DNA of 64,000 nt from an uncultured Pelagibacteraceae bacterium (GTDB lineage Bacteria > Pseudomonadota > Alphaproteobacteria > Pelagibacterales > Pelagibacteraceae): the NCBI GenBank assembly GCA_902543535.1, contig CACBYG010000005.1, positions 1-64,000 on the forward strand, written 5' to 3'. The position numbers and the translations under genes were made by a program. Numbering within the stretch: position 1 is the stretch's first letter; each line of letters starts with the position of its first letter. The notes under the pieces are model-generated. The model did no database searches and was not told the DNA's origin. It worked only from the letters and a program-made list of their open reading frames with translations. Shown here piece by piece: positions 1 through 64,000 of this stretch.

Positions 1-951
1 TTCGGAAAGAAATTAGATTTACCTTTTTATTTATCACCTACTGCTTTGCAGAGATTATTTCATTATGATGGTGAAAGAGCTGTAGGTAAAGCTGCTAAGA
101 AGTATAATACCATGTTTGGGGTATCTGCTTTAGCAACAGTAAGTGTAGAGGAAATCTCTTCACTTGTTGATACACCAAAAATGTTTCAGTTTTACTTTCA
201 TAAAGACAGAGGTCTTAATGATTCATGCTTAGAAAGAGCAAAAGCAGCTAAGTTTGATGTGATGGCTCTAACAGTTGATACAATAACTGGAGGAAATAGA
301 GAAAGAGATTTGAGAACTGGGTTTACGTCACCACCTAAACTAACACTTTCAAGTTTATTTAGTTTTGCCACAAAGCCAATGTGGGGAATAAATTATTTAA
401 CAAAAGGTAAATTTGAATTACCTCATCTTCAAGATTTTGTAAAAGAGGGTACGAGCACCAACTCTTCAATCGGAAATTATTTTTCTACAATGCTTGATCA
501 GTCAATGAACTGGAAAGATGCTGAACAACTTTGTTCTAAATGGGGAGGTCATTTTGCTTTAAAAGGAGTAATGAGTGTTGAAGATGCAAAAAGAGCAGTA
601 GATATTGGATGCACAGGAATAATGGTTTCAAACCATGGTGGGAGACAACTTGATGGATCAAGATCGCCTTTTGATCAACTTGCTGAAATTGTTGATGCTG
701 TTGGTGACAAACTGGATGTAATCTGTGAGGGTGGAATTCACAGAGGAACTCACATGCTTAAAGCATTATCATTAGGTGCAAAGGCATGTTCTGGAGGAAG
801 ATTATATTTATACGCCTTAGCAGCAGCAGGACAAGCAGGTGTTGAAAGAGCTTTAGAGAAGTATAAGTCTGAATTAGTAAGAGATATGAAGTTAATGGGT
901 TGTACTAAAATAAGTGATTTAAATAGAAGCAATTTAAGATTTAGAACATAG
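1..951 (+). CDS. FMN-dependent alpha-hydroxyacid oxidase/dehydrogenase (LldD/glycolate oxidase family), 5'-truncated by window start
   Basis: Frame is open from base 1 (FGKKLDLPFYLSPTALQ...); motifs QFYFHKDR, LKGVMSVEDAKRA, SNHGGRQLDGSRSPFDQ typical of the family. Confidence 0.9.
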   Translation, partial: FGKKLDLPFYLSPTALQRLFHYDGERAVGKAAKKYNTMFGVSALATVSVEEISSLVDTPKMFQFYFHKDRGLNDSCLERAKAAKFDVMALTVDTITGGNRERDLRTGFTSPPKLTLSSLFSFATKPMWGINYLTKGKFELPHLQDFVKEGTSTNSSIGNYFSTMLDQSMNWKDAEQLCSKWGGHFALKGVMSVEDAKRAVDIGCTGIMVSNHGGRQLDGSRSPFDQLAEIVDAVGDKLDVICEGGIHRGTHMLKALSLGAKACSGGRLYLYALAAAGQAGVERALEKYKSELVRDMKLMGCTKISDLNRSNLRFRT

Positions 952-956
952 CAATC

Positions 957-2108
957 ATGAACATAAATGATTGTTATAACTTTGAAGACTTTAGAAAATT
1001 AGCAAAAAAAAAATTACCATCTCCTATTTTTCATTACATTGATGGTGGTGCAGATGATGAAGTTACTCTCAATAGAAATACAAATGCTTTCAATGATTGT
1101 GATCTTGTTCCAAATATATTAGCAAGTGTTGGAGAGCCTGATTTATCCACAACAGTATTTGGTAGAAAAATTGATATGCCTCTTTTCTTATCACCTACAG
1201 CAATGCAAAGTTTGTACACTCCTGAAGGAGACAAAGCTTCAGCAAGAGCTGCTGAAAAATTTGGAACAATGTATAGTATGTCTACAATGGCATCGTTTTC
1301 AATTGAAGAAATAGCAAATATCTCAAGTGGTCCAAAACTTTTTCAACTATATGTTCATAAAGATCAATCTATCACTGACGATTTAATTGATAGATGTCGA
1401 AGAGCAAATTTTGATGGGCTATGTTTGACTGTGGATACTCTTGTTGCAGGAAACAGAGAAAGAGATCATAGAACTGGGTTTACCACTCCTCCTAAATTAA
1501 CGTTGGAAAGCTTACTAAGTTTTGCGATGCGTCCAGAATGGGTTTTTAAATATTTAACAAATAAAAAATTTGAGTTAGCTAACATTAAACACAAAACTGA
1601 CAAAGGAACTAACATTGCGAAATCAGTCATAGATTATATTAATGAACAATACGATCCTAAAATGAATTGGAAAGATGCAGAATACTGTATCAAAAGATGG
1701 AACGGTCCTTTTGCACTGAAAGGAGTGATGTCGGTTGAAGATGCTAAAAGAGCAATTGATATTGGCTGCACTGCGATAATGATTTCTAATCATGGAGGAA
1801 GACAATTAGATGGTTCAAGATCTCCTTTCGATCAAGTGAAAGCTATTTCAGATGCAGTTGGTGATAAGTTAGAAATTATACTTGATGGTGGTATTAGAAG
1901 AGGAACGCATGTTCTTAAAGCGCTAGCTGCAGGAGCAACTGCATGTAGTTTTGGTAAAGCATTTCTTTTTAGTTTAGGAGCCGGAGGTCAAAAAGGAGTT
2001 GAAAGATTACTAGACAATATGCAAAAAGAAATTAGAAGAAATATGATTTTGATGGGATGTAAAAAAATTGAAGACTTGGATGCGTCAAAAATAATCTACC
2101 GTAACTAA
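957..2108 (+). CDS. lldD: FMN-dependent alpha-hydroxyacid oxidase/dehydrogenase (LldD family), tandem paralog
   Basis: Full length 383 aa; HYIDGGADDE, QLYVHKDQ, LKGVMS, SNHGGRQLDG, DGGIRRGTHVLKAL motifs. Confidence 0.88.
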   Translation: MNINDCYNFEDFRKLAKKKLPSPIFHYIDGGADDEVTLNRNTNAFNDCDLVPNILASVGEPDLSTTVFGRKIDMPLFLSPTAMQSLYTPEGDKASARAAEKFGTMYSMSTMASFSIEEIANISSGPKLFQLYVHKDQSITDDLIDRCRRANFDGLCLTVDTLVAGNRERDHRTGFTTPPKLTLESLLSFAMRPEWVFKYLTNKKFELANIKHKTDKGTNIAKSVIDYINEQYDPKMNWKDAEYCIKRWNGPFALKGVMSVEDAKRAIDIGCTAIMISNHGGRQLDGSRSPFDQVKAISDAVGDKLEIILDGGIRRGTHVLKALAAGATACSFGKAFLFSLGAGGQKGVERLLDNMQKEIRRNMILMGCKKIEDLDASKIIYRN

Positions 2109-2213
2109 TCAATAAGTAATTGTCAGGATTATCGTAAAAACCTAAAACAGGTAATTTAAAAAACATGAATAGACATTAGCCTACTTTTCGTCTAGGTTTT
2201 CATTTTTAAAATT

Positions 2214-3380
2214 ATGAAACTTGCAAAAAATTTAGATAACTTAGGAACTGAATCAGCATTTAGTGTCTTAGCAGAAGCTAAAGCATTAGAAGCAAAAGGC
2301 CATCCAATGATACATCTAGGATTAGGTCAGCCAGATTTTAAAACACCCAAGCATGTAGTCGAAGCTGCAAAAAAAGCTTTAGATGATGGACACCATGGAT
2401 ATGTGATGTCTAACGGAATTCCAGAATGTAGAGAAGCTGTAACAAGATGGATTAAAAAACAGTATAACGCAAATATTGATGCTGAAAGAATTTTAATTAT
2501 GCCTGGTGGAAAGCCTACGATGAGTTATGCCATCCAATGTTTTGGTGAACCAGGAGCAGAAATAATTCATCCTACACCAGCATTTCCGATTTATGAATCA
2601 ATGATAAATTATACTGGTTCAACACCTGTACCATATGATCTTACTGAAGATAAGGATCTTAAATTTGATCCAGATAAAATATTATCTCTAATTACTGATA
2701 AAACTAGATTGTTAATTTTAATTAATCCAAATAACCCAACGGGTAGTTTTGTTGAAAAACCTGTAATAGATTATTTTGCAAAAGAATTGGAAAAACATCC
2801 ACACGTTACTATTTTAAGTGATGAAATTTATAGTAGACAAATTTTTGACTACAAAGAAATGCCGTCATTTTTTCATTATGAAGCATTAAAGGATAGGTTA
2901 ATAGTTTTAGAGGGATGGAGTAAAGCTTACTCAATGACTGGTTGGAGACTAGGATGGAGTTATTGGCCTAAAGAAATGATTCCGCATGTTAACAAATTAT
3001 TAATAAATAGTGTGTCTTGCGTAAATGCAGCTGCACAATATGCAGGTATAGCAGCATTAGATGGTCCAGATGACTCAATCAAAGATATGCTAGATAAATT
3101 TACATTGAGAAGAAATTTAATCCATAAAGGATTAAATGATTTGCCTGGAATTGAATGTAGCTTACCTGGCGGTGCTTTTTATGCTTTTCCAAAAGTAATA
3201 GGCACGGGCATGAATGGTTCTGAATTTTGTAAAAAAGCTATGCACGAAGCTGGAGTTGCTATTGTTCCAGGAACAGCATTTGGTAAAACTTGCCAAGATT
3301 ATGTAAGATTTAGCTTTGCCGCATCTAGAGATAATATACAGCAAGCATTGGAAAATATAGGCAAGATGCTTTCTAAATAA
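2214..3380 (+). CDS. PLP-dependent class I/II aminotransferase (aspartate aminotransferase-like)
   Basis: 388 aa; NPNNPTGS, SDEIYSRQIFD, GWSKAYSMTGWRLGW (PLP lysine) motifs. Confidence 0.88.
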   Translation: MKLAKNLDNLGTESAFSVLAEAKALEAKGHPMIHLGLGQPDFKTPKHVVEAAKKALDDGHHGYVMSNGIPECREAVTRWIKKQYNANIDAERILIMPGGKPTMSYAIQCFGEPGAEIIHPTPAFPIYESMINYTGSTPVPYDLTEDKDLKFDPDKILSLITDKTRLLILINPNNPTGSFVEKPVIDYFAKELEKHPHVTILSDEIYSRQIFDYKEMPSFFHYEALKDRLIVLEGWSKAYSMTGWRLGWSYWPKEMIPHVNKLLINSVSCVNAAAQYAGIAALDGPDDSIKDMLDKFTLRRNLIHKGLNDLPGIECSLPGGAFYAFPKVIGTGMNGSEFCKKAMHEAGVAIVPGTAFGKTCQDYVRFSFAASRDNIQQALENIGKMLSK

Positions 3381-3425
3381 GCTATATTTTTATATTTTTT
3401 TTTATTATTATTAATATTTAGAATT

Positions 3426-4799
3426 ATGAACCAGCAAGTTGAAATAGAATTAAAAAATCTTTTAAACAGTAGATATTCAACCTCAGAATCTGCTCGTGGA
3501 AATTATGCAAGAGGTGAAGATACTTATGATCCAATTCTATCAAAAGCAGTAGTTTTTCCTGAAACCAATGAAGAAGTTTCAAAAATATTAAAACTTTGTA
3601 ACGAACATAAAATACCAGTAGTTCCGTATGGTACTGGAACATCTTTAGAGGGGAATGTTGTAGGAAATGAAGATGGCATAACTATTTGTTTAGAAAAAAT
3701 GAATAAAATTTTAAGTGTTAACGCTGAAGATTTTGATTGTAGAGTTCAAGCTTGTGTAACAAAGGAACAATTAAACGAGTATTTGAGAGAAGATGGAGTT
3801 TTTTTCCCAATCGATCCTGGAGCAAACGCAGCTTTAGGTGGCATGGCCTCTACCTCAGCATCAGGAACAATGGCTGTAAAATATGGAACTATGAAGACAG
3901 TTATTTCAGGTCTGACAGTAATTTTACCAAATGGTGATATCATTAATACAGGTGGTAGAACTAAAAAAACTTCAGCAGGTTATAATTTAACTAATCTATT
4001 TGTTGGATCAGAAGGAACTCTCGGTATTATTACTGAAGTCCATTTAAGATTATCTCCAATACCAGAAAGCATTATGAGTGCAGTTTGTCATTTTCCTTCA
4101 TTAGAGGATGCAGTAATGACGGCTCAACAGGTTATTCAGTATGGTGTTCCAATTGCAAGGATTGAAATGTTAAATGCAGATCAAATGGGTATTAGTATTA
4201 ATTATTCAAAATTAAAAGATATTGAGGCAGTACCAACTTTATTTTTTGAATTTCACGGATCAGAGTCCTCGAATAAAGAGAATATTGAAATTGTAGAAGA
4301 ATTATCAAAAGATAACAAAGGTAGTTCTTTTAAGTGGGCTAAAGATTTAGAAGATAGAAATAAACTTTGGCAAGCAAGATGGGACGTATATTACTCTGTT
4401 AAGGCTTTAAATGATAACGGAAGAGTTTATTCAACTGATGTATGTGTTCCAATTTCAAAGATTACAGAGTGTGTAAAATTTGCAGAAGAAAAAGCAAAAG
4501 AATTTGGAGTTAGGGCTCCAATGGTTGGCCACATGGGTGATGGTAATTTCCATGTCGTTCTACCTTACGATCCTGCAAAAAAAGAAATGTATAAACAACT
4601 TAGAGCTTTTAATAGCTCATTAATTAGAAAAGCCTTAGAGCTTGAGGGAACTATTACAGGTGAACATGGTGTAGGTCTTCATAAAAAAGAGTATTTATTA
4701 GAGCAGCATCCCGATAGTATTCCAGTGATGAAATCAATTAAAAGAACATTGGATCCAAATAATATAATGAACCCTGGAAAAATTTTCGATCTAAACTAA
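3426..4799 (+). CDS. FAD-binding oxidase, GlcD/D-lactate dehydrogenase family
   Basis: 457 aa; VPYGTGTSLEGNV, PGANAALGGMASTSASGTMAVKYGTM, GEHGVGLHKKEYL motifs. Confidence 0.88.
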   Translation: MNQQVEIELKNLLNSRYSTSESARGNYARGEDTYDPILSKAVVFPETNEEVSKILKLCNEHKIPVVPYGTGTSLEGNVVGNEDGITICLEKMNKILSVNAEDFDCRVQACVTKEQLNEYLREDGVFFPIDPGANAALGGMASTSASGTMAVKYGTMKTVISGLTVILPNGDIINTGGRTKKTSAGYNLTNLFVGSEGTLGIITEVHLRLSPIPESIMSAVCHFPSLEDAVMTAQQVIQYGVPIARIEMLNADQMGISINYSKLKDIEAVPTLFFEFHGSESSNKENIEIVEELSKDNKGSSFKWAKDLEDRNKLWQARWDVYYSVKALNDNGRVYSTDVCVPISKITECVKFAEEKAKEFGVRAPMVGHMGDGNFHVVLPYDPAKKEMYKQLRAFNSSLIRKALELEGTITGEHGVGLHKKEYLLEQHPDSIPVMKSIKRTLDPNNIMNPGKIFDLN

Positions 4800-4807
4800 T
4801 CTTAAAT

Positions 4808-5761
4808 ATGAAAAAAATCCTGATCACTAGGAGATTACTAAGATCTTGTGAGGATAAAGCCAAAGAAACATTTGAAGCAAATTTTAATTTAAACGATGAA
4901 TTATATTCTCAAAAAAAATTAATTGAGTTAAGTGGTGGGCAAGATGGGATATTGTCGTCCTTAACTGATAAATTGGATGCCGAAACAATAAATCAACTTC
5001 CAGACTCGATAAAAATTATTTCAAATTTTGCTGTTGGATTTGGAAACATAGACTTAGAAGCAGCAAAGAAAAAAGGTATTGTAGTTACCAATACTCCTGA
5101 TGTTTTGACTGATGCAACAGCTGAGATAGGAGTATTATTGATTTTAGGTGCGTGTAGACGAGCTGCAGAGGGAATTGAAAGTGCAAAAGTAGGTGGCTGG
5201 AAGTGGTCAGCAGATTATTTAATTGGCAAGCAATTAACAGGTGCCAGACTTGGAATTCTTGGCATGGGGAGAATTGGACAAAAAATTGCAAAAGTTGCTA
5301 AATCTTTAGGAATGATCATTCATTATCACAATAGATCTAAGCTAAGTGAAGATAAAGAAGACGGAGCAACATACCATGATAATTTAAAAGACTTACTTTC
5401 AGTATCAGATGTATTGTCAGTTTGTTGTCCAGCTTCAAAAGAAACAGTCGATATGATTAATAAAGATACAATTGAATATTTACCTAAAGGAGCAATTGTT
5501 ACAAACGTTGCAAGAGGAGATATTATCGAGGATGAAGCTTTGATAGATGCTCTTGAACGAAGAAAAGTTTACGCTGTAGGATTGGATGTTTATAAGAATG
5601 AACCAAATTTAAATCCTGGATATCTTAAACATAAAAGCGCATTTATCCTTCCACATTTAGGCAGTGCTACCAAAGAAACCCGAACTGCAATGGCTAATTT
5701 AGCAATAGATAATATTGATGAATTTTTTAAAACGGGTAGCTGTAAGAATAAAGTAAATTAA
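4808..5761 (+). CDS. D-2-hydroxyacid dehydrogenase (glyoxylate/hydroxypyruvate reductase-like)
   Basis: 317 aa; LGILGMGRIGQKIAKVAKSLGM Rossmann motif, NVARGDIIEDEALIDAL, HLGSAT motifs. Confidence 0.88.
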   Translation: MKKILITRRLLRSCEDKAKETFEANFNLNDELYSQKKLIELSGGQDGILSSLTDKLDAETINQLPDSIKIISNFAVGFGNIDLEAAKKKGIVVTNTPDVLTDATAEIGVLLILGACRRAAEGIESAKVGGWKWSADYLIGKQLTGARLGILGMGRIGQKIAKVAKSLGMIIHYHNRSKLSEDKEDGATYHDNLKDLLSVSDVLSVCCPASKETVDMINKDTIEYLPKGAIVTNVARGDIIEDEALIDALERRKVYAVGLDVYKNEPNLNPGYLKHKSAFILPHLGSATKETRTAMANLAIDNIDEFFKTGSCKNKVN

Positions 5762-5770
5762 TCGAAATTC

Positions 5771-6982
5771 ATGAATAAACCTGTTTTAGCCAAATCAAAG
5801 GCTATTACGATATTTTTAGTTTTTGCTTTAGGATATTTCATTTCAAATCTTCTAAGAGCAATTACTGCAACTATTTCACCAGAGCTAGTTACCGAATTTA
5901 ATCTAACAGCTGGAGAACTTGGTCTTTTAGGAGGCGGATATTTTTTAGGATTTGCGAGCGTTCAAATTCCACTTGGTTATTTATTAGACTCGAAAGGACC
6001 AAAGAAAATTGTTTCTTATTTTTTATCTTTAACAATTATTGGATTAATTTTATTCGCCTCAGCACAAAATTTAACAATGCTTCTCGTTTCGAGAATTTTA
6101 ATTGGTGTTGGAGTGGGTGCATGTTTGATGGGACCATTGACTGCATATAGAATTTGGTATCAGGATCAAACTCAACAACGAGCTAATTCTTGGATGTTAA
6201 TGGTAGGAGCAATCGGAATGCTATCTTCTAGTTTACCAGTTCAATATTTTTTACCAATAATTGGATGGAGAGATATATTTATGTATTTAGCTGTTTTAAC
6301 TTTTTTAAGCATAGTTTTAATCATTATATTTATTCCTAAGTGGGACTCAGATAGAATTACTAGTGAAGACTCCGGCGACTCAAAATTAAGCACTGTTTGG
6401 AAAAATCCCTTATTTAAAAGTTTGGTTCCAATGGGTTTTTTTAATTATGGGGGATTATTTGCTATCCAAACATTGTGGGCTGGCCCATGGATGGTAAGAG
6501 TTTCTGGATACACTCCAGAAGAAAGTGCCCAAGGTCTTTTTCTAATTTATTTTTGTATGCTTTTCTCTTTCTTAAGTTGGGGCTATTTTGTTCCAAGGTT
6601 TTCAAAAAGTGTAAGTGATGCTGTAAAATTATTAAGATTTGGTGCTCCAATAAATCTAATAGTATTATCAATAATTATTTATTTAGGTCCAAACGCTGGA
6701 GCAATTCATTGGGCAATATTTATAGTTAGTTCAATATTTTTATCTTTAACTCAGCCTGCGGTTGGCATGGCTTTTTCATTATCTAATGCTGGAAAAGCCT
6801 TAACATCTTTTAATTTATTAATATTTATAGGAGCATTTTCATTACAATGGATAATTGGATTAATAATTGATTTAGCAATTAGTCTAAATTTTTCTGAAAT
6901 AAATTCTTTTAAATTTGCAATGATTTTTGTTTTTCTTACTTCCCTCTCATCTTACTTTTATTTTTTAATTAAAAATAAATAA
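5771..6982 (+). CDS. MFS transporter
   Basis: 403 aa, multiple hydrophobic TM segments; co-directional with the hydroxyacid genes. Confidence 0.8.
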   Translation: MNKPVLAKSKAITIFLVFALGYFISNLLRAITATISPELVTEFNLTAGELGLLGGGYFLGFASVQIPLGYLLDSKGPKKIVSYFLSLTIIGLILFASAQNLTMLLVSRILIGVGVGACLMGPLTAYRIWYQDQTQQRANSWMLMVGAIGMLSSSLPVQYFLPIIGWRDIFMYLAVLTFLSIVLIIIFIPKWDSDRITSEDSGDSKLSTVWKNPLFKSLVPMGFFNYGGLFAIQTLWAGPWMVRVSGYTPEESAQGLFLIYFCMLFSFLSWGYFVPRFSKSVSDAVKLLRFGAPINLIVLSIIIYLGPNAGAIHWAIFIVSSIFLSLTQPAVGMAFSLSNAGKALTSFNLLIFIGAFSLQWIIGLIIDLAISLNFSEINSFKFAMIFVFLTSLSSYFYFLIKNK

Positions 6983-6988
6983 ATTTAT

Positions 6989-8074
6989 TTAATTAAGATG
7001 TTTATAAATAGTTGTTCTCGAAACTCCTAATTTTCTGGAGACAGCCATTATATTTTTTGTTTCAAAATAAGTTGATCTAATTAGCTTACATCTTTCTCTT
7101 CTAATTTTAGTGTCATTACATTTTTTACAAGCGAAAATTTTTTCTGAACTATTATTAGCTATAAGTTTATTTTCTTTGAAGTTTTGACTTTTTGTTACAA
7201 AAACAGATGAACCTAAGTGATCAGTTATCTTTAAAGTTTTATTGTTTAATAAGTCTGAAGCAATAGAGGAAAAAGAATTTGTAAAGATCTTATTAAAATT
7301 TTCATTTTTTAAATCTACCAAACCATTAAGCATAATTTTTGCATTTTGGTTTGCTCCAACAATTACACCATCACCGTTGATTGCCAATAATCCAACGCTT
7401 GTGGTTGATAAGTATTCTAATCTAGGATGGAAAGACAAAATTAATTCACTATTAAACTTTCTAATAAATAATTTTGTTTCAATACTACGGGTTGCAAGTT
7501 TTACTAACGCCAAAGTATGTTGCTCTCTTGACATAGAGTCAGTAGAAGCATCAATGATTCCAATTGTTTTACCATCGTAGTTAATAATTGGGCTTGCAAA
7601 ACATGAAATATTTTCGTGGGCAATAAAGAAATGCTCTTTACCAGAAACAATGGTTGGTTTTTTCAATTCAACTGACAATCCTAAACCATTAGTGCCGCAA
7701 ACATTTTCAGCCCAAATTGAACCAGGCACAACTGTCTTACCAACATCTGTCTGAAGACAGGTTTTATCATAAATGGTATCAAGTACTAATCCATTTTCAT
7801 TTGAGTATGCTACCATGAAATTAGTTCCAGCAATTTGGGAATATAAAAGTTCTAATTCTGGAATAATTAATTTTCTTATACTCTCGTTTTTTTCTTTTAT
7901 CTTTTTAAGTTCTATTGAAGAAATAATACTTTGTTTTGGATCTTTAAAAGGATCTAATCCATTATTTACACATCTAGTCCAACTTTCAGAAATTTCATTA
8001 CTTATTTTTTGGGAGATCATTCCTCTTTTTTCAAGGATATTTTTAATCTCTTGGTTTTTAGGTATTAACTCCAT
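6989..8074 (-). CDS. AcoR/DhaR-like transcriptional regulator with GAF, PAS-like and Fis-type HTH regions but no AAA+ domain
   Basis: 361 aa; GTNFMVAYSNENGLVLDT... ENVCGTNGLGLSVELKKPTIVSGKEHFF... GIIDASTDS typical of AcoR-type GAF; C-terminal NIMAVSRKLGVSRTTIYKHLN HTH; no Walker A or GAFTGA motif. Confidence 0.8.
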   Translation of the reverse strand: MELIPKNQEIKNILEKRGMISQKISNEISESWTRCVNNGLDPFKDPKQSIISSIELKKIKEKNESIRKLIIPELELLYSQIAGTNFMVAYSNENGLVLDTIYDKTCLQTDVGKTVVPGSIWAENVCGTNGLGLSVELKKPTIVSGKEHFFIAHENISCFASPIINYDGKTIGIIDASTDSMSREQHTLALVKLATRSIETKLFIRKFNSELILSFHPRLEYLSTTSVGLLAINGDGVIVGANQNAKIMLNGLVDLKNENFNKIFTNSFSSIASDLLNNKTLKITDHLGSSVFVTKSQNFKENKLIANNSSEKIFACKKCNDTKIRRERCKLIRSTYFETKNIMAVSRKLGVSRTTIYKHLN

Positions 8075-8143
8075 TTATTGTTGAGAATAATAGAATTTAA
8101 CAATAGAACAACCAACTTCAGGTTGTATTTGTAAATTTATTGA

Positions 8144-8157
8144 ACACTTAAAAGTGT
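8144..8157. promoter_or_regulatory. Candidate operator: perfect inverted repeat ACACTT-AA-AAGTGT
   Basis: Inverted repeat in the divergent regulator/adh intergenic region, 2 bp upstream of the candidate -35. Confidence 0.4.
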
Positions 8158-8159
8158 CA

Positions 8160-8188
8160 TTGACTCCCTCTCATATACTATTTTTAAT
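8160..8188 (+). promoter_or_regulatory. Candidate sigma70 promoter TTGACT-17 bp-TTTAAT for the adh/ABC operon
   Basis: -35 at 8160-8165, -10-like at 8183-8188, 17 bp spacer, about 30 bp before the ATG at 8220. Confidence 0.45.
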
Positions 8189-8219
8189 ATGGTTTGAAAA
8201 AATTAAAGGGAGAGAATTA

Positions 8220-9281
8220 ATGAAAGCTCAAGTTTTACATAAATACGACCCAGAAATGAAAGAAAAAATTTGGGTAACAGAGCAAGAGATGCCTGATCCT
8301 AAATTAGAAAAATCGACAGATGTTATAGTCAAAATAGGTGCAGCAGGTGTTTGCAGAACAGACTTACATATAATTGAAGGTGTATGGAAACATATTCAAG
8401 ATCCAGATGATAAGCTTCTTCCTTGTGTTATGGGACATGAGAATGCTGGATGGGTGGAGGAAGTAGGAAAAGACGTTACAAATTTTAAAAAAGGTGATCC
8501 TGTTATTTTACACCCTTTAATATCAGGGACTGGTGGAACTTGTTTAGACTGTAGGAGAGGAAATGACATGCACGCAGAAGCAGGTGCGTTCCCCGGACTA
8601 AATATTAAGGAGGGTGGATACGCCGAGCTTTTAAAAACAAGTGTTAGAAATTTAATTAAGTTACCAACAGTTTTAACACCTAAAGATGTTGCTCCTTTTT
8701 CTGATGCAGGTTTGACTGCATACAGAGTTGTAAAGAAAGCTACGAGACATCTGTTACCAGGACAGAACTGTGTAATTATAGGTGCAGGTGGTCTTGGGCA
8801 TATTGCTATCCAATGTTTAAAAGCAATGTGCGCAGCAAATATAATCATAGTTGAAAAGTCAAAAACCGCACTTGATCATGCTATGCCACTTGGCGGAGAT
8901 AAAGGAGTGTTGATTGATGGTAATGAAGTAGAACAAGTCATGGAGCTAACCAAAGGTAAAGGCGCTGAAGCTGTAATAGATTTTGTAGGTGAAAAGGGAT
9001 CAACATCTATGGGTTTAAACATGACATCAGGTGGAGGTTATTATTACATTGTTGGTTATGGTGAGGAAATAAAAATCCTTGCAGTGGATGTAATTATAGC
9101 TGAGAAAAATATAATTGGAAATTTAGTGGGAACGTGGTCTGAGTTGTATGAACTTATGGAACTAGCTGACAAAGGATTAGTTAAGTTATCCATGGCAGAA
9201 TATAAACTAGACGATGCTAATAAAGCACTTCATGATCTTAACGAAGGTAAAGTTAAGGGACGAGCTGTTTTAGTTCCGTAA
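8220..9281 (+). CDS. Zinc-type NAD(P)-dependent alcohol dehydrogenase
   Basis: ATG at 8220 with upstream purine-rich RBS (the 8154 ORF start is probably artefactual); AAGVCRTDLH, GHENAGWVEEVG, VIIGAGGLGHIAIQ motifs. Confidence 0.88.
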   Translation: MKAQVLHKYDPEMKEKIWVTEQEMPDPKLEKSTDVIVKIGAAGVCRTDLHIIEGVWKHIQDPDDKLLPCVMGHENAGWVEEVGKDVTNFKKGDPVILHPLISGTGGTCLDCRRGNDMHAEAGAFPGLNIKEGGYAELLKTSVRNLIKLPTVLTPKDVAPFSDAGLTAYRVVKKATRHLLPGQNCVIIGAGGLGHIAIQCLKAMCAANIIIVEKSKTALDHAMPLGGDKGVLIDGNEVEQVMELTKGKGAEAVIDFVGEKGSTSMGLNMTSGGGYYYIVGYGEEIKILAVDVIIAEKNIIGNLVGTWSELYELMELADKGLVKLSMAEYKLDDANKALHDLNEGKVKGRAVLVP

Positions 9282-9301
9282 AAAAAAAAGAGAGGGATAT
9301 A

Positions 9302-10840
9302 ATGAAAATAATAAAAACTTGTCTAACGGCTGTAATATCAAGTGTTTTGATGTTTAGCCCAATGGCATACGCTGATAAGTGGGGTGATCAATTTCCACAT
9401 ATCAAAGCTACAGGAGATATTGCTGGTGATTGTTCTTATGAGGAGATGTCTAAGAAAAATTACAAAGGAAAAACTCTTAAGATAAACACGCACGCTGTAC
9501 CTGTAATTGGACAGCCAACAGCTTTGCATGCAGAACAATTTGCTAAGTTAACAGGAGCAAAAGTTGATGTAACGCATACACCTGCAGGTGATTTGTACGC
9601 AAAAGCTATGGTTCCTTTTAAAGCTGGTCAAGCTCCATACGACATCGTATTTGGCTTTTCTAACTTTATAAATGACTGGAAAAGATATCTAGCACCAGTT
9701 CCAAAAAAATACATGAACTCAACAGAGATGAAAGACGTCACTAAATCTCACATAGGAGTTTCATCCTGGGACGGAACTATGTACCAGTATCCAGTTGATG
9801 GTGACAGACATTATCTAAAATACAGAAAAGACGTAATAGATAATCCTGAAATGCAAAAAAAATATAAAGCAGACACTGGTAAAGAGTTAAGAGTTCCAAG
9901 AACGTGGAAAGAATATGGCGAAATGGCCAAATACTTTAATGGTTGGGACTGGGATGGAGATGGAGAAAAAGAATACGGTTCAGCTGAGGTAATGAAAAAA
10001 GACGACTTAATGTTCGCAGCTTTTTTCAGTAGATCAGTAGCGTACGCTAAAAATCCAAGAACTCCAGGTGGTTTCTTTTTTGATTTAGATACTATGAAAC
10101 CAAACATTAACAACCCAGGATTTGTTGAAGCTCTAGGTGATTGGGTAGAGGCTACTAAGTACGTTCCTCCAGGAGGAATTAACTTTGGACTAGGTGATGA
10201 AATTGGATCATTTGGAGGTGGTCAAACTTTATTTAGTTTTTCATGGGATGATGCTTTCATCGCAGCAATGCAAGATGATAGCCCTATTAAAAACAAAGTA
10301 GGTGCGGCTCCTCTTCCAGGCGCGGACAGAGTTTGGAACAGAACATCTAATAGCTGGGAAAATCAATACAACCAAGCTCCTTACATTGTATGGGGTTGGG
10401 CAGTTGGTGTTGCTAAGAAAAGTAAAGTTAAAGACATGGCGTTTGATTACCTATGTTTCTTTTCTAACGGAGCAAACCACCAAGCTGATTTAGCTATTGG
10501 TAACTTTGGTGTTAACCCATTTAAAAACTCTGATTTCGATCCAAATATTTATATAAATACTATGGGTTGGGATGCAGACATTGCTAACAGTTATACCAAA
10601 ACACTTTTAGATATGGAAAAAAGTAAAAACAGAGTTTTCCCTCTAAGAGTCCCGGGTGTATTTGAGTTCACTAGTGCAGTTGCAACTGGTACTTCAAAAG
10701 CGCTGGCTGGGCAATTATCTCCACAAGAAGCTTTAGACGAAGTTGCTAAAGAGTGGGAAGCAATTGTTCAAAGGGTAGGTAAAAAAGCAGTACAAGATGC
10801 CTACGCTGTTGGTGTAAAAATGGAAGACAACAAGTTATAA
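9302..10840 (+). CDS. ABC transporter extracellular solute-binding protein (family 1, sugar/polyol type)
   Basis: Signal peptide MKIIKTCLTAVISSVLMFSPMAYA; followed by two permeases and two ATPases. Confidence 0.88.
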   Translation: MKIIKTCLTAVISSVLMFSPMAYADKWGDQFPHIKATGDIAGDCSYEEMSKKNYKGKTLKINTHAVPVIGQPTALHAEQFAKLTGAKVDVTHTPAGDLYAKAMVPFKAGQAPYDIVFGFSNFINDWKRYLAPVPKKYMNSTEMKDVTKSHIGVSSWDGTMYQYPVDGDRHYLKYRKDVIDNPEMQKKYKADTGKELRVPRTWKEYGEMAKYFNGWDWDGDGEKEYGSAEVMKKDDLMFAAFFSRSVAYAKNPRTPGGFFFDLDTMKPNINNPGFVEALGDWVEATKYVPPGGINFGLGDEIGSFGGGQTLFSFSWDDAFIAAMQDDSPIKNKVGAAPLPGADRVWNRTSNSWENQYNQAPYIVWGWAVGVAKKSKVKDMAFDYLCFFSNGANHQADLAIGNFGVNPFKNSDFDPNIYINTMGWDADIANSYTKTLLDMEKSKNRVFPLRVPGVFEFTSAVATGTSKALAGQLSPQEALDEVAKEWEAIVQRVGKKAVQDAYAVGVKMEDNKL

Positions 10841-10862
10841 AAATAACTTAAATAAAATAATA

Positions 10863-10890
10863 ATGTGACCGCTTTTCTTAGCGGTCACAT
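10863..10890 (+). promoter_or_regulatory. Intercistronic hairpin between SBP and permease genes
   Basis: Perfect 11-bp stem ATGTGACCGCT/AGCGGTCACAT with TTTCTT loop; no T-tract after it. Confidence 0.75.
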
Positions 10891-10913
10891 AAGATTAAAC
10901 AAATTTCAAATAC

Positions 10914-11774
10914 ATGAACTTTAAACAAAAGTACGTTTTTTTATTTCCAGGTTTATTTGTTCTGATAGGTATTTTAATTTTTCCAATTATTTTTGTAGTT
11001 AGATTAAGTTTGTCCGGGTGGAATAGTTACAATGGATTAAATTTTATTGGTTTAGAAAATTACATCAGACTCTTTACAGATGACCCCAGATTTTGGGAGT
11101 CTTTCTTTAGATTGAGCTTTCTCTCAGTTACAACTGTAATCCTTCAATATGTAATAGGTTTTGCACTAGCACACATGGTTTGGAAAGATATTAAATTTCA
11201 AAGATTTTTTAGAGTACTTTTTTTAATACCAATGATGACCACTCCAGTGATTATGACAGTTATTTGGAGAACTTTTTTTCACGAGTCTTTAGGTCCTGTA
11301 AATGATATATTGTCAAATTTTGGGATGTCTCCTAAATGGCTAACAGACCCAGTTCTTGCAAAAGTTACTGTTATTATTGTTGAAGTTTGGCAATGGACGC
11401 CATTCATGTTTTTATTGCTTTTAGCAGGGCTTTTATCACTACCAAAAGAACCCTTTTTAGCAGCTGCAATTGATGGAGCAAGTCCAGTAAGAAAATTTTT
11501 ATATGTAACTTTTCCATTAATGGCTCCAATTTCAATAGGTGCAATTATTATAAGGTTGATTGAAGCTTCAAAAATTATGGATACTGTTTATGTTTTGACT
11601 TCCGGTGGGCCAGGGACTTCAACAGAGACTTCGAGTTTTTATATCTTTATTAAAGGACTAAGAGAATTTCAAATGGGCTATGCTGCTTCGATGTCATTCA
11701 CGTATTTAATAATAATGATCATAAGCTTAACAGTGATAGTAAAAGTTTTAACTAAATTAATGCTTAAGGATTAG
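10914..11774 (+). CDS. ABC sugar transporter permease (MalF-like)
   Basis: 286 aa TM protein; EAAxxDGA-like loop AAAIDGASPVRKFLYVTFPLMAP. Confidence 0.87.
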   Translation: MNFKQKYVFLFPGLFVLIGILIFPIIFVVRLSLSGWNSYNGLNFIGLENYIRLFTDDPRFWESFFRLSFLSVTTVILQYVIGFALAHMVWKDIKFQRFFRVLFLIPMMTTPVIMTVIWRTFFHESLGPVNDILSNFGMSPKWLTDPVLAKVTVIIVEVWQWTPFMFLLLLAGLLSLPKEPFLAAAIDGASPVRKFLYVTFPLMAPISIGAIIIRLIEASKIMDTVYVLTSGGPGTSTETSSFYIFIKGLREFQMGYAASMSFTYLIIMIISLTVIVKVLTKLMLKD

Positions 11775-11776
11775 GT

Positions 11777-12625
11777 ATGGGCAAATTATATAAATTTTTA
11801 AAATATTTTTTCATAACGTTTTGGGCAGTTTTTGTTGTAGCCCCTTTTCTTTGGGCTCTTACAACTTCTTTTAAAGATTTTAATTCTGTAAATGGTGGCG
11901 CTACATACATTCCATGGGTAGATTTTGAACCAAAGTTAGAAGGTTGGAGAGTTTTAATTAAATCTCCTGCAAATGGGGGCGTTGATATTATTGAACCTTA
12001 TTTTAATAGTTTGTTTGTAACATGTACTGCTAGTTTGATTAGTATAGTGCTTGGAACATTATCTGCTTATGCTCTTTCAAGATTTACCTTCAAAGCAGGA
12101 TTTGTAAAGAATAATGACATTACATTCTTTTTTATTTCTCAAAGAATTATGCCACCGATTGTTTTATCAATTCCTTTCTTTTTATTTTTAGGTGCAATCA
12201 GTTTATTAGATAGTTTGATTGGATTAATAGTTGTTTATATTGTTTTATTAATGCCAATAGCAGTTTGGATAATGGTTGATTTCTTTAATAAAGTTCCACG
12301 TGAGATTGATGAAACAGCTTTAATTGATGGATGTAATCCCTATCAAGCATTTTTTAAAGTTGTATTGCCTAATTCAATACCAGGATTAATTGTAGCTGGT
12401 ATGTTTTGCATTATATTTGGCTGGATTGATTTTTTCTTTGCTTTCATTTTAACTTTCACTGAAGTTCAACTTTTACCAGTTAAAATTGTGGCTTTAAATT
12501 CATCTATTACTCCATGGTGGAGCTTATCTGCTTCAGCTTTGGTTTCGGTTGCACCATTAATCATTGTTGCATTTATTGTTGAAAGATATTTATCAAAAGG
12601 AAACTTATCAGGAGCAATAAAATAA
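11777..12625 (+). CDS. ABC sugar transporter permease (MalG-like)
   Basis: 282 aa TM protein; EAA-like loop ETALIDGCNPYQAFFKVVLPNSIPG. Confidence 0.87.
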   Translation: MGKLYKFLKYFFITFWAVFVVAPFLWALTTSFKDFNSVNGGATYIPWVDFEPKLEGWRVLIKSPANGGVDIIEPYFNSLFVTCTASLISIVLGTLSAYALSRFTFKAGFVKNNDITFFFISQRIMPPIVLSIPFFLFLGAISLLDSLIGLIVVYIVLLMPIAVWIMVDFFNKVPREIDETALIDGCNPYQAFFKVVLPNSIPGLIVAGMFCIIFGWIDFFFAFILTFTEVQLLPVKIVALNSSITPWWSLSASALVSVAPLIIVAFIVERYLSKGNLSGAIK

Positions 12626-13704
12626 TGAATTTAGTTGCAGAAAACTTATCATATAAGCCAGATGAACAGTTTCATCTTAATGAGGTGTCTTTTAAATTTG
12701 AAAAAGGAAATATTTACACAATTCTTGGAAGAACATTGTCTGGAAAAACAACGTTACTAAAAACCATTGCTGGATTACTAACACCTGATACAGGCGCAAT
12801 GCAATTTGAGGACAAAGATTTTTTAAAAGTTCCAGTTTGGGAGAGAAATATCGCAATGGTTTATCAGCAATTTATAAATTACCCTCACCTTAATGTATTT
12901 GAGAACGTCGCTTTCCCTCTTAAACAAAGAAAAGTAGACGATCAGTTGATAAATGATGAAGTTACAAAATCTCTTAAATCTGTAGGTCTAGAGGGCTATG
13001 AAACTAGAAAAATCCAAGAATTATCTGGTGGTCAGCAACAGAGAGTTTCCCTAGCAAGATCTTTAGTTAAAAATGCTAAAATTTTATTGTTAGATGAGCC
13101 CTTGGTTAATTTAGACTACAAACTAAGAGAACAATTGAGAGAAGAGTTTAAGAATATATTTTCTCAAGGGTTATCTGAGGACAGCATTGTTGTATTTTCA
13201 ACTACAGATCCAAGAGAAGCAATGGAGATAAATGGTGAAGTTATTGTTCTTGATGAGGGAAAAGTGCTTCAAGTTGGGTCAGCTAAAGAAATTTTTGAAA
13301 ATCCTAAAACCTTAAAAGTTGCAGAAATTTCCAATGATCCACCTATGAATATTCTTAAGGCATCTATTGAAACAAATAAAATAAAATTTGAAGAAATTGA
13401 AGTTGAGCTACCTAATCACCTATCTAACTTAAAAGAAAAAAACTTTAATTTAGGTATTAGAGCATCTGACATAAAATTAAGTGATAGTGGTTTTGAATTT
13501 GAAGTAGAGCTTGCAGAAATTAGTGGCTCTGAAACATTGCTTCATCTTAAAAGAGGTAATTCTAGAATTATTATATCCATAGAAGAAGTTTTGAATTTTA
13601 ATATTCACGACAAGGTAAAAATTAGTTTCAATATTAGTAAAATTTATGCATTTAATGAAAATGGAGTTCTATCCTCTTCTCCTTTTGGAGGTTCTTATGT
13701 CTAA
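12625..13704 (+). CDS. ABC transporter ATPase, GlpS-like (LSGGQ intact, H-loop His replaced)
   Basis: Walker A GRTLSGKTT, LSGGQQQRVSLARSL, LLLDEPLVNLDYKLR; switch region VVFSTTDPREAM. Confidence 0.88.
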   Translation: MNLVAENLSYKPDEQFHLNEVSFKFEKGNIYTILGRTLSGKTTLLKTIAGLLTPDTGAMQFEDKDFLKVPVWERNIAMVYQQFINYPHLNVFENVAFPLKQRKVDDQLINDEVTKSLKSVGLEGYETRKIQELSGGQQQRVSLARSLVKNAKILLLDEPLVNLDYKLREQLREEFKNIFSQGLSEDSIVVFSTTDPREAMEINGEVIVLDEGKVLQVGSAKEIFENPKTLKVAEISNDPPMNILKASIETNKIKFEEIEVELPNHLSNLKEKNFNLGIRASDIKLSDSGFEFEVELAEISGSETLLHLKRGNSRIIISIEEVLNFNIHDKVKISFNISKIYAFNENGVLSSSPFGGSYV

Positions 13705-14770
13705 AATAGATTTAAATAATATTTCCCACACATATAATCCTAATGATCCAGAACCTACTTATGCATTAAACCCTTTTTCAATGACTTGGGAAAATGGAAA
13801 AAGATACGCAATATTGGGACCCTCAGGATGTGGAAAAACTACAATGTTAAATATTGTATCTGGACTAGTAAGACCCTCAGCAGGAAGTATTTTATTTGAT
13901 GATAAAGATGTTACAGATCTTAAAACTGAGGAAAGAAATATTGCTCAAGTTTTTCAGTTTCCAGTAATTTATAATACCATGACAGTCTTTGAAAATTTAG
14001 CATTTCCTTTACTATGTAGAGATTTTGAAAAAGAAAAAATTAATGAAAGAGTCAATTCAGTTGCAGAAACTTTAAATTTACAATCTTTTCTTAAATCTCC
14101 TGCTAGAAAACTTACTGCAGATCAAAAACAATTAATTTCACTTGGACGAGGTTTAGTGAGAGAAGATGTTGCTGCAGTTCTAATGGATGAACCATTAACA
14201 GTTATTGATCCTGATTTGAAATTTAGACTAAGGAGAAAGCTAAAAGAGATTAATGAAGAATTTAAAACTACCCTGGTTTATGTCACCCATGATCAAAACG
14301 AGGCGATGACTTTTGCTGATAATATTATTGTTATGAGTGACGGCGAGGTTGTTCAAGCAGGAACTCCCAAGGAATTATTTGAGAGACCAAACACTACATT
14401 TGTTGGATATTTTATTGGTTCACCGGCAATGAATTTATTCGAAACAGAAGCATCATCAAATGATTGTGTTAAAATCAATGGAACTTTGATTAAAACAAAC
14501 ACTAATTTATCAAAACTTAAAGATAAAAAAATTAAGCTAGGTATTAGATCTGAGTTTATTAATTTAGCTGAGGATCAGAAAGATAATTTATTATCTGTTG
14601 AAGTTGATAAGGTAGAAGACCTTGGAAATTATAAGTTATTAACCGCTAAAATGGGTGAACTTACAATAAAATCAAAAATTAACAGAGAAACAGAGGTTCC
14701 TTCTAGTGATGTAAAATTACATATACCAGCTGATAAATGCTGCGTTTATGAGAATGAAATTCTTATTTAA
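13697..14770 (+). CDS. ABC transporter ATPase, GlpT-like (signature motif degenerate, H-loop intact)
   Basis: ATG at 13697 overlapping the previous stop; Walker A GPSGCGKTT, LTADQKQLISLGRGL in place of LSGGQ, VLMDEPLTVIDPDLK, VYVTHDQNEAMTFAD. Confidence 0.88.
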   Translation: MSKIDLNNISHTYNPNDPEPTYALNPFSMTWENGKRYAILGPSGCGKTTMLNIVSGLVRPSAGSILFDDKDVTDLKTEERNIAQVFQFPVIYNTMTVFENLAFPLLCRDFEKEKINERVNSVAETLNLQSFLKSPARKLTADQKQLISLGRGLVREDVAAVLMDEPLTVIDPDLKFRLRRKLKEINEEFKTTLVYVTHDQNEAMTFADNIIVMSDGEVVQAGTPKELFERPNTTFVGYFIGSPAMNLFETEASSNDCVKINGTLIKTNTNLSKLKDKKIKLGIRSEFINLAEDQKDNLLSVEVDKVEDLGNYKLLTAKMGELTIKSKINRETEVPSSDVKLHIPADKCCVYENEILI

Positions 14771-14894
14771 ATTAATAATTCTACTATAGATTGTATATTT
14801 TTTGTTAAGTGTCAATCCGCGCGTGTTTTTAGAAAGACTCTATTCTAATTCTATGTTTAATTACGTTCGTTAATTAACAAGAGGAGAGAACAAA

Positions 14895-16052
14895 ATGATT
14901 AAAAATAAAAAATCATTGAAAGGTGCTAAGACACCTTCAAGACGTAAGTTCTTCAAAGCAGCAGCAGCAACTGGTGCAGCAGCAGCGACAGCTGTGGCTA
15001 TGCCTAATGTAGCTTTTGGTGCTCCATTAACTTTAAAGATGCAAGCAGCTTGGCCTTCAGGCGCAAACATCTTTTTTGAAATGGCAGGAGACTATGCGAA
15101 AATGGTTAGTGACATGTCTGGAGGAGAATTAAAAATTGATCTTCAGCCTGTTGGTGCCGTTGTAAAAACTTCAGAAATTGGACAAGCAGTAAGTTCAGGA
15201 GTAGTAGATATGGGTCACTGGGTGACTGCATACTGGTACGGAAAAAACGCTGCAGCTTCACTTTTTGGAACTGGTCCTTCATACGGAATGTCATCTCAAG
15301 AAGTAATGGGATGGATGGAGTATGGTGGAGGAAGAGCATTATACGAAGAAGCAGTAAAAAGTGTAGGTTTTAATTACACTGGTTTCTTCCATATGCCTAT
15401 GCCAGCTCAACCATTTGGTTGGTTCAAAAAGAACGTAACAAAAGTATCTGATGTTAAAGGTATGAAGTATAGAACAGTTGGTCTTGCGACTAACGTTTTA
15501 ACTGCTATGGGAATGGTCGTAAGACAATTACCAGGTGGTGAGATTCAGCCAGCTATGAAAACTGGTTTGATTGATGCTGCAGAGTTTAACAACCCAACAT
15601 CAGACTCACAGTTCGGAATGCAAGATGTCTCTAAACATTATCACTTAGGAAGTTTCCACCAATCTCAGGAAATGTTTGAAATTCCTATGAATACTAAGAG
15701 ACTAAACAGCCTTGCGCCTAAACATCAAGCTATCTTGAAGAATGCTGCTTATGCTGCAAACTCAGATAACTACTTCAAAGCTTTAGTTAGATATTCTGCT
15801 GACTTAGCTAAATTGATGAACGAGCATAAGGTAAATGTTTACCAAACATCTGATGCTATCTTAGCCGAGCAATTAAAAGGTTGGGATAAAATCGTTGCTG
15901 AGTTTTCTGGTAAGGATGCTTTCTTTAAGAAAGTAGTAGACTCACAAAAAGCATACGCTAAGAGAACAATGAAGTATCTGTTGATGAATCAACCGAACTA
16001 CAAATTAGCTTATGAAAATGAGTTTGGTCCAATTGCAAAAGTTAAAATTTAA
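14895..16052 (+). CDS. TRAP transporter substrate-binding protein (DctP family) with Tat-type leader
   Basis: Leader SRRKFFKAAAATGAAAATAVAMPNVAFG; DctP-family features (GLIDAAEFNNPTSD); followed by DctQ and DctM. Confidence 0.88.
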   Translation: MIKNKKSLKGAKTPSRRKFFKAAAATGAAAATAVAMPNVAFGAPLTLKMQAAWPSGANIFFEMAGDYAKMVSDMSGGELKIDLQPVGAVVKTSEIGQAVSSGVVDMGHWVTAYWYGKNAAASLFGTGPSYGMSSQEVMGWMEYGGGRALYEEAVKSVGFNYTGFFHMPMPAQPFGWFKKNVTKVSDVKGMKYRTVGLATNVLTAMGMVVRQLPGGEIQPAMKTGLIDAAEFNNPTSDSQFGMQDVSKHYHLGSFHQSQEMFEIPMNTKRLNSLAPKHQAILKNAAYAANSDNYFKALVRYSADLAKLMNEHKVNVYQTSDAILAEQLKGWDKIVAEFSGKDAFFKKVVDSQKAYAKRTMKYLLMNQPNYKLAYENEFGPIAKVKI

Positions 16053-16070
16053 TTAACTTTTATCAAATTT

Positions 16071-16105
16071 AAAAAGAGGGGGTTTAAAAAACCCCCTTTT
16101 TTTTT
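16071..16105 (+). terminator. Rho-independent terminator-like hairpin after dctP
   Basis: GGGGGTTT AAA AAACCCCC followed by TTTTTTTTT. Confidence 0.85.
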
Positions 16106-16131
16106 AGTTAAATTTAATATAATTGTTGACG

Positions 16132-16716
16132 ATGGAATCATTCATTAAATTTGCCGACACATTAAGCACCTCAATGGGTAAAGCTTTTTCATGGTGTATT
16201 GTAATTTTAATGGGGGGTACTGTTTACGAAGTTGTTATGGCTTATGCTTTTAATAAGCCAACCTTATGGAATTTTGATTTTAGTATGCAAATGTATGGTG
16301 CAATACTAATGATGTCAGGAGCTTATTGTTTAGCTACAGAAGCTCATGTAAGAGGAGATGTAATTTACAGATTATTTAAAGAAAAAACTCAGGCTTGGAT
16401 AGATTTAGTTCTATACTTTATATTCTTTTTTCCTGGAGTAATTGCTTTAGCTTTTTATGGCTATGAATATGCAGCATTGGCATGGAAAATTAAAGAAACT
16501 AGTTGGAGTAGTCCAGCTCAAATACAAATTTACATGGTAAAGTCAATGATACCTTGTGCTGGTGTTCTTTTAATTATTCAGGGGATTAGTGAAGTTTTCA
16601 GATCAGTGATTTGTATAAGAACCGGACACTGGCCATCAAGAATGGTTGTTGCAGAAGAAACAGAGCAGGTACTAATGAGACAATCAAAAGCGGAGGAACA
16701 AAAAGATGTTGTTTAG
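16132..16716 (+). CDS. TRAP transporter small permease (DctQ-like)
   Basis: ATG at 16132 preferred over TTG at 16123; TM protein between dctP and dctM. Confidence 0.82.
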   Translation: MESFIKFADTLSTSMGKAFSWCIVILMGGTVYEVVMAYAFNKPTLWNFDFSMQMYGAILMMSGAYCLATEAHVRGDVIYRLFKEKTQAWIDLVLYFIFFFPGVIALAFYGYEYAALAWKIKETSWSSPAQIQIYMVKSMIPCAGVLLIIQGISEVFRSVICIRTGHWPSRMVVAEETEQVLMRQSKAEEQKDVV

Positions 16717-18067
16717 TTTAACAAATCCAGAAGTTGCCATTTTAATGATGGGGATATTTCTTTTTGCAGTTCTTTTAGGCTTTCCAATTGCATTTACTTT
16801 AATGGCAATGGGAATTGGTTTTGGTTATTACGCTTATTACGATGCGACCATGATGGAGCATATTTTTGATAACCGAATATTCCAACTCTTTGTTCAAAAT
16901 ACCTATACAGTAATGGATAACAATGTCCTCACCGCTGTACCTTTATTTTTATTTATGGGTTACTTAGTTGAGAGAGCGGGGATAGTAGCAAAATTATTTT
17001 TTGCAATCAGATTAGCGGCACATAGACTGCCCGCATCGATGGCAGTAGCTGCATTAATTACATGTACATTATTTTCAACAGCAACAGGAATTATTGGTGC
17101 AGTAGTAACTTTGATGGGATTACTTGCTTGGCCCGCAATGGTTAAAGCAGGGTATGATAAAAAATTTGCATCAGGGATTATTTGCTCAGGTGGATGCTTA
17201 GGTATTTTAATTCCTCCAAGCATAATGTTAATTGTTTATTCAGTAATTGCACAATTATCCCCTTTAAGACTTTTTGCAGCTGCTATTTTCCCAGGATTAT
17301 TATTGGCAAGTTTATATATTGGATATGCAGTTTTTAGAGCTTGGCTTAATCCATCTATAGCTCCAAGACCACCAGCAGAGGACATACCTCCGAGATCTGA
17401 AATTTTAAAAGAAGTGTTGGTTTCGTTTGTACCTTTATTTGGATTAATTATGTTAGTGCTTGGAACTATTTTAGCCGGAATAGCTACACCGGCCGAGGCA
17501 GCTGCTGCTGGAGCATTTGGAGCACTAATTTTATCATGGTTTTATAAAACTCTTAAATGGCAAAACTTTAAAGAGTCTGTATTTTTAACTGCAAAAACAA
17601 CTGCAATGATTATGTGGTTATTTATTGGTTCTTGGACTTTTTCATCTGTATTTTCTTATTTAGGTGGTCATGAAGTTTTTGAGCATTTTTTCACATCTAT
17701 AAATATTTCAACATGGCAATTTTTAGTAATTACTCAAATAATTATTTTTCTTTTAGGCTGGCCATTAGAATGGACCGAAATTTTAATTATTTTTGTTCCT
17801 ATATTTTTACCATTACTAGAAATTTTTGGAGTTAATCCATATTTCTTTGCAATGTTAATAGCTTTAAATTTGCAAACATCTTTTTTAACTCCCCCCATGG
17901 CCATGTCCGCCTACTATCTAAAAGGAGTTCAAAAAACAAACGTGGAACTGATGGAAATATTCAGAGGAATAATGCCATTCTTAGGAATTGTTATTTTTGC
18001 AATGTTTTTAATGTATATGTTTCCAGCAATAGCTTTATGGTTACCAGAAACTTTATTTGCGCAATAA
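16706..18067 (+). CDS. TRAP transporter large permease (DctM)
   Basis: 453 aa; GGCLGILIPPSIMLIVYSVIA, ATPAEAAAAGAFGAL, LTPPMAMSAYYLKG motifs. Confidence 0.9.
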   Translation: MLFSLTNPEVAILMMGIFLFAVLLGFPIAFTLMAMGIGFGYYAYYDATMMEHIFDNRIFQLFVQNTYTVMDNNVLTAVPLFLFMGYLVERAGIVAKLFFAIRLAAHRLPASMAVAALITCTLFSTATGIIGAVVTLMGLLAWPAMVKAGYDKKFASGIICSGGCLGILIPPSIMLIVYSVIAQLSPLRLFAAAIFPGLLLASLYIGYAVFRAWLNPSIAPRPPAEDIPPRSEILKEVLVSFVPLFGLIMLVLGTILAGIATPAEAAAAGAFGALILSWFYKTLKWQNFKESVFLTAKTTAMIMWLFIGSWTFSSVFSYLGGHEVFEHFFTSINISTWQFLVITQIIIFLLGWPLEWTEILIIFVPIFLPLLEIFGVNPYFFAMLIALNLQTSFLTPPMAMSAYYLKGVQKTNVELMEIFRGIMPFLGIVIFAMFLMYMFPAIALWLPETLFAQ

Positions 18068-18073
18068 AATAAA

Positions 18074-19402
18074 ATGACAGACATCCTTTCGTTAAAAGTT
18101 GAAGAACTTGTTTCGAAAATAAAAGACTCTCAATTAACATCAGTTGAAATTTGTAAGAAATACATAGAGAGAGTAAATGAATTTGAAAAAGACGTTAAGG
18201 CATGGGTGCACCTTAATAAAAAACTTTTACTAGAAAAAGCTGCTGAAGCAGATGAGCATAGAAGATCTGGAAAACCAACAGGACCACTTCATGGAATTCC
18301 AGTAGCAGTAAAAGATATTGTGGGCACTCTTGATATGCCGACTGAGTGTGGGACTGTCATTAGAAAAGGAAAATCTTATTCACAGAATGCTGAAATAGTT
18401 GATCTATTACTTTCTGCAGGGGCAATAGTAATGGGCAAAACAGCAACATCAGAGCTAGCTTATCTTGGGCCATCTAAAACTGCAAATCCTCATGATTATA
18501 CAAGAACACCAGGAGGATCATCTAGTGGATCTGCAGCTTCAGTAGCCTCTTTTATGGCTCCATTATCTATTGGTTCTCAAACTGGTGGATCTGTTATTAG
18601 ACCCGCCTCATATTGTGGTGTAGTTGGATACAAACCTACTTATGGATTAATTTCCAGAAATGGTGTTCTTAAAACATCTGAAAAATTAGATCATATAGGT
18701 GTATTTGGAAGATCAGTTGAAGATGTAGCAATTCTTGCTAAAGTTTTAATTAAGAAAGATAACTACGATAGTGCAACCGTACACTATTCAACGGAAAACA
18801 TGTTGGATGAAGTAAAAAAAGGGCCTTTATTTGAACCAAAATTTATTTTTTATAAAACTGAACATTGGAAAATTATTGAAAAAAAATCGAGGGAAGCGTT
18901 TGAATATTTTATAAAATCGTTCAAAAATAATATTGAGGTGTTTGATACGCCCTCTTACTTTAAAGATATTCACAAGTATCATCAGATAATTCATGAGACA
19001 GATTTAGCAAACAATTTTGCTCTTTATTACAAAAAGTATAAAAAAAAATTATCTAAATATATGCAAGATGCGATTGCAAAAGGTAATAAACACTCCGCAA
19101 AAGAATATGCTGAAGCAATTGATTTTATGAAAAGAAGTTATGAGTCATATCAGGAAGTTTTTGAGGATTATCATGGAGTGTTATCGCCATCAAGCCCAGG
19201 GGTTGCCCCCAAAGGATTAAAAAGTACTGGAACTGCTGAATTTAACAAAGTCTGGTCGTATCTGGGAACACCATGTATTTCTCTTCCTGTTCTTCAAGGA
19301 GAAGGCAATTTACCTTTAGGAGTTCAGTTAATAGGTGCAAGATTTGATGATCATAGATTTTTAGGTATTGCTAATTGGCTTGAAAAGGAATGTAATAAAT
19401 AA
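18074..19402 (+). CDS. Amidase signature family enzyme
   Basis: VAVKDIVGT, TPGGSSSGSAASVA, GSQTGGSVIRPASYCG Ser-Ser-Lys catalytic motifs. Confidence 0.9.
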   Translation: MTDILSLKVEELVSKIKDSQLTSVEICKKYIERVNEFEKDVKAWVHLNKKLLLEKAAEADEHRRSGKPTGPLHGIPVAVKDIVGTLDMPTECGTVIRKGKSYSQNAEIVDLLLSAGAIVMGKTATSELAYLGPSKTANPHDYTRTPGGSSSGSAASVASFMAPLSIGSQTGGSVIRPASYCGVVGYKPTYGLISRNGVLKTSEKLDHIGVFGRSVEDVAILAKVLIKKDNYDSATVHYSTENMLDEVKKGPLFEPKFIFYKTEHWKIIEKKSREAFEYFIKSFKNNIEVFDTPSYFKDIHKYHQIIHETDLANNFALYYKKYKKKLSKYMQDAIAKGNKHSAKEYAEAIDFMKRSYESYQEVFEDYHGVLSPSSPGVAPKGLKSTGTAEFNKVWSYLGTPCISLPVLQGEGNLPLGVQLIGARFDDHRFLGIANWLEKECNK

Positions 19403-19403
19403 A

Positions 19404-19580
19404 ATGAATAAATTTACAACATTTCTGGGAACATTGCTGGCAGCAGCATTTCTAATAGGTCTTGCAACTACATTAACAAGATCAACAATGATTGGTTTTT
19501 TTGACGTACTACCTGTTTATATCTTAATGGCCATAGCAATTTTTATGATGGTCTACGAAGCCTTTTTCGACAAGAAATAA
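19404..19580 (+). CDS. Small membrane protein (58 aa), unknown function
   Basis: ATG at 19404 immediately after the amidase stop; two predicted hydrophobic segments. Confidence 0.6.
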   Translation: MNKFTTFLGTLLAAAFLIGLATTLTRSTMIGFFDVLPVYILMAIAIFMMVYEAFFDKK

Positions 19581-19596
19581 TTTTTTAAATATTAAA

Positions 19597-20502
19597 TTGT
19601 CTAAACAAAAAACAAATTTTTTAGCCTTTTCATTACTTTTTATTCAACCAATTTTTATGTCTTCTAATCTAATAGTTGCTAGAGGAGGTATTGAATTTGT
19701 TCCTCCGATTTCTTTAGCGTTTTGGAGATGGACGTTTGTTTTTATAATTCTTTTACCTTTCACATATTTATCACTTAAAAAAAATTATTCTATAATCAAA
19801 AAAGAATATAAAAAATTATTTTTCTTAGGCGCTATGGGATGTGGGGTATGTGGCGCTTTTCCATTTTTAGCTGGAGCAACAACAACCGTTACTAATATGG
19901 CTATTATTTATACTTCATCACCAATTTTTATAATTATGATTTCAGCAATATTTTTTGAAGAAAAAATAAATTTTCTAAAAATAATTGGATTAATTTCTTG
20001 TTTAATTGGTGTTTTTGCAATTATCATAAAAGGTGACTTAAACTTGTTAATAAATTTAAAGTTTACAATCGGTGATCTATGGATGCTTGCCGCAGCTGTA
20101 GGTTGGGCATTATATTCAATCTATCTTTTCTATTGGAAATCTGAATTATCAATTTTTCAAAGATTTACTTTAGTTTCTTTTTTTGGTGCACTTAGTTTAT
20201 TACCTTTTTATATTGCTGAAGAGTTTCTTGTAGCTAGAACTGTTTTTAACGAAGAATTTTATATGTGGGTATTATTTGCAGCTATATCCCCAGGGATAAT
20301 TGCATTTACATTATACACTCAAGCTCAAAAAAACCTAGGAGCATCTTTAACTGGTTTTACTCTTTACGTTTTTACAATTTATGGGGCAATTTACGGATAT
20401 TTTTTATTTGATGAAAAACTTGAATCGTTTCATTATGTAGGTACAGCTCTGGTATTTTTGGGTGTTTATCTAGCTAAAAAAAATTATGAGACTAAAACGT
20501 AG
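19597..20502 (+). CDS. EamA/DMT family transporter
   Basis: 301 aa, ~10 TM; TTG start. Confidence 0.8.
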   Translation: MSKQKTNFLAFSLLFIQPIFMSSNLIVARGGIEFVPPISLAFWRWTFVFIILLPFTYLSLKKNYSIIKKEYKKLFFLGAMGCGVCGAFPFLAGATTTVTNMAIIYTSSPIFIIMISAIFFEEKINFLKIIGLISCLIGVFAIIIKGDLNLLINLKFTIGDLWMLAAAVGWALYSIYLFYWKSELSIFQRFTLVSFFGALSLLPFYIAEEFLVARTVFNEEFYMWVLFAAISPGIIAFTLYTQAQKNLGASLTGFTLYVFTIYGAIYGYFLFDEKLESFHYVGTALVFLGVYLAKKNYETKT

Positions 20503-21304
20503 GAATTTTTTTTTGGAAATTATAATTGGGATTATAACTATTTATCTTTCAATATTAATTTTGCTTTTTATATTTCAGCGAAATCTCATGTATCATCCAG
20601 ATGAAAATAACTATTTTGGGGATAAGCTAGAAGTAGAAATAGAAAAGGTTAATATTAGAACAAGTGATAACATTAATCTTGTGGGCTGGTTTCATAACAA
20701 GAGTTTAGATAATTATAAAACTATACTTTACTTTCATGGAAATGCAGGAAGACTAGAAAATAGAATATACAAATTAAATCATTTTAAAGATTTAGATGTA
20801 AATTTTTTAATCATAGCTTGGAGGGGTTTTAGTGGCAATGAGGGAAAACCCACAGAAAATAACCTTTATATTGATGGAAATAGTGCAATTGATTGGCTTA
20901 AAAAAAAGGGTGTAGTTGAAAAAGATATAATTATTTATGGTGAATCGCTTGGTACCGGGATAGCAACAGAGATAGCTCAAAATAAAAATTTCGCTGGATT
21001 AATTTTGGAGACACCTTTTACTTCCATGGTGGAAGCTGCAAAAAATTTTTATCCCTACATACCTGTGGGACTTCTTTTAAAAGATGAATACAAAAACAAA
21101 GAAAAAATTAAAAATATTAATATTCCTGTTTTGGTCATGCATGGTGAAGCTGATCAAATAGTTCCTTTCTGGATGGGAAAAAAAATATTTGATTTAGCAA
21201 ATAATCCAAAATATTCATATTTTACTGAATATGATGACCACATGATGGAGTACGATTCTAAGCTAGTTTCAGAGTTAAATAACTTTTTAAAAGGATTAAA
21301 TTAA
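20486..21304 (+). CDS. Membrane-anchored alpha/beta hydrolase (BEM46/ABHD-like)
   Basis: N-terminal TM; YFHGNAGR, YGESLGTGIATEIA, HGEADQIVP motifs. Confidence 0.82.
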   Translation: MRLKRRNFFLEIIIGIITIYLSILILLFIFQRNLMYHPDENNYFGDKLEVEIEKVNIRTSDNINLVGWFHNKSLDNYKTILYFHGNAGRLENRIYKLNHFKDLDVNFLIIAWRGFSGNEGKPTENNLYIDGNSAIDWLKKKGVVEKDIIIYGESLGTGIATEIAQNKNFAGLILETPFTSMVEAAKNFYPYIPVGLLLKDEYKNKEKIKNINIPVLVMHGEADQIVPFWMGKKIFDLANNPKYSYFTEYDDHMMEYDSKLVSELNNFLKGLN

Positions 21305-21353
21305 GCCACATTCTAAACAAATATAATTCAAACTTTTTTTTTAATAATTAAGG

Positions 21354-21917
21354 ATGAAAAAATTATATTTATTTATTTTTATATTACTTTCATTAGAAAC
21401 TTTTAGTTCTGCTAATGAAAATTTATCTTCAGTTGATAATTTATTTCATATTGATCAAATGAATTCCCACAATGAAAAATTTGCTTTATACTTTAAAACA
21501 CGTGAAAAGGCTATTTTGGCTAAGGGAGAAGATAGTAATTATATAAATGATTACCCTAAAGATCTTTATATTTATAATTATAAAACTAAAAGTTCTTTAC
21601 CTTTGATATCTCACGAATGGTTTCCAAGAAAAGCTAAATATTTTTTACAAGAATATGATTTTCCAGTTTTTCCAGATGATTTTGCTTATTATTTATTAAA
21701 AGATAATAAAACACTTGTTATGATTAGTGCTGTCAAAAGTTTAAGAGCAAACTTTAAATTTGATATTATAGAAAAGAAATTAGAAATTTATCCAATTAAT
21801 GGAAAATTTGATTTTATTATTTCTTCAATTGCAAAAGGCTGTGATCATTATGATTTTAAGGATAATTATAAATGTACTTTTTACAAACCTTTAATCTCAA
21901 GTACCTTAATTAATTAA
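21354..21917 (+). CDS. Hypothetical secreted protein
   Basis: Signal-peptide-like N-terminus MKKLYLFIFILLSLETFSSANE; no recognised family. Confidence 0.55.
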   Translation: MKKLYLFIFILLSLETFSSANENLSSVDNLFHIDQMNSHNEKFALYFKTREKAILAKGEDSNYINDYPKDLYIYNYKTKSSLPLISHEWFPRKAKYFLQEYDFPVFPDDFAYYLLKDNKTLVMISAVKSLRANFKFDIIEKKLEIYPINGKFDFIISSIAKGCDHYDFKDNYKCTFYKPLISSTLIN

Positions 21918-22827
21918 TTTGTGTAAAAGCTTCTGCAAACTTTTCTGCCTCAAAAATCTGTAAATCATCTTCTTTTTCTCCTAAACCAAGAGCAATAATT
22001 GGTAGCTTATATTTTTTAGCAACTGCTAAAAGAATGCCACCTTTCGCCGTTCCATCTAATTTTGTCATTATTAGCCCTGTAATAGAAATAATTTTATTAA
22101 ATTCTTCAACTTGATTAATCACATTTTGTCCAGAGGTAGCGTCTAAAACTAAAATTACATCCTGAGGAGCTTCAGAATCTATTTTCTTTGTTACGTTTGC
22201 AATTTTTTTGTATTCTTCCATTAAATTTTTTTTGTTTTGTAATCTTCCAGCAGTGTCTATCAAAACTTGATCGAATTGATTATTTACCGCTTCTTCTATT
22301 GCTTTATATGCCACTGAAGCCGGATCAGCTCCTTGTGATGACTTAGTAATTGAAACATCTACCTTTTTTGACCAGTTTTCTAATTGTTCAATTGCTGCTG
22401 CTCTAAATGTATCTGATGCAGCAAGCATTACTTTGTTTCCATTACCTTTAAATATTTTGCTAATTTTTCCTATGGTGGTTGTTTTACCAACTCCATTAAC
22501 ACCAGAAATGAGTATTGTGTTAAGTTTTTGTTTTTTTTTAAAAAATTCAAAATTTTCTAAAGGTTTCATTAATTCAATTATATAATTTTTTAAAATAGTA
22601 TTTATCTCATCTGCTGTATCTTTGTTTGGATCAATTTTAGTTTGGGAAACAATTTCTCTAATTTCTGATGCTGCAGCAATCCCAACATCTGATTGAATCA
22701 AATAATCTTCAATTTTATCTAATGTTTTGTCATCTATTTCTTTTTTAATGACAATATTTTTTAACCCTGAACTAAATGCTGACGCACTTTTCTTAAAACC
22801 AGATTTAAATTTATCAAAAATTCCCAT
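21910..22827 (-). CDS. ftsY: Signal recognition particle receptor FtsY
   Basis: GVNGVGKTTTIGKISK, DTFRAAAIEQL, DTAGRLQNKKNLMEE, TKLDGTAKGG motifs. Confidence 0.95.
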   Translation of the reverse strand: MGIFDKFKSGFKKSASAFSSGLKNIVIKKEIDDKTLDKIEDYLIQSDVGIAAASEIREIVSQTKIDPNKDTADEINTILKNYIIELMKPLENFEFFKKKQKLNTILISGVNGVGKTTTIGKISKIFKGNGNKVMLAASDTFRAAAIEQLENWSKKVDVSITKSSQGADPASVAYKAIEEAVNNQFDQVLIDTAGRLQNKKNLMEEYKKIANVTKKIDSEAPQDVILVLDATSGQNVINQVEEFNKIISITGLIMTKLDGTAKGGILLAVAKKYKLPIIALGLGEKEDDLQIFEAEKFAEAFTQIN

Positions 22828-23651
22828 TAAATTTTTATATTAATTTCTTTAATATCAGAAACGGGTCCTTTCATGTGAATACTGTTATTTTCATCAATAA
22901 ATATTGACAACTTACCAGTAGAAAACTCTATATCCACCTTGTTACCTGAAAGTCCATTTCTTATTGCAGCAAAAGCAGTAGCGCAAGCTGCTGTACCACA
23001 AGCTTTAGTAAGACCTGCCCCTCTTTCCCATACTTTAACTTTAATTAATTCCTTATTAATGACTGTTGCTAAAGTGACATTGCATTTTTCTGGAAACAAA
23101 GGATGGTTTTCAATTTCTGGTCCGATTTTTTTTATTTCAAAATTTTCGTTATTATCAACAAAAAAAATGACATGCGGGTTCCCAACATTTACTGCTGTAC
23201 CACCAGTATGATTATTATTATTTAGATCAGTTATTTTTATATTAAGGTTATTGGTATCGAATTGTTCAGAAAGTGGAATTTCATTCCACTCTGTTCTACC
23301 TTTCCCAATCTCCGTAGAAACTAGTTTTTCGCCCAATATCTCAGATTTTAAATCTCCAGATTGTGTAGTTAAGGTAACTAATGATTTATTGTTTTCTTTA
23401 GATAACAAGTCTGCAACACATCTTGTTCCATTTCCACATGCTCCAGAAGTTCCACCATCAGAATTGTAAAATTCTAGAGATGCATCAGATCTATCATTTT
23501 TATTTATTAATATTAATTGATCACAACCTATAAATTCTCTATCGCAAATTTTAATAATTTGCTCTTTGCTCAAATTAGTAATTTTTTGCCTATTATCTAT
23601 AATGACAAAATCATTACCTAAACCATCCATTTTAAACGCTTTGATATCCAT
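22827..23651 (-). CDS. dapF: Diaminopimelate epimerase
   Basis: MDGLGNDFVIID, SGACGNGTRCVA, KACGTAACATA motifs. Confidence 0.95.
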   Translation of the reverse strand: MDIKAFKMDGLGNDFVIIDNRQKITNLSKEQIIKICDREFIGCDQLILINKNDRSDASLEFYNSDGGTSGACGNGTRCVADLLSKENNKSLVTLTTQSGDLKSEILGEKLVSTEIGKGRTEWNEIPLSEQFDTNNLNIKITDLNNNNHTGGTAVNVGNPHVIFFVDNNENFEIKKIGPEIENHPLFPEKCNVTLATVINKELIKVKVWERGAGLTKACGTAACATAFAAIRNGLSGNKVDIEFSTGKLSIFIDENNSIHMKGPVSDIKEINIKI

Positions 23652-23689
23652 ATATAGATATTTAACTTATTTATTGACTTTTTGAACCT

Positions 23690-23800
23690 CTATTATAGGT
23701 TGTTGCCGTTTCCGCAAAAACATTAAATTTGCGGTGTCTTTGGAAACAAAGAGATCGACACTAGTCAGCGAGGCTTCGCCCACTAGTGCAATTACTGCTG
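23690..23800 (+). ncRNA. Structured ffh leader RNA (likely the ffh motif described in Candidatus Pelagibacter ubique)
   Basis: Three hairpins before ffh: CCGCAAA/TTTGCGG (23712-23734), TCTTTG-GAAA-CAAAGA (23737-23752), CACTAGT..GCGA-GGCT-TCGC..ACTAGTG (23759-23788); locally elevated GC. Confidence 0.75.
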
Positions 23801-23809
23801 TGTGAAAAT

Positions 23810-25168
23810 ATGTTTGAAAATTTAACAAATAAATTTGAAGAAATCTTTTCTTCTTTAAAAAAATCACCTTCACTTGATGAAGCTCAAGTTGATGAAGGTT
23901 TAAGAGGAATTAGGCAAGCTCTTCTAGAAGCTGATGTTTCTCTGGAGGTTGCTAAAGATTTCATTGAAAAAGTTAAGCCAAAAGCTTTAGGCCAAGAGAT
24001 TATTAGATCAACTTCACCAGGTGATATGGTTGTCAAAATTGTCTACGACGAACTTGTAAGTTTGTTGGGAGAGGCTAATAGCGATATAAATCTTAATGCG
24101 GTACCACCTGTCCCAATGATGTTGGTAGGACTTCAAGGTTCAGGTAAAACAACAACAACAGCAAAACTTGCCAAATATTTAGAGAGTAACAAAAAGAAAA
24201 AAGTAATGATGGTGAGTTTAGATATTTATAGACCAGCAGCTCAAGAGCAACTTAGATCTTTGGGGGAACAGAATAATATTTTAACCTTACCAATTGTTGA
24301 AGGGCAGCAACCAGCAGATATTTGTAGAAGAGCAATTGGTGCTGCTAATTTAAATGGTGCTGAAATAATTCTTTTTGATACTGCTGGAAGAACTCAAATT
24401 GACTTACAGATGATGAGTGAGATTAAACAAATTGAAGGTGTAATTAATCCAACAGAAACATTCTTAGTAGCAGATTCTTTAACAGGTCAAGTTGCAGCAT
24501 CAGTCGCAAAGGAGTTTAAAAACACAGTTAATCTATCAGGAATTATTTTAACTAGAGCTGATGGTGATGCAAGAGGTGGTGCTGCGGTCAGTATGAAATA
24601 TGTTTCAAATGTCCCAATTAAATTTTTAGGAATAGGTGAAAAAATTGATAATCTTGAAGTATTTCATCCAGACAGAATAGCTAACAGAATTCTTGGGATG
24701 GGAGACATAGTATCTCTTGTTGAAAAAGCTGCTCAAGATCTTGGTGAAGAAAATATAAAAAAAGCAGAAGAAAATTTAAAAAAAGGTCAGTTTTCAATGC
24801 AAGATTATTTGGCTCAACTAAGACAAATGAAAAAAATGGGAGGCATCGAAGGAATAATGTCATTTATGCCAGGAGTTTCAAAAATTAAATCTCAAATGGA
24901 CTCAGCCGGAATTGATGAAAGTATTATTACTACAAATGAAGCTATTATTTTGTCTATGACAAAAAAAGAGAGAGAGAACCCAAAAATAATTGATGGTTCT
25001 AGAAAAAAAAGAATTGCTAATGGCTCTGGTACCAATCCAGCCACTATCAATAAATTGTTAAAACAATTTAAAATGATGTCTGAGATGATGAAAAAGATGT
25101 CTAAAGGAAATATGAAGGGTATGTCTGATAAAGGAATACCACCAGAGCTATTTAACCAATTAAAATAA
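23810..25168 (+). CDS. ffh: Signal recognition particle protein Ffh
   Basis: ATG at 23810; [30 protein letters not shown]-domain [13 protein letters not shown] and [16 protein letters not shown]. Confidence 0.95.
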
Positions 25169-25182
25169 TAAAAGGAGAAGAT

Positions 25183-25596
25183 ATGTTAAAACTAAGATTG
25201 TCAAGAGGAGGAACAAAAAAACGTCCAGTTTATAAAGTTGTTGTAGCTGATAGCCGTTTTGCAAGAGATGGAAGATTTATAGAGAAGGTTGGATTTTTTA
25301 ATCCCCTTTTACCCAAAGATAAAAAAGAAAGAGTAGGTCTTGAGGCTGAAAGAATTAAATATTGGCTCGGGCAAGGAGCTAAACCAACAACTAGAGTTGC
25401 AAGAATATTGGGAGAAAATGAATTAGTGCCAATGCCTGTAAATGGTAATAACCCCAATAAAGCTATTCCAAAAAAAGAAAGAAATAAAAAAGAGGAAGGT
25501 AAAACTGAAGCTCCTAAAGCAGACGCAGCACCAGCAGCAGAAGCCCCAAAGGAAGAGGCTCCAAAGGAAGAGGCTCCAAAGGAAGAAAAAAAATAG
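25183..25596 (+). CDS. rpsP: 30S ribosomal protein S16 with low-complexity acidic C-terminal extension
   Basis: [26 protein letters not shown]-term [18 protein letters not shown]. Confidence 0.95.
25546..25590 (+). repeat. 15-bp tandem repeat CCAAAGGAAGAGGCT (2 full copies plus a partial) encoding PKEEA
   Basis: Direct reading at 25546-25560, 25561-25575, partial from 25576. Confidence 0.9.
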
Positions 25597-25610
25597 TTTA
25601 AAAATTATTT

Positions 25611-26297
25611 ATGTGGCAAGCTCAAGTGTTTACACTTTATCCAGAAGTTTTTCCTGGTCCTCTGTCAAAGGGATTATATGGAAAAGCTATGTCTAAAAAG
25701 TTATGGGATTTAAAGGTTGTTAACATAAGAGATGCAGCTGAAGATAAACATAAAACTGTAGATGACACACCTTATGGTGGTGGATCAGGAATGTTACTAA
25801 AGGCAGATGTCCTTGCTAAATCATTAGATCAAAACAGAATTGAAGGTGAAAAAATTTTATATTTGTCTCCAAAAGGAAAAAAATTTGATCAAAGCTATGC
25901 AAAAAAATTGGCAACTGCAAAATCCTTATCACTTATTTGTGGTCATTTTGAAGGAGTTGACGAGAGAGTATTATCTACAAGAAATATAGAAGAAGTCAGT
26001 ATAGGAGACTATGTTTTGTCTGGAGGCGAAACAGCTGCATATGTTGTTATTGATAGTGTACTCAGGCTATTACCAGGGGTATTAGGAAATGATAATTCTA
26101 AGATCGAAGAAACTTTTGAAAATGGTCTATTAGAGTATCCGCAGTATACAAAACCTCAAATTTGGGAGGAAAAATCAGTACCAGATGTACTATTATCAGG
26201 TGATCATAGTAAAATTAAAGACTGGCGTTTATCTCAATCTGAGGCTATAACACGCGTCCGAAGACCAGATTTGTGGGAAAAATATAAGAAGAACTAA
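25611..26297 (+). CDS. trmD: tRNA (guanine-N1)-methyltransferase
   Basis: [50 protein letters not shown] motifs. Confidence 0.95.
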
Positions 26298-26313
26298 TTT
26301 GATTATTGCTAAT

Positions 26314-26868
26314 ATGAAAACTATTGAAGAAATAAACCAACATAACGTAAAAAAGATTCTTTCTGAGAAAAAAATTCCAGATTTTTATCCAGGTGATGTT
26401 GTTAAGGTTGGTGTAAGAATTACTGAAGGTAAAAAAGACAGAATTCAATATTTTGAAGGTGTCTGTATCGCTAAAAAAAGTAGAGATATAAACTCCTCTT
26501 TTACAGTAAGAAAGATTTCTTTCGGAGAAGGAGTTGAAAGAACTTTTCCTTTATATGGAACATTAATAGATTCAATCAAAGTTATAAGATCAGGTAAAGT
26601 TAGAAGAGCGAAACTATATTATTTAAGAGATAGAACTGGTAAATCAGCAAGAATAGCAGAAAAAATAAGAAAAAAAATCGGTATTGATGTTGATGTTAAG
26701 CCAGAAACAGTAACAGAAGAAAACGTTGCTCCCGCAGTAGAGGCACCAAAAGAGGAGGCCCCTAAAATAGAAGCAGTACAAGACGATACTGTTAAAGCTG
26801 AGGAGGCACCAAAAGAAGAGGCTTCTAAGGAAGATCAAAAACTAGAAAGCCCTTCAGAAAAAAAATAA
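26314..26868 (+). CDS. rplS: 50S ribosomal protein L19 with low-complexity acidic C-terminal extension
   Basis: [33 protein letters not shown]..., ending in [14 protein letters not shown]...[12 protein letters not shown]. Confidence 0.93.
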
Positions 26869-26879
26869 TTTTTTTTTCA

Positions 26880-28283
26880 ATGTCCACAACTCTTTACGAT
26901 AAAATATGGAATGATCACTTAGTTGATCAACAAGATGATGGAACAGCCCTTCTTTTTGTTGATAGACATTTAGTTCATGAGGTGACAAGTCCACAAGCAT
27001 TTGAAGGATTAAGAAATTCAAATAGGAAAGTAAGACATCCTGATTTAACACTAGCAGTTGCAGATCATAATGTTCCAACTACTGATAGGACTAAAGGAAT
27101 AGCTGATCAAGAATCTAAAATACAAGTAGATACTCTAGATGCAAATTGTAAAGAATTTGGTGTTCAACTTTTTGGAATGGATGACAGAAGACAAGGTATT
27201 GTACATATAATTGGTCCAGAACAGGGATTTACTCAACCAGGTACCGTTATTGTATGTGGAGACAGTCATACAGCAACTCATGGAGCCTTTGGAGCTTTAG
27301 CATTTGGAATTGGAACATCAGAAGTTGAACACGTTTTAGCAACACAAACACTAGTTCAGAAGAAAGCAAAAAATTTTAGAATAAATGTTAATGGTAAACT
27401 TCCCCTAGGTGTCACTTCAAAAGATGTAATTCTTCAGATAATTGGAAAAATTGGTACAGCTGGTGGAACAGGTTGTGTAATTGAATATGCAGGAGATTTA
27501 ATAAGATCGTTGAGCGTTGAGCAAAGAATGACGATCTGCAACATGACAATTGAAGGTGGAGCAAGAGCAGGATTGATTGCGCCAGATGAAAAAATATTTG
27601 AGTATTTAAAAGGTAAACCAATGTCACCTAAGGGTGAAAATTGGGAAAAAGCTTTGAATTATTGGAATGGTCTTAAGACTGATAGAGAGGCAAATTTTGA
27701 TAAGGAAATAAATTTAAATGCAGCAGAAATTTTGCCAATGATAACATGGGGAACTTCTCCACAAGATGTTATTACAATTGATGGAAAAGTTCCTAATCCG
27801 CAAAGCGAGACAGATGAGGACAGAAAGAATTCAATTGAAAGATCACTGAAATATATGGGGCTAAAACCTGATATGTCAGCAACAGATATAAAGATTGATA
27901 AGGTTTTTATTGGAAGCTGCACAAACGGAAGAATTGAGGATTTAAGAGAGGCAGCTAAAATTTTAAAAGATAAAAAAATATCATCTCATGTTAATGCAAT
28001 GGTAGTTCCAGGGTCTGGGTTAGTTAAAGAACAAGCTGAACAAGAGGGATTAGATAAGATTTTTATTAGTTCAGGATTTGAGTGGAGGGAGCCAGGCTGC
28101 TCTATGTGTTTAGCCATGAATGCTGATAAACTCAAGCCGGAGGAAAGATGTGCCTCTACTTCAAATAGAAATTTTGAAGGAAGACAAGGTAGAGGCGGCA
28201 GAACTCATTTAGTGAGCCCCGGAATGGCAGCTGCAGCCGCTATTTCAGGAAACCTTGACGATGTTAGAAAGTATCAAAATTAA
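26880..28283 (+). CDS. leuC: 3-isopropylmalate dehydratase large subunit
   Basis: [53 protein letters not shown] motifs. Confidence 0.95.
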
Positions 28284-28889
28284 ATGCAAAAGTTTAATAC
28301 ATTAAAAAGTATTCCCGCATACTTACCAATAGTTAATATTGATACGGATATGATTATACCTAAGCAATTTTTAAAAACTATTAAAAGAACTGGACTTGGA
28401 AAAAACCTGTTTTTTGAAATGAGATATGATGATCAAGGAAAAGAAATTGATAATTTTGTCCTTAACAATGATCCATTCAATAAGTCAAAAATTTTAATTG
28501 CAGGCAAAAACTTTGGATGTGGCTCGTCAAGAGAACATGCTCCTTGGGCACTTCTAGATTTTGGAATTACTTGTATAATCAGTTCAAGTTATGCAGATAT
28601 TTTTTATAGTAACTGTTTTAAGAATGGTATTTTGCCAATTATTCTTGAGGAGGAAAAAATAAAAGAGCTTTCAGAATACGCAACCAGAAAGGAAGAAATT
28701 TCAGTTGATTTAAATGAACAAGTAATTGTTTACGGTAATAGCGAAATTAAGTTTGAAATTGATCCATTTAAAAAAAAGTGTTTACTTGAAGGTCTTGATG
28801 ATATCGCTTTATCTTTAAAAAAATCAGACAAAATTAAAACATTTGAAAATAATTTAAAAAATCAAAAACCTTGGATTTTTAATGATTAA
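28284..28889 (+). CDS. leuD: 3-isopropylmalate dehydratase small subunit
   Basis: [31 protein letters not shown] motifs. Confidence 0.95.
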
Positions 28890-29988
28890 GGTAAAAAAAA
28901 GAAAAATTCTTTTATTACCTGGTGATGGTATTGGCCCAGAAGTAATTGGTGAAGTAAAAAAAATTATTAATTGGTTTAATGATAAAAAATCACTAGATTT
29001 TGAAGTAGACGAAGATCTTGCTGGTGGTTGTTCTTATGACAAACATGGAACACCAATTACTGATGAAGTATTTTATAAAGCTTTAGAGAGTGAAGTTGTT
29101 ATGCTAGGCGCGGTAGGTGGACCAAAATGGGATGAAGTTGAATTTTCTAAAAAACCAGAAAGAGCATTATTAAAATTAAGAAAAGAACTAAAACTATTTG
29201 CTAATTTACGACCGGCAATATGTTTTGAACAATTGGTAGGTGCTTCAACTTTAAAACCAGAAGTAGTGTCGGGTTTAGACATAATGATTGTTAGAGAGCT
29301 AACAGGTGGAATATATTTTGGTGAACCAAGAGGAATTAAACCAATTGAGAACGGAGAGAGAAAAGGAATAAATACTCATACATATACGACTAGTGAAATT
29401 GTAAGGGTAGCACGTATCGCATTTGATCTAGCAAGAAAAAGATCAAATAAAGTAACTTCTTGTGAAAAATCAAATGTTATGGAAGCTGGACAGTTATGGA
29501 AGGAAGAAGTTCAAGAACTTCATGATAAAGAATTTAAAGATGTGGAATTAAGCCATATGCTCGCTGACAATTGTGCAATGCAGCTATTAAGAAATCCTAA
29601 ACAATTTGACGTAATTGTAACTGATAATTTATTTGGTGATATGCTTTCAGATCAAGCTTCAATGCTAACAGGTTCTTTAGGCCTATTACCATCAGCATCT
29701 TTAGGTGCAAAAAATAAGGATGGAGAAATGAGAGCCATGTACGAACCTATTCATGGTTCAGCACCTGATATTGCTGGTAAATCTATAGCAAATCCTATTG
29801 CTTCTATTTTAAGTTTTGCTATGGCCCTAAGATATTCTTTAGACTTAGATAATGAGGCTGATGCATTAGAAAAAGCAGTACAGCAGGTATTAAATGATGA
29901 TTTAAGAACTAAAGATATTCTATCAGATGGAATGAAAGAGGTATCAACTTCAGCAATGGGTAATGCGATAATTTCAAAATTGCAATAA
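28882..29988 (+). CDS. leuB: 3-isopropylmalate dehydrogenase
   Basis: [54 protein letters not shown]. Confidence 0.95.
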
Positions 29989-30014
29989 ATCTATAATTAT
30001 TCTAAGCTTTTAAA

Positions 30015-31778
30015 ATGCCAAGTTATACAGCTCCAGTAAAAGATATGATGTTTCTTTATGACAAGTTAAGAGACAATAAAAACTATAATGAATTGGAAAA
30101 ATACAATGAAGTTAATTCTGATTTAGTAAAAGATATTTTAGAGGAAGCAGCTAAAATAAATCAAAATTTAATATTACCACTTGCAAAAATAGGAGATGAA
30201 AATCCTGCAGTGTTGGAAAATGGAGTTGTTAGAACTCCCCCAGGTTATAAAGAGGCGTACCAAAAATATATAGAAGATGGATGGACATCATTATCTTGTG
30301 ATCCAAAATATGGCGGTCAAGGGATGCCCAAAACTGTAAGCGCTTTTTTCGATGAAATGTTATCATCTGCAAGCTTATCATTTAAACTTTATAGTGAATT
30401 AAGTATTGGGGCTTATAATTGTATTAATCACCATGCTACAGATGAAATAAAGAATAAATACTTACCAAAAATGGTTGAGGGTAAATGGAGTGGCACAATG
30501 TGTTTAACTGAACCAGTTTGTGGAACTGATTTAGGACTCCTAAAAACTAAAGCTGAAAAACAAACTGATGGAACATATAAACTAAGTGGTCAAAAAATAT
30601 TCATTACCTCTGGTGATCAGGATTTGACAGAAAATATTATTCATTTGGTAATTGCTAGAGCTACAGACTCTCCTGCTGGAACTAAAGGCATAAGTTTATT
30701 TTTAGTCCCTAAATTTATAGTTAATGAGGATGGAACTATTGGCCCTAGGAATGGAGTATCAACAGGATCTATTGAAAGTAAAATGGGAATAAAGGGTTCG
30801 GCTACCTGTGTTTTAAATTTTGATGATGCAACTGGTTTTATGATTGGAGCTAAAGACAAGGGTTTAAGTGCTATGTTCACAATGATGAATTTAGAGAGAA
30901 TAGTAGTTGGGATACAAGGTTTAGGCCTATCCGAAATTGCTTATCAGAACTCACTTGCATATGCGAAAGAGAGAAAACAAGGAAAAACAAATAATACCAA
31001 GTCAACTAATGGTGCAGATTTTATAATTGAACATGCTGATATAAGAAAATCTTTACTAAATATGAAATCAATAATTGAGGGAGAAAGAGCATTATGTTTT
31101 TGGTTATCTCAACAAACTGAGGTTAGCCTTTATCACCCTGACGAAAAAATAAAACAAGAAGCATCCGATTATGTCTCATTAATGACACCAGTAGTAAAAT
31201 CATTATTTACTGATTTAGCTATGGAAATAACAAATGACGCAATGCAAATTCACGGTGGGTACGGGTATACAAAAGATCAAGGAATTGAGCAATTATATCG
31301 AGATAATCGTATTACTCCTATTTATGAGGGAACAAACTCAGTTCAGGCAGCTGATTTAGTATTTAGAAAATTATCGAATAAAAATGGCAATATAATTGCC
31401 AGATTCCTAGACATGGTTAAGTCTGAGTGTGAAAGTAAAAAAGGAAAAGTTGAAACTTTTTCAAAAGAATTAAATCATTACTTAGATATATTATCCAAGT
31501 TTACAGGCTGGATCAGTGATCAAAGTAAAATTGAAAAAGATGATGTAAGTGCAGCAGCGAATGATTATTTAAGAACACTTGGATATGTTTCAATTGCGTA
31601 TTCTTGGATAAAAGTTTTAGAAGTTAGTTTTAATGACTATGAGAAAAATAAAGACTTTTACTCTGATAAAATCAATACAGCTAAATTTTATTTTGAAAAA
31701 GTATTGCCTAGAGCAGAGTATCATTATAAATCTGCAATTTCTGGAAGCTCAAATATAATGAAATTTAATTTTATTTAG
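30015..31778 (+). CDS. dmdC: Acyl-CoA dehydrogenase, likely 3-methylmercaptopropionyl-CoA dehydrogenase DmdC
   Basis: 587 aa, CLTEPVCGTDLG, QIHGGYGYTKDQGIEQLYRDNRITPIYEGTNSVQ; cluster context with dmdA and dmdB. Confidence 0.8.
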   Translation: MPSYTAPVKDMMFLYDKLRDNKNYNELEKYNEVNSDLVKDILEEAAKINQNLILPLAKIGDENPAVLENGVVRTPPGYKEAYQKYIEDGWTSLSCDPKYGGQGMPKTVSAFFDEMLSSASLSFKLYSELSIGAYNCINHHATDEIKNKYLPKMVEGKWSGTMCLTEPVCGTDLGLLKTKAEKQTDGTYKLSGQKIFITSGDQDLTENIIHLVIARATDSPAGTKGISLFLVPKFIVNEDGTIGPRNGVSTGSIESKMGIKGSATCVLNFDDATGFMIGAKDKGLSAMFTMMNLERIVVGIQGLGLSEIAYQNSLAYAKERKQGKTNNTKSTNGADFIIEHADIRKSLLNMKSIIEGERALCFWLSQQTEVSLYHPDEKIKQEASDYVSLMTPVVKSLFTDLAMEITNDAMQIHGGYGYTKDQGIEQLYRDNRITPIYEGTNSVQAADLVFRKLSNKNGNIIARFLDMVKSECESKKGKVETFSKELNHYLDILSKFTGWISDQSKIEKDDVSAAANDYLRTLGYVSIAYSWIKVLEVSFNDYEKNKDFYSDKINTAKFYFEKVLPRAEYHYKSAISGSSNIMKFNFI

Positions 31779-31780
31779 CA

Positions 31781-33397
31781 ATGAGTCATTATGATACTAA
31801 TTTGGACAAAAACCAAGCTAATCATGTTCCGTTAACTCCTTTAACATTTTTAAAAAGAGCAACTGAAATTTATCCAAACTATGAAGCGATAGTATATGAA
31901 GACAGAAAATATACCTGGAGTGAAGTTTACAAAAGAGTAGTAAAATTTGCCAGTGCATTGTCTAAAATTGGTATTAAAAAGGGTGATACTGTTTCATTCT
32001 TAGCATTTAATACACCTGAAATATTCGAAGCACACTACTCTGTTCCTATGACAGGAGCGGTTTTAAATACAATTAATATTAGATTAGATGCAAACACGAT
32101 TGCATATATTTTAAATCATAGTGATGCAAAAGTTTTAGTTGTTGATAGACAGCTACATGTAGAAGTTAAAAAAGCTTTAAAAACTTTAGATAAAAAAATT
32201 ACAATTATAGATATAAATGATAAATATGCCGACCAATCAAAGTGTGAAAAAATTGGTGAGCATGAATATGAAAATTTTTTAAATACTGGGGATGAAAATT
32301 ATAACTGGCAAATGCCAGAGGATGAGTGGCAGTCTATTTCTTTAAGTTATACTTCAGGCACAACTGGAAATCCAAAAGGTGTAGTTTATCATCACAGAGG
32401 TGCTTATTTAATGTCTACAGGAAGTTCTGTTGCATGGAATATGCCTAACCGACTAAATTTTTTAACGATTGTACCAATGTTTCATTGTAATGGTTGGTGT
32501 TACCCATGGACGATCCCGATGTTGAATGGAAGGACTATTTGTTTAAGAAATATAGATATTAAAAAAATATTTGAACTAATTGATAAATACGATGTAACGC
32601 ATTTTGGTGGAGCACCTATTGTTTTAAACATGATTACTGGAGCCCCAGAAGCTGATAAAAAAAAATTAAAGAATAAAGTTTATGTTTTAACTGCTGGAGC
32701 GCCTCCTCCTAGTATAATCTTTAAAAAAATGAAAGCTCTGGGTTTTGAGGTAATGCATGTTTATGGACTTACAGAAACATATGGACATGTTACCCAATGT
32801 GCTTGGAATGATGAGTGGAATGACTTTGATGAGGATAAACAAAATGAAATTAAAGCAAGGCAGGGTGTAAGATACCCAAATACAGAAGGTGTAACAATAT
32901 TAGATCCTGAAACCATGAAAGAAGTTCCAAAGGATGGTAAAACTATTGGTGAAATAATGATTAGAGGTAATGTAGTAATGAAGGGATACTTTAAAGATAA
33001 AGATGCTACAGATAAGGCTATGAAGGGTGGCTGGTTTCACACTGGTGATTTAGCTGTGATGCATCCTGATGGATATGTAAAAATACAAGATAGATCTAAA
33101 GATATAATTATTTCTGGAGGAGAAAATATTTCTTCGATTGAAATTGAAAATACTCTTTCTAAACATCCGTCAGTTTCTATTGCAGCTGTAGTTGCAAAAC
33201 CTGACGAGAAATGGGGTGAAGTTCCATGTGCTTTTATCGAAATGGTAAAAGATAAACCAGCAAGTGAAAAAGAATTAATTGATTTTTGTAAAGAAACTTT
33301 AGCAGGATTTAAAGTACCAAAAAAAGTAATTTTCTGTGAGCTACCAAAAACCTCTACAGGAAAAATTCAGAAGTTTGAACTAAGAAAACAATTCTAG
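31781..33397 (+). CDS. dmdB: Acyl-CoA synthetase, likely 3-methylmercaptopropionate-CoA ligase DmdB
   Basis: SYTSGTTGNPKGVVYHHRGAY, GWFHTGDLAVMHPDGYVKIQDRSKD; upstream of dmdA. Confidence 0.82.
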   Translation: MSHYDTNLDKNQANHVPLTPLTFLKRATEIYPNYEAIVYEDRKYTWSEVYKRVVKFASALSKIGIKKGDTVSFLAFNTPEIFEAHYSVPMTGAVLNTINIRLDANTIAYILNHSDAKVLVVDRQLHVEVKKALKTLDKKITIIDINDKYADQSKCEKIGEHEYENFLNTGDENYNWQMPEDEWQSISLSYTSGTTGNPKGVVYHHRGAYLMSTGSSVAWNMPNRLNFLTIVPMFHCNGWCYPWTIPMLNGRTICLRNIDIKKIFELIDKYDVTHFGGAPIVLNMITGAPEADKKKLKNKVYVLTAGAPPPSIIFKKMKALGFEVMHVYGLTETYGHVTQCAWNDEWNDFDEDKQNEIKARQGVRYPNTEGVTILDPETMKEVPKDGKTIGEIMIRGNVVMKGYFKDKDATDKAMKGGWFHTGDLAVMHPDGYVKIQDRSKDIIISGGENISSIEIENTLSKHPSVSIAAVVAKPDEKWGEVPCAFIEMVKDKPASEKELIDFCKETLAGFKVPKKVIFCELPKTSTGKIQKFELRKQF

Positions 33398-33405
33398 GTA
33401 ATTAT

Positions 33406-34182
33406 TTGATTTTCCAAGTAGAAAACAAAAATGTCCATGCATCAGATGCAGGTCAAGGTGTTGATCCAAAAAAACAAACCATTGTATTTTTGCATGGGAG
33501 TGGAATGTCACATATTATTTGGTCTTTGACGGAGCAATTTTTTTCAAATCAAAATTTTAATGTTTTATCAATAGATTTACCTGGACATGGAAATTCCGAT
33601 GGTCCCTGTATTAATACTATAGAAAAAATCACAGATTGGTTAGAAAAAGCATTTATTCAGTTAAATTTAAATGATTTAGTTTTAATTGGACACTCTCAGG
33701 GATGTTTAGAAATTTTAGAATTTGCTCATAAATACCCAACTAGAATAAAAAAATTAATTTTTGTCGGTGGTTCGTATAAAATGCCAGTTCATCCAGATTT
33801 AATTGAATTAGCAAAAAATGGTGACTCAGATGCTGTTAAATTGATGATGAAGTGGGGGTATGAGGGTTCAAAAAAATTTATCGGTGGCAATCCAATTGAA
33901 AGGATCATTCAATCACCAAGAGATATCAGTGAAATATTGGCAGTTGATCTTATTGCTTGTAACAATTACTCAAACGGTAAAAAGGCTGCTGGCTCAATAA
34001 ATTGTCCAAGCATGTTTATATTTGGTGCACTTGATAAGATGGTTAACATAGAAGTAGGAAAAAAATTTTCAAATCTCGTACAAAATTCATCTACCCATAT
34101 TTTCGAAGGCTGTGGTCATATGATTATGATTGAAAAAGCATTTGAAATGAGAGAAAAGGTCCTAGAATTTTTAAAAAAATGA
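33406..34182 (+). CDS. Alpha/beta-fold hydrolase in DMSP cluster
   Basis: TTG start; [34 protein letters not shown]. Confidence 0.82.
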
Positions 34183-35288
34183 AAAACTTTTCTATTGCAA
34201 AATCAAGAAGACTGCGAAGTACTCCTTATACAGACAGAATAGAAGCTCATGGTGTGAGTAGTTACACAGTTTATAATCACATGTTACTTCCAGCATCATT
34301 TAAATCTTTAGAAAGTGACTATCGTCATTTAAAAAAATATGTTCAAGTTTGGGATGTTGCAGCAGAGAGACAAGTTGAAATCTCTGGAAAAGATTCATCT
34401 AAATTAGTCCAATTAATGACTTGTAGAGATTTATCTAAATCAAAAGTTGGAAAATGTTATTACGCTCCATTAATTGATAACGATGGACTTTTAGTTAATG
34501 ACCCAATAATTAACAAACTTGCAGAGGATAAATGGTGGTTGTCTATAGCTGATGCAGATGTAATATTTTTTGCAAAAGGCCTTGCAGCTGGAAACAAATT
34601 TGAAGTTGAAATTAATGAACCAAATGTAAATATTTTAGCTGTTCAAGGGCCTTTAGCTGACGATTTAATGTCAAAATTATTTGGTGAAGAGATTAGAAAA
34701 TTAAAATTTTTTAATTTTGATTACTTTGAATTAAAAGGTTACAAATATTTTATTGCAAGATCTGGATGGTCCAAACAAGGTGGATTTGAAGTCTATGTTG
34801 ATAACGATATTGCAGGTCAGAATTTATATGATTATTTATTTGAAGAGGGAAAAGAATTTAATGTTAAGCCAGGTTGTCCAAATTTAATTGAGAGAATAGA
34901 AGGTGCACTATTGTCATACGGAAATGATTTTGACAACAGAGACAATCCGTTTGAAGCAAATTTTGATAAATTTATTCACCTAGACAGCGATGTTGATTTT
35001 TTAGGTAAAGAAAAACTTAAGAAAATAAAAGAAAAAGGAATAACTAGAAAACTTATGGGTGTAAAAATTGAACACAATAAAATTGATATGTATTGTGAAA
35101 AAACTTTATTTGCTGATAATAAAGAAGTAGTTGGATATGTTAGATCAGCCACATTTTCTCCCACATTTAATAAAGTTATTGGAATTGCAATGATTAATAA
35201 ACCCTACTGGAATGCAAAAAATCAGTTTAATATAGAAATTAATGAAAAAATATATGTGGGTTCTGTTTGTGATTTACCCCTCGTCTAA
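34179..35288 (+). CDS. dmdA: Dimethylsulfoniopropionate demethylase
   Basis: 369 aa GcvT-fold protein; [42 protein letters not shown]-terminus recalled as SAR11 DmdA; adjacent dmdB and dmdC candidates. Confidence 0.9.
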
Positions 35289-35309
35289 AATTAAAAGTTG
35301 TTTGGTTTT

Positions 35310-36320
35310 ATGAATATAGCAATTGTAGGTGCAACAGGAAATGTTGGTAGAAAAATAATAGAAATTCTAGAGGAGAAAAAAATAAATATTGAAAATCTTT
35401 TTTTATTAGCTTCAAAAAAAAGTGAAGGAAAAAAAATTAACTACAACGGAAAAGAACACACAGTAACTAATCTTGAAAAATTTGACTTTTCCTCTGTTAA
35501 AATTGCTTTTTTTGCAGCAGGAAGTGGGATAGCTGAAAAATGGGCTCATGTTGCTGCTGAAAAAACTATTGTTATAGACAATTCAAAATATTTTAGAAAA
35601 GACCCTGATATTCCATTAATTGTTCCTGAAGTTAATTCAAAAAAATTATCTGATGTAAAAAATAAAAATATTATTGCTAATGCTAATTGTTCAGTGATTC
35701 CAGTTGTTGTGGCTTTAAAACCTTTGCATGATTTGTACAATATAAATCGTATAGTCGCATCTACATATCAGTCAGTATCTGGAGCTGGTAAATCAGCTAT
35801 GGATGAATTATTATCTCAAACAGAGGATTATTTTCAAAATAAAGAAATAGACTCAAAAAATTTTACTAAGCAAATAGCCTTTAATGCAATTCCTCATATT
35901 GATAGTTTTTTAGAAAATGGTTACACAAAAGAGGAACAAAAAACTACTGATGAAATTAAAAAAATTTTAGATAAAAAAATTAAAATAACTTCTACTTGTG
36001 TTAGGATACCTGTTCTTGTTTCTCACTGTATTAGTGCAAATGTAGAATTTGATAAAAAATGTAATTTGGATGAAATAAGAAAAGTTCTATCTACCTCCCC
36101 TGGGTGCAAGGTTATTGATGAACATCAGGACGGGGGTTATATAACACCAGTTGAGGCTGAGGATAAATTTGAAACTTTTATTTCAAGAATAAGATTGGAT
36201 GAGTCTCGTGAAAATACAATAAATTTGTGGATCGTATCAGATAATTTAGTAAAAGGGGCGGCATTGAACGCAGTACAAATTGCTGAAAGTTTGATTACAA
36301 ATGATTTTTATGGAAGATAA
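35310..36320 (+). CDS. asd: Aspartate-semialdehyde dehydrogenase
   Basis: ATG at 35310; NIAIVGATGNVGRKII, ANANCSVIPVVVALKPLHD, STYQSVSGAGKSAMDEL. Confidence 0.93.
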   Translation: MNIAIVGATGNVGRKIIEILEEKKINIENLFLLASKKSEGKKINYNGKEHTVTNLEKFDFSSVKIAFFAAGSGIAEKWAHVAAEKTIVIDNSKYFRKDPDIPLIVPEVNSKKLSDVKNKNIIANANCSVIPVVVALKPLHDLYNINRIVASTYQSVSGAGKSAMDELLSQTEDYFQNKEIDSKNFTKQIAFNAIPHIDSFLENGYTKEEQKTTDEIKKILDKKIKITSTCVRIPVLVSHCISANVEFDKKCNLDEIRKVLSTSPGCKVIDEHQDGGYITPVEAEDKFETFISRIRLDESRENTINLWIVSDNLVKGAALNAVQIAESLITNDFYGR

Positions 36321-36693
36321 AAAACCACTTTCACCACATATACAAATTTATAGATGGCATATCTCTTCATTGGTATCTATTTCTCATAGAATAACTGGTA
36401 TAATTAATATTATAGCTATTACATTTATTTGTGTTTGGTCTGGCTGGTTAATTCTAGGTGAAGCAAATTACACTTTAATAAATTTTTTTCTTAACTCAAT
36501 TTTTGGTAAGTTTGTTGTTTTAGGAGTCGTTTGGTCATTTAGTTTCCAAGTTTTGAGTGAAATAAGACATCTAATAATGGATATGGGATATGGTTTCGAA
36601 TTACAAACAACTCGTATAACGGGCTTGCTTGTTATATTTGGTTCATTCCTGCTTACAGTAGCTATTTATTTAATTGGTAGAAATTTTTTTTAA
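36310..36693 (+). CDS. sdhC: Succinate dehydrogenase cytochrome b556 subunit SdhC (heme-ligand His replaced by Gln)
   Basis: PLSPHIQIYRWHISSLVSISHRITG, IRHLIMDMGYG; next to sdhDAB. Confidence 0.9.
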   Translation: MEDKKPLSPHIQIYRWHISSLVSISHRITGIINIIAITFICVWSGWLILGEANYTLINFFLNSIFGKFVVLGVVWSFSFQVLSEIRHLIMDMGYGFELQTTRITGLLVIFGSFLLTVAIYLIGRNFF

Positions 36694-36694
36694 T

Positions 36695-37021
36695 ATGAAT
36701 TTAGCAACAAAAAAATGGATTTTTACAAAAGCTTCATCAGTAATTTTATTACCCCTTATGCTTTGGTTTATTTTAAGTTTTGTATCTATTTACGATCAAG
36801 GCTATTTAGAAATTTTAAATTTTTTTATCACTCCAATAAATAAACTTCTCTTTAGTTTATTTATTATATGTGCATTTTTTTTCTCATCATTAACTATTAG
36901 TGAGGTTTTTGAGGACTATATTGCTAATGAAAAAATCAAAAATGTCGCAAACAGACTATTGTATATTTCTGCTATAGGTATTTCATTTTTAACAATAATT
37001 ATTATATTTAATCTTAAATAA
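36695..37021 (+). CDS. sdhD: Succinate dehydrogenase membrane anchor SdhD (heme-ligand His replaced by Phe)
   Basis: ATG at 36695; three hydrophobic segments and [12 protein letters not shown] motif; between sdhC and sdhA. Confidence 0.85.
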
Positions 37022-38796
37022 TGAGTTCATACAATATTATAGATCACGAATATGACGTTGTAGTCTTAGGTGCTGGTGGATCAGGACTGAGAGCTGCTGT
37101 TGGTTTGAGTGAGGCAGGGTTAAAAACTGCATGTATTTCAAAAGTATTTCCAACCAGAAGTCATACTTCTGCAGCTCAAGGAGGGATTTCTGCTGCGCTT
37201 GGAAACATGGGTGAAGATGACTGGAGATGGCATATGTATGACACTGTTAAAGGAGCTGATTGGTTAGGGGATCAAGATAGTATAGAGTATTTGTGTAAAG
37301 AAGCGCCAAAAGCAGTCTTAGAATTAGAAAAATATGGAGTTCCATTTAGTCGAACAGATGAGGGAAAAATTTATCAAAGACCATTTGGAGGAATGACAAA
37401 AAATTATGGAAATGGAATAGTCCAAAGAACATGTGCAGCTGCAGATAGAACTGGACACGCAATATTACATACTCTTTATGGGCAAGCTTTGAAACACAAT
37501 ACAGAATTTTTTATAGAATATTTTGCACTAGATTTATTAATGAAAGACGGAGAGTGTAAAGGATTAATAGCTTGGAATTTGAATGATGGAACAATTCACC
37601 GATTTAGAGCTCATACAGTAATTATAGCTACAGGCGGATATGGAAAAGTTTATTATTCAGCAACTTCTGCGCATACTTGCACAGGGGATGGAAATGCAAT
37701 GGTATTGAGAGCAGGATTACCGTTACAAGATATGGAGTTTGTTCAATTTCACCCAACAGGTATTTACGGACACGGAACATTAATTTCTGAAGGCGTTAGA
37801 GGAGAGGGAGGATATCTAGTAAACTCTAAAGGTGAAAGATTTATGGAAAGATATGCTCCAAATGCTAAAGATTTGGCATCAAGAGATGTTGTGAGCAGAT
37901 CCATGTCGATAGAAATTAATGAGGGAAGAGGTGTAGGAAAAGATCAGGATCATGTTCATTTACATTTAAGTCATTTAGATAAAAGTGTAATTGAAAATAG
38001 ACTTCCAGGTATTACGGAAGCAGCGAGATTATTCGCGAATGTTGATGTAACAAAAGAGCCAATCCCTGTTGTTCCTACTGTCCATTATAATATGGGTGGA
38101 ATTCCAACTAATTATAAAGCAGAAGTTTTAACAGTAAATGGATCAGAAAAAACAGTGCCAGGCTTGATGGCAATTGGAGAAGCAGCATGCGTATCAGTTC
38201 ATGGAGCTAATAGACTTGGGTCAAATTCTTTGATTGATTTAGTTGTGTTTGGAAGAGCTGCAGCAAAAAGAGCTGCTGAACTAATCAAACCAGGTGCACC
38301 TCATGAAGAAATCCCTGAGACAGAAACTCAGAAGTGTTTAGATAGATTTGATAAATTAAGAAATGCACAGGGAGATAATAGTACTGCAGAATTAAGATTA
38401 GCAATGCAAAAAACAATGCAGTCAAAATGTGCAGTATTTAGAACAGAAAAAAATTTAAAGGAAGGTGTTAACGAAATTAGAAAAACTTATGATGGCATGG
38501 ACTCAATCTCAGTTAAGGACAGATCTTTAGTTTTTAATACAGATTTAGTAGAAACCTTAGAGTTTGATAATTTAATTAGACAGGCAGTAACCACAGTAGA
38601 CTCTGCGTATCATAGAAAAGAGAGTAGAGGAGCTCATGCAAGAGAGGATTACCCTAACAGGGACGATAAAAAGTTTATGCAGCACACACTTGCTTGGTGT
38701 GATGGGAAAGATACTAAAATAACATACAGACCTGTTCATAATTCAACCTTGACTAATGAAGTCCAATATTTTCCACCACAAGAAAGAGTTTATTAA
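37021..38796 (+). CDS. sdhA: Succinate dehydrogenase flavoprotein subunit
   Basis: [64 protein letters not shown]. Confidence 0.97.
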
Positions 38797-39575
38797 TGGC
38801 TCAAATAAGTTTACCTAAAAATTCTGAGGTAAATAAAGGGAAATATTTCAAAGATAAGACTGGGTCGAAAAATATTCGTAAGGTTAATGTTTATAGATGG
38901 GATCCATCTACAGAAGAAAATCCAAGAATTGATACTTACGAAGTTGATATGGATAATTGTCCTTCAAAAGTTTTAGACATTTTAAACAAAATTAAAAATG
39001 AAATAGATCCAACTCTGGCATATAGAAGGTCGTGCGCTCATGGTGTTTGTGGTTCATGTGCAATGAACATGGGAGGTAAAAATGGTCTTGCTTGTACAAA
39101 ACCTCATGCTGAAATAGATGGTGATATAGATATTTATCCTTTGCCTCATTTAAGAGTGAAGAGAGATTTAATAGGTGACTTAGATGGTCTTTATAAACAG
39201 TACCAGTCTATTGAGCCTTGGTTAAAAAATAATTCATCTAAAGATACAACTGAGATTTTTCAATCAAAAGAAGATAGAGCAAAATTAGATGGTGCATATG
39301 AATGTATAATGTGTGCATGTTGTTCAACTTCGTGCCCTAGTTATTGGTGGAATGGAGATAAATATTTAGGACCCGCTGTGCTTTTGCAGGCTTATAGATG
39401 GATTGTTGATAGTCGAGATGACGAAAGAAAAGCAAGATTAAAAAAAGTTGCTGATGAACTAAAACTTTACAGATGTCATACTATTCTAAATTGTACCAGT
39501 GCTTGTCCTAAAGGGCTAAATCCAGCAAAAGCAATTGCTGAAATCAAGAAAATGTTAGCTACAGCTAATGTTTAA
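38796..39575 (+). CDS. sdhB: Succinate dehydrogenase iron-sulfur subunit
   Basis: [62 protein letters not shown]. Confidence 0.97.
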
Positions 39576-39614
39576 ATAGACTAATAAGTATTTTTGTTTT
39601 AAAAGATCCTTCTC

Positions 39615-41108
39615 ATGAAGTTAATAGAACACTTTGTTGGCGGAAAATTATTTTCAGGTTCTTCTGATAGAAAAGGTAAAGTTTTTAATCCAGCTACAGG
39701 TGAACAAGAATCTGAGGTTAAGTTGGCGTCGAAATCAGATTTAAATCAAGCAGTTGGAATTGCCAAAAAAGCTTTTGAAACATGGTCTTTAAAGCCAGCT
39801 CTTCAAAGAGCAAGAGTAATGTTTAAATTTAAAGAATTAATTGAAAAAAATTCTGATGAATTGACAAAACTAATTGTTTCTGAACATGGAAAAGTTTTTG
39901 AGGATGCCAGGGGTTCTTTAACAAGAGGACTTGAAGTTGTTGAATTTGCTTGTGGAATACCTCATTTATTAAAAGGTGAATTTTCTGAAAATGTTGGAAC
40001 AAATGTTGATAGTTGGTCAATGAGACAACCTTTAGGGGTTGTTGCAGGAATTACCCCATTCAATTTTCCTGCTATGGTTCCAATGTGGATGTTTCCAATA
40101 GCAATTGCATGTGGAAATACATTTATTTTAAAACCATCAGAAAAGGACCCGTCATGTTCTATTATGTTAGCTCAATTGCTTACAGAAGCAGGTCTTCCAG
40201 AGGGTGTGTTTAATGTAGTGAATGGTGACAAAGAATCTGTAGATGCAATATTAGAGAACTCGGATATTAAAGCAGTAAGTTTTGTAGGCTCAACACCAAT
40301 TGCAAAATATATATATGAAAACTCAGCAAAAAATGAAAAGAGAGTTCAAGCATTGGGAGGTGCTAAAAATCATTTGGTGGTAATGCCAGATTGTGATTTA
40401 GATGGAGCAGTTAATGGTTTAATGGGTGCAGCTTATGGTTCTGCAGGCGAAAGATGTATGGCCCAATCAGTTGCAGTTGCTGTTGGTGATATTGGAGATG
40501 AGCTTGTTTCAAGATTATCTAAAAAAGCTGAAGCTTTAAAAGTTGGCCCTGGAATGGATAAAGCATCTGAAATGGGTCCTTTAGTAACAAAAGAACACTT
40601 AGAAAGAGTTAGAGGATATGTAGATTTAGGTGTTAAAGAGGGTGCTAAACTAGTTGTTGATGGAAGAGATCTTAAACTTCAAGGTTATGAGAATGGATTT
40701 TATATTGGTGGTTGTTTATTTGATCATGTCAATAAAGATATGAGAATATACAAAGAGGAAATATTCGGCCCAGTATTATCAGTTGTAAGAGTTAAAACTT
40801 TTGAAGAGGCTGCAAAATTAATAAACGATCATGAATATGGAAATGGAGTAAGTATTTATACTAGAGATGGAGATGCTGGAAGAACATTCGCTAGCAAAAT
40901 TCAGGTAGGTATGGTTGGTATTAATGTACCAATACCAGTGCCGATGGCTTTTCATAGTTTTGGAGGCTGGAAAAGATCTTTATTTGGAGATAGTGCAATG
41001 CACGGTATGGAAGGAATAAAATTTTATACAAAACTTAAAACAGTAACATCCAGGTGGCCTTCTGGTATCCGTTCAAATGCGGAATTTGTAATGCCAACAA
41101 TGAAATAA
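39615..41108 (+). CDS. mmsA: Methylmalonate/malonate-semialdehyde dehydrogenase (acylating)
   Basis: [53 protein letters not shown]. Confidence 0.9.
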
Positions 41109-41118
41109 AAGGAAAATA

Positions 41119-42081
41119 ATGACAAAAATATCTTTGATTGGCGCAGGCCAAATTGGTGGAACTCTTGCTCACTTAATTGGAACAAAAGAATTAGTAAACG
41201 AAGTAGTGTTATTTGATGTAGCGAGCGGTATTGCAAAAGGAAAAGCTTTAGATATAGCCCAATCTTCATCTGTAGATGGTTTTAATGTTAAATTTTCAGG
41301 CACTGATAATTACAAAAATATTAAGGACTCAGATGTAATAATTATTACAGCAGGTGTACCTAGAAAACCAGGAATGAGTAGAGATGATTTACTAGGAATA
41401 AATTTAAAAATTATTAAACAAGTTGCTGAAGGAGTTAAACAAAACGCCCCAAATGCTTTTGTTATATGTATTACTAATCCATTAGACGTGATGGTTATGG
41501 CATTTCAAAAATTTTCTAGTTTACCAGCTAATAAAGTTGTGGGCATGGCAGGTATATTGGATAGTTCTAGATTTAAATTATTTTTATCTCTAGAATTAAA
41601 CATACCAGTTAAAGAGATTGAGGCGATGGTGATGGGTGGACATGGTGATACAATGGTCCCTATGCCAAGATTTACAAAAGTCTCTGGCCGACCTTTACTT
41701 GATTTAGTCAAAGATGGAAAAATATCACAAGAAAGACTTGAAGAAATAAATCAAAGAACAAGAGATGGGGGAGCTGAGATAGTTAAGTTTTTAGAGAAAG
41801 GTTCAGCATTCTATGCTCCTGCAGCATCAGGTGTTCAAATGGCTGAAGCATATTTAAATGATCAAAAAAAATTATTACCATGTGCGGCCCAATTAAATGG
41901 AGAGTACAGTGTAAATAATGTTTATGCTGGAGTGCCTGTTATCATTGGAAAAAGTGGTGTTGAAAAAATTGAGGAAGTCAGTTTAGATGATAATGAGAAA
42001 AAAGAGTTTATGCATTCAATAGATGCGGTAAAAGCTCTTTGGGAAGCTGCATCAAAAATAGATCCTGATCTTTCCAAATAA
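41119..42081 (+). CDS. mdh: Malate dehydrogenase
   Basis: [43 protein letters not shown]. Confidence 0.95.
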
Positions 42082-42083
42082 AA

Positions 42084-43244
42084 ATGAATATACACGAGCA
42101 TCAAGCCAAACAAATCTTAAAAAAATATGGTGCATTAGTCCCAGAAGGAGTATTTGCTTTAAATGTTGAGGAACTGCTTGAGAAAGTAAAATCACTTAAA
42201 ACTGAAAAATACGTTCTCAAAGCACAAATACATGCTGGTGGAAGAGGAAAAGCTGGAGGTGTAAAAATTTTAAATACAATTGATGAGCTAGAATTAGCAG
42301 CTAAAGAGTTGCTCGGTAAAACACTTATTACTCATCAAACAGGCCCAGAGGGAAGAGAAGTTAAAAGATTATATGTTGAAGAGTCTTCAAACATAGAAAA
42401 AGAATTTTATTTATCGTGTCTTGTGGATAGAGCTAGTTCAAAAATTGCTTTCATATCAAGTGATCAAGGAGGCATGGATATTGAGGAAGTAGCGAGTAAA
42501 ACACCAGAAAAAATTTTAACTACAAAAGTTGATATTAATGAAGAAATTTCAAATACTGATTGTGAAAAAATTATAAAAATTTTTGATTTAAACAATGATA
42601 CAAAAAACCAAGCTATAAATTTAATCAAATCAATTTATAAAATGTTTATAAGTACTGATGCTAATATGGTTGAGGTCAACCCTTTGATTTTGACTAAAGA
42701 AGAAAAAATAGTTTGTTTAGATGCAAAAGTAAATTTTGACTCAAATGCCTTGTTCAGACATCCTGAAATTGTTGAGCTTAGAGACCTTAATGAGGAAGAC
42801 TCAACAGAAATTGAGGCAAGCAAACATGACCTCGCTTATATAAAATTAGATGGAAGCATAGGCTGTATGGTCAATGGAGCGGGATTAGCAATGGCTACAA
42901 TGGATATAATAAAATTATATGGAAAGGAGCCTGCCAATTTTTTAGATGTGGGAGGTGGTGCATCAAAAGAAAAAGTTTCTGCAGCTTTAAAAATTATTCT
43001 TTCTGATAAGAATGTTAAAGGTATCTTAATTAATATTTTTGGGGGAATTATGAGATGTGATGTGCTTGCACAAGGGGTAGTAGACGCTGCTAAGGAGATA
43101 AACATTAGTGTTCCTTTAGTGGTTAGACTTGCAGGTACAAATTTTAAGCAAGGTAAAGAAATACTTGATAGTTCTGGTTTGAAGTTAATATCAGCAGAAA
43201 ATCTAGATGATGCAGCTAAAAAAATTGTTGAGGCGATAAAATAA
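42084..43244 (+). CDS. sucC: Succinyl-CoA ligase beta subunit
   Basis: MNIHEHQAKQILKKYG, AQIHAGGRGKAGGVK, NIFGGIMRCDVLAQG. Confidence 0.97.
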   Translation: MNIHEHQAKQILKKYGALVPEGVFALNVEELLEKVKSLKTEKYVLKAQIHAGGRGKAGGVKILNTIDELELAAKELLGKTLITHQTGPEGREVKRLYVEESSNIEKEFYLSCLVDRASSKIAFISSDQGGMDIEEVASKTPEKILTTKVDINEEISNTDCEKIIKIFDLNNDTKNQAINLIKSIYKMFISTDANMVEVNPLILTKEEKIVCLDAKVNFDSNALFRHPEIVELRDLNEEDSTEIEASKHDLAYIKLDGSIGCMVNGAGLAMATMDIIKLYGKEPANFLDVGGGASKEKVSAALKIILSDKNVKGILINIFGGIMRCDVLAQGVVDAAKEINISVPLVVRLAGTNFKQGKEILDSSGLKLISAENLDDAAKKIVEAIK

Positions 43245-44120
43245 ATGTCAGTATTAGTAAATAAAAATACAAAAGTTATTTGTCAGGGCTTCACAGGATC
43301 TCATGGCACATTCCACTCTGAACAAGCAATAAGGTATGGGACAAATCTTGTAGGTGGAGTAACCCCTAAAAAAGGAGGCCAAAAACATTTAGAAAAACCA
43401 GTTTTTAATACAGTGTTAGAGGCAAAAAATGAGGTAGGTGCAGACGCTACTATGATCTATGTTCCAGCAAAGTTTGCAGCTGCTGCAATCATTGAAGCAA
43501 TTGATGCATCAATAGATCTTATAGTTTGTATAACAGAAGGCATCCCAGTTCAGGATATGCTTAAAGTAAGACAAAGTTTGGCTAGCTCAAATAGTCGTCT
43601 TATCGGGCCAAACTGCCCAGGAATAATTACACCTGACGAATGTAAAATTGGAATAATGCCTGGAAATATTCATAAGAGAGGATCGGTTGGTATCGTTTCT
43701 AGATCAGGAACATTAACTTACGAGGCAGTAGCACAAACTACTGAAAATGGACTGGGTCAATCAACTTGTATTGGCATTGGAGGAGATCCAATCAACGGTA
43801 CAAATTTTATAGATTGTTTAGATTTATTTTTAAATGATGATGAGACAGAGTCGATTTTAATGATTGGTGAAATAGGAGGTACAGCAGAGGAAGAGGCTTC
43901 AGAATTTGTCAAAAATCATAAAATTAAAAAACCTATAGTTGGATTTATAGCAGGAATTACAGCTCCGCCAGGTCGAAGAATGGGTCATGCAGGGGCTATT
44001 ATTTCTGGAGGCAAAGGTGGGGCAAAAGACAAAATAAAAAAGATGGAAGAATGTGGGATTACAGTTGCAGAATCACCATCAATCATTGGAAAAACATTGT
44101 TTAATAAACTGTCTAATTGA
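43245..44120 (+). CDS. sucD: Succinyl-CoA ligase alpha subunit
   Basis: [54 protein letters not shown]. Confidence 0.97.
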
Positions 44121-44155
44121 AAAATACTATTAGAAGGATATATTAAGCAAAAAAG

Positions 44156-47074
44156 ATGTCTTCATCAAAAAATCTTGAATTTGAAAAAACTTCATTCTTA
44201 AATAAGTCTAATAGTGCATTTATTGAACAAATGTATCTTAAGTTTATCAATAAAGATCCTGAATTACCTGAGAGCTGGGTAAATTATTTTGAGGGTATAG
44301 GCGAAGAGATAAAAGTTATTGCTTCAGAAATAAATGGGCCATCCTGGGGGCCTTCAAAAGTAAAAATAGATATTGATGAATTACAAAAAAAAATAGAGAT
44401 AGAAGATAACAATAAAGTAAATAATGAAAAAATAGACTCATCAGAAAAATTTAATTTTCAATTACTTGCAGACTCTAACAAAGATTCCATAAGTGCTGTT
44501 GCCTTAATACGTGCTTATAGATTGAGAGGACATTTATTAGCAAATTTAGATCCACTAGAAATGAGAGAGTCCGAGTATCTTGATGAATTACATCCTGAAT
44601 TTTATGGTTTTAAAAAACATAATTATGAAAAGAAAATTTTCTTAAATGGAGTAATTAATAAAAAATACGCAAATATTAAAGAAATACTAAAATTTTTAAA
44701 AAAAACATATTGTGGAAATATTGGTTATGAGTTTATGCATGTGTCAAATCCAGTTGAGAGAAAATGGTTTAGAGACAGAATAGAGCAAGATCAAAATGCT
44801 TTAAACTTTACGAAGAACGGTAAAGAGGCAATACTAAATAAACTTGTACAAGCAGAAGGTTTTGAAAAATTTTTAGCTACTAAATATGTTGGTACAAAAA
44901 GATTTGGTCTTGATGGAGGTGAAAGTTTAATACCAGCTCTTGAGCAAATAATTAAAATTGGTGGGCAAAATCAGATTAAAGAAGTTAAAATTGGAATGTC
45001 CCATAGAGGTAGACTTAATGTTTTGGCAAATGTGTTACAAAAATCATATAAAAGAATATTTAATGAATTTGCAGGGGAAGTAAGCTCAGACTCTGAGGAA
45101 AGTGCAGGAGATGTAAAATACCATCTTGGTGCATCGTCAGATAGACAGTTTGATGGAAACTCTGTTCACGTAAGTTTAACAGATAATCCCTCTCACCTAG
45201 AAGCTGTCAATCCAGTAGTTTTAGGACAAACAAGAGCAAAGCAATTTTTTCATAAAGATAAAGAAAGAAATAAAGTTATACCTATTCTTATTCATGGAGA
45301 TGCTGCTTTTGCTGGCCAAGGAGTGGTAGCAGAATGTTTTGCTATGTCAGGACTTCCTGGCCACAATACAGGTGGCACCATTCATATTATAGTAAATAAT
45401 CAAATTGGTTTCACTACTAGTCCAAGATTTGCTAGGTCATCACCATACCCATCAGATGTTGCAAAGATGGTTGAAGCTCCAATTCTTCATGTGAACGGAG
45501 ACGACCCAGAAGCAGTTGTTTATGCGACTAGAATTGCTACTGAATTTAGACTGAAGTTTAATAGAGATGTTGTAGTCGACCTAATTTGTTATAGAAGATT
45601 TGGACATAACGAAGGGGACGAACCTTCATTTACTCAGCCATTGATGTATAAAAAAATTAGAGCACATCCAAGTGTTTATAAGATATATGGAAACAAGTTA
45701 GTTAATGAAAATTCAATTACCCAAAATCTTTTAGATCAAAATGTCAAAGGATTTAAAGATTTGTTGGACGAACAATATAAAAGTGCAAAAGATTATAAAC
45801 CTAAAATAGAATGGTTTGAGGGCTCATGGTCTAGATACAAACCATCTAAAGGCAAAGATAAAAGAGGTGTGACTGGTTTTGATGAACACAAACTTAAAGA
45901 AATATCAGATAGTATTAATACCATGCCTACTGAAATTAATATTCATAAAACTATTTCTAAAATTTTGAATATTAGAAAAAATTCAGTAGATAAAGGTTTT
46001 GATATTGATTGGTCTACAGCAGAAGCGCTAGCTTTTGGCTCTTTACTTGAAGAGGGTTACCCGGTTAGGCTAGTTGGTCAAGACTCTGGTAGAGGAACAT
46101 TTAGTCAAAGACATTCAGTTTTAAGAGACCAGATTGATAATTCTAGGTATATTCCATTAAACAATATTTCAAGTAAACAAAAAAAATTTGAAGTCGTTGA
46201 TAGTTTTTTATCTGAACTTGCTGTTTTGGGATTTGAATATGGATATAGTTTAGTTGAACCCAATACATTAACTTTGTGGGAAGCTCAATTTGGAGATTTT
46301 GCTAACGGTGCACAAGTTGTAATTGATCAATTTATAGCATCAGGAGAAAGAAAGTGGAATAGAGCTTCTGGGTTAGTGATGTTATTACCTCATGCCTATG
46401 AAGGACAAGGGCCAGAACATTCTTCTGCAAGATTAGAAAGATTTTTACAACTATGCTCAAATGACAATATGCAAGTATTAAACTGTACTACCCCTGCTAA
46501 TTATTTTCATGCTTTACGAAGACAAATGCATAGAGATTTTAGAAAGCCATTAATAATTATGACACCAAAATCTTTATTAAGAAATAAGTTCTGCGTTTCA
46601 AATTTAAAAGATTTTAATAAAGAAAATACGTTTCATAGAATATTATGGGATCATGCAATTGATCCAAAAGTAGATGGTTTTATTGAGCTGAAAGATAGTT
46701 CAAAGATAAAAAAAGTAATTTTATGTTCTGGAAAAATATATTTTGATCTTTTGGATGCTAGAGAAAAACTAAAAAAAGATGATGTTATAATTTTTAGAAT
46801 TGAACAATTATATCCTTTTCCTGCAAAAGCTCTTGTAAATGAGTTAAAACCATACGCAAAAAAGGCTAATTTTTTCTGGTGCCAAGAGGAGCCTAAAAAT
46901 ATGGGTGCCTGGTTTTCAGTTAGAGATTATATCCAATGGACATTAGATAGTTTAAAGGCTAATAATAACAAAATTTCTTATATAGGAAGAAGCCCAGATG
47001 CAAGTCCAGCAACCGGATATGCCAAAAGGCACAATTCTCAACAACAAGAAATAATAAATAAGGTTTTTGAATAA
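44156..47074 (+). CDS. sucA: 2-oxoglutarate dehydrogenase E1
   Basis: YRLRGHLLANLDPL, GMSHRGRLNVLANVL, HGDAAFAGQGVVAE, GQDSGRGTFSQRH, LPHAYEGQGPEHSSARLERFLQ. Confidence 0.97.
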   Translation: MSSSKNLEFEKTSFLNKSNSAFIEQMYLKFINKDPELPESWVNYFEGIGEEIKVIASEINGPSWGPSKVKIDIDELQKKIEIEDNNKVNNEKIDSSEKFNFQLLADSNKDSISAVALIRAYRLRGHLLANLDPLEMRESEYLDELHPEFYGFKKHNYEKKIFLNGVINKKYANIKEILKFLKKTYCGNIGYEFMHVSNPVERKWFRDRIEQDQNALNFTKNGKEAILNKLVQAEGFEKFLATKYVGTKRFGLDGGESLIPALEQIIKIGGQNQIKEVKIGMSHRGRLNVLANVLQKSYKRIFNEFAGEVSSDSEESAGDVKYHLGASSDRQFDGNSVHVSLTDNPSHLEAVNPVVLGQTRAKQFFHKDKERNKVIPILIHGDAAFAGQGVVAECFAMSGLPGHNTGGTIHIIVNNQIGFTTSPRFARSSPYPSDVAKMVEAPILHVNGDDPEAVVYATRIATEFRLKFNRDVVVDLICYRRFGHNEGDEPSFTQPLMYKKIRAHPSVYKIYGNKLVNENSITQNLLDQNVKGFKDLLDEQYKSAKDYKPKIEWFEGSWSRYKPSKGKDKRGVTGFDEHKLKEISDSINTMPTEINIHKTISKILNIRKNSVDKGFDIDWSTAEALAFGSLLEEGYPVRLVGQDSGRGTFSQRHSVLRDQIDNSRYIPLNNISSKQKKFEVVDSFLSELAVLGFEYGYSLVEPNTLTLWEAQFGDFANGAQVVIDQFIASGERKWNRASGLVMLLPHAYEGQGPEHSSARLERFLQLCSNDNMQVLNCTTPANYFHALRRQMHRDFRKPLIIMTPKSLLRNKFCVSNLKDFNKENTFHRILWDHAIDPKVDGFIELKDSSKIKKVILCSGKIYFDLLDAREKLKKDDVIIFRIEQLYPFPAKALVNELKPYAKKANFFWCQEEPKNMGAWFSVRDYIQWTLDSLKANNNKISYIGRSPDASPATGYAKRHNSQQQEIINKVFE

Positions 47075-47080
47075 ATTGTA

Positions 47081-48385
47081 ATGAGTGAAAAAATTGTAGT
47101 TCCTGCACTTGGTGAGAGTATAACTGAAGCAACAGTGGCTAAATGGTTAAAAAATACGGGAGATTCTGTTGATGCGGACGAACCAATAGTTGAACTTGAA
47201 ACTGATAAAGTAAATTTAGAAGTTCCCTCTCCAATTACAGGAGTATTAACTGAAATAAATTCTAAAGACGGGTCAGTAGTGGAAGTGGGAGCTTTACTGG
47301 GCTCTGTTTCTGAAAAAGGCAGTGGTGCCAAACCCACTCCTACAAAGAATGAGGAGGTTAAAAAACAAGAGATTAAACCTAGTGAAAATAACGTGATTAA
47401 ATTAGACCCAATTAAAAAAGAGCCTAAAGTTTTTGAGGAGACTTTGAAAGTAGAGGAGCAAAGTGAAAAACCTTTGGTATTATCTGATGAAGTTGTCGAT
47501 CCAGCACCAATAATTAACAATACTCAGAGCCAAACACTGTCACCAGCTGTTCGTAAAATTGTCGCTGAAAACAAAATAGACCTAGCTTCTGTTCAAGGTT
47601 CTGGAAAAGATGGTCGAGTTCTCAAAGGTGACTTGATAAGTATGATGGGAGCAAATCCAAAACCTTCAGAGAGAAAAATTCAATATGGTCAAGAAGAAAG
47701 AATCAAGATGACCAGACTTAGACAAACTATTGCTAAAAGATTAAAGCAAGCTCAAGAAAATGCAGCCTTACTAACAACATTCAACGAAGTCGACATGACA
47801 AATATTATGCAAATGAGAAAAGAAAATCAGGAAGATTTTCAATCTAGATATAATATTAAACTTGGCTTTATGTCATTTTTTGTAAAAGCATGTGTTGTTG
47901 CTTTAAAGAATTTTCCAGCAGTAAATGCAGAAATTGATGGGGATGAAATAATTTATAAAAATTATTATAATATTAGTTTTGCAGTTGGAACTGATAAAGG
48001 TTTAGTAGTACCAGTTTTAAGAAATGCAGATGAGTTATCTTTTGCAGATATTGAAAAAAATATTAAAGAAATTTCTGAAAAAGCGAAGGATGGAAAATTG
48101 GTAATTGAGGATCTTCAAGGAGGAACATTCACAATAAGTAATGGTGGAGTTTATGGGTCTATGCTTTCAACACCTATATTAAACCTTCCACAATCTGGGG
48201 TACTAGGAATGCATAATATTGTTGAAAGACCTGCCGTTGTTGATGGAGAAATTAAAATAAGACCAATAATGTATTTAGCATTGTCGTATGATCATAAAAT
48301 TATTGATGGTAAAGAGTCAGTGTCATTTCTTAAAATGATAAAGGAAAATTTAGAGGACCCGAGAAGGTTGTTTTTGGATATTTAG
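47081..48385 (+). CDS. sucB: Dihydrolipoamide succinyltransferase E2
   Basis: Lipoyl motif [45 protein letters not shown]. Confidence 0.96.
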
Positions 48386-49786
48386 ATGTCAGAAAAATTT
48401 CAAGCAGTAGTAATTGGTGGTGGACCTGGTGGATATGTTTGTGCGATTAGACTTTCTCAATTAGGATTGAAAACAGCATGTATAGAGTCTAGAGGTTCTT
48501 TAGGAGGCACCTGCTTAAATGTTGGCTGTATACCATCAAAGAGTTTGTTAAATTTATCTGAGGAATTTCATAAAGTTAAGGGATTGGCTAACAAAGGAAT
48601 AGAAGTAGGAAATGTTAAGCTAAACCTTGATAAAATGATGAAAAGTAAAGATAAAGCTGTAACTGTTCTTACAAAAGGGGTTGAATTTTTATTTAAGAAA
48701 AACAAAGTAACTTATTTCAAAGGTTATGGTAGTTTCAAATCTCAAAACGAAATTTCAATTAAAGATAATGAAAATAAAGAGACTATTATACAATCTGAAA
48801 AAACTATAATAGCAACAGGATCTGTAGCTACTTCATTACCAGGAATTGAAATTGATGAGCAAAAAATAGTTTCTTCGACTGGTGCATTAAAGCTTGAAAA
48901 AGTTCCAAATAAAATGGTTGTTGTAGGCGGCGGTTATATTGGATTAGAAATGGGATCTGTTTGGTCAAGACTGGGTTCTGAAGTACAGGTGGTAGAGTTT
49001 TTAGATCACATCACACCAGGTATGGATAAAGAAATATCCTCAGAATTTATGAAAATTCTAAAGAAACAAGGCATAAAGTTTAATATGCAAAATAAAGTTG
49101 AAAAAATTAAAAAAAATAAATCTGGAGTAACAGTATCCACTGTAGATAAAGAAGGAAATAAAAATGATTTAGATTGTGATGTAGTTTTAATTTCTGTTGG
49201 TAGGAAGGCAAATACTGAGGGCTTAAATTTAGAAACTGTTGGAGTTGAACTGGACGATAGAAAAAGAATTAAAACTGATAAATCATTTAAAACAAATTTA
49301 GAGAATATATATGCAATTGGTGATGTAATATCAGGACCCATGCTTGCTCATAAAGCTGAAGATGAAGGTATTGCTGTTGCTGAAAACATTGCAGGACAAT
49401 CAGGGCATGTCAATTATGATACTATTCCAGGTGTTGTATATACCACACCAGAAGTTGCAGCGATTGGTAAAACTGAGGAACAATTAAAAGATTCTAAAAT
49501 GAAATATAAAGTTGGAAAATTTTCATTTATGGCTAATTCAAGAGCTAAAGCTATTGATGATGCAGAAGGATTTGTGAAGATTTTAGCTGATGAAAAAACA
49601 GATAAAGTGTTGGGTGCTCATATAATAGGTCCTCATGCTGGTGAGTTGATTGCTGAAATTGGCGTTGCCATGGAATTTGGAGCTAGTTCAGAGGATATAG
49701 CACGTACATGTCATGCTCACCCAACTTTTTCAGAGGCAGTAAAAGAGGCAGCTTTATCAGTAGATAAAAGAGCAATACATTCTTAA
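48386..49786 (+). CDS. lpd: Dihydrolipoamide dehydrogenase
   Basis: GGGPGGYVCAIRLSQLG, GGTCLNVGCIPSK, HAHPTFSEAVKEAAL. Confidence 0.97.
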   Translation: MSEKFQAVVIGGGPGGYVCAIRLSQLGLKTACIESRGSLGGTCLNVGCIPSKSLLNLSEEFHKVKGLANKGIEVGNVKLNLDKMMKSKDKAVTVLTKGVEFLFKKNKVTYFKGYGSFKSQNEISIKDNENKETIIQSEKTIIATGSVATSLPGIEIDEQKIVSSTGALKLEKVPNKMVVVGGGYIGLEMGSVWSRLGSEVQVVEFLDHITPGMDKEISSEFMKILKKQGIKFNMQNKVEKIKKNKSGVTVSTVDKEGNKNDLDCDVVLISVGRKANTEGLNLETVGVELDDRKRIKTDKSFKTNLENIYAIGDVISGPMLAHKAEDEGIAVAENIAGQSGHVNYDTIPGVVYTTPEVAAIGKTEEQLKDSKMKYKVGKFSFMANSRAKAIDDAEGFVKILADEKTDKVLGAHIIGPHAGELIAEIGVAMEFGASSEDIARTCHAHPTFSEAVKEAALSVDKRAIHS

Positions 49787-49947
49787 TTATAAAAAAGCCA
49801 TAAAAGATGATAGTCCTGTTTTTGTTGTTAGTAAATTAAAAATTTATTATTCAATTCTTTTTATAATCTTAGCAAAAGAGTTTATTGTCGTTTTATGAAA
49901 CTTGATGACTGTTCATAATTTGTTACTTTGTAATTCAAATAATTAAA

Positions 49948-52161
49948 ATGAATAAAAGACAAAATCTAACTATTGAGGAAAAATTTGCTCTAGCTATACA
50001 AAATCATAAAAAGAATAACCTTCAGATTGCGAAGAAACTCTACAATGAAACTCTAAAAGAAAATCCTTATTATGAAGGTGCACACAATAATCTTGGAATT
50101 TTACTTAATCAATTAGGGGAGTATCAAAAAGCAATCAGTGCTTATAAAAAAGCAATTCAAATTGAGCCAAACAATGTAGCTGCATATAACAACCTTGGAT
50201 TTGTATTTAATCAATTAGGAGAATATCAAAAAGCAATCAGCTCTTATGAAAATGCAATTCAAATTAAACCAAATTACTCTAACTCATATTATAATCTTGG
50301 AAACGTACTTAAAAAACTTGGAGAACATCAAAAAGCAATCACCTCTTATGAAAAAGCAATTCAAATTAATCCTAATTATGCAGATGTATATTATAATCTT
50401 GGAAACACACTTAAAGAACTAGGAGAAAGTCAAAAAGCACAGAATTGCTATAAAAAAGTAATTCAAATTAATCCCAATCACTATGATGCTTATAATAATC
50501 TTGGAATTATACTTAATGAATTAGGAGAACATAAAAAAGCAATCTCCTCCTATGAGAGAGCAATTCAAATTAATTCCAACTATGCAAGTGCCTATAATAA
50601 CTTAGGATCTTTATTTAATGAATTAGAAGAACATGAAAAAGCAAAGAACTGTTATGAAAAAGCAATTCAAATTAATCCCAATTATGTCAATGCTCATAAT
50701 AATCTCGGAAATATATTTAAAGAACTAGGAGAACATAAAAAAGCAAAGGATTGTTATGAAAAAAGTATTAAAATTGAACCAGGCAATCTTACTTCACATT
50801 GGTTATCCATGAATATCTTTCCAGTTATTTATAAAAATATTGAAGAAATAGATCGATATAAAAAAAATTTTATAAAAACTATTAAGAAAGTAAATCTACT
50901 GTTAGAGACACAATCAAAATATTCAAAAAAGCAATTAGTCAATGCCGTCAATTCATCAACAAACTTTTATCTCCATTACCAGGGAGGAGATGTATTGAAA
51001 TTACAGCAAAACTATGCTCATCTGATAGAAAAAATAACACAAAATATTTATCAAGAATTTCACAAAGAAAGAACAAAAAATATCTCATCAAAAAATATAA
51101 AAATTGGATTTGTTTCTTCCTTTTTTAAAAATCATACTGTCTGTAAGTTATTTAAAAATTGGGCACTAAAATTAGATCAAAAATATTTTACAAGATTTGT
51201 TTATTACGTTGGTAACAAATTTGATCATACTACAAATCAAATAAAACAAAATGTTGACAATTTTTTTAATCACACTGATGTTGATCAGTTAATAAATCAA
51301 ATTTCTAAAGATAATTTAGATGTGCTCATTTATTTAGATATTGGTATGAGACCAATAATTCAAATTTTAAGCTCTTTAAGGCTAGCCCCCATCCAATGTA
51401 ATACATGGGGACATCCAGTGACTTCAGGGTTTAAAAATATTGATTTTTATTTATCTGGCGAATTAATGGAAGACCGGAATTCTCAAAGATATTATTCAGA
51501 GAAGTTAATTTTACTGCCTAACCTAGGAATAAATTATGATTTTCCTAATTTAACAAATATTAAGAAGCCCAATATATTAAACAAATCAAATAAAACTATT
51601 TTTTTGAATCTTCAAAGTCTATTTAAATTACTTCCACAAGATGATCATATTTATTTAGATATACTAAAAAAAAATTCAAATTGTTTTTTTTGGTTTATTA
51701 ATGGAAAAAAAAATTCAGTTACATCTATATTTAAAGAGAGAATTTCTAAATTATTTAAAAAGGAAGGTTACGATTTTGAAAGATATTCATATTTTCATCC
51801 AAGATGTAGCCAAGAAGAATTTTTGGGACTTGTTGAAGAGTCAGATATTATTTTAGATAGTTTAAATTGGTCAGGAGGAAATACTTCTCTAGAAGCTATA
51901 AGTTTAAACAAGCCAATAATTACCTATCCTACAGCTTTAATGAGAGGTAGACACACTTATGGAATTTTAAAAATTTTAGATATTCAAGAAACTATTGCCA
52001 TTTCTAAAAAAAATTATGTAGAAATTGCAGTTAAATTAGCCAGTGATAATAAATTTAGAAAATCAATAATTGATAAAATAAAGAAGAATAAAAATAAATT
52101 ATTTAATGATGTTGAACCAATTAAATCCCTTGAAGAAGTGATACGAAAAAAATTGATGTAA
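49948..52161 (+). CDS. TPR-repeat GT41 (O-GlcNAc transferase/SPINDLY-like) glycosyltransferase
   Basis: Seven 34-aa TPR units followed by IKIGFVSSFFKNHTVCKLF, RLAPIQCNTWGHPVTSG, FLNLQSLFKLLPQDDHIYLDILKK, LDSLNWSGGNTSLEAISLNKPIITYP. Confidence 0.85.
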   Translation: MNKRQNLTIEEKFALAIQNHKKNNLQIAKKLYNETLKENPYYEGAHNNLGILLNQLGEYQKAISAYKKAIQIEPNNVAAYNNLGFVFNQLGEYQKAISSYENAIQIKPNYSNSYYNLGNVLKKLGEHQKAITSYEKAIQINPNYADVYYNLGNTLKELGESQKAQNCYKKVIQINPNHYDAYNNLGIILNELGEHKKAISSYERAIQINSNYASAYNNLGSLFNELEEHEKAKNCYEKAIQINPNYVNAHNNLGNIFKELGEHKKAKDCYEKSIKIEPGNLTSHWLSMNIFPVIYKNIEEIDRYKKNFIKTIKKVNLLLETQSKYSKKQLVNAVNSSTNFYLHYQGGDVLKLQQNYAHLIEKITQNIYQEFHKERTKNISSKNIKIGFVSSFFKNHTVCKLFKNWALKLDQKYFTRFVYYVGNKFDHTTNQIKQNVDNFFNHTDVDQLINQISKDNLDVLIYLDIGMRPIIQILSSLRLAPIQCNTWGHPVTSGFKNIDFYLSGELMEDRNSQRYYSEKLILLPNLGINYDFPNLTNIKKPNILNKSNKTIFLNLQSLFKLLPQDDHIYLDILKKNSNCFFWFINGKKNSVTSIFKERISKLFKKEGYDFERYSYFHPRCSQEEFLGLVEESDIILDSLNWSGGNTSLEAISLNKPIITYPTALMRGRHTYGILKILDIQETIAISKKNYVEIAVKLASDNKFRKSIIDKIKKNKNKLFNDVEPIKSLEEVIRKKLM
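50062..50778 (+). repeat. About seven tandem 102-bp TPR-encoding units
   Basis: Recurrent NPNYxxAYNNLGxxxxELGEHxKAxxxYEKAIQI and near-identical DNA segments such as aaagcaattcaaatt. Confidence 0.9.
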
Positions 52162-52178
52162 TTAAGATTACATAAAAT

Positions 52179-54134
52179 ATGAAATATCCAATTCTATTGC
52201 CAAATATATTCAATCATCCTTTTACATATGAGAGCAATTTAGATTTAAAAATTGGTGAATATGTAACAGTACCATTTGGAAGAAGCAAACTTACTGGAGT
52301 GGTATGGGATAAATTAGAAGATAATGAACAAAAAAAATTTAAATTAAAAAAAGTTTTTAAGAAATTAAAAGTTACACGTTTAAAAAAAACAACTATAAAT
52401 TTTTTAAATTGGTTTTCAGAATATAATATTATTCCAAAGGGCATGGCTTTAAAATTGATGCTGTTGAGCAATAATGCAATTGAAGACAATATTAAAAATA
52501 ATTTTAGAGTTTTTGAAAGCAATATAAAAAGCAATTCAATAAAACTTTCAGAAGATCAAAAGAAATCTCTTAAGGAAATGGTAGTTTTAAACAATAAGTT
52601 TAGAGTACATGTGTTACAAGGAACAACAGGCTCTGGAAAAACTTTTGTTTATTTTGAGGCATTAAAATCTTTAATAAAGAAGGGTTTTCAAGGCTTAATA
52701 TTATTACCTGAAATAGGTCTAACGGGTCAGTTTGAGCAAAAATTTTTTGAATATTTTGGATTTAATCCAGCCGTCTGGCATTCAGGAATATCTAAAAAGA
52801 AAAAAGAAATAATATGGAGTGGAATTTCAAATGGAAAAATTCAGGTTATAATTGGAGCAAGATCGTCTTTATTTTTACCATTTAAAAAACTTGGAATAAT
52901 TATTGTTGATGAAGAACATGATCAATCATTTAAGCAAGATGAGGGCGTTACTTACAATGCAAGAGACATGGCGATAGCTAGAGCATCATTTGAAAATATT
53001 CCGATAAATCTTATAACTGCAGTTCCATCTGTCGAAACATATGAAAATGTAAAAAAAGGAAAGTATGGTTTATCTAGATTAAACCAGAGATATAAAAATG
53101 CTTCTCTTCCAAATTATGAAATTATTAATTTAAATAGTGCTAAGATAGAAAAGCAGTGTTGGTTATCAAATGAAATTATTAAAAAAGTAAATTCTCATTT
53201 AGAAAAAAAAGATCAAGTTTTATTTTTTTTAAACAGACGTGGATTTTCACCAAATGTATTATGCAATAAATGCTATATAAGTTTTTCATGTCCAAACTGT
53301 AGTATCAATTTAGTTTACCATAAAAATAAAGGTAAATTGCTTTGTCATTACTGTGGATATAAATCTCATTTAAAAAGAGACTGTTCCAAAGAGGGAAATT
53401 GTGAATTTATTTTTAGCGGCCCTGGTGTTGAAAGGATATCAGATGAAGTAAAAAAAAAATTTCCAGGTAAGAAAATTGAAATCTTTTCAAGTGATACAAT
53501 GAATAAAAAAGATTCAATGGTTAAATTGGATAAAATTATTAAAAATGAAACTAATATTTTAATTGGAACTCAACTTATTTCAAAGGGATTCCATTTCCCA
53601 AGTTTAAATTGTATTGTAGTTGTTGACATTGACCTTTCATCGCAAGGACATGATTTAAGAGCAGCTGAAAAGAATTTACAACTTTATCACCAACTTTCAG
53701 GAAGAGCTGGCAGAACTGGAAAACCAGCTACAGTTTATTTTCAAACATACAATCACGATACAAAAATGATAGACGATATTACCAATAAAAATCCTGATAT
53801 TTTTCTAGATAGAGAGTTAGAGATTAGAAAAAAAAATGAACTTCCACCTTTTCAAAGATTTATTTCACTAATTCTTACAGGTGAAAATGAGCAGAAATTA
53901 GAAAGAGAGGCTTTAGGATTTAAAAATTTTATAGAAACTAAAATTGAAGGAAGAGTATTGGGTCCAGTAAATGCACCCATATTTAGATTAAAGAGAAAAT
54001 TTAGAGTTAGATTGTTAATAAGAGGAATTAAATCAATGAAAGTACAAAACTCAATTGCAAAAATTATTCCAAATTATAAGTTTGCAGCTGGAATAAAACT
54101 TTCAGTTGATGTTGACCCTATAAATTTCAATTAA
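52179..54134 (+). CDS. priA: Primosomal protein N' (replication restart helicase)
   Basis: LQGTTGSGKTFVYFEAL, IIVDEEHDQSFKQDEGVTYNARDMA, zinc cysteines CNKC/CPNC/CHYC, GTQLISKGFHFPSLNCIVVVDID, QLSGRAGRTGKPATV. Confidence 0.94.
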   Translation: MKYPILLPNIFNHPFTYESNLDLKIGEYVTVPFGRSKLTGVVWDKLEDNEQKKFKLKKVFKKLKVTRLKKTTINFLNWFSEYNIIPKGMALKLMLLSNNAIEDNIKNNFRVFESNIKSNSIKLSEDQKKSLKEMVVLNNKFRVHVLQGTTGSGKTFVYFEALKSLIKKGFQGLILLPEIGLTGQFEQKFFEYFGFNPAVWHSGISKKKKEIIWSGISNGKIQVIIGARSSLFLPFKKLGIIIVDEEHDQSFKQDEGVTYNARDMAIARASFENIPINLITAVPSVETYENVKKGKYGLSRLNQRYKNASLPNYEIINLNSAKIEKQCWLSNEIIKKVNSHLEKKDQVLFFLNRRGFSPNVLCNKCYISFSCPNCSINLVYHKNKGKLLCHYCGYKSHLKRDCSKEGNCEFIFSGPGVERISDEVKKKFPGKKIEIFSSDTMNKKDSMVKLDKIIKNETNILIGTQLISKGFHFPSLNCIVVVDIDLSSQGHDLRAAEKNLQLYHQLSGRAGRTGKPATVYFQTYNHDTKMIDDITNKNPDIFLDRELEIRKKNELPPFQRFISLILTGENEQKLEREALGFKNFIETKIEGRVLGPVNAPIFRLKRKFRVRLLIRGIKSMKVQNSIAKIIPNYKFAAGIKLSVDVDPINFN

Positions 54135-54139
54135 TGAGC

Positions 54140-54156
54140 AAAAAAGTACCTTTTTT
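54140..54156 (+). terminator. Weak candidate AT-rich hairpin AAAAAAG-TAC-CTTTTTT after priA
   Basis: 7-bp inverted repeat just downstream of the priA stop. Confidence 0.3.
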
Positions 54157-54242
54157 ACAAATCGGTTACTTGAAGACATAAAGGTCATATGCTAATTAGA
54201 GCCTGATTTTAATTTAATCTTCAACATTATAGAGGAACAAAG

Positions 54243-54800
54243 TTGAGCAAGGATACGGGATTTTCAATAACTTCAGCCGAAAGATATTCGCTAGCACTTT
54301 ATGAGCTATCCAACGAGAGTAATCTTTTGAGTCAAATTGAGGAACAGTGTTCATCTGTTTTAAAATTGATAAACACAAGTGATGACTTTAAAAATTTAAT
54401 TAAAGATCCAACAACAAAACAGGATGATTTATTAAAGATTACAAATTCAATTTCAGAAAATTATAAATTTGAAACTTTATTTAAAAATTTTTTAAATTTT
54501 TTAATTCAAAAAAGAAGGTTCTTTTTTTTAGAGAGTATTCTTAAAAGTTTTGTTGAGATATGTTCAAAAAAAAGAGGTGAACTTAAGGCAGAATTAAAAT
54601 CAGCAAAAGAATTATCAAATGATGAAATAACCAAAATTACAGAGGAGCTGACTAAAAATTTTAGCTCAAAAATAAAATTAAACTACAAATATGATAAAAG
54701 TTTAATAGGAGGTTTAGTACTTCAAGTCGGAAGTACTATGGTTGACACCTCAATTAAAAATAAATTACAACAAATTGAAAATAGAATGATAGAGGCATAA
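54243..54800 (+). CDS. atpH: ATP synthase delta subunit
   Basis: TTG start with upstream AGAGGA; SAERYSLALYELSNES, C-term YDKSLIGGLVLQVGSTMVDTSIKNKLQQI. Confidence 0.93.
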   Translation: MSKDTGFSITSAERYSLALYELSNESNLLSQIEEQCSSVLKLINTSDDFKNLIKDPTTKQDDLLKITNSISENYKFETLFKNFLNFLIQKRRFFFLESILKSFVEICSKKRGELKAELKSAKELSNDEITKITEELTKNFSSKIKLNYKYDKSLIGGLVLQVGSTMVDTSIKNKLQQIENRMIEA

Positions 54801-56336
54801 ATGGAAATCAATCCTTCGGAAGTTACAAAAATATTAAAAGAACAAATTAAAAATTTTGGTGAAAAGACCGAGGTTACTGAAGTCGGCCAAGTATTATCTG
54901 TTGGAGATGGTATTGCTAGAATTTATGGGTTAGATAATGTTCAGGCTGGTGAGATGGTTGAGTTTGCTGATGGCTCAAAAGGTATGGCTCTTAACTTAGA
55001 AAGTGAAAATGTTGGTGTTGTAATTTTTGGTGACGACAGAAATATTAAAGAAGGTAATGTTGTTAAAAGAACAGGAAATATTGTTGATACACCAGTAGGA
55101 AAAGAACTTTTAGGTAGAGTAGTTGATGGCCTAGGAAATCCAATCGATGGTAAAGGAGCGTTTGATAAAAGTGTTAAAAAAACAAGGGTAGAAGTTAAAG
55201 CCCCTGGTATTATCCCGAGACAATCAGTTAGTGAACCAATGCAAACTGGATTAAAATCAATTGATAGTTTAGTGCCAATTGGAAGAGGTCAAAGAGAATT
55301 AATTATTGGAGATAGACAGACAGGTAAAACTGCTGTTGCTGTCGATGCAATTATAAATCAGAAAAAAATTAATGAATCAGGTGATGAGAAACAAAAATTA
55401 TACTGTATCTATGTTGCAGTAGGTCAAAAAAGATCAACAGTAAGACAAATTCAAAAAACATTAGAAGAAGCTGGGGCAATGGAATACACAACTATTGTTG
55501 CTGCTACAGCATCAGATTCAGCTCCACTACAATTTTTAGCTCCTTATACAGGTTGTGCAATGGGTGAATATTTTAGGGATAATGGAATGCATGCGTTAAT
55601 TATTTACGATGATCTATCGAAACAAGCTGTTGCATATAGACAAATGTCTCTTCTTTTGAGAAGACCTCCAGGAAGGGAAGCTTACCCAGGAGATGTATTC
55701 TACCTACACAGTAGATTATTAGAAAGAGCAGCAAAACTTAGTGATGAACATGGTGGAGGATCACTAACAGCACTTCCAATAATTGAAACACAAGGAGGGG
55801 ATGTTTCTGCATTTATTCCAACAAATGTAATTTCAATTACAGATGGCCAAATATTTTTAGAAACAGAACTTTTTAACCAAGGTATTAGACCAGCAATTAA
55901 TGTTGGATTGTCGGTATCGAGGGTTGGATCTTCGGCTCAAACAAAAGCGATGAAAAAAGTATCAGGCTCGATGAAACTTGAGTTAGCACAGTACAGAGAA
56001 ATGGCTGCATTTGCTCAATTTGGATCAGATTTAGATGCTTCTACGCAACAGCTACTTAATAGAGGTTCAAAGTTAACAGAACTTTTAAAACAAAAACAAT
56101 ATTTACCACTCACAGTCGCAGATCAAGTAGTATCTGTTTTTTGTGGAGTTAAAGGTTATTTGGATGATATTGATTTAAAAGATATTGCAGAGTTCGAATC
56201 TAAAATAATCGAAAAGTGCAAATCTGATAAGCCTGAAATATTAGATTCTATTCAAAGTTCTGGAAAACTTGAAGAAGATAAAGAAAAACTATTGGTAGAG
56301 GTAATCACTCAACTTAAACAAAACTTTAAATCCTAA
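54801..56336 (+). CDS. atpA: ATP synthase alpha subunit
   Basis: [48 protein letters not shown]. Confidence 0.98.
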
Positions 56337-56342
56337 TAAAAT

Positions 56343-58638
<2,296 letters not shown>

Positions 58639-58639
<1 letters not shown>

Positions 58640-59031
58640 TGAGCGAAGAATTTAAAATTGAAATTGTAAATCCAGAAAAATCATTTCTAGTAAAAGAAGA
58701 TGTTTCAGAAGTTGTTGTTCCTGCTTATGAAGGAGAAATGGGGATACTAAAAGATCATATTTCAATTATTTCTTTTTTAAAGCCTGGCATAATTAAAATC
58801 CTATCAAAATCAGGGGATGAGAATTATTATGTTGAAGATGGTATTGTTGAATTTAAAAATAACAATCTTTCAATCCTTACAAGCTCAATATTTAATATTA
58901 CTGATATGGATAAATCTCAAATACAAGATTTATTAAAACAAGTAGAGCAAGAGTCTTCTAAAGAAGAAATTAGTGATCAATCTAAATATTTAATCGATCA
59001 AAAAATAGAAGTTTTAAAAACTCTAAATTAA
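58639..59031 (+). CDS. atpC: ATP synthase epsilon subunit
   Basis: FKIEIVNPEKSFLVKEDVSEVVVPAYEGEMGILKDH; operon position. Confidence 0.93.
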
Positions 59032-59501
59032 ATTAATTTTTCAACTTTTTTTTGCACCTCTTTGTAGACATGCAATTTAAAATCTACCACTACCTTAGTA
59101 AGTTGATCTAACTTTATCCATTTCCAATCTAAAAATTCTGGATGATGAGTGTTAATATTAATTTCTTTGTCCTCGCCAGTAAATCTCATCAAAAACCACT
59201 TTTGTTTTTGTCCTCTATATTTACCTTTCCAAATAATTCCCAAAAGACGATCAGGGAGCTCATAGGTTATCATACCATCTAATTCTTTAATAAGCTTAAC
59301 ACTTTTAATGCTAGTTTCTTCCTCAAGTTCTCTAAAGGCAGCTTTTAAAAAATTTTCACCAGGGTCAACTCCACCTTGAGGCATTTGCCAATAATCTTTT
59401 GGATTATCAATTCTTTTCGCTACAAACACTTTGTTTTCTTGATTTAAAACAACTATTCCCACACCGCTTCTTAGTGGCAAGTTACTATACTCTTTATACA
59501 T
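59028..59501 (-). CDS. rppH: RNA pyrophosphohydrolase (Nudix)
   Basis: LRSGVGIVVLNQENKVFVAKR, WQMPQGGVDPGENFLKAAFRELEEETSI Nudix box. Confidence 0.92.
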   Translation of the reverse strand: MYKEYSNLPLRSGVGIVVLNQENKVFVAKRIDNPKDYWQMPQGGVDPGENFLKAAFRELEEETSIKSVKLIKELDGMITYELPDRLLGIIWKGKYRGQKQKWFLMRFTGEDKEININTHHPEFLDWKWIKLDQLTKVVVDFKLHVYKEVQKKVEKLI

Positions 59502-59502
59502 A

Positions 59503-60642
59503 TTATCCGTTGAGTAACTTGATAGCGTAACTTAATTGATTGTCAGTATCAGACTTTATTTTAAAATCATTACCCTCCTCATTGATTTCAATATCAGGCC
59601 TGACTCCTACCTCAGAAATAGATTTTCCAGATGGTAGATAATATTTAGCAACAGTTAAACGTATTGCACCTTTATTTTTAAGTGGAATGATTGATTGAAC
59701 TGATCCTTTTCCATAGCTGTTCTCTCCAATAATTATTGCTCTTTTATGATCTTTTAGGGCACCTGCTACAATTTCAGAAGCAGAGGCTGAACCGTAATTA
59801 ATCAACACCAATAATGTTTTTCCATCTGTAATATCCCCTTTTTTAGCAAACCACTTTCGATTTTCTGATTTTTTTCTACTTTTTGTAGATACTATTTCTC
59901 CATTATCTAAAAAAAAATCTGAGATAGTTATGGCCTGGGATAATAGTCCTCCTGGATTATTTCTAAGGTCTAAGATAAATGCATTTAAATTTTCATTTTT
60001 TTTTAATTTCTTAATTTGTTTTTCTATTTGGTCGCTACTATTTTCATTGAATGAAGTGAGTCTTATATATCCAATATTATTTTCCAAAATTTCAGATTTT
60101 ACTGACTGAATTTCAATTATTTCTCTTGTGATATTAAATGTTAGTGCTTTTTTTTCTCCTACTCGCCTTACAGTTAATTCTATACCTGAACCAACTGGGC
60201 CTCTCATGAGATCTACAGCTTCAGCTAAGGATTTTCCTTGTACTTGAATATTATTTATTTTTACAATGTAGTCTCCAGCTTTTAACCCTGCCTTTGAAGC
60301 AGGAGTATCATCAATTGGTGATATTACTTTAACTACACCAGCCTCCATACTTACTTCTATACCTAGTCCTCCAAATTCACCACTTGTCTCTGTTTGCATT
60401 TGTTCAAGAATTTTTGGTGACATATATGCTGAATAAGGGTCAAGAGATTGCAATAGACCATTGATAGCAGAGTCCATACTTTCAGACTGATTTATCTCAT
60501 CAACATACTCTTTATTTATTTTTTCGAGGACTTCACCAAAAAGATCAATTTTTTTATAAATATCAATTTCAGCTGAACTAAGATTATTACTAAAAAAAAT
60601 AATAGAAAAAAAAATTATTAAATATGATTTAAAATTTTTCAT
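59503..60642 (-). CDS. ctpA: Carboxyl-terminal processing protease (S41, PDZ)
   Basis: PDZ GLGIEVSMEAGVVKVISPIDDTPASKAGLKAGDYIV; catalytic NYGSASASEIVAGALKDHKRAIIIGENSYGKGSVQ. Confidence 0.94.
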   Translation of the reverse strand: MKNFKSYLIIFFSIIFFSNNLSSAEIDIYKKIDLFGEVLEKINKEYVDEINQSESMDSAINGLLQSLDPYSAYMSPKILEQMQTETSGEFGGLGIEVSMEAGVVKVISPIDDTPASKAGLKAGDYIVKINNIQVQGKSLAEAVDLMRGPVGSGIELTVRRVGEKKALTFNITREIIEIQSVKSEILENNIGYIRLTSFNENSSDQIEKQIKKLKKNENLNAFILDLRNNPGGLLSQAITISDFFLDNGEIVSTKSRKKSENRKWFAKKGDITDGKTLLVLINYGSASASEIVAGALKDHKRAIIIGENSYGKGSVQSIIPLKNKGAIRLTVAKYYLPSGKSISEVGVRPDIEINEEGNDFKIKSDTDNQLSYAIKLLNG

Positions 60643-60989
60643 ATCATAACCTTTTCTTTTGGAATAAATTCAGACCAAATTTTTTCAAGTTCATAAAATT
60701 TTCTTTTTTCAGGATGAAAAATATGAACAATTAAATCTATACCATCAACTAATTTCCATTCGGTACTTTGTTTTCCCTCAATCTTAGAGTCTGGGACACC
60801 ATTTTTCTTGAATTTTTCCAAAACTTGTTCCGATAAAGACTGTATATGTCTCGATGATGTACCACTTGCAATAATCATATAATCAGCCATTGAACTCTTA
60901 TCTTTTAAATCAATTGTTATAATGTCTTGAGCTTTATTTGAGTCGAGAGTGTTGATTACAATCTCTTTAAGATCTGAAATTTTGTCCAT
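60639..60989 (-). CDS. rsfS: Ribosome silencing factor
   Basis: DKSSMADYMIIASGTSSRHIQSL, STEWKLVDGIDLIVHIFHPEKRKFYELEKIW. Confidence 0.94.
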   Translation of the reverse strand: MDKISDLKEIVINTLDSNKAQDIITIDLKDKSSMADYMIIASGTSSRHIQSLSEQVLEKFKKNGVPDSKIEGKQSTEWKLVDGIDLIVHIFHPEKRKFYELEKIWSEFIPKEKVMI

Positions 60990-61006
60990 TAATTAAACTT
61001 AGACTA

Positions 61007-61528
61007 TCAAATTTTTCTTAATTGAGAAGATGAAATGTTGACCTTATTAAATTCGACAAATTTTAGTACTTCTTTATTAACTTGTCTAAATGTCTTTGAT
61101 TTCAATGAATTTTTTTTATAGCCATGACGATCAAATACTAAAATGATGCATTTTTGTGAAATTAATTTTGATTTATGCCATTTGTGGAAGTTAATCAAAT
61201 TATCAGCTCCCATCAAAAAATAAATTTCTGCTGTCTTGTTTTTTTTTAAATGATTAATCAGATCAATTGTTTTATTTGATTTAATAATATTTTCATAAAA
61301 TTTTACTTTAATAAATGAGTTTAAACCAATTATACGCTTACATTCTTTTACTCTTTTTAATACAGATGTTTCGCTTTCAGCTTTAAAAGGATTTTTTTTT
61401 GTAATTGCCCAAATTATATTGTTTAGATCAAATCTTTTTTTTGCCTCTTTGGATATTGCTAAGTGCCCTTTATGAGCAGGATCAAACGAACCTCCAAGAA
61501 CACCAATTTTTATTTTTTTCTTATTCAA
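61007..61528 (-). CDS. nadD: Nicotinate-nucleotide adenylyltransferase
   Basis: IGVLGGSFDPAHKGHLAISKEA, FLMGADNLINFHKWH, ISSSQLRK. Confidence 0.94.
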   Translation of the reverse strand: MNKKKIKIGVLGGSFDPAHKGHLAISKEAKKRFDLNNIIWAITKKNPFKAESETSVLKRVKECKRIIGLNSFIKVKFYENIIKSNKTIDLINHLKKNKTAEIYFLMGADNLINFHKWHKSKLISQKCIILVFDRHGYKKNSLKSKTFRQVNKEVLKFVEFNKVNISSSQLRKI

Positions 61529-61529
61529 T

Positions 61530-62780
61530 TTATTTTCTTACTTTGCCACTACTTGTGATTTCATATTTGTATGAAACTAATTGATTTAGTCCTACAGGCC
61601 CTCTAGGAGGCAATGTATTAGTAGAAATCCCAACCTCTCCACCGAAACCAAACTCTCCACCATCAGCAAACTGAGTAGAGGTATTATGCATAGCAATTGA
61701 GCTTTTAACATTTTTCAAAAAATATTTTGCTGTATTTTTATTATTTGTGATTATTGAATCAGTATGCATTGTTCCATACTTGTTTATGTGATCAATAGCT
61801 TCATTAAGATTATTTACAGTTTTTACTGATACTGCTGGTGCCAAATACTCAGTAGACCAACTTTTTTCTTTAGCTGGAAATATTGTTCCTTTGTAATATT
61901 TTTTTAAAAATTTATCTCCATATATTTTACAACTTTTATTTTCAAGCCCACTTAAAATTGGATTGCAAAAATCTTTTAAAACTTTTTTGTGAATAAGAAT
62001 TGTTTCTGTCGCACCACAAATACTTGTGTTTCTTAACTTTGCATTATAAACAACTTTTTTTGCCATGTTTAAGTTAGCATCTTTATCAACATAAGTATGA
62101 CAAAGTCCCTCAAGATGTCCAATGATAGGCACCTTAGATAATTCCTGAACTCTTTTAACTAAGTTTTTCCCTCCTCTTGGAATAATTACATCAATATATT
62201 TTTTCATATCTGACAGCATTATATCCACAACTCTTCTATGTTTTGTATCAATGAACTGAATAAAGTTTTCATCAACTTTATTAACCTTAAGCGCTTTCCT
62301 AAAAATTTTTGTTAAAATTCTATTAGTATTTATTGCTTCTGACCCACCTTTTAAAATTACTGGATTTCCAGATTTAAAGCATAGACTAGCCACATCTGAT
62401 GTAACGTTAGGTCTACTTTCATAAATAACTCCAATTACTCCGATTGGTATAGATACTTTGCTTATATTCAAACCATTAGATCTTTTCCATTTCTCCAAAG
62501 TATTGTTTATAGGGTCTTTTAATTTTGAAATTTTAATAATTGAATTTTGAATATCTTTTAGCTTAGTTTCGTTAATCAACAGTCTATTTACTAAATTATC
62601 TTTTAGACCTATTTTTCTTGCGTAACCAATATCTTTTAAGTTTTGCTTAAGAATAAATTTTTTTTCTTTTTTTAATAATTGTGCATATTTGGTTAATACT
62701 TTATTTTTAACTATTGTATTAACCTTATGCTCACAAGCTTTCCTTGCTTTTGCTCCAACTAAATTCATATATTTGATCAT
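61530..62780 (-). CDS. proA: Gamma-glutamyl phosphate reductase
   Basis: IGVIGVIYESRPNVTSDVASLCFKSGNPVILKGGSEA, TSICGATETILIH. Confidence 0.95.
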   Translation of the reverse strand: MIKYMNLVGAKARKACEHKVNTIVKNKVLTKYAQLLKKEKKFILKQNLKDIGYARKIGLKDNLVNRLLINETKLKDIQNSIIKISKLKDPINNTLEKWKRSNGLNISKVSIPIGVIGVIYESRPNVTSDVASLCFKSGNPVILKGGSEAINTNRILTKIFRKALKVNKVDENFIQFIDTKHRRVVDIMLSDMKKYIDVIIPRGGKNLVKRVQELSKVPIIGHLEGLCHTYVDKDANLNMAKKVVYNAKLRNTSICGATETILIHKKVLKDFCNPILSGLENKSCKIYGDKFLKKYYKGTIFPAKEKSWSTEYLAPAVSVKTVNNLNEAIDHINKYGTMHTDSIITNNKNTAKYFLKNVKSSIAMHNTSTQFADGGEFGFGGEVGISTNTLPPRGPVGLNQLVSYKYEITSSGKVRK

Positions 62781-63887
62781 TTAAATTTCTACCATATCAT
62801 CTTTGTGAATTACTTCAGATTTAGAAACATATCCTAATAATTTTTCAATTTGATTTGAATGATGACCCATAATTTTTATTATTTCATCAGAAGTGAATGA
62901 ACTTAATCCTCTGGCACATTCAACATTTTTCTTATCTAAAATTTTTATATGATCCCCTTTGTTAAATTTTCCTGAAATATTTTTAATTCCAGCAGCTAGT
63001 AAACTTTTACCTGATCTTAGTGCTTTTTTTGCCCCATCATCAATAATAATTTCTCCTTTTGGGGCTACCGAACTTATTATCCATTTTTTTCTTGCATCAA
63101 GTTTGGAGACCTTAGGACTAAACCAAGTACAATTATTTTGCACAATTATTTTTGTGATAGGGTTATTATGTAGCCCATTTGCAATGACCATACTACTACC
63201 TGCTAGCTGACAAATTTTTGCAGCCTCAATCTTAGTTTGCATACCGCCACTACCAAATTCATTCATACCTTTAATATTTACATTGCTTAAATCTTTTTTT
63301 AAATCTTTAACTATATTAATTAATTTTGCTTCTTTAAAAATTTTGGGGTTTTTTGTGTAAAGTCCATCAACATCAGAAAGTAGAATTAAGGTATCTGCGT
63401 TAGTAATTTGTGTAACTCTAGATGCCAACCTGTCGTTATCTCCATACTTTATTTCTGTTGTAGCTATAGTGTCATTTTCATTTACTATTGGGATAAACCC
63501 TAAGTCAAATAAATTTTCAAAAGTCCTTTTGGCATTTAAAGATCTTCTTCTTTCCTCTGTATCTTCAAGAGTAAGAAGTATTTGAGAAATGTTAAGTTTA
63601 AATTTAGCAAATGTTTGTGAAAATAAATTCATTAACTCAATTTGACCTATAGATGCAATAGCTTGACTTTGATCTAGTTTAATATTTTTTTTATTATAAT
63701 TCATTTTTTTACAACCAAGAGCTATTGCACCTGAACTCACAATTACAACTTTTTGATTTCTATCCCTTAATTTTTTGATATCTTTTGCAAAACTTGATAG
63801 CCATTTCTTTCTAATTTTTTTATTTTTATCTACAATTAGTGAAGAACCGATTTTCACAACAATTATTTTAGAATTTTTAAGGTACAT
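62781..63887 (-). CDS. proB: Glutamate 5-kinase (with PUA domain)
   Basis: VVKIGSSLIVD, VSSGAIALGCKKM, NENDTIATTEIKYGDNDRLASRVTQI, FGSGGMQTKIEAAKI. Confidence 0.95.
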   Translation of the reverse strand: MYLKNSKIIVVKIGSSLIVDKNKKIRKKWLSSFAKDIKKLRDRNQKVVIVSSGAIALGCKKMNYNKKNIKLDQSQAIASIGQIELMNLFSQTFAKFKLNISQILLTLEDTEERRRSLNAKRTFENLFDLGFIPIVNENDTIATTEIKYGDNDRLASRVTQITNADTLILLSDVDGLYTKNPKIFKEAKLINIVKDLKKDLSNVNIKGMNEFGSGGMQTKIEAAKICQLAGSSMVIANGLHNNPITKIIVQNNCTWFSPKVSKLDARKKWIISSVAPKGEIIIDDGAKKALRSGKSLLAAGIKNISGKFNKGDHIKILDKKNVECARGLSSFTSDEIIKIMGHHSNQIEKLLGYVSKSEVIHKDDMVEI

Positions 63888-64000
63888 AAGATAAAAGTTT
63901 AGCCTTTATTTTAGATATAGAACTTTTTTCTAAAGTTGTCATAGTCAATATCTCACATTTTTTATTTTTGGAAAAATGATCAATTACCTCTTTTGCAGTA
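63877..64000 (-). CDS. obgE: Partial CDS, probably C-terminus of GTPase Obg (5' part beyond window)
   Basis: Reverse-strand reading TAKEVIDHFSKNKKCEILTMTTLEKSSISKIKAKLLSYVP*, overlapping the proB start; obg-proB-proA order is common in alphaproteobacteria. Confidence 0.6.
   Translation of the reverse strand, partial: TAKEVIDHFSKNKKCEILTMTTLEKSSISKIKAKLLSYVP

Follow-up and report, generated by a model that had tools for sequence, protein, structure and literature searches.

The gene for the signal recognition particle (SRP) protein Ffh is preceded in SAR11 bacteria by an RNA leader of three hairpins, all of which covary, and the last of these hairpins is conserved class-wide in the Alphaproteobacteria, including many families that are missed by the Rfam model of the ffh motif (RF01793). 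Both observations are new with respect to the published motif and show that the current Rfam model covers the RNA and its distribution only in part. Little is known about how bacteria adjust the amount of Ffh, and here a leader on this essential gene is conserved from streamlined marine SAR11 bacteria to rhizobia.

The analyzed window is a stretch of 64,000 nt from an uncultured Pelagibacteraceae bacterium. The genes for Ffh and for its partner FtsY, the SRP receptor, flank the spacer that holds the leader and belong to the divergent clusters dapF-ftsY and ffh-rpsP-trmD-rplS-leuCD. On the minus strand lie ftsY (positions 21910 to 22827) and dapF (22827 to 23651). The ffh open reading frame (23810 to 25168, ATG at 23810) follows the leader on the plus strand, and rpsP (S16; 25183 to 25596), trmD, rplS (L19; 26299 to 26868), leuC, and leuD come after it. 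The gene names were taken from sequence reading and cross-genome matches. Both S16 and L19 terminate in acidic repeats here, and many SAR11 contigs stop about 1.65 kb 3′ of the motif, near this acidic-repeat stretch.

The three hairpins, termed P0, P1, and P2, occupy positions 23712 to 23788 of the plus strand. P0 pairs CCGCAAA (23712 to 23718) with TTTGCGG (23728 to 23734), and P1 pairs TCTTTG (23737 to 23742) with CAAAGA (23747 to 23752) around a GAAA loop (23743 to 23746). P2 is composed of a 7-bp outer stem (CACTAGT, 23759 to 23765, with ACTAGTG, 23782 to 23788), an internal loop of CA (23766 to 23767) opposite CC (23780 to 23781), which forms a C·C mismatch plus A·C, and a 4-bp inner stem (GCGA, 23768 to 23771, with TCGC, 23776 to 23779) capped by GGCT (23772 to 23775). 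An earlier reading of this DNA, made from the sequence only, had proposed these consecutive hairpins with the last stem about 20 nt before the ffh ATG; all arms were found in place, and the distance is 21 nt. The fold of positions 23690 to 23815 had a z-score of −2.2, and only 3 out of 200 shuffled sequences were equally stable. In an alignment of 49 distinct SAR11 leaders (A1), 99.7% of the 1,168 cells of the three hairpins were paired and 10 pairs showed two-sided changes, the latter amounting to 65 cells compared to 14.6 in shuffles. Slid versions of the structure paired in only 37 to 48% of the cells, and RNAalifold returned the same three hairpins from the 49 leaders when no structure was supplied. 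P0 was paired in 98.8% of its cells, with two-sided changes in two pairs; P1 was paired throughout (n = 49), and all six of its pairs covaried. Since covariation supports every stem, the lack of covariation across SAR11 that the sequence-only reading had named as evidence against itself was not what we found. Its GAAA tetraloop on P1 is present in the window, but a GNRA loop occurs in only 34 of the 49 SAR11 sequences, which rules out the cap as a conserved docking element. A stem closing the 5′ end onto the tail, hinted at by one leader (L002) and by the single-sequence fold, was absent from both the RNAalifold structure and an unbiased scan and was discarded. A second group of 18 loci, probably Rhodobacterales, has the same P0 in 15 and the same yGGTy...GATCGC frame in all 18. 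The 52 nt before P2 fold more stably than their shuffled versions, with a mean z-score of −2.65 in SAR11 and −1.31 elsewhere (controls, −0.43 and −0.15, respectively).

The locus is a member of the ffh motif family, as the sequence-only reading had suspected. The RF01793 covariance model covered positions 23744 to 23797 of the plus strand over its full length with 54.5 bits (cutoff, 35) and matched the genome once; P2 is, as this family demands, a bulged hairpin with a conserved CC on its 3′ side and a covarying stem. Rfam lists the family under the type sRNA gene. Meyer et al. (2009, PMC2704228) described the motif as a single bulged hairpin 5′ of ffh that is present in several alphaproteobacterial orders and in Candidatus Pelagibacter ubique but, by their account, missing from Rhodospirillales, Caulobacterales, and other Rickettsiales. 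The published motif and the leader share P2, the place 5′ of ffh, the CC in the bulge, and the occurrence in SAR11, whereas our reading adds P0 and P1, reinterprets the bulge as a mismatch, and extends the range of families. We inspected the region 5′ of ffh in 18 alphaproteobacterial genomes without an RF01793 match, and most were found to have a diverged P2. When aligned by structure, the "2 × 2 internal loop" of the sequence-only reading, correctly placed as such, resolved into a pyrimidine·C (Y·C) mismatch, which 68 of the 69 distinct cores retain, plus a neighboring position that is mostly A·C and elsewhere G-C, C-G, A-U, U-A, or G-U.

A class-wide P2 model (R1) was built from an alignment of 53 sequences (A3), in which no stem cell was unpaired and two-sided changes occurred in 9 of 11 stem pairs. 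P2 positions in RF01793-matching loci had been refined with a pairing score favoring the known consensus and hairpins in the other loci had been anchored by hand; the genome-wide search with R1 is the more independent check. It covered 133 genomes, nearly each from a different alphaproteobacterial family, and the matches were compared with the positions of ffh. A match on the ffh strand directly 5′ of ffh was present in 74 of the 115 genomes having ffh, while RF01793 scored above its cutoff in 28 of the 133. Across whole genomes, strong R1 matches away from ffh were rare. In a phylum-wide sample, strong matches were seen in 32 of 36 alphaproteobacteria, compared to weak matches in 2 of about 104 other genomes. 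About half of 20 misses inspected (out of 41) carried, as judged by eye, a further diverged P2-like hairpin. A search for viral carriage brought one motif pattern to two viral contigs, neither of which matched ffh or its operon genes, and the idea was dropped.

The direction of the RNA could be read from the pairs themselves. The P2 cells contained 21 G-U and no A-C combinations, and the basal helix of P1 contained 52 and none; a structure on the other strand would reverse these counts, and the leader RNA thus belongs to ffh, as originally assigned, and not to dapF. An antisense or dapF-leader reading was ruled out by this count together with the promoter direction. A −35-like box, TTGACT, lies at positions 23674 to 23679 of the plus strand, and its TTGAC core was found 5′ of P2 in all 56 SAR11 loci and in 59 of 61 other alphaproteobacterial loci (7.6 and 5.7 expected from shuffles), mostly 84 to 98 nt before P2. 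TATAGG (23694 to 23699, plus strand) is a possible −10 box, judged by its position relative to TTGACT and its conservation in SAR11; the short spacing makes this assignment uncertain. A strict consensus scan found no promoter. With the usual promoter spacing, transcription would start about 50 to 60 nt before P2, and the RNA from there through the tail would be about 100 nt long.

The segment that follows P2 (23789 to 23803, plus strand) contains a conserved U-G step (T at 23799, G at 23800). Of 124 distinct tails, 114 have TG at either +11/+12 or +12/+13 relative to P2. Outside SAR11, no tail position is better conserved than the T at +11 (73 of 75), and a G comes after it, at +12 or +13. The tails are T-rich at +3 to +5. 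A simple terminator rule was satisfied by only 45 of the 124. A Rhizobium tail (L200) qualifies as an intrinsic terminator, and a terminator scan of the window did not classify its own tail, CAATTACTGCTGTGTG, as a terminator. At hairpin-stabilized pauses, the hairpin is separated from the pause site by 10 to 12 nt. Pause hairpins sit in the exit channel of RNA polymerase (PMC6336406). The ffh leader resembles a his-type pause in having a hairpin with U-G 11 to 13 nt further on; it differs in that no leader peptide was identified here and that G at −10/−11, part of the pause consensus, occurs in only 67 of 114 tails (59%).

A second pairing arrangement was detected upstream of P2. When all helices of four or five pairs were scanned without bias in SAR11, the only further helix with notable covariation was a basal extension of P1, CGGT (23732 to 23735) with ATCG (23754 to 23757, plus strand). 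It was paired in 99.5% of the cells, and two-sided changes numbered 11 in one of its pairs. Since the extension takes up the final bases of P0's 3′ arm, P0 and the extended P1 are mutually exclusive. The column they share covaries with both of its partners: A1 columns 34, 55, and 80 vary jointly, being G-C-G in 37 of the 49 leaders, A-U-A in 11, and G-U-U in 1, and one leader (L111) has the A-U-A set, unlike its close relatives. The two states differ by 0.6 kcal/mol in the window and by no more than 2 kcal/mol in 38 of the 49 SAR11 leaders. A helix that would open P2, GTGTC/GACAC, was 88.6% paired with zero two-sided changes and was rejected; neither the helix test nor the unbiased scan revealed a conserved antiterminator pairing with P2 in SAR11.

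Tentatively, and at somewhat less than an even chance, we favor the explanation that the leader works as a co-transcriptional pause or attenuation module that gates ffh and releases an RNA of about 100 nt. The spacer would encode the 5′ leader of the ffh transcript, with transcription starting just 5′ of P0, as the promoter box suggests, and the RNA folding into P0, P1, and P2. P2 and its tail would then form a site, some 100 nt from the transcript start, at which transcription pauses or partly stops; part of the rounds would release the small RNA, and the remainder would run on into ffh and so influence the level of Ffh. The likeliest point for signal input would be the switch between P0 and the P1 base, with Ffh, SRP, or a ribosomal protein encoded in this operon as candidate signals, or else no more than the kinetics of folding. 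The small RNA could equally be explained by RNase cleavage. We regard as doubtful the more far-reaching proposal of an ancestral alphaproteobacterial two-state RNA, in which P0 or the extended P1, followed by the pause or stop at P2, would set the number of polymerases that reach ffh and release the small RNA; if it were true, the supply of the SRP protein would be set during transcription throughout the class. Given the defined mismatch, the fixed tail spacing, and the alternative pairing, a small set of mutants in a genetically tractable relative would be enough to test how the level of Ffh is set.

Ribosome occlusion is less favored than a process during transcription, since P2 lies at varying distances from ffh while the promoter-to-P2 and P2-to-tail distances are kept. 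The sequence-only reading had seen in the closeness of the last stem to the ATG a plausible place to control translation, and in SAR11, where P2 ends 21 to 31 nt before the ATG and the ribosome is expected to cover part of the tail, the leader might hide or present the ribosome binding site. This does not hold in general, since the motif ends 2 to 105 nt (median, 27) before ffh in the 74 genomes with an R1 match and up to about 440 nt before it elsewhere (L070), and since a small open reading frame intervenes in some genomes. RNAalifold and the unbiased scan also showed no conserved pairing between leader and start region in SAR11, and we consider control of ffh translation quite unlikely. According to Meyer et al., regulation of ffh had not been described before at either the transcriptional or the translational level (PMC2704228). 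Repression by Ffh or SRP binding to the leader would agree with the frequent autoregulation of RNA-binding proteins and with the gene order, as ffh lay 3′ of the motif in every locus retrieved and strong matches were attached to hardly anything else. No known resemblance of the motif to SRP RNA helix 8, the Ffh-bound site, was reported, however (Meyer et al. 2009, PMC2704228), and we found no match in sequence or structure between this helix of the 4.5S RNA and the leader beyond their common connection to Ffh. Moreover, the position next to the mismatch varies freely between lineages, and the 133 genomes yielded no second consistent R1 match fit to be SRP RNA or rRNA. Autoregulation by Ffh is unlikely in our estimation. 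SRP RNA mimicry found no support, given that RF00169 (small bacterial SRP RNA) did not match at the locus and that strong R1 matches are, with few exceptions, confined to ffh leaders.

The missing rRNA mimic likewise weakens a ribosomal protein leader with S16 or L19 of the same operon as its ligand. Such leaders are known from the same species (Meyer et al., PMC2704228), and each of the 20 extended loci, with or without an Rfam match, had rpsP 3′ of ffh, often together with trmD and rplS. In many genomes, however, rpsP lies hundreds of bases past ffh while the leader stays with ffh, and we think this reading very unlikely. Similarly little credence is given to a mainly stand-alone sRNA gene, acting in trans or processed, from which read-through into ffh would be incidental. 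It would accord with the Rfam type and with a discrete RNA of <200 nt in Sinorhizobium meliloti (sm5, PMC2573895), but across the class little sequence is conserved beyond P2 and the tail, the loops vary, and the linkage of strong matches to ffh is nearly absolute.

The RNA sm5 is encoded in the dapF/ffh spacer, in the orientation of ffh, with a predicted sigma-70 promoter and Rho-independent terminator, has a predicted length of 108 to 258 nt, and was enriched in RNA of <200 nt (PMC2573895). It resembles the ffh leader in its order and strand (dapF<, sm5>, ffh>), its predicted promoter and terminator, and, at the shorter estimate, its length of about 108 nt; by position, strand, and length, sm5 may be the same element, although the accounts of sm5 consulted make no connection to the ffh motif. 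The ffh motif was likewise detected among metatranscriptomic small RNAs (PMC2704228), and the ffh leader is listed among the sRNAs of Bartonella bacilliformis (PMC7717549).

Further observations concern SRP RNA and the neighborhood of the motif. In several genomes of the same genus, RF00169 reached only 34 to 37 bits (cutoff, 40), and it found nothing in the window genome, which is 80% complete; these low or absent scores suggest that the SRP RNA has diverged or that a contig is missing. A small open reading frame (CPWSGKPI...FCNPDCRDKF) between motif and ffh in L029, present also in L025, L064, L089, and L092 in another frame, is weakly YHS-like (Pfam E value, 0.017, below cutoff). In several genomes of one family (L123, L129, L131, and L137), an apparent Ala-like tRNA gene (GGGGCCTTAGCTCAGCTGGGAGAGCG...) lies directly 5′ of the ffh leader.
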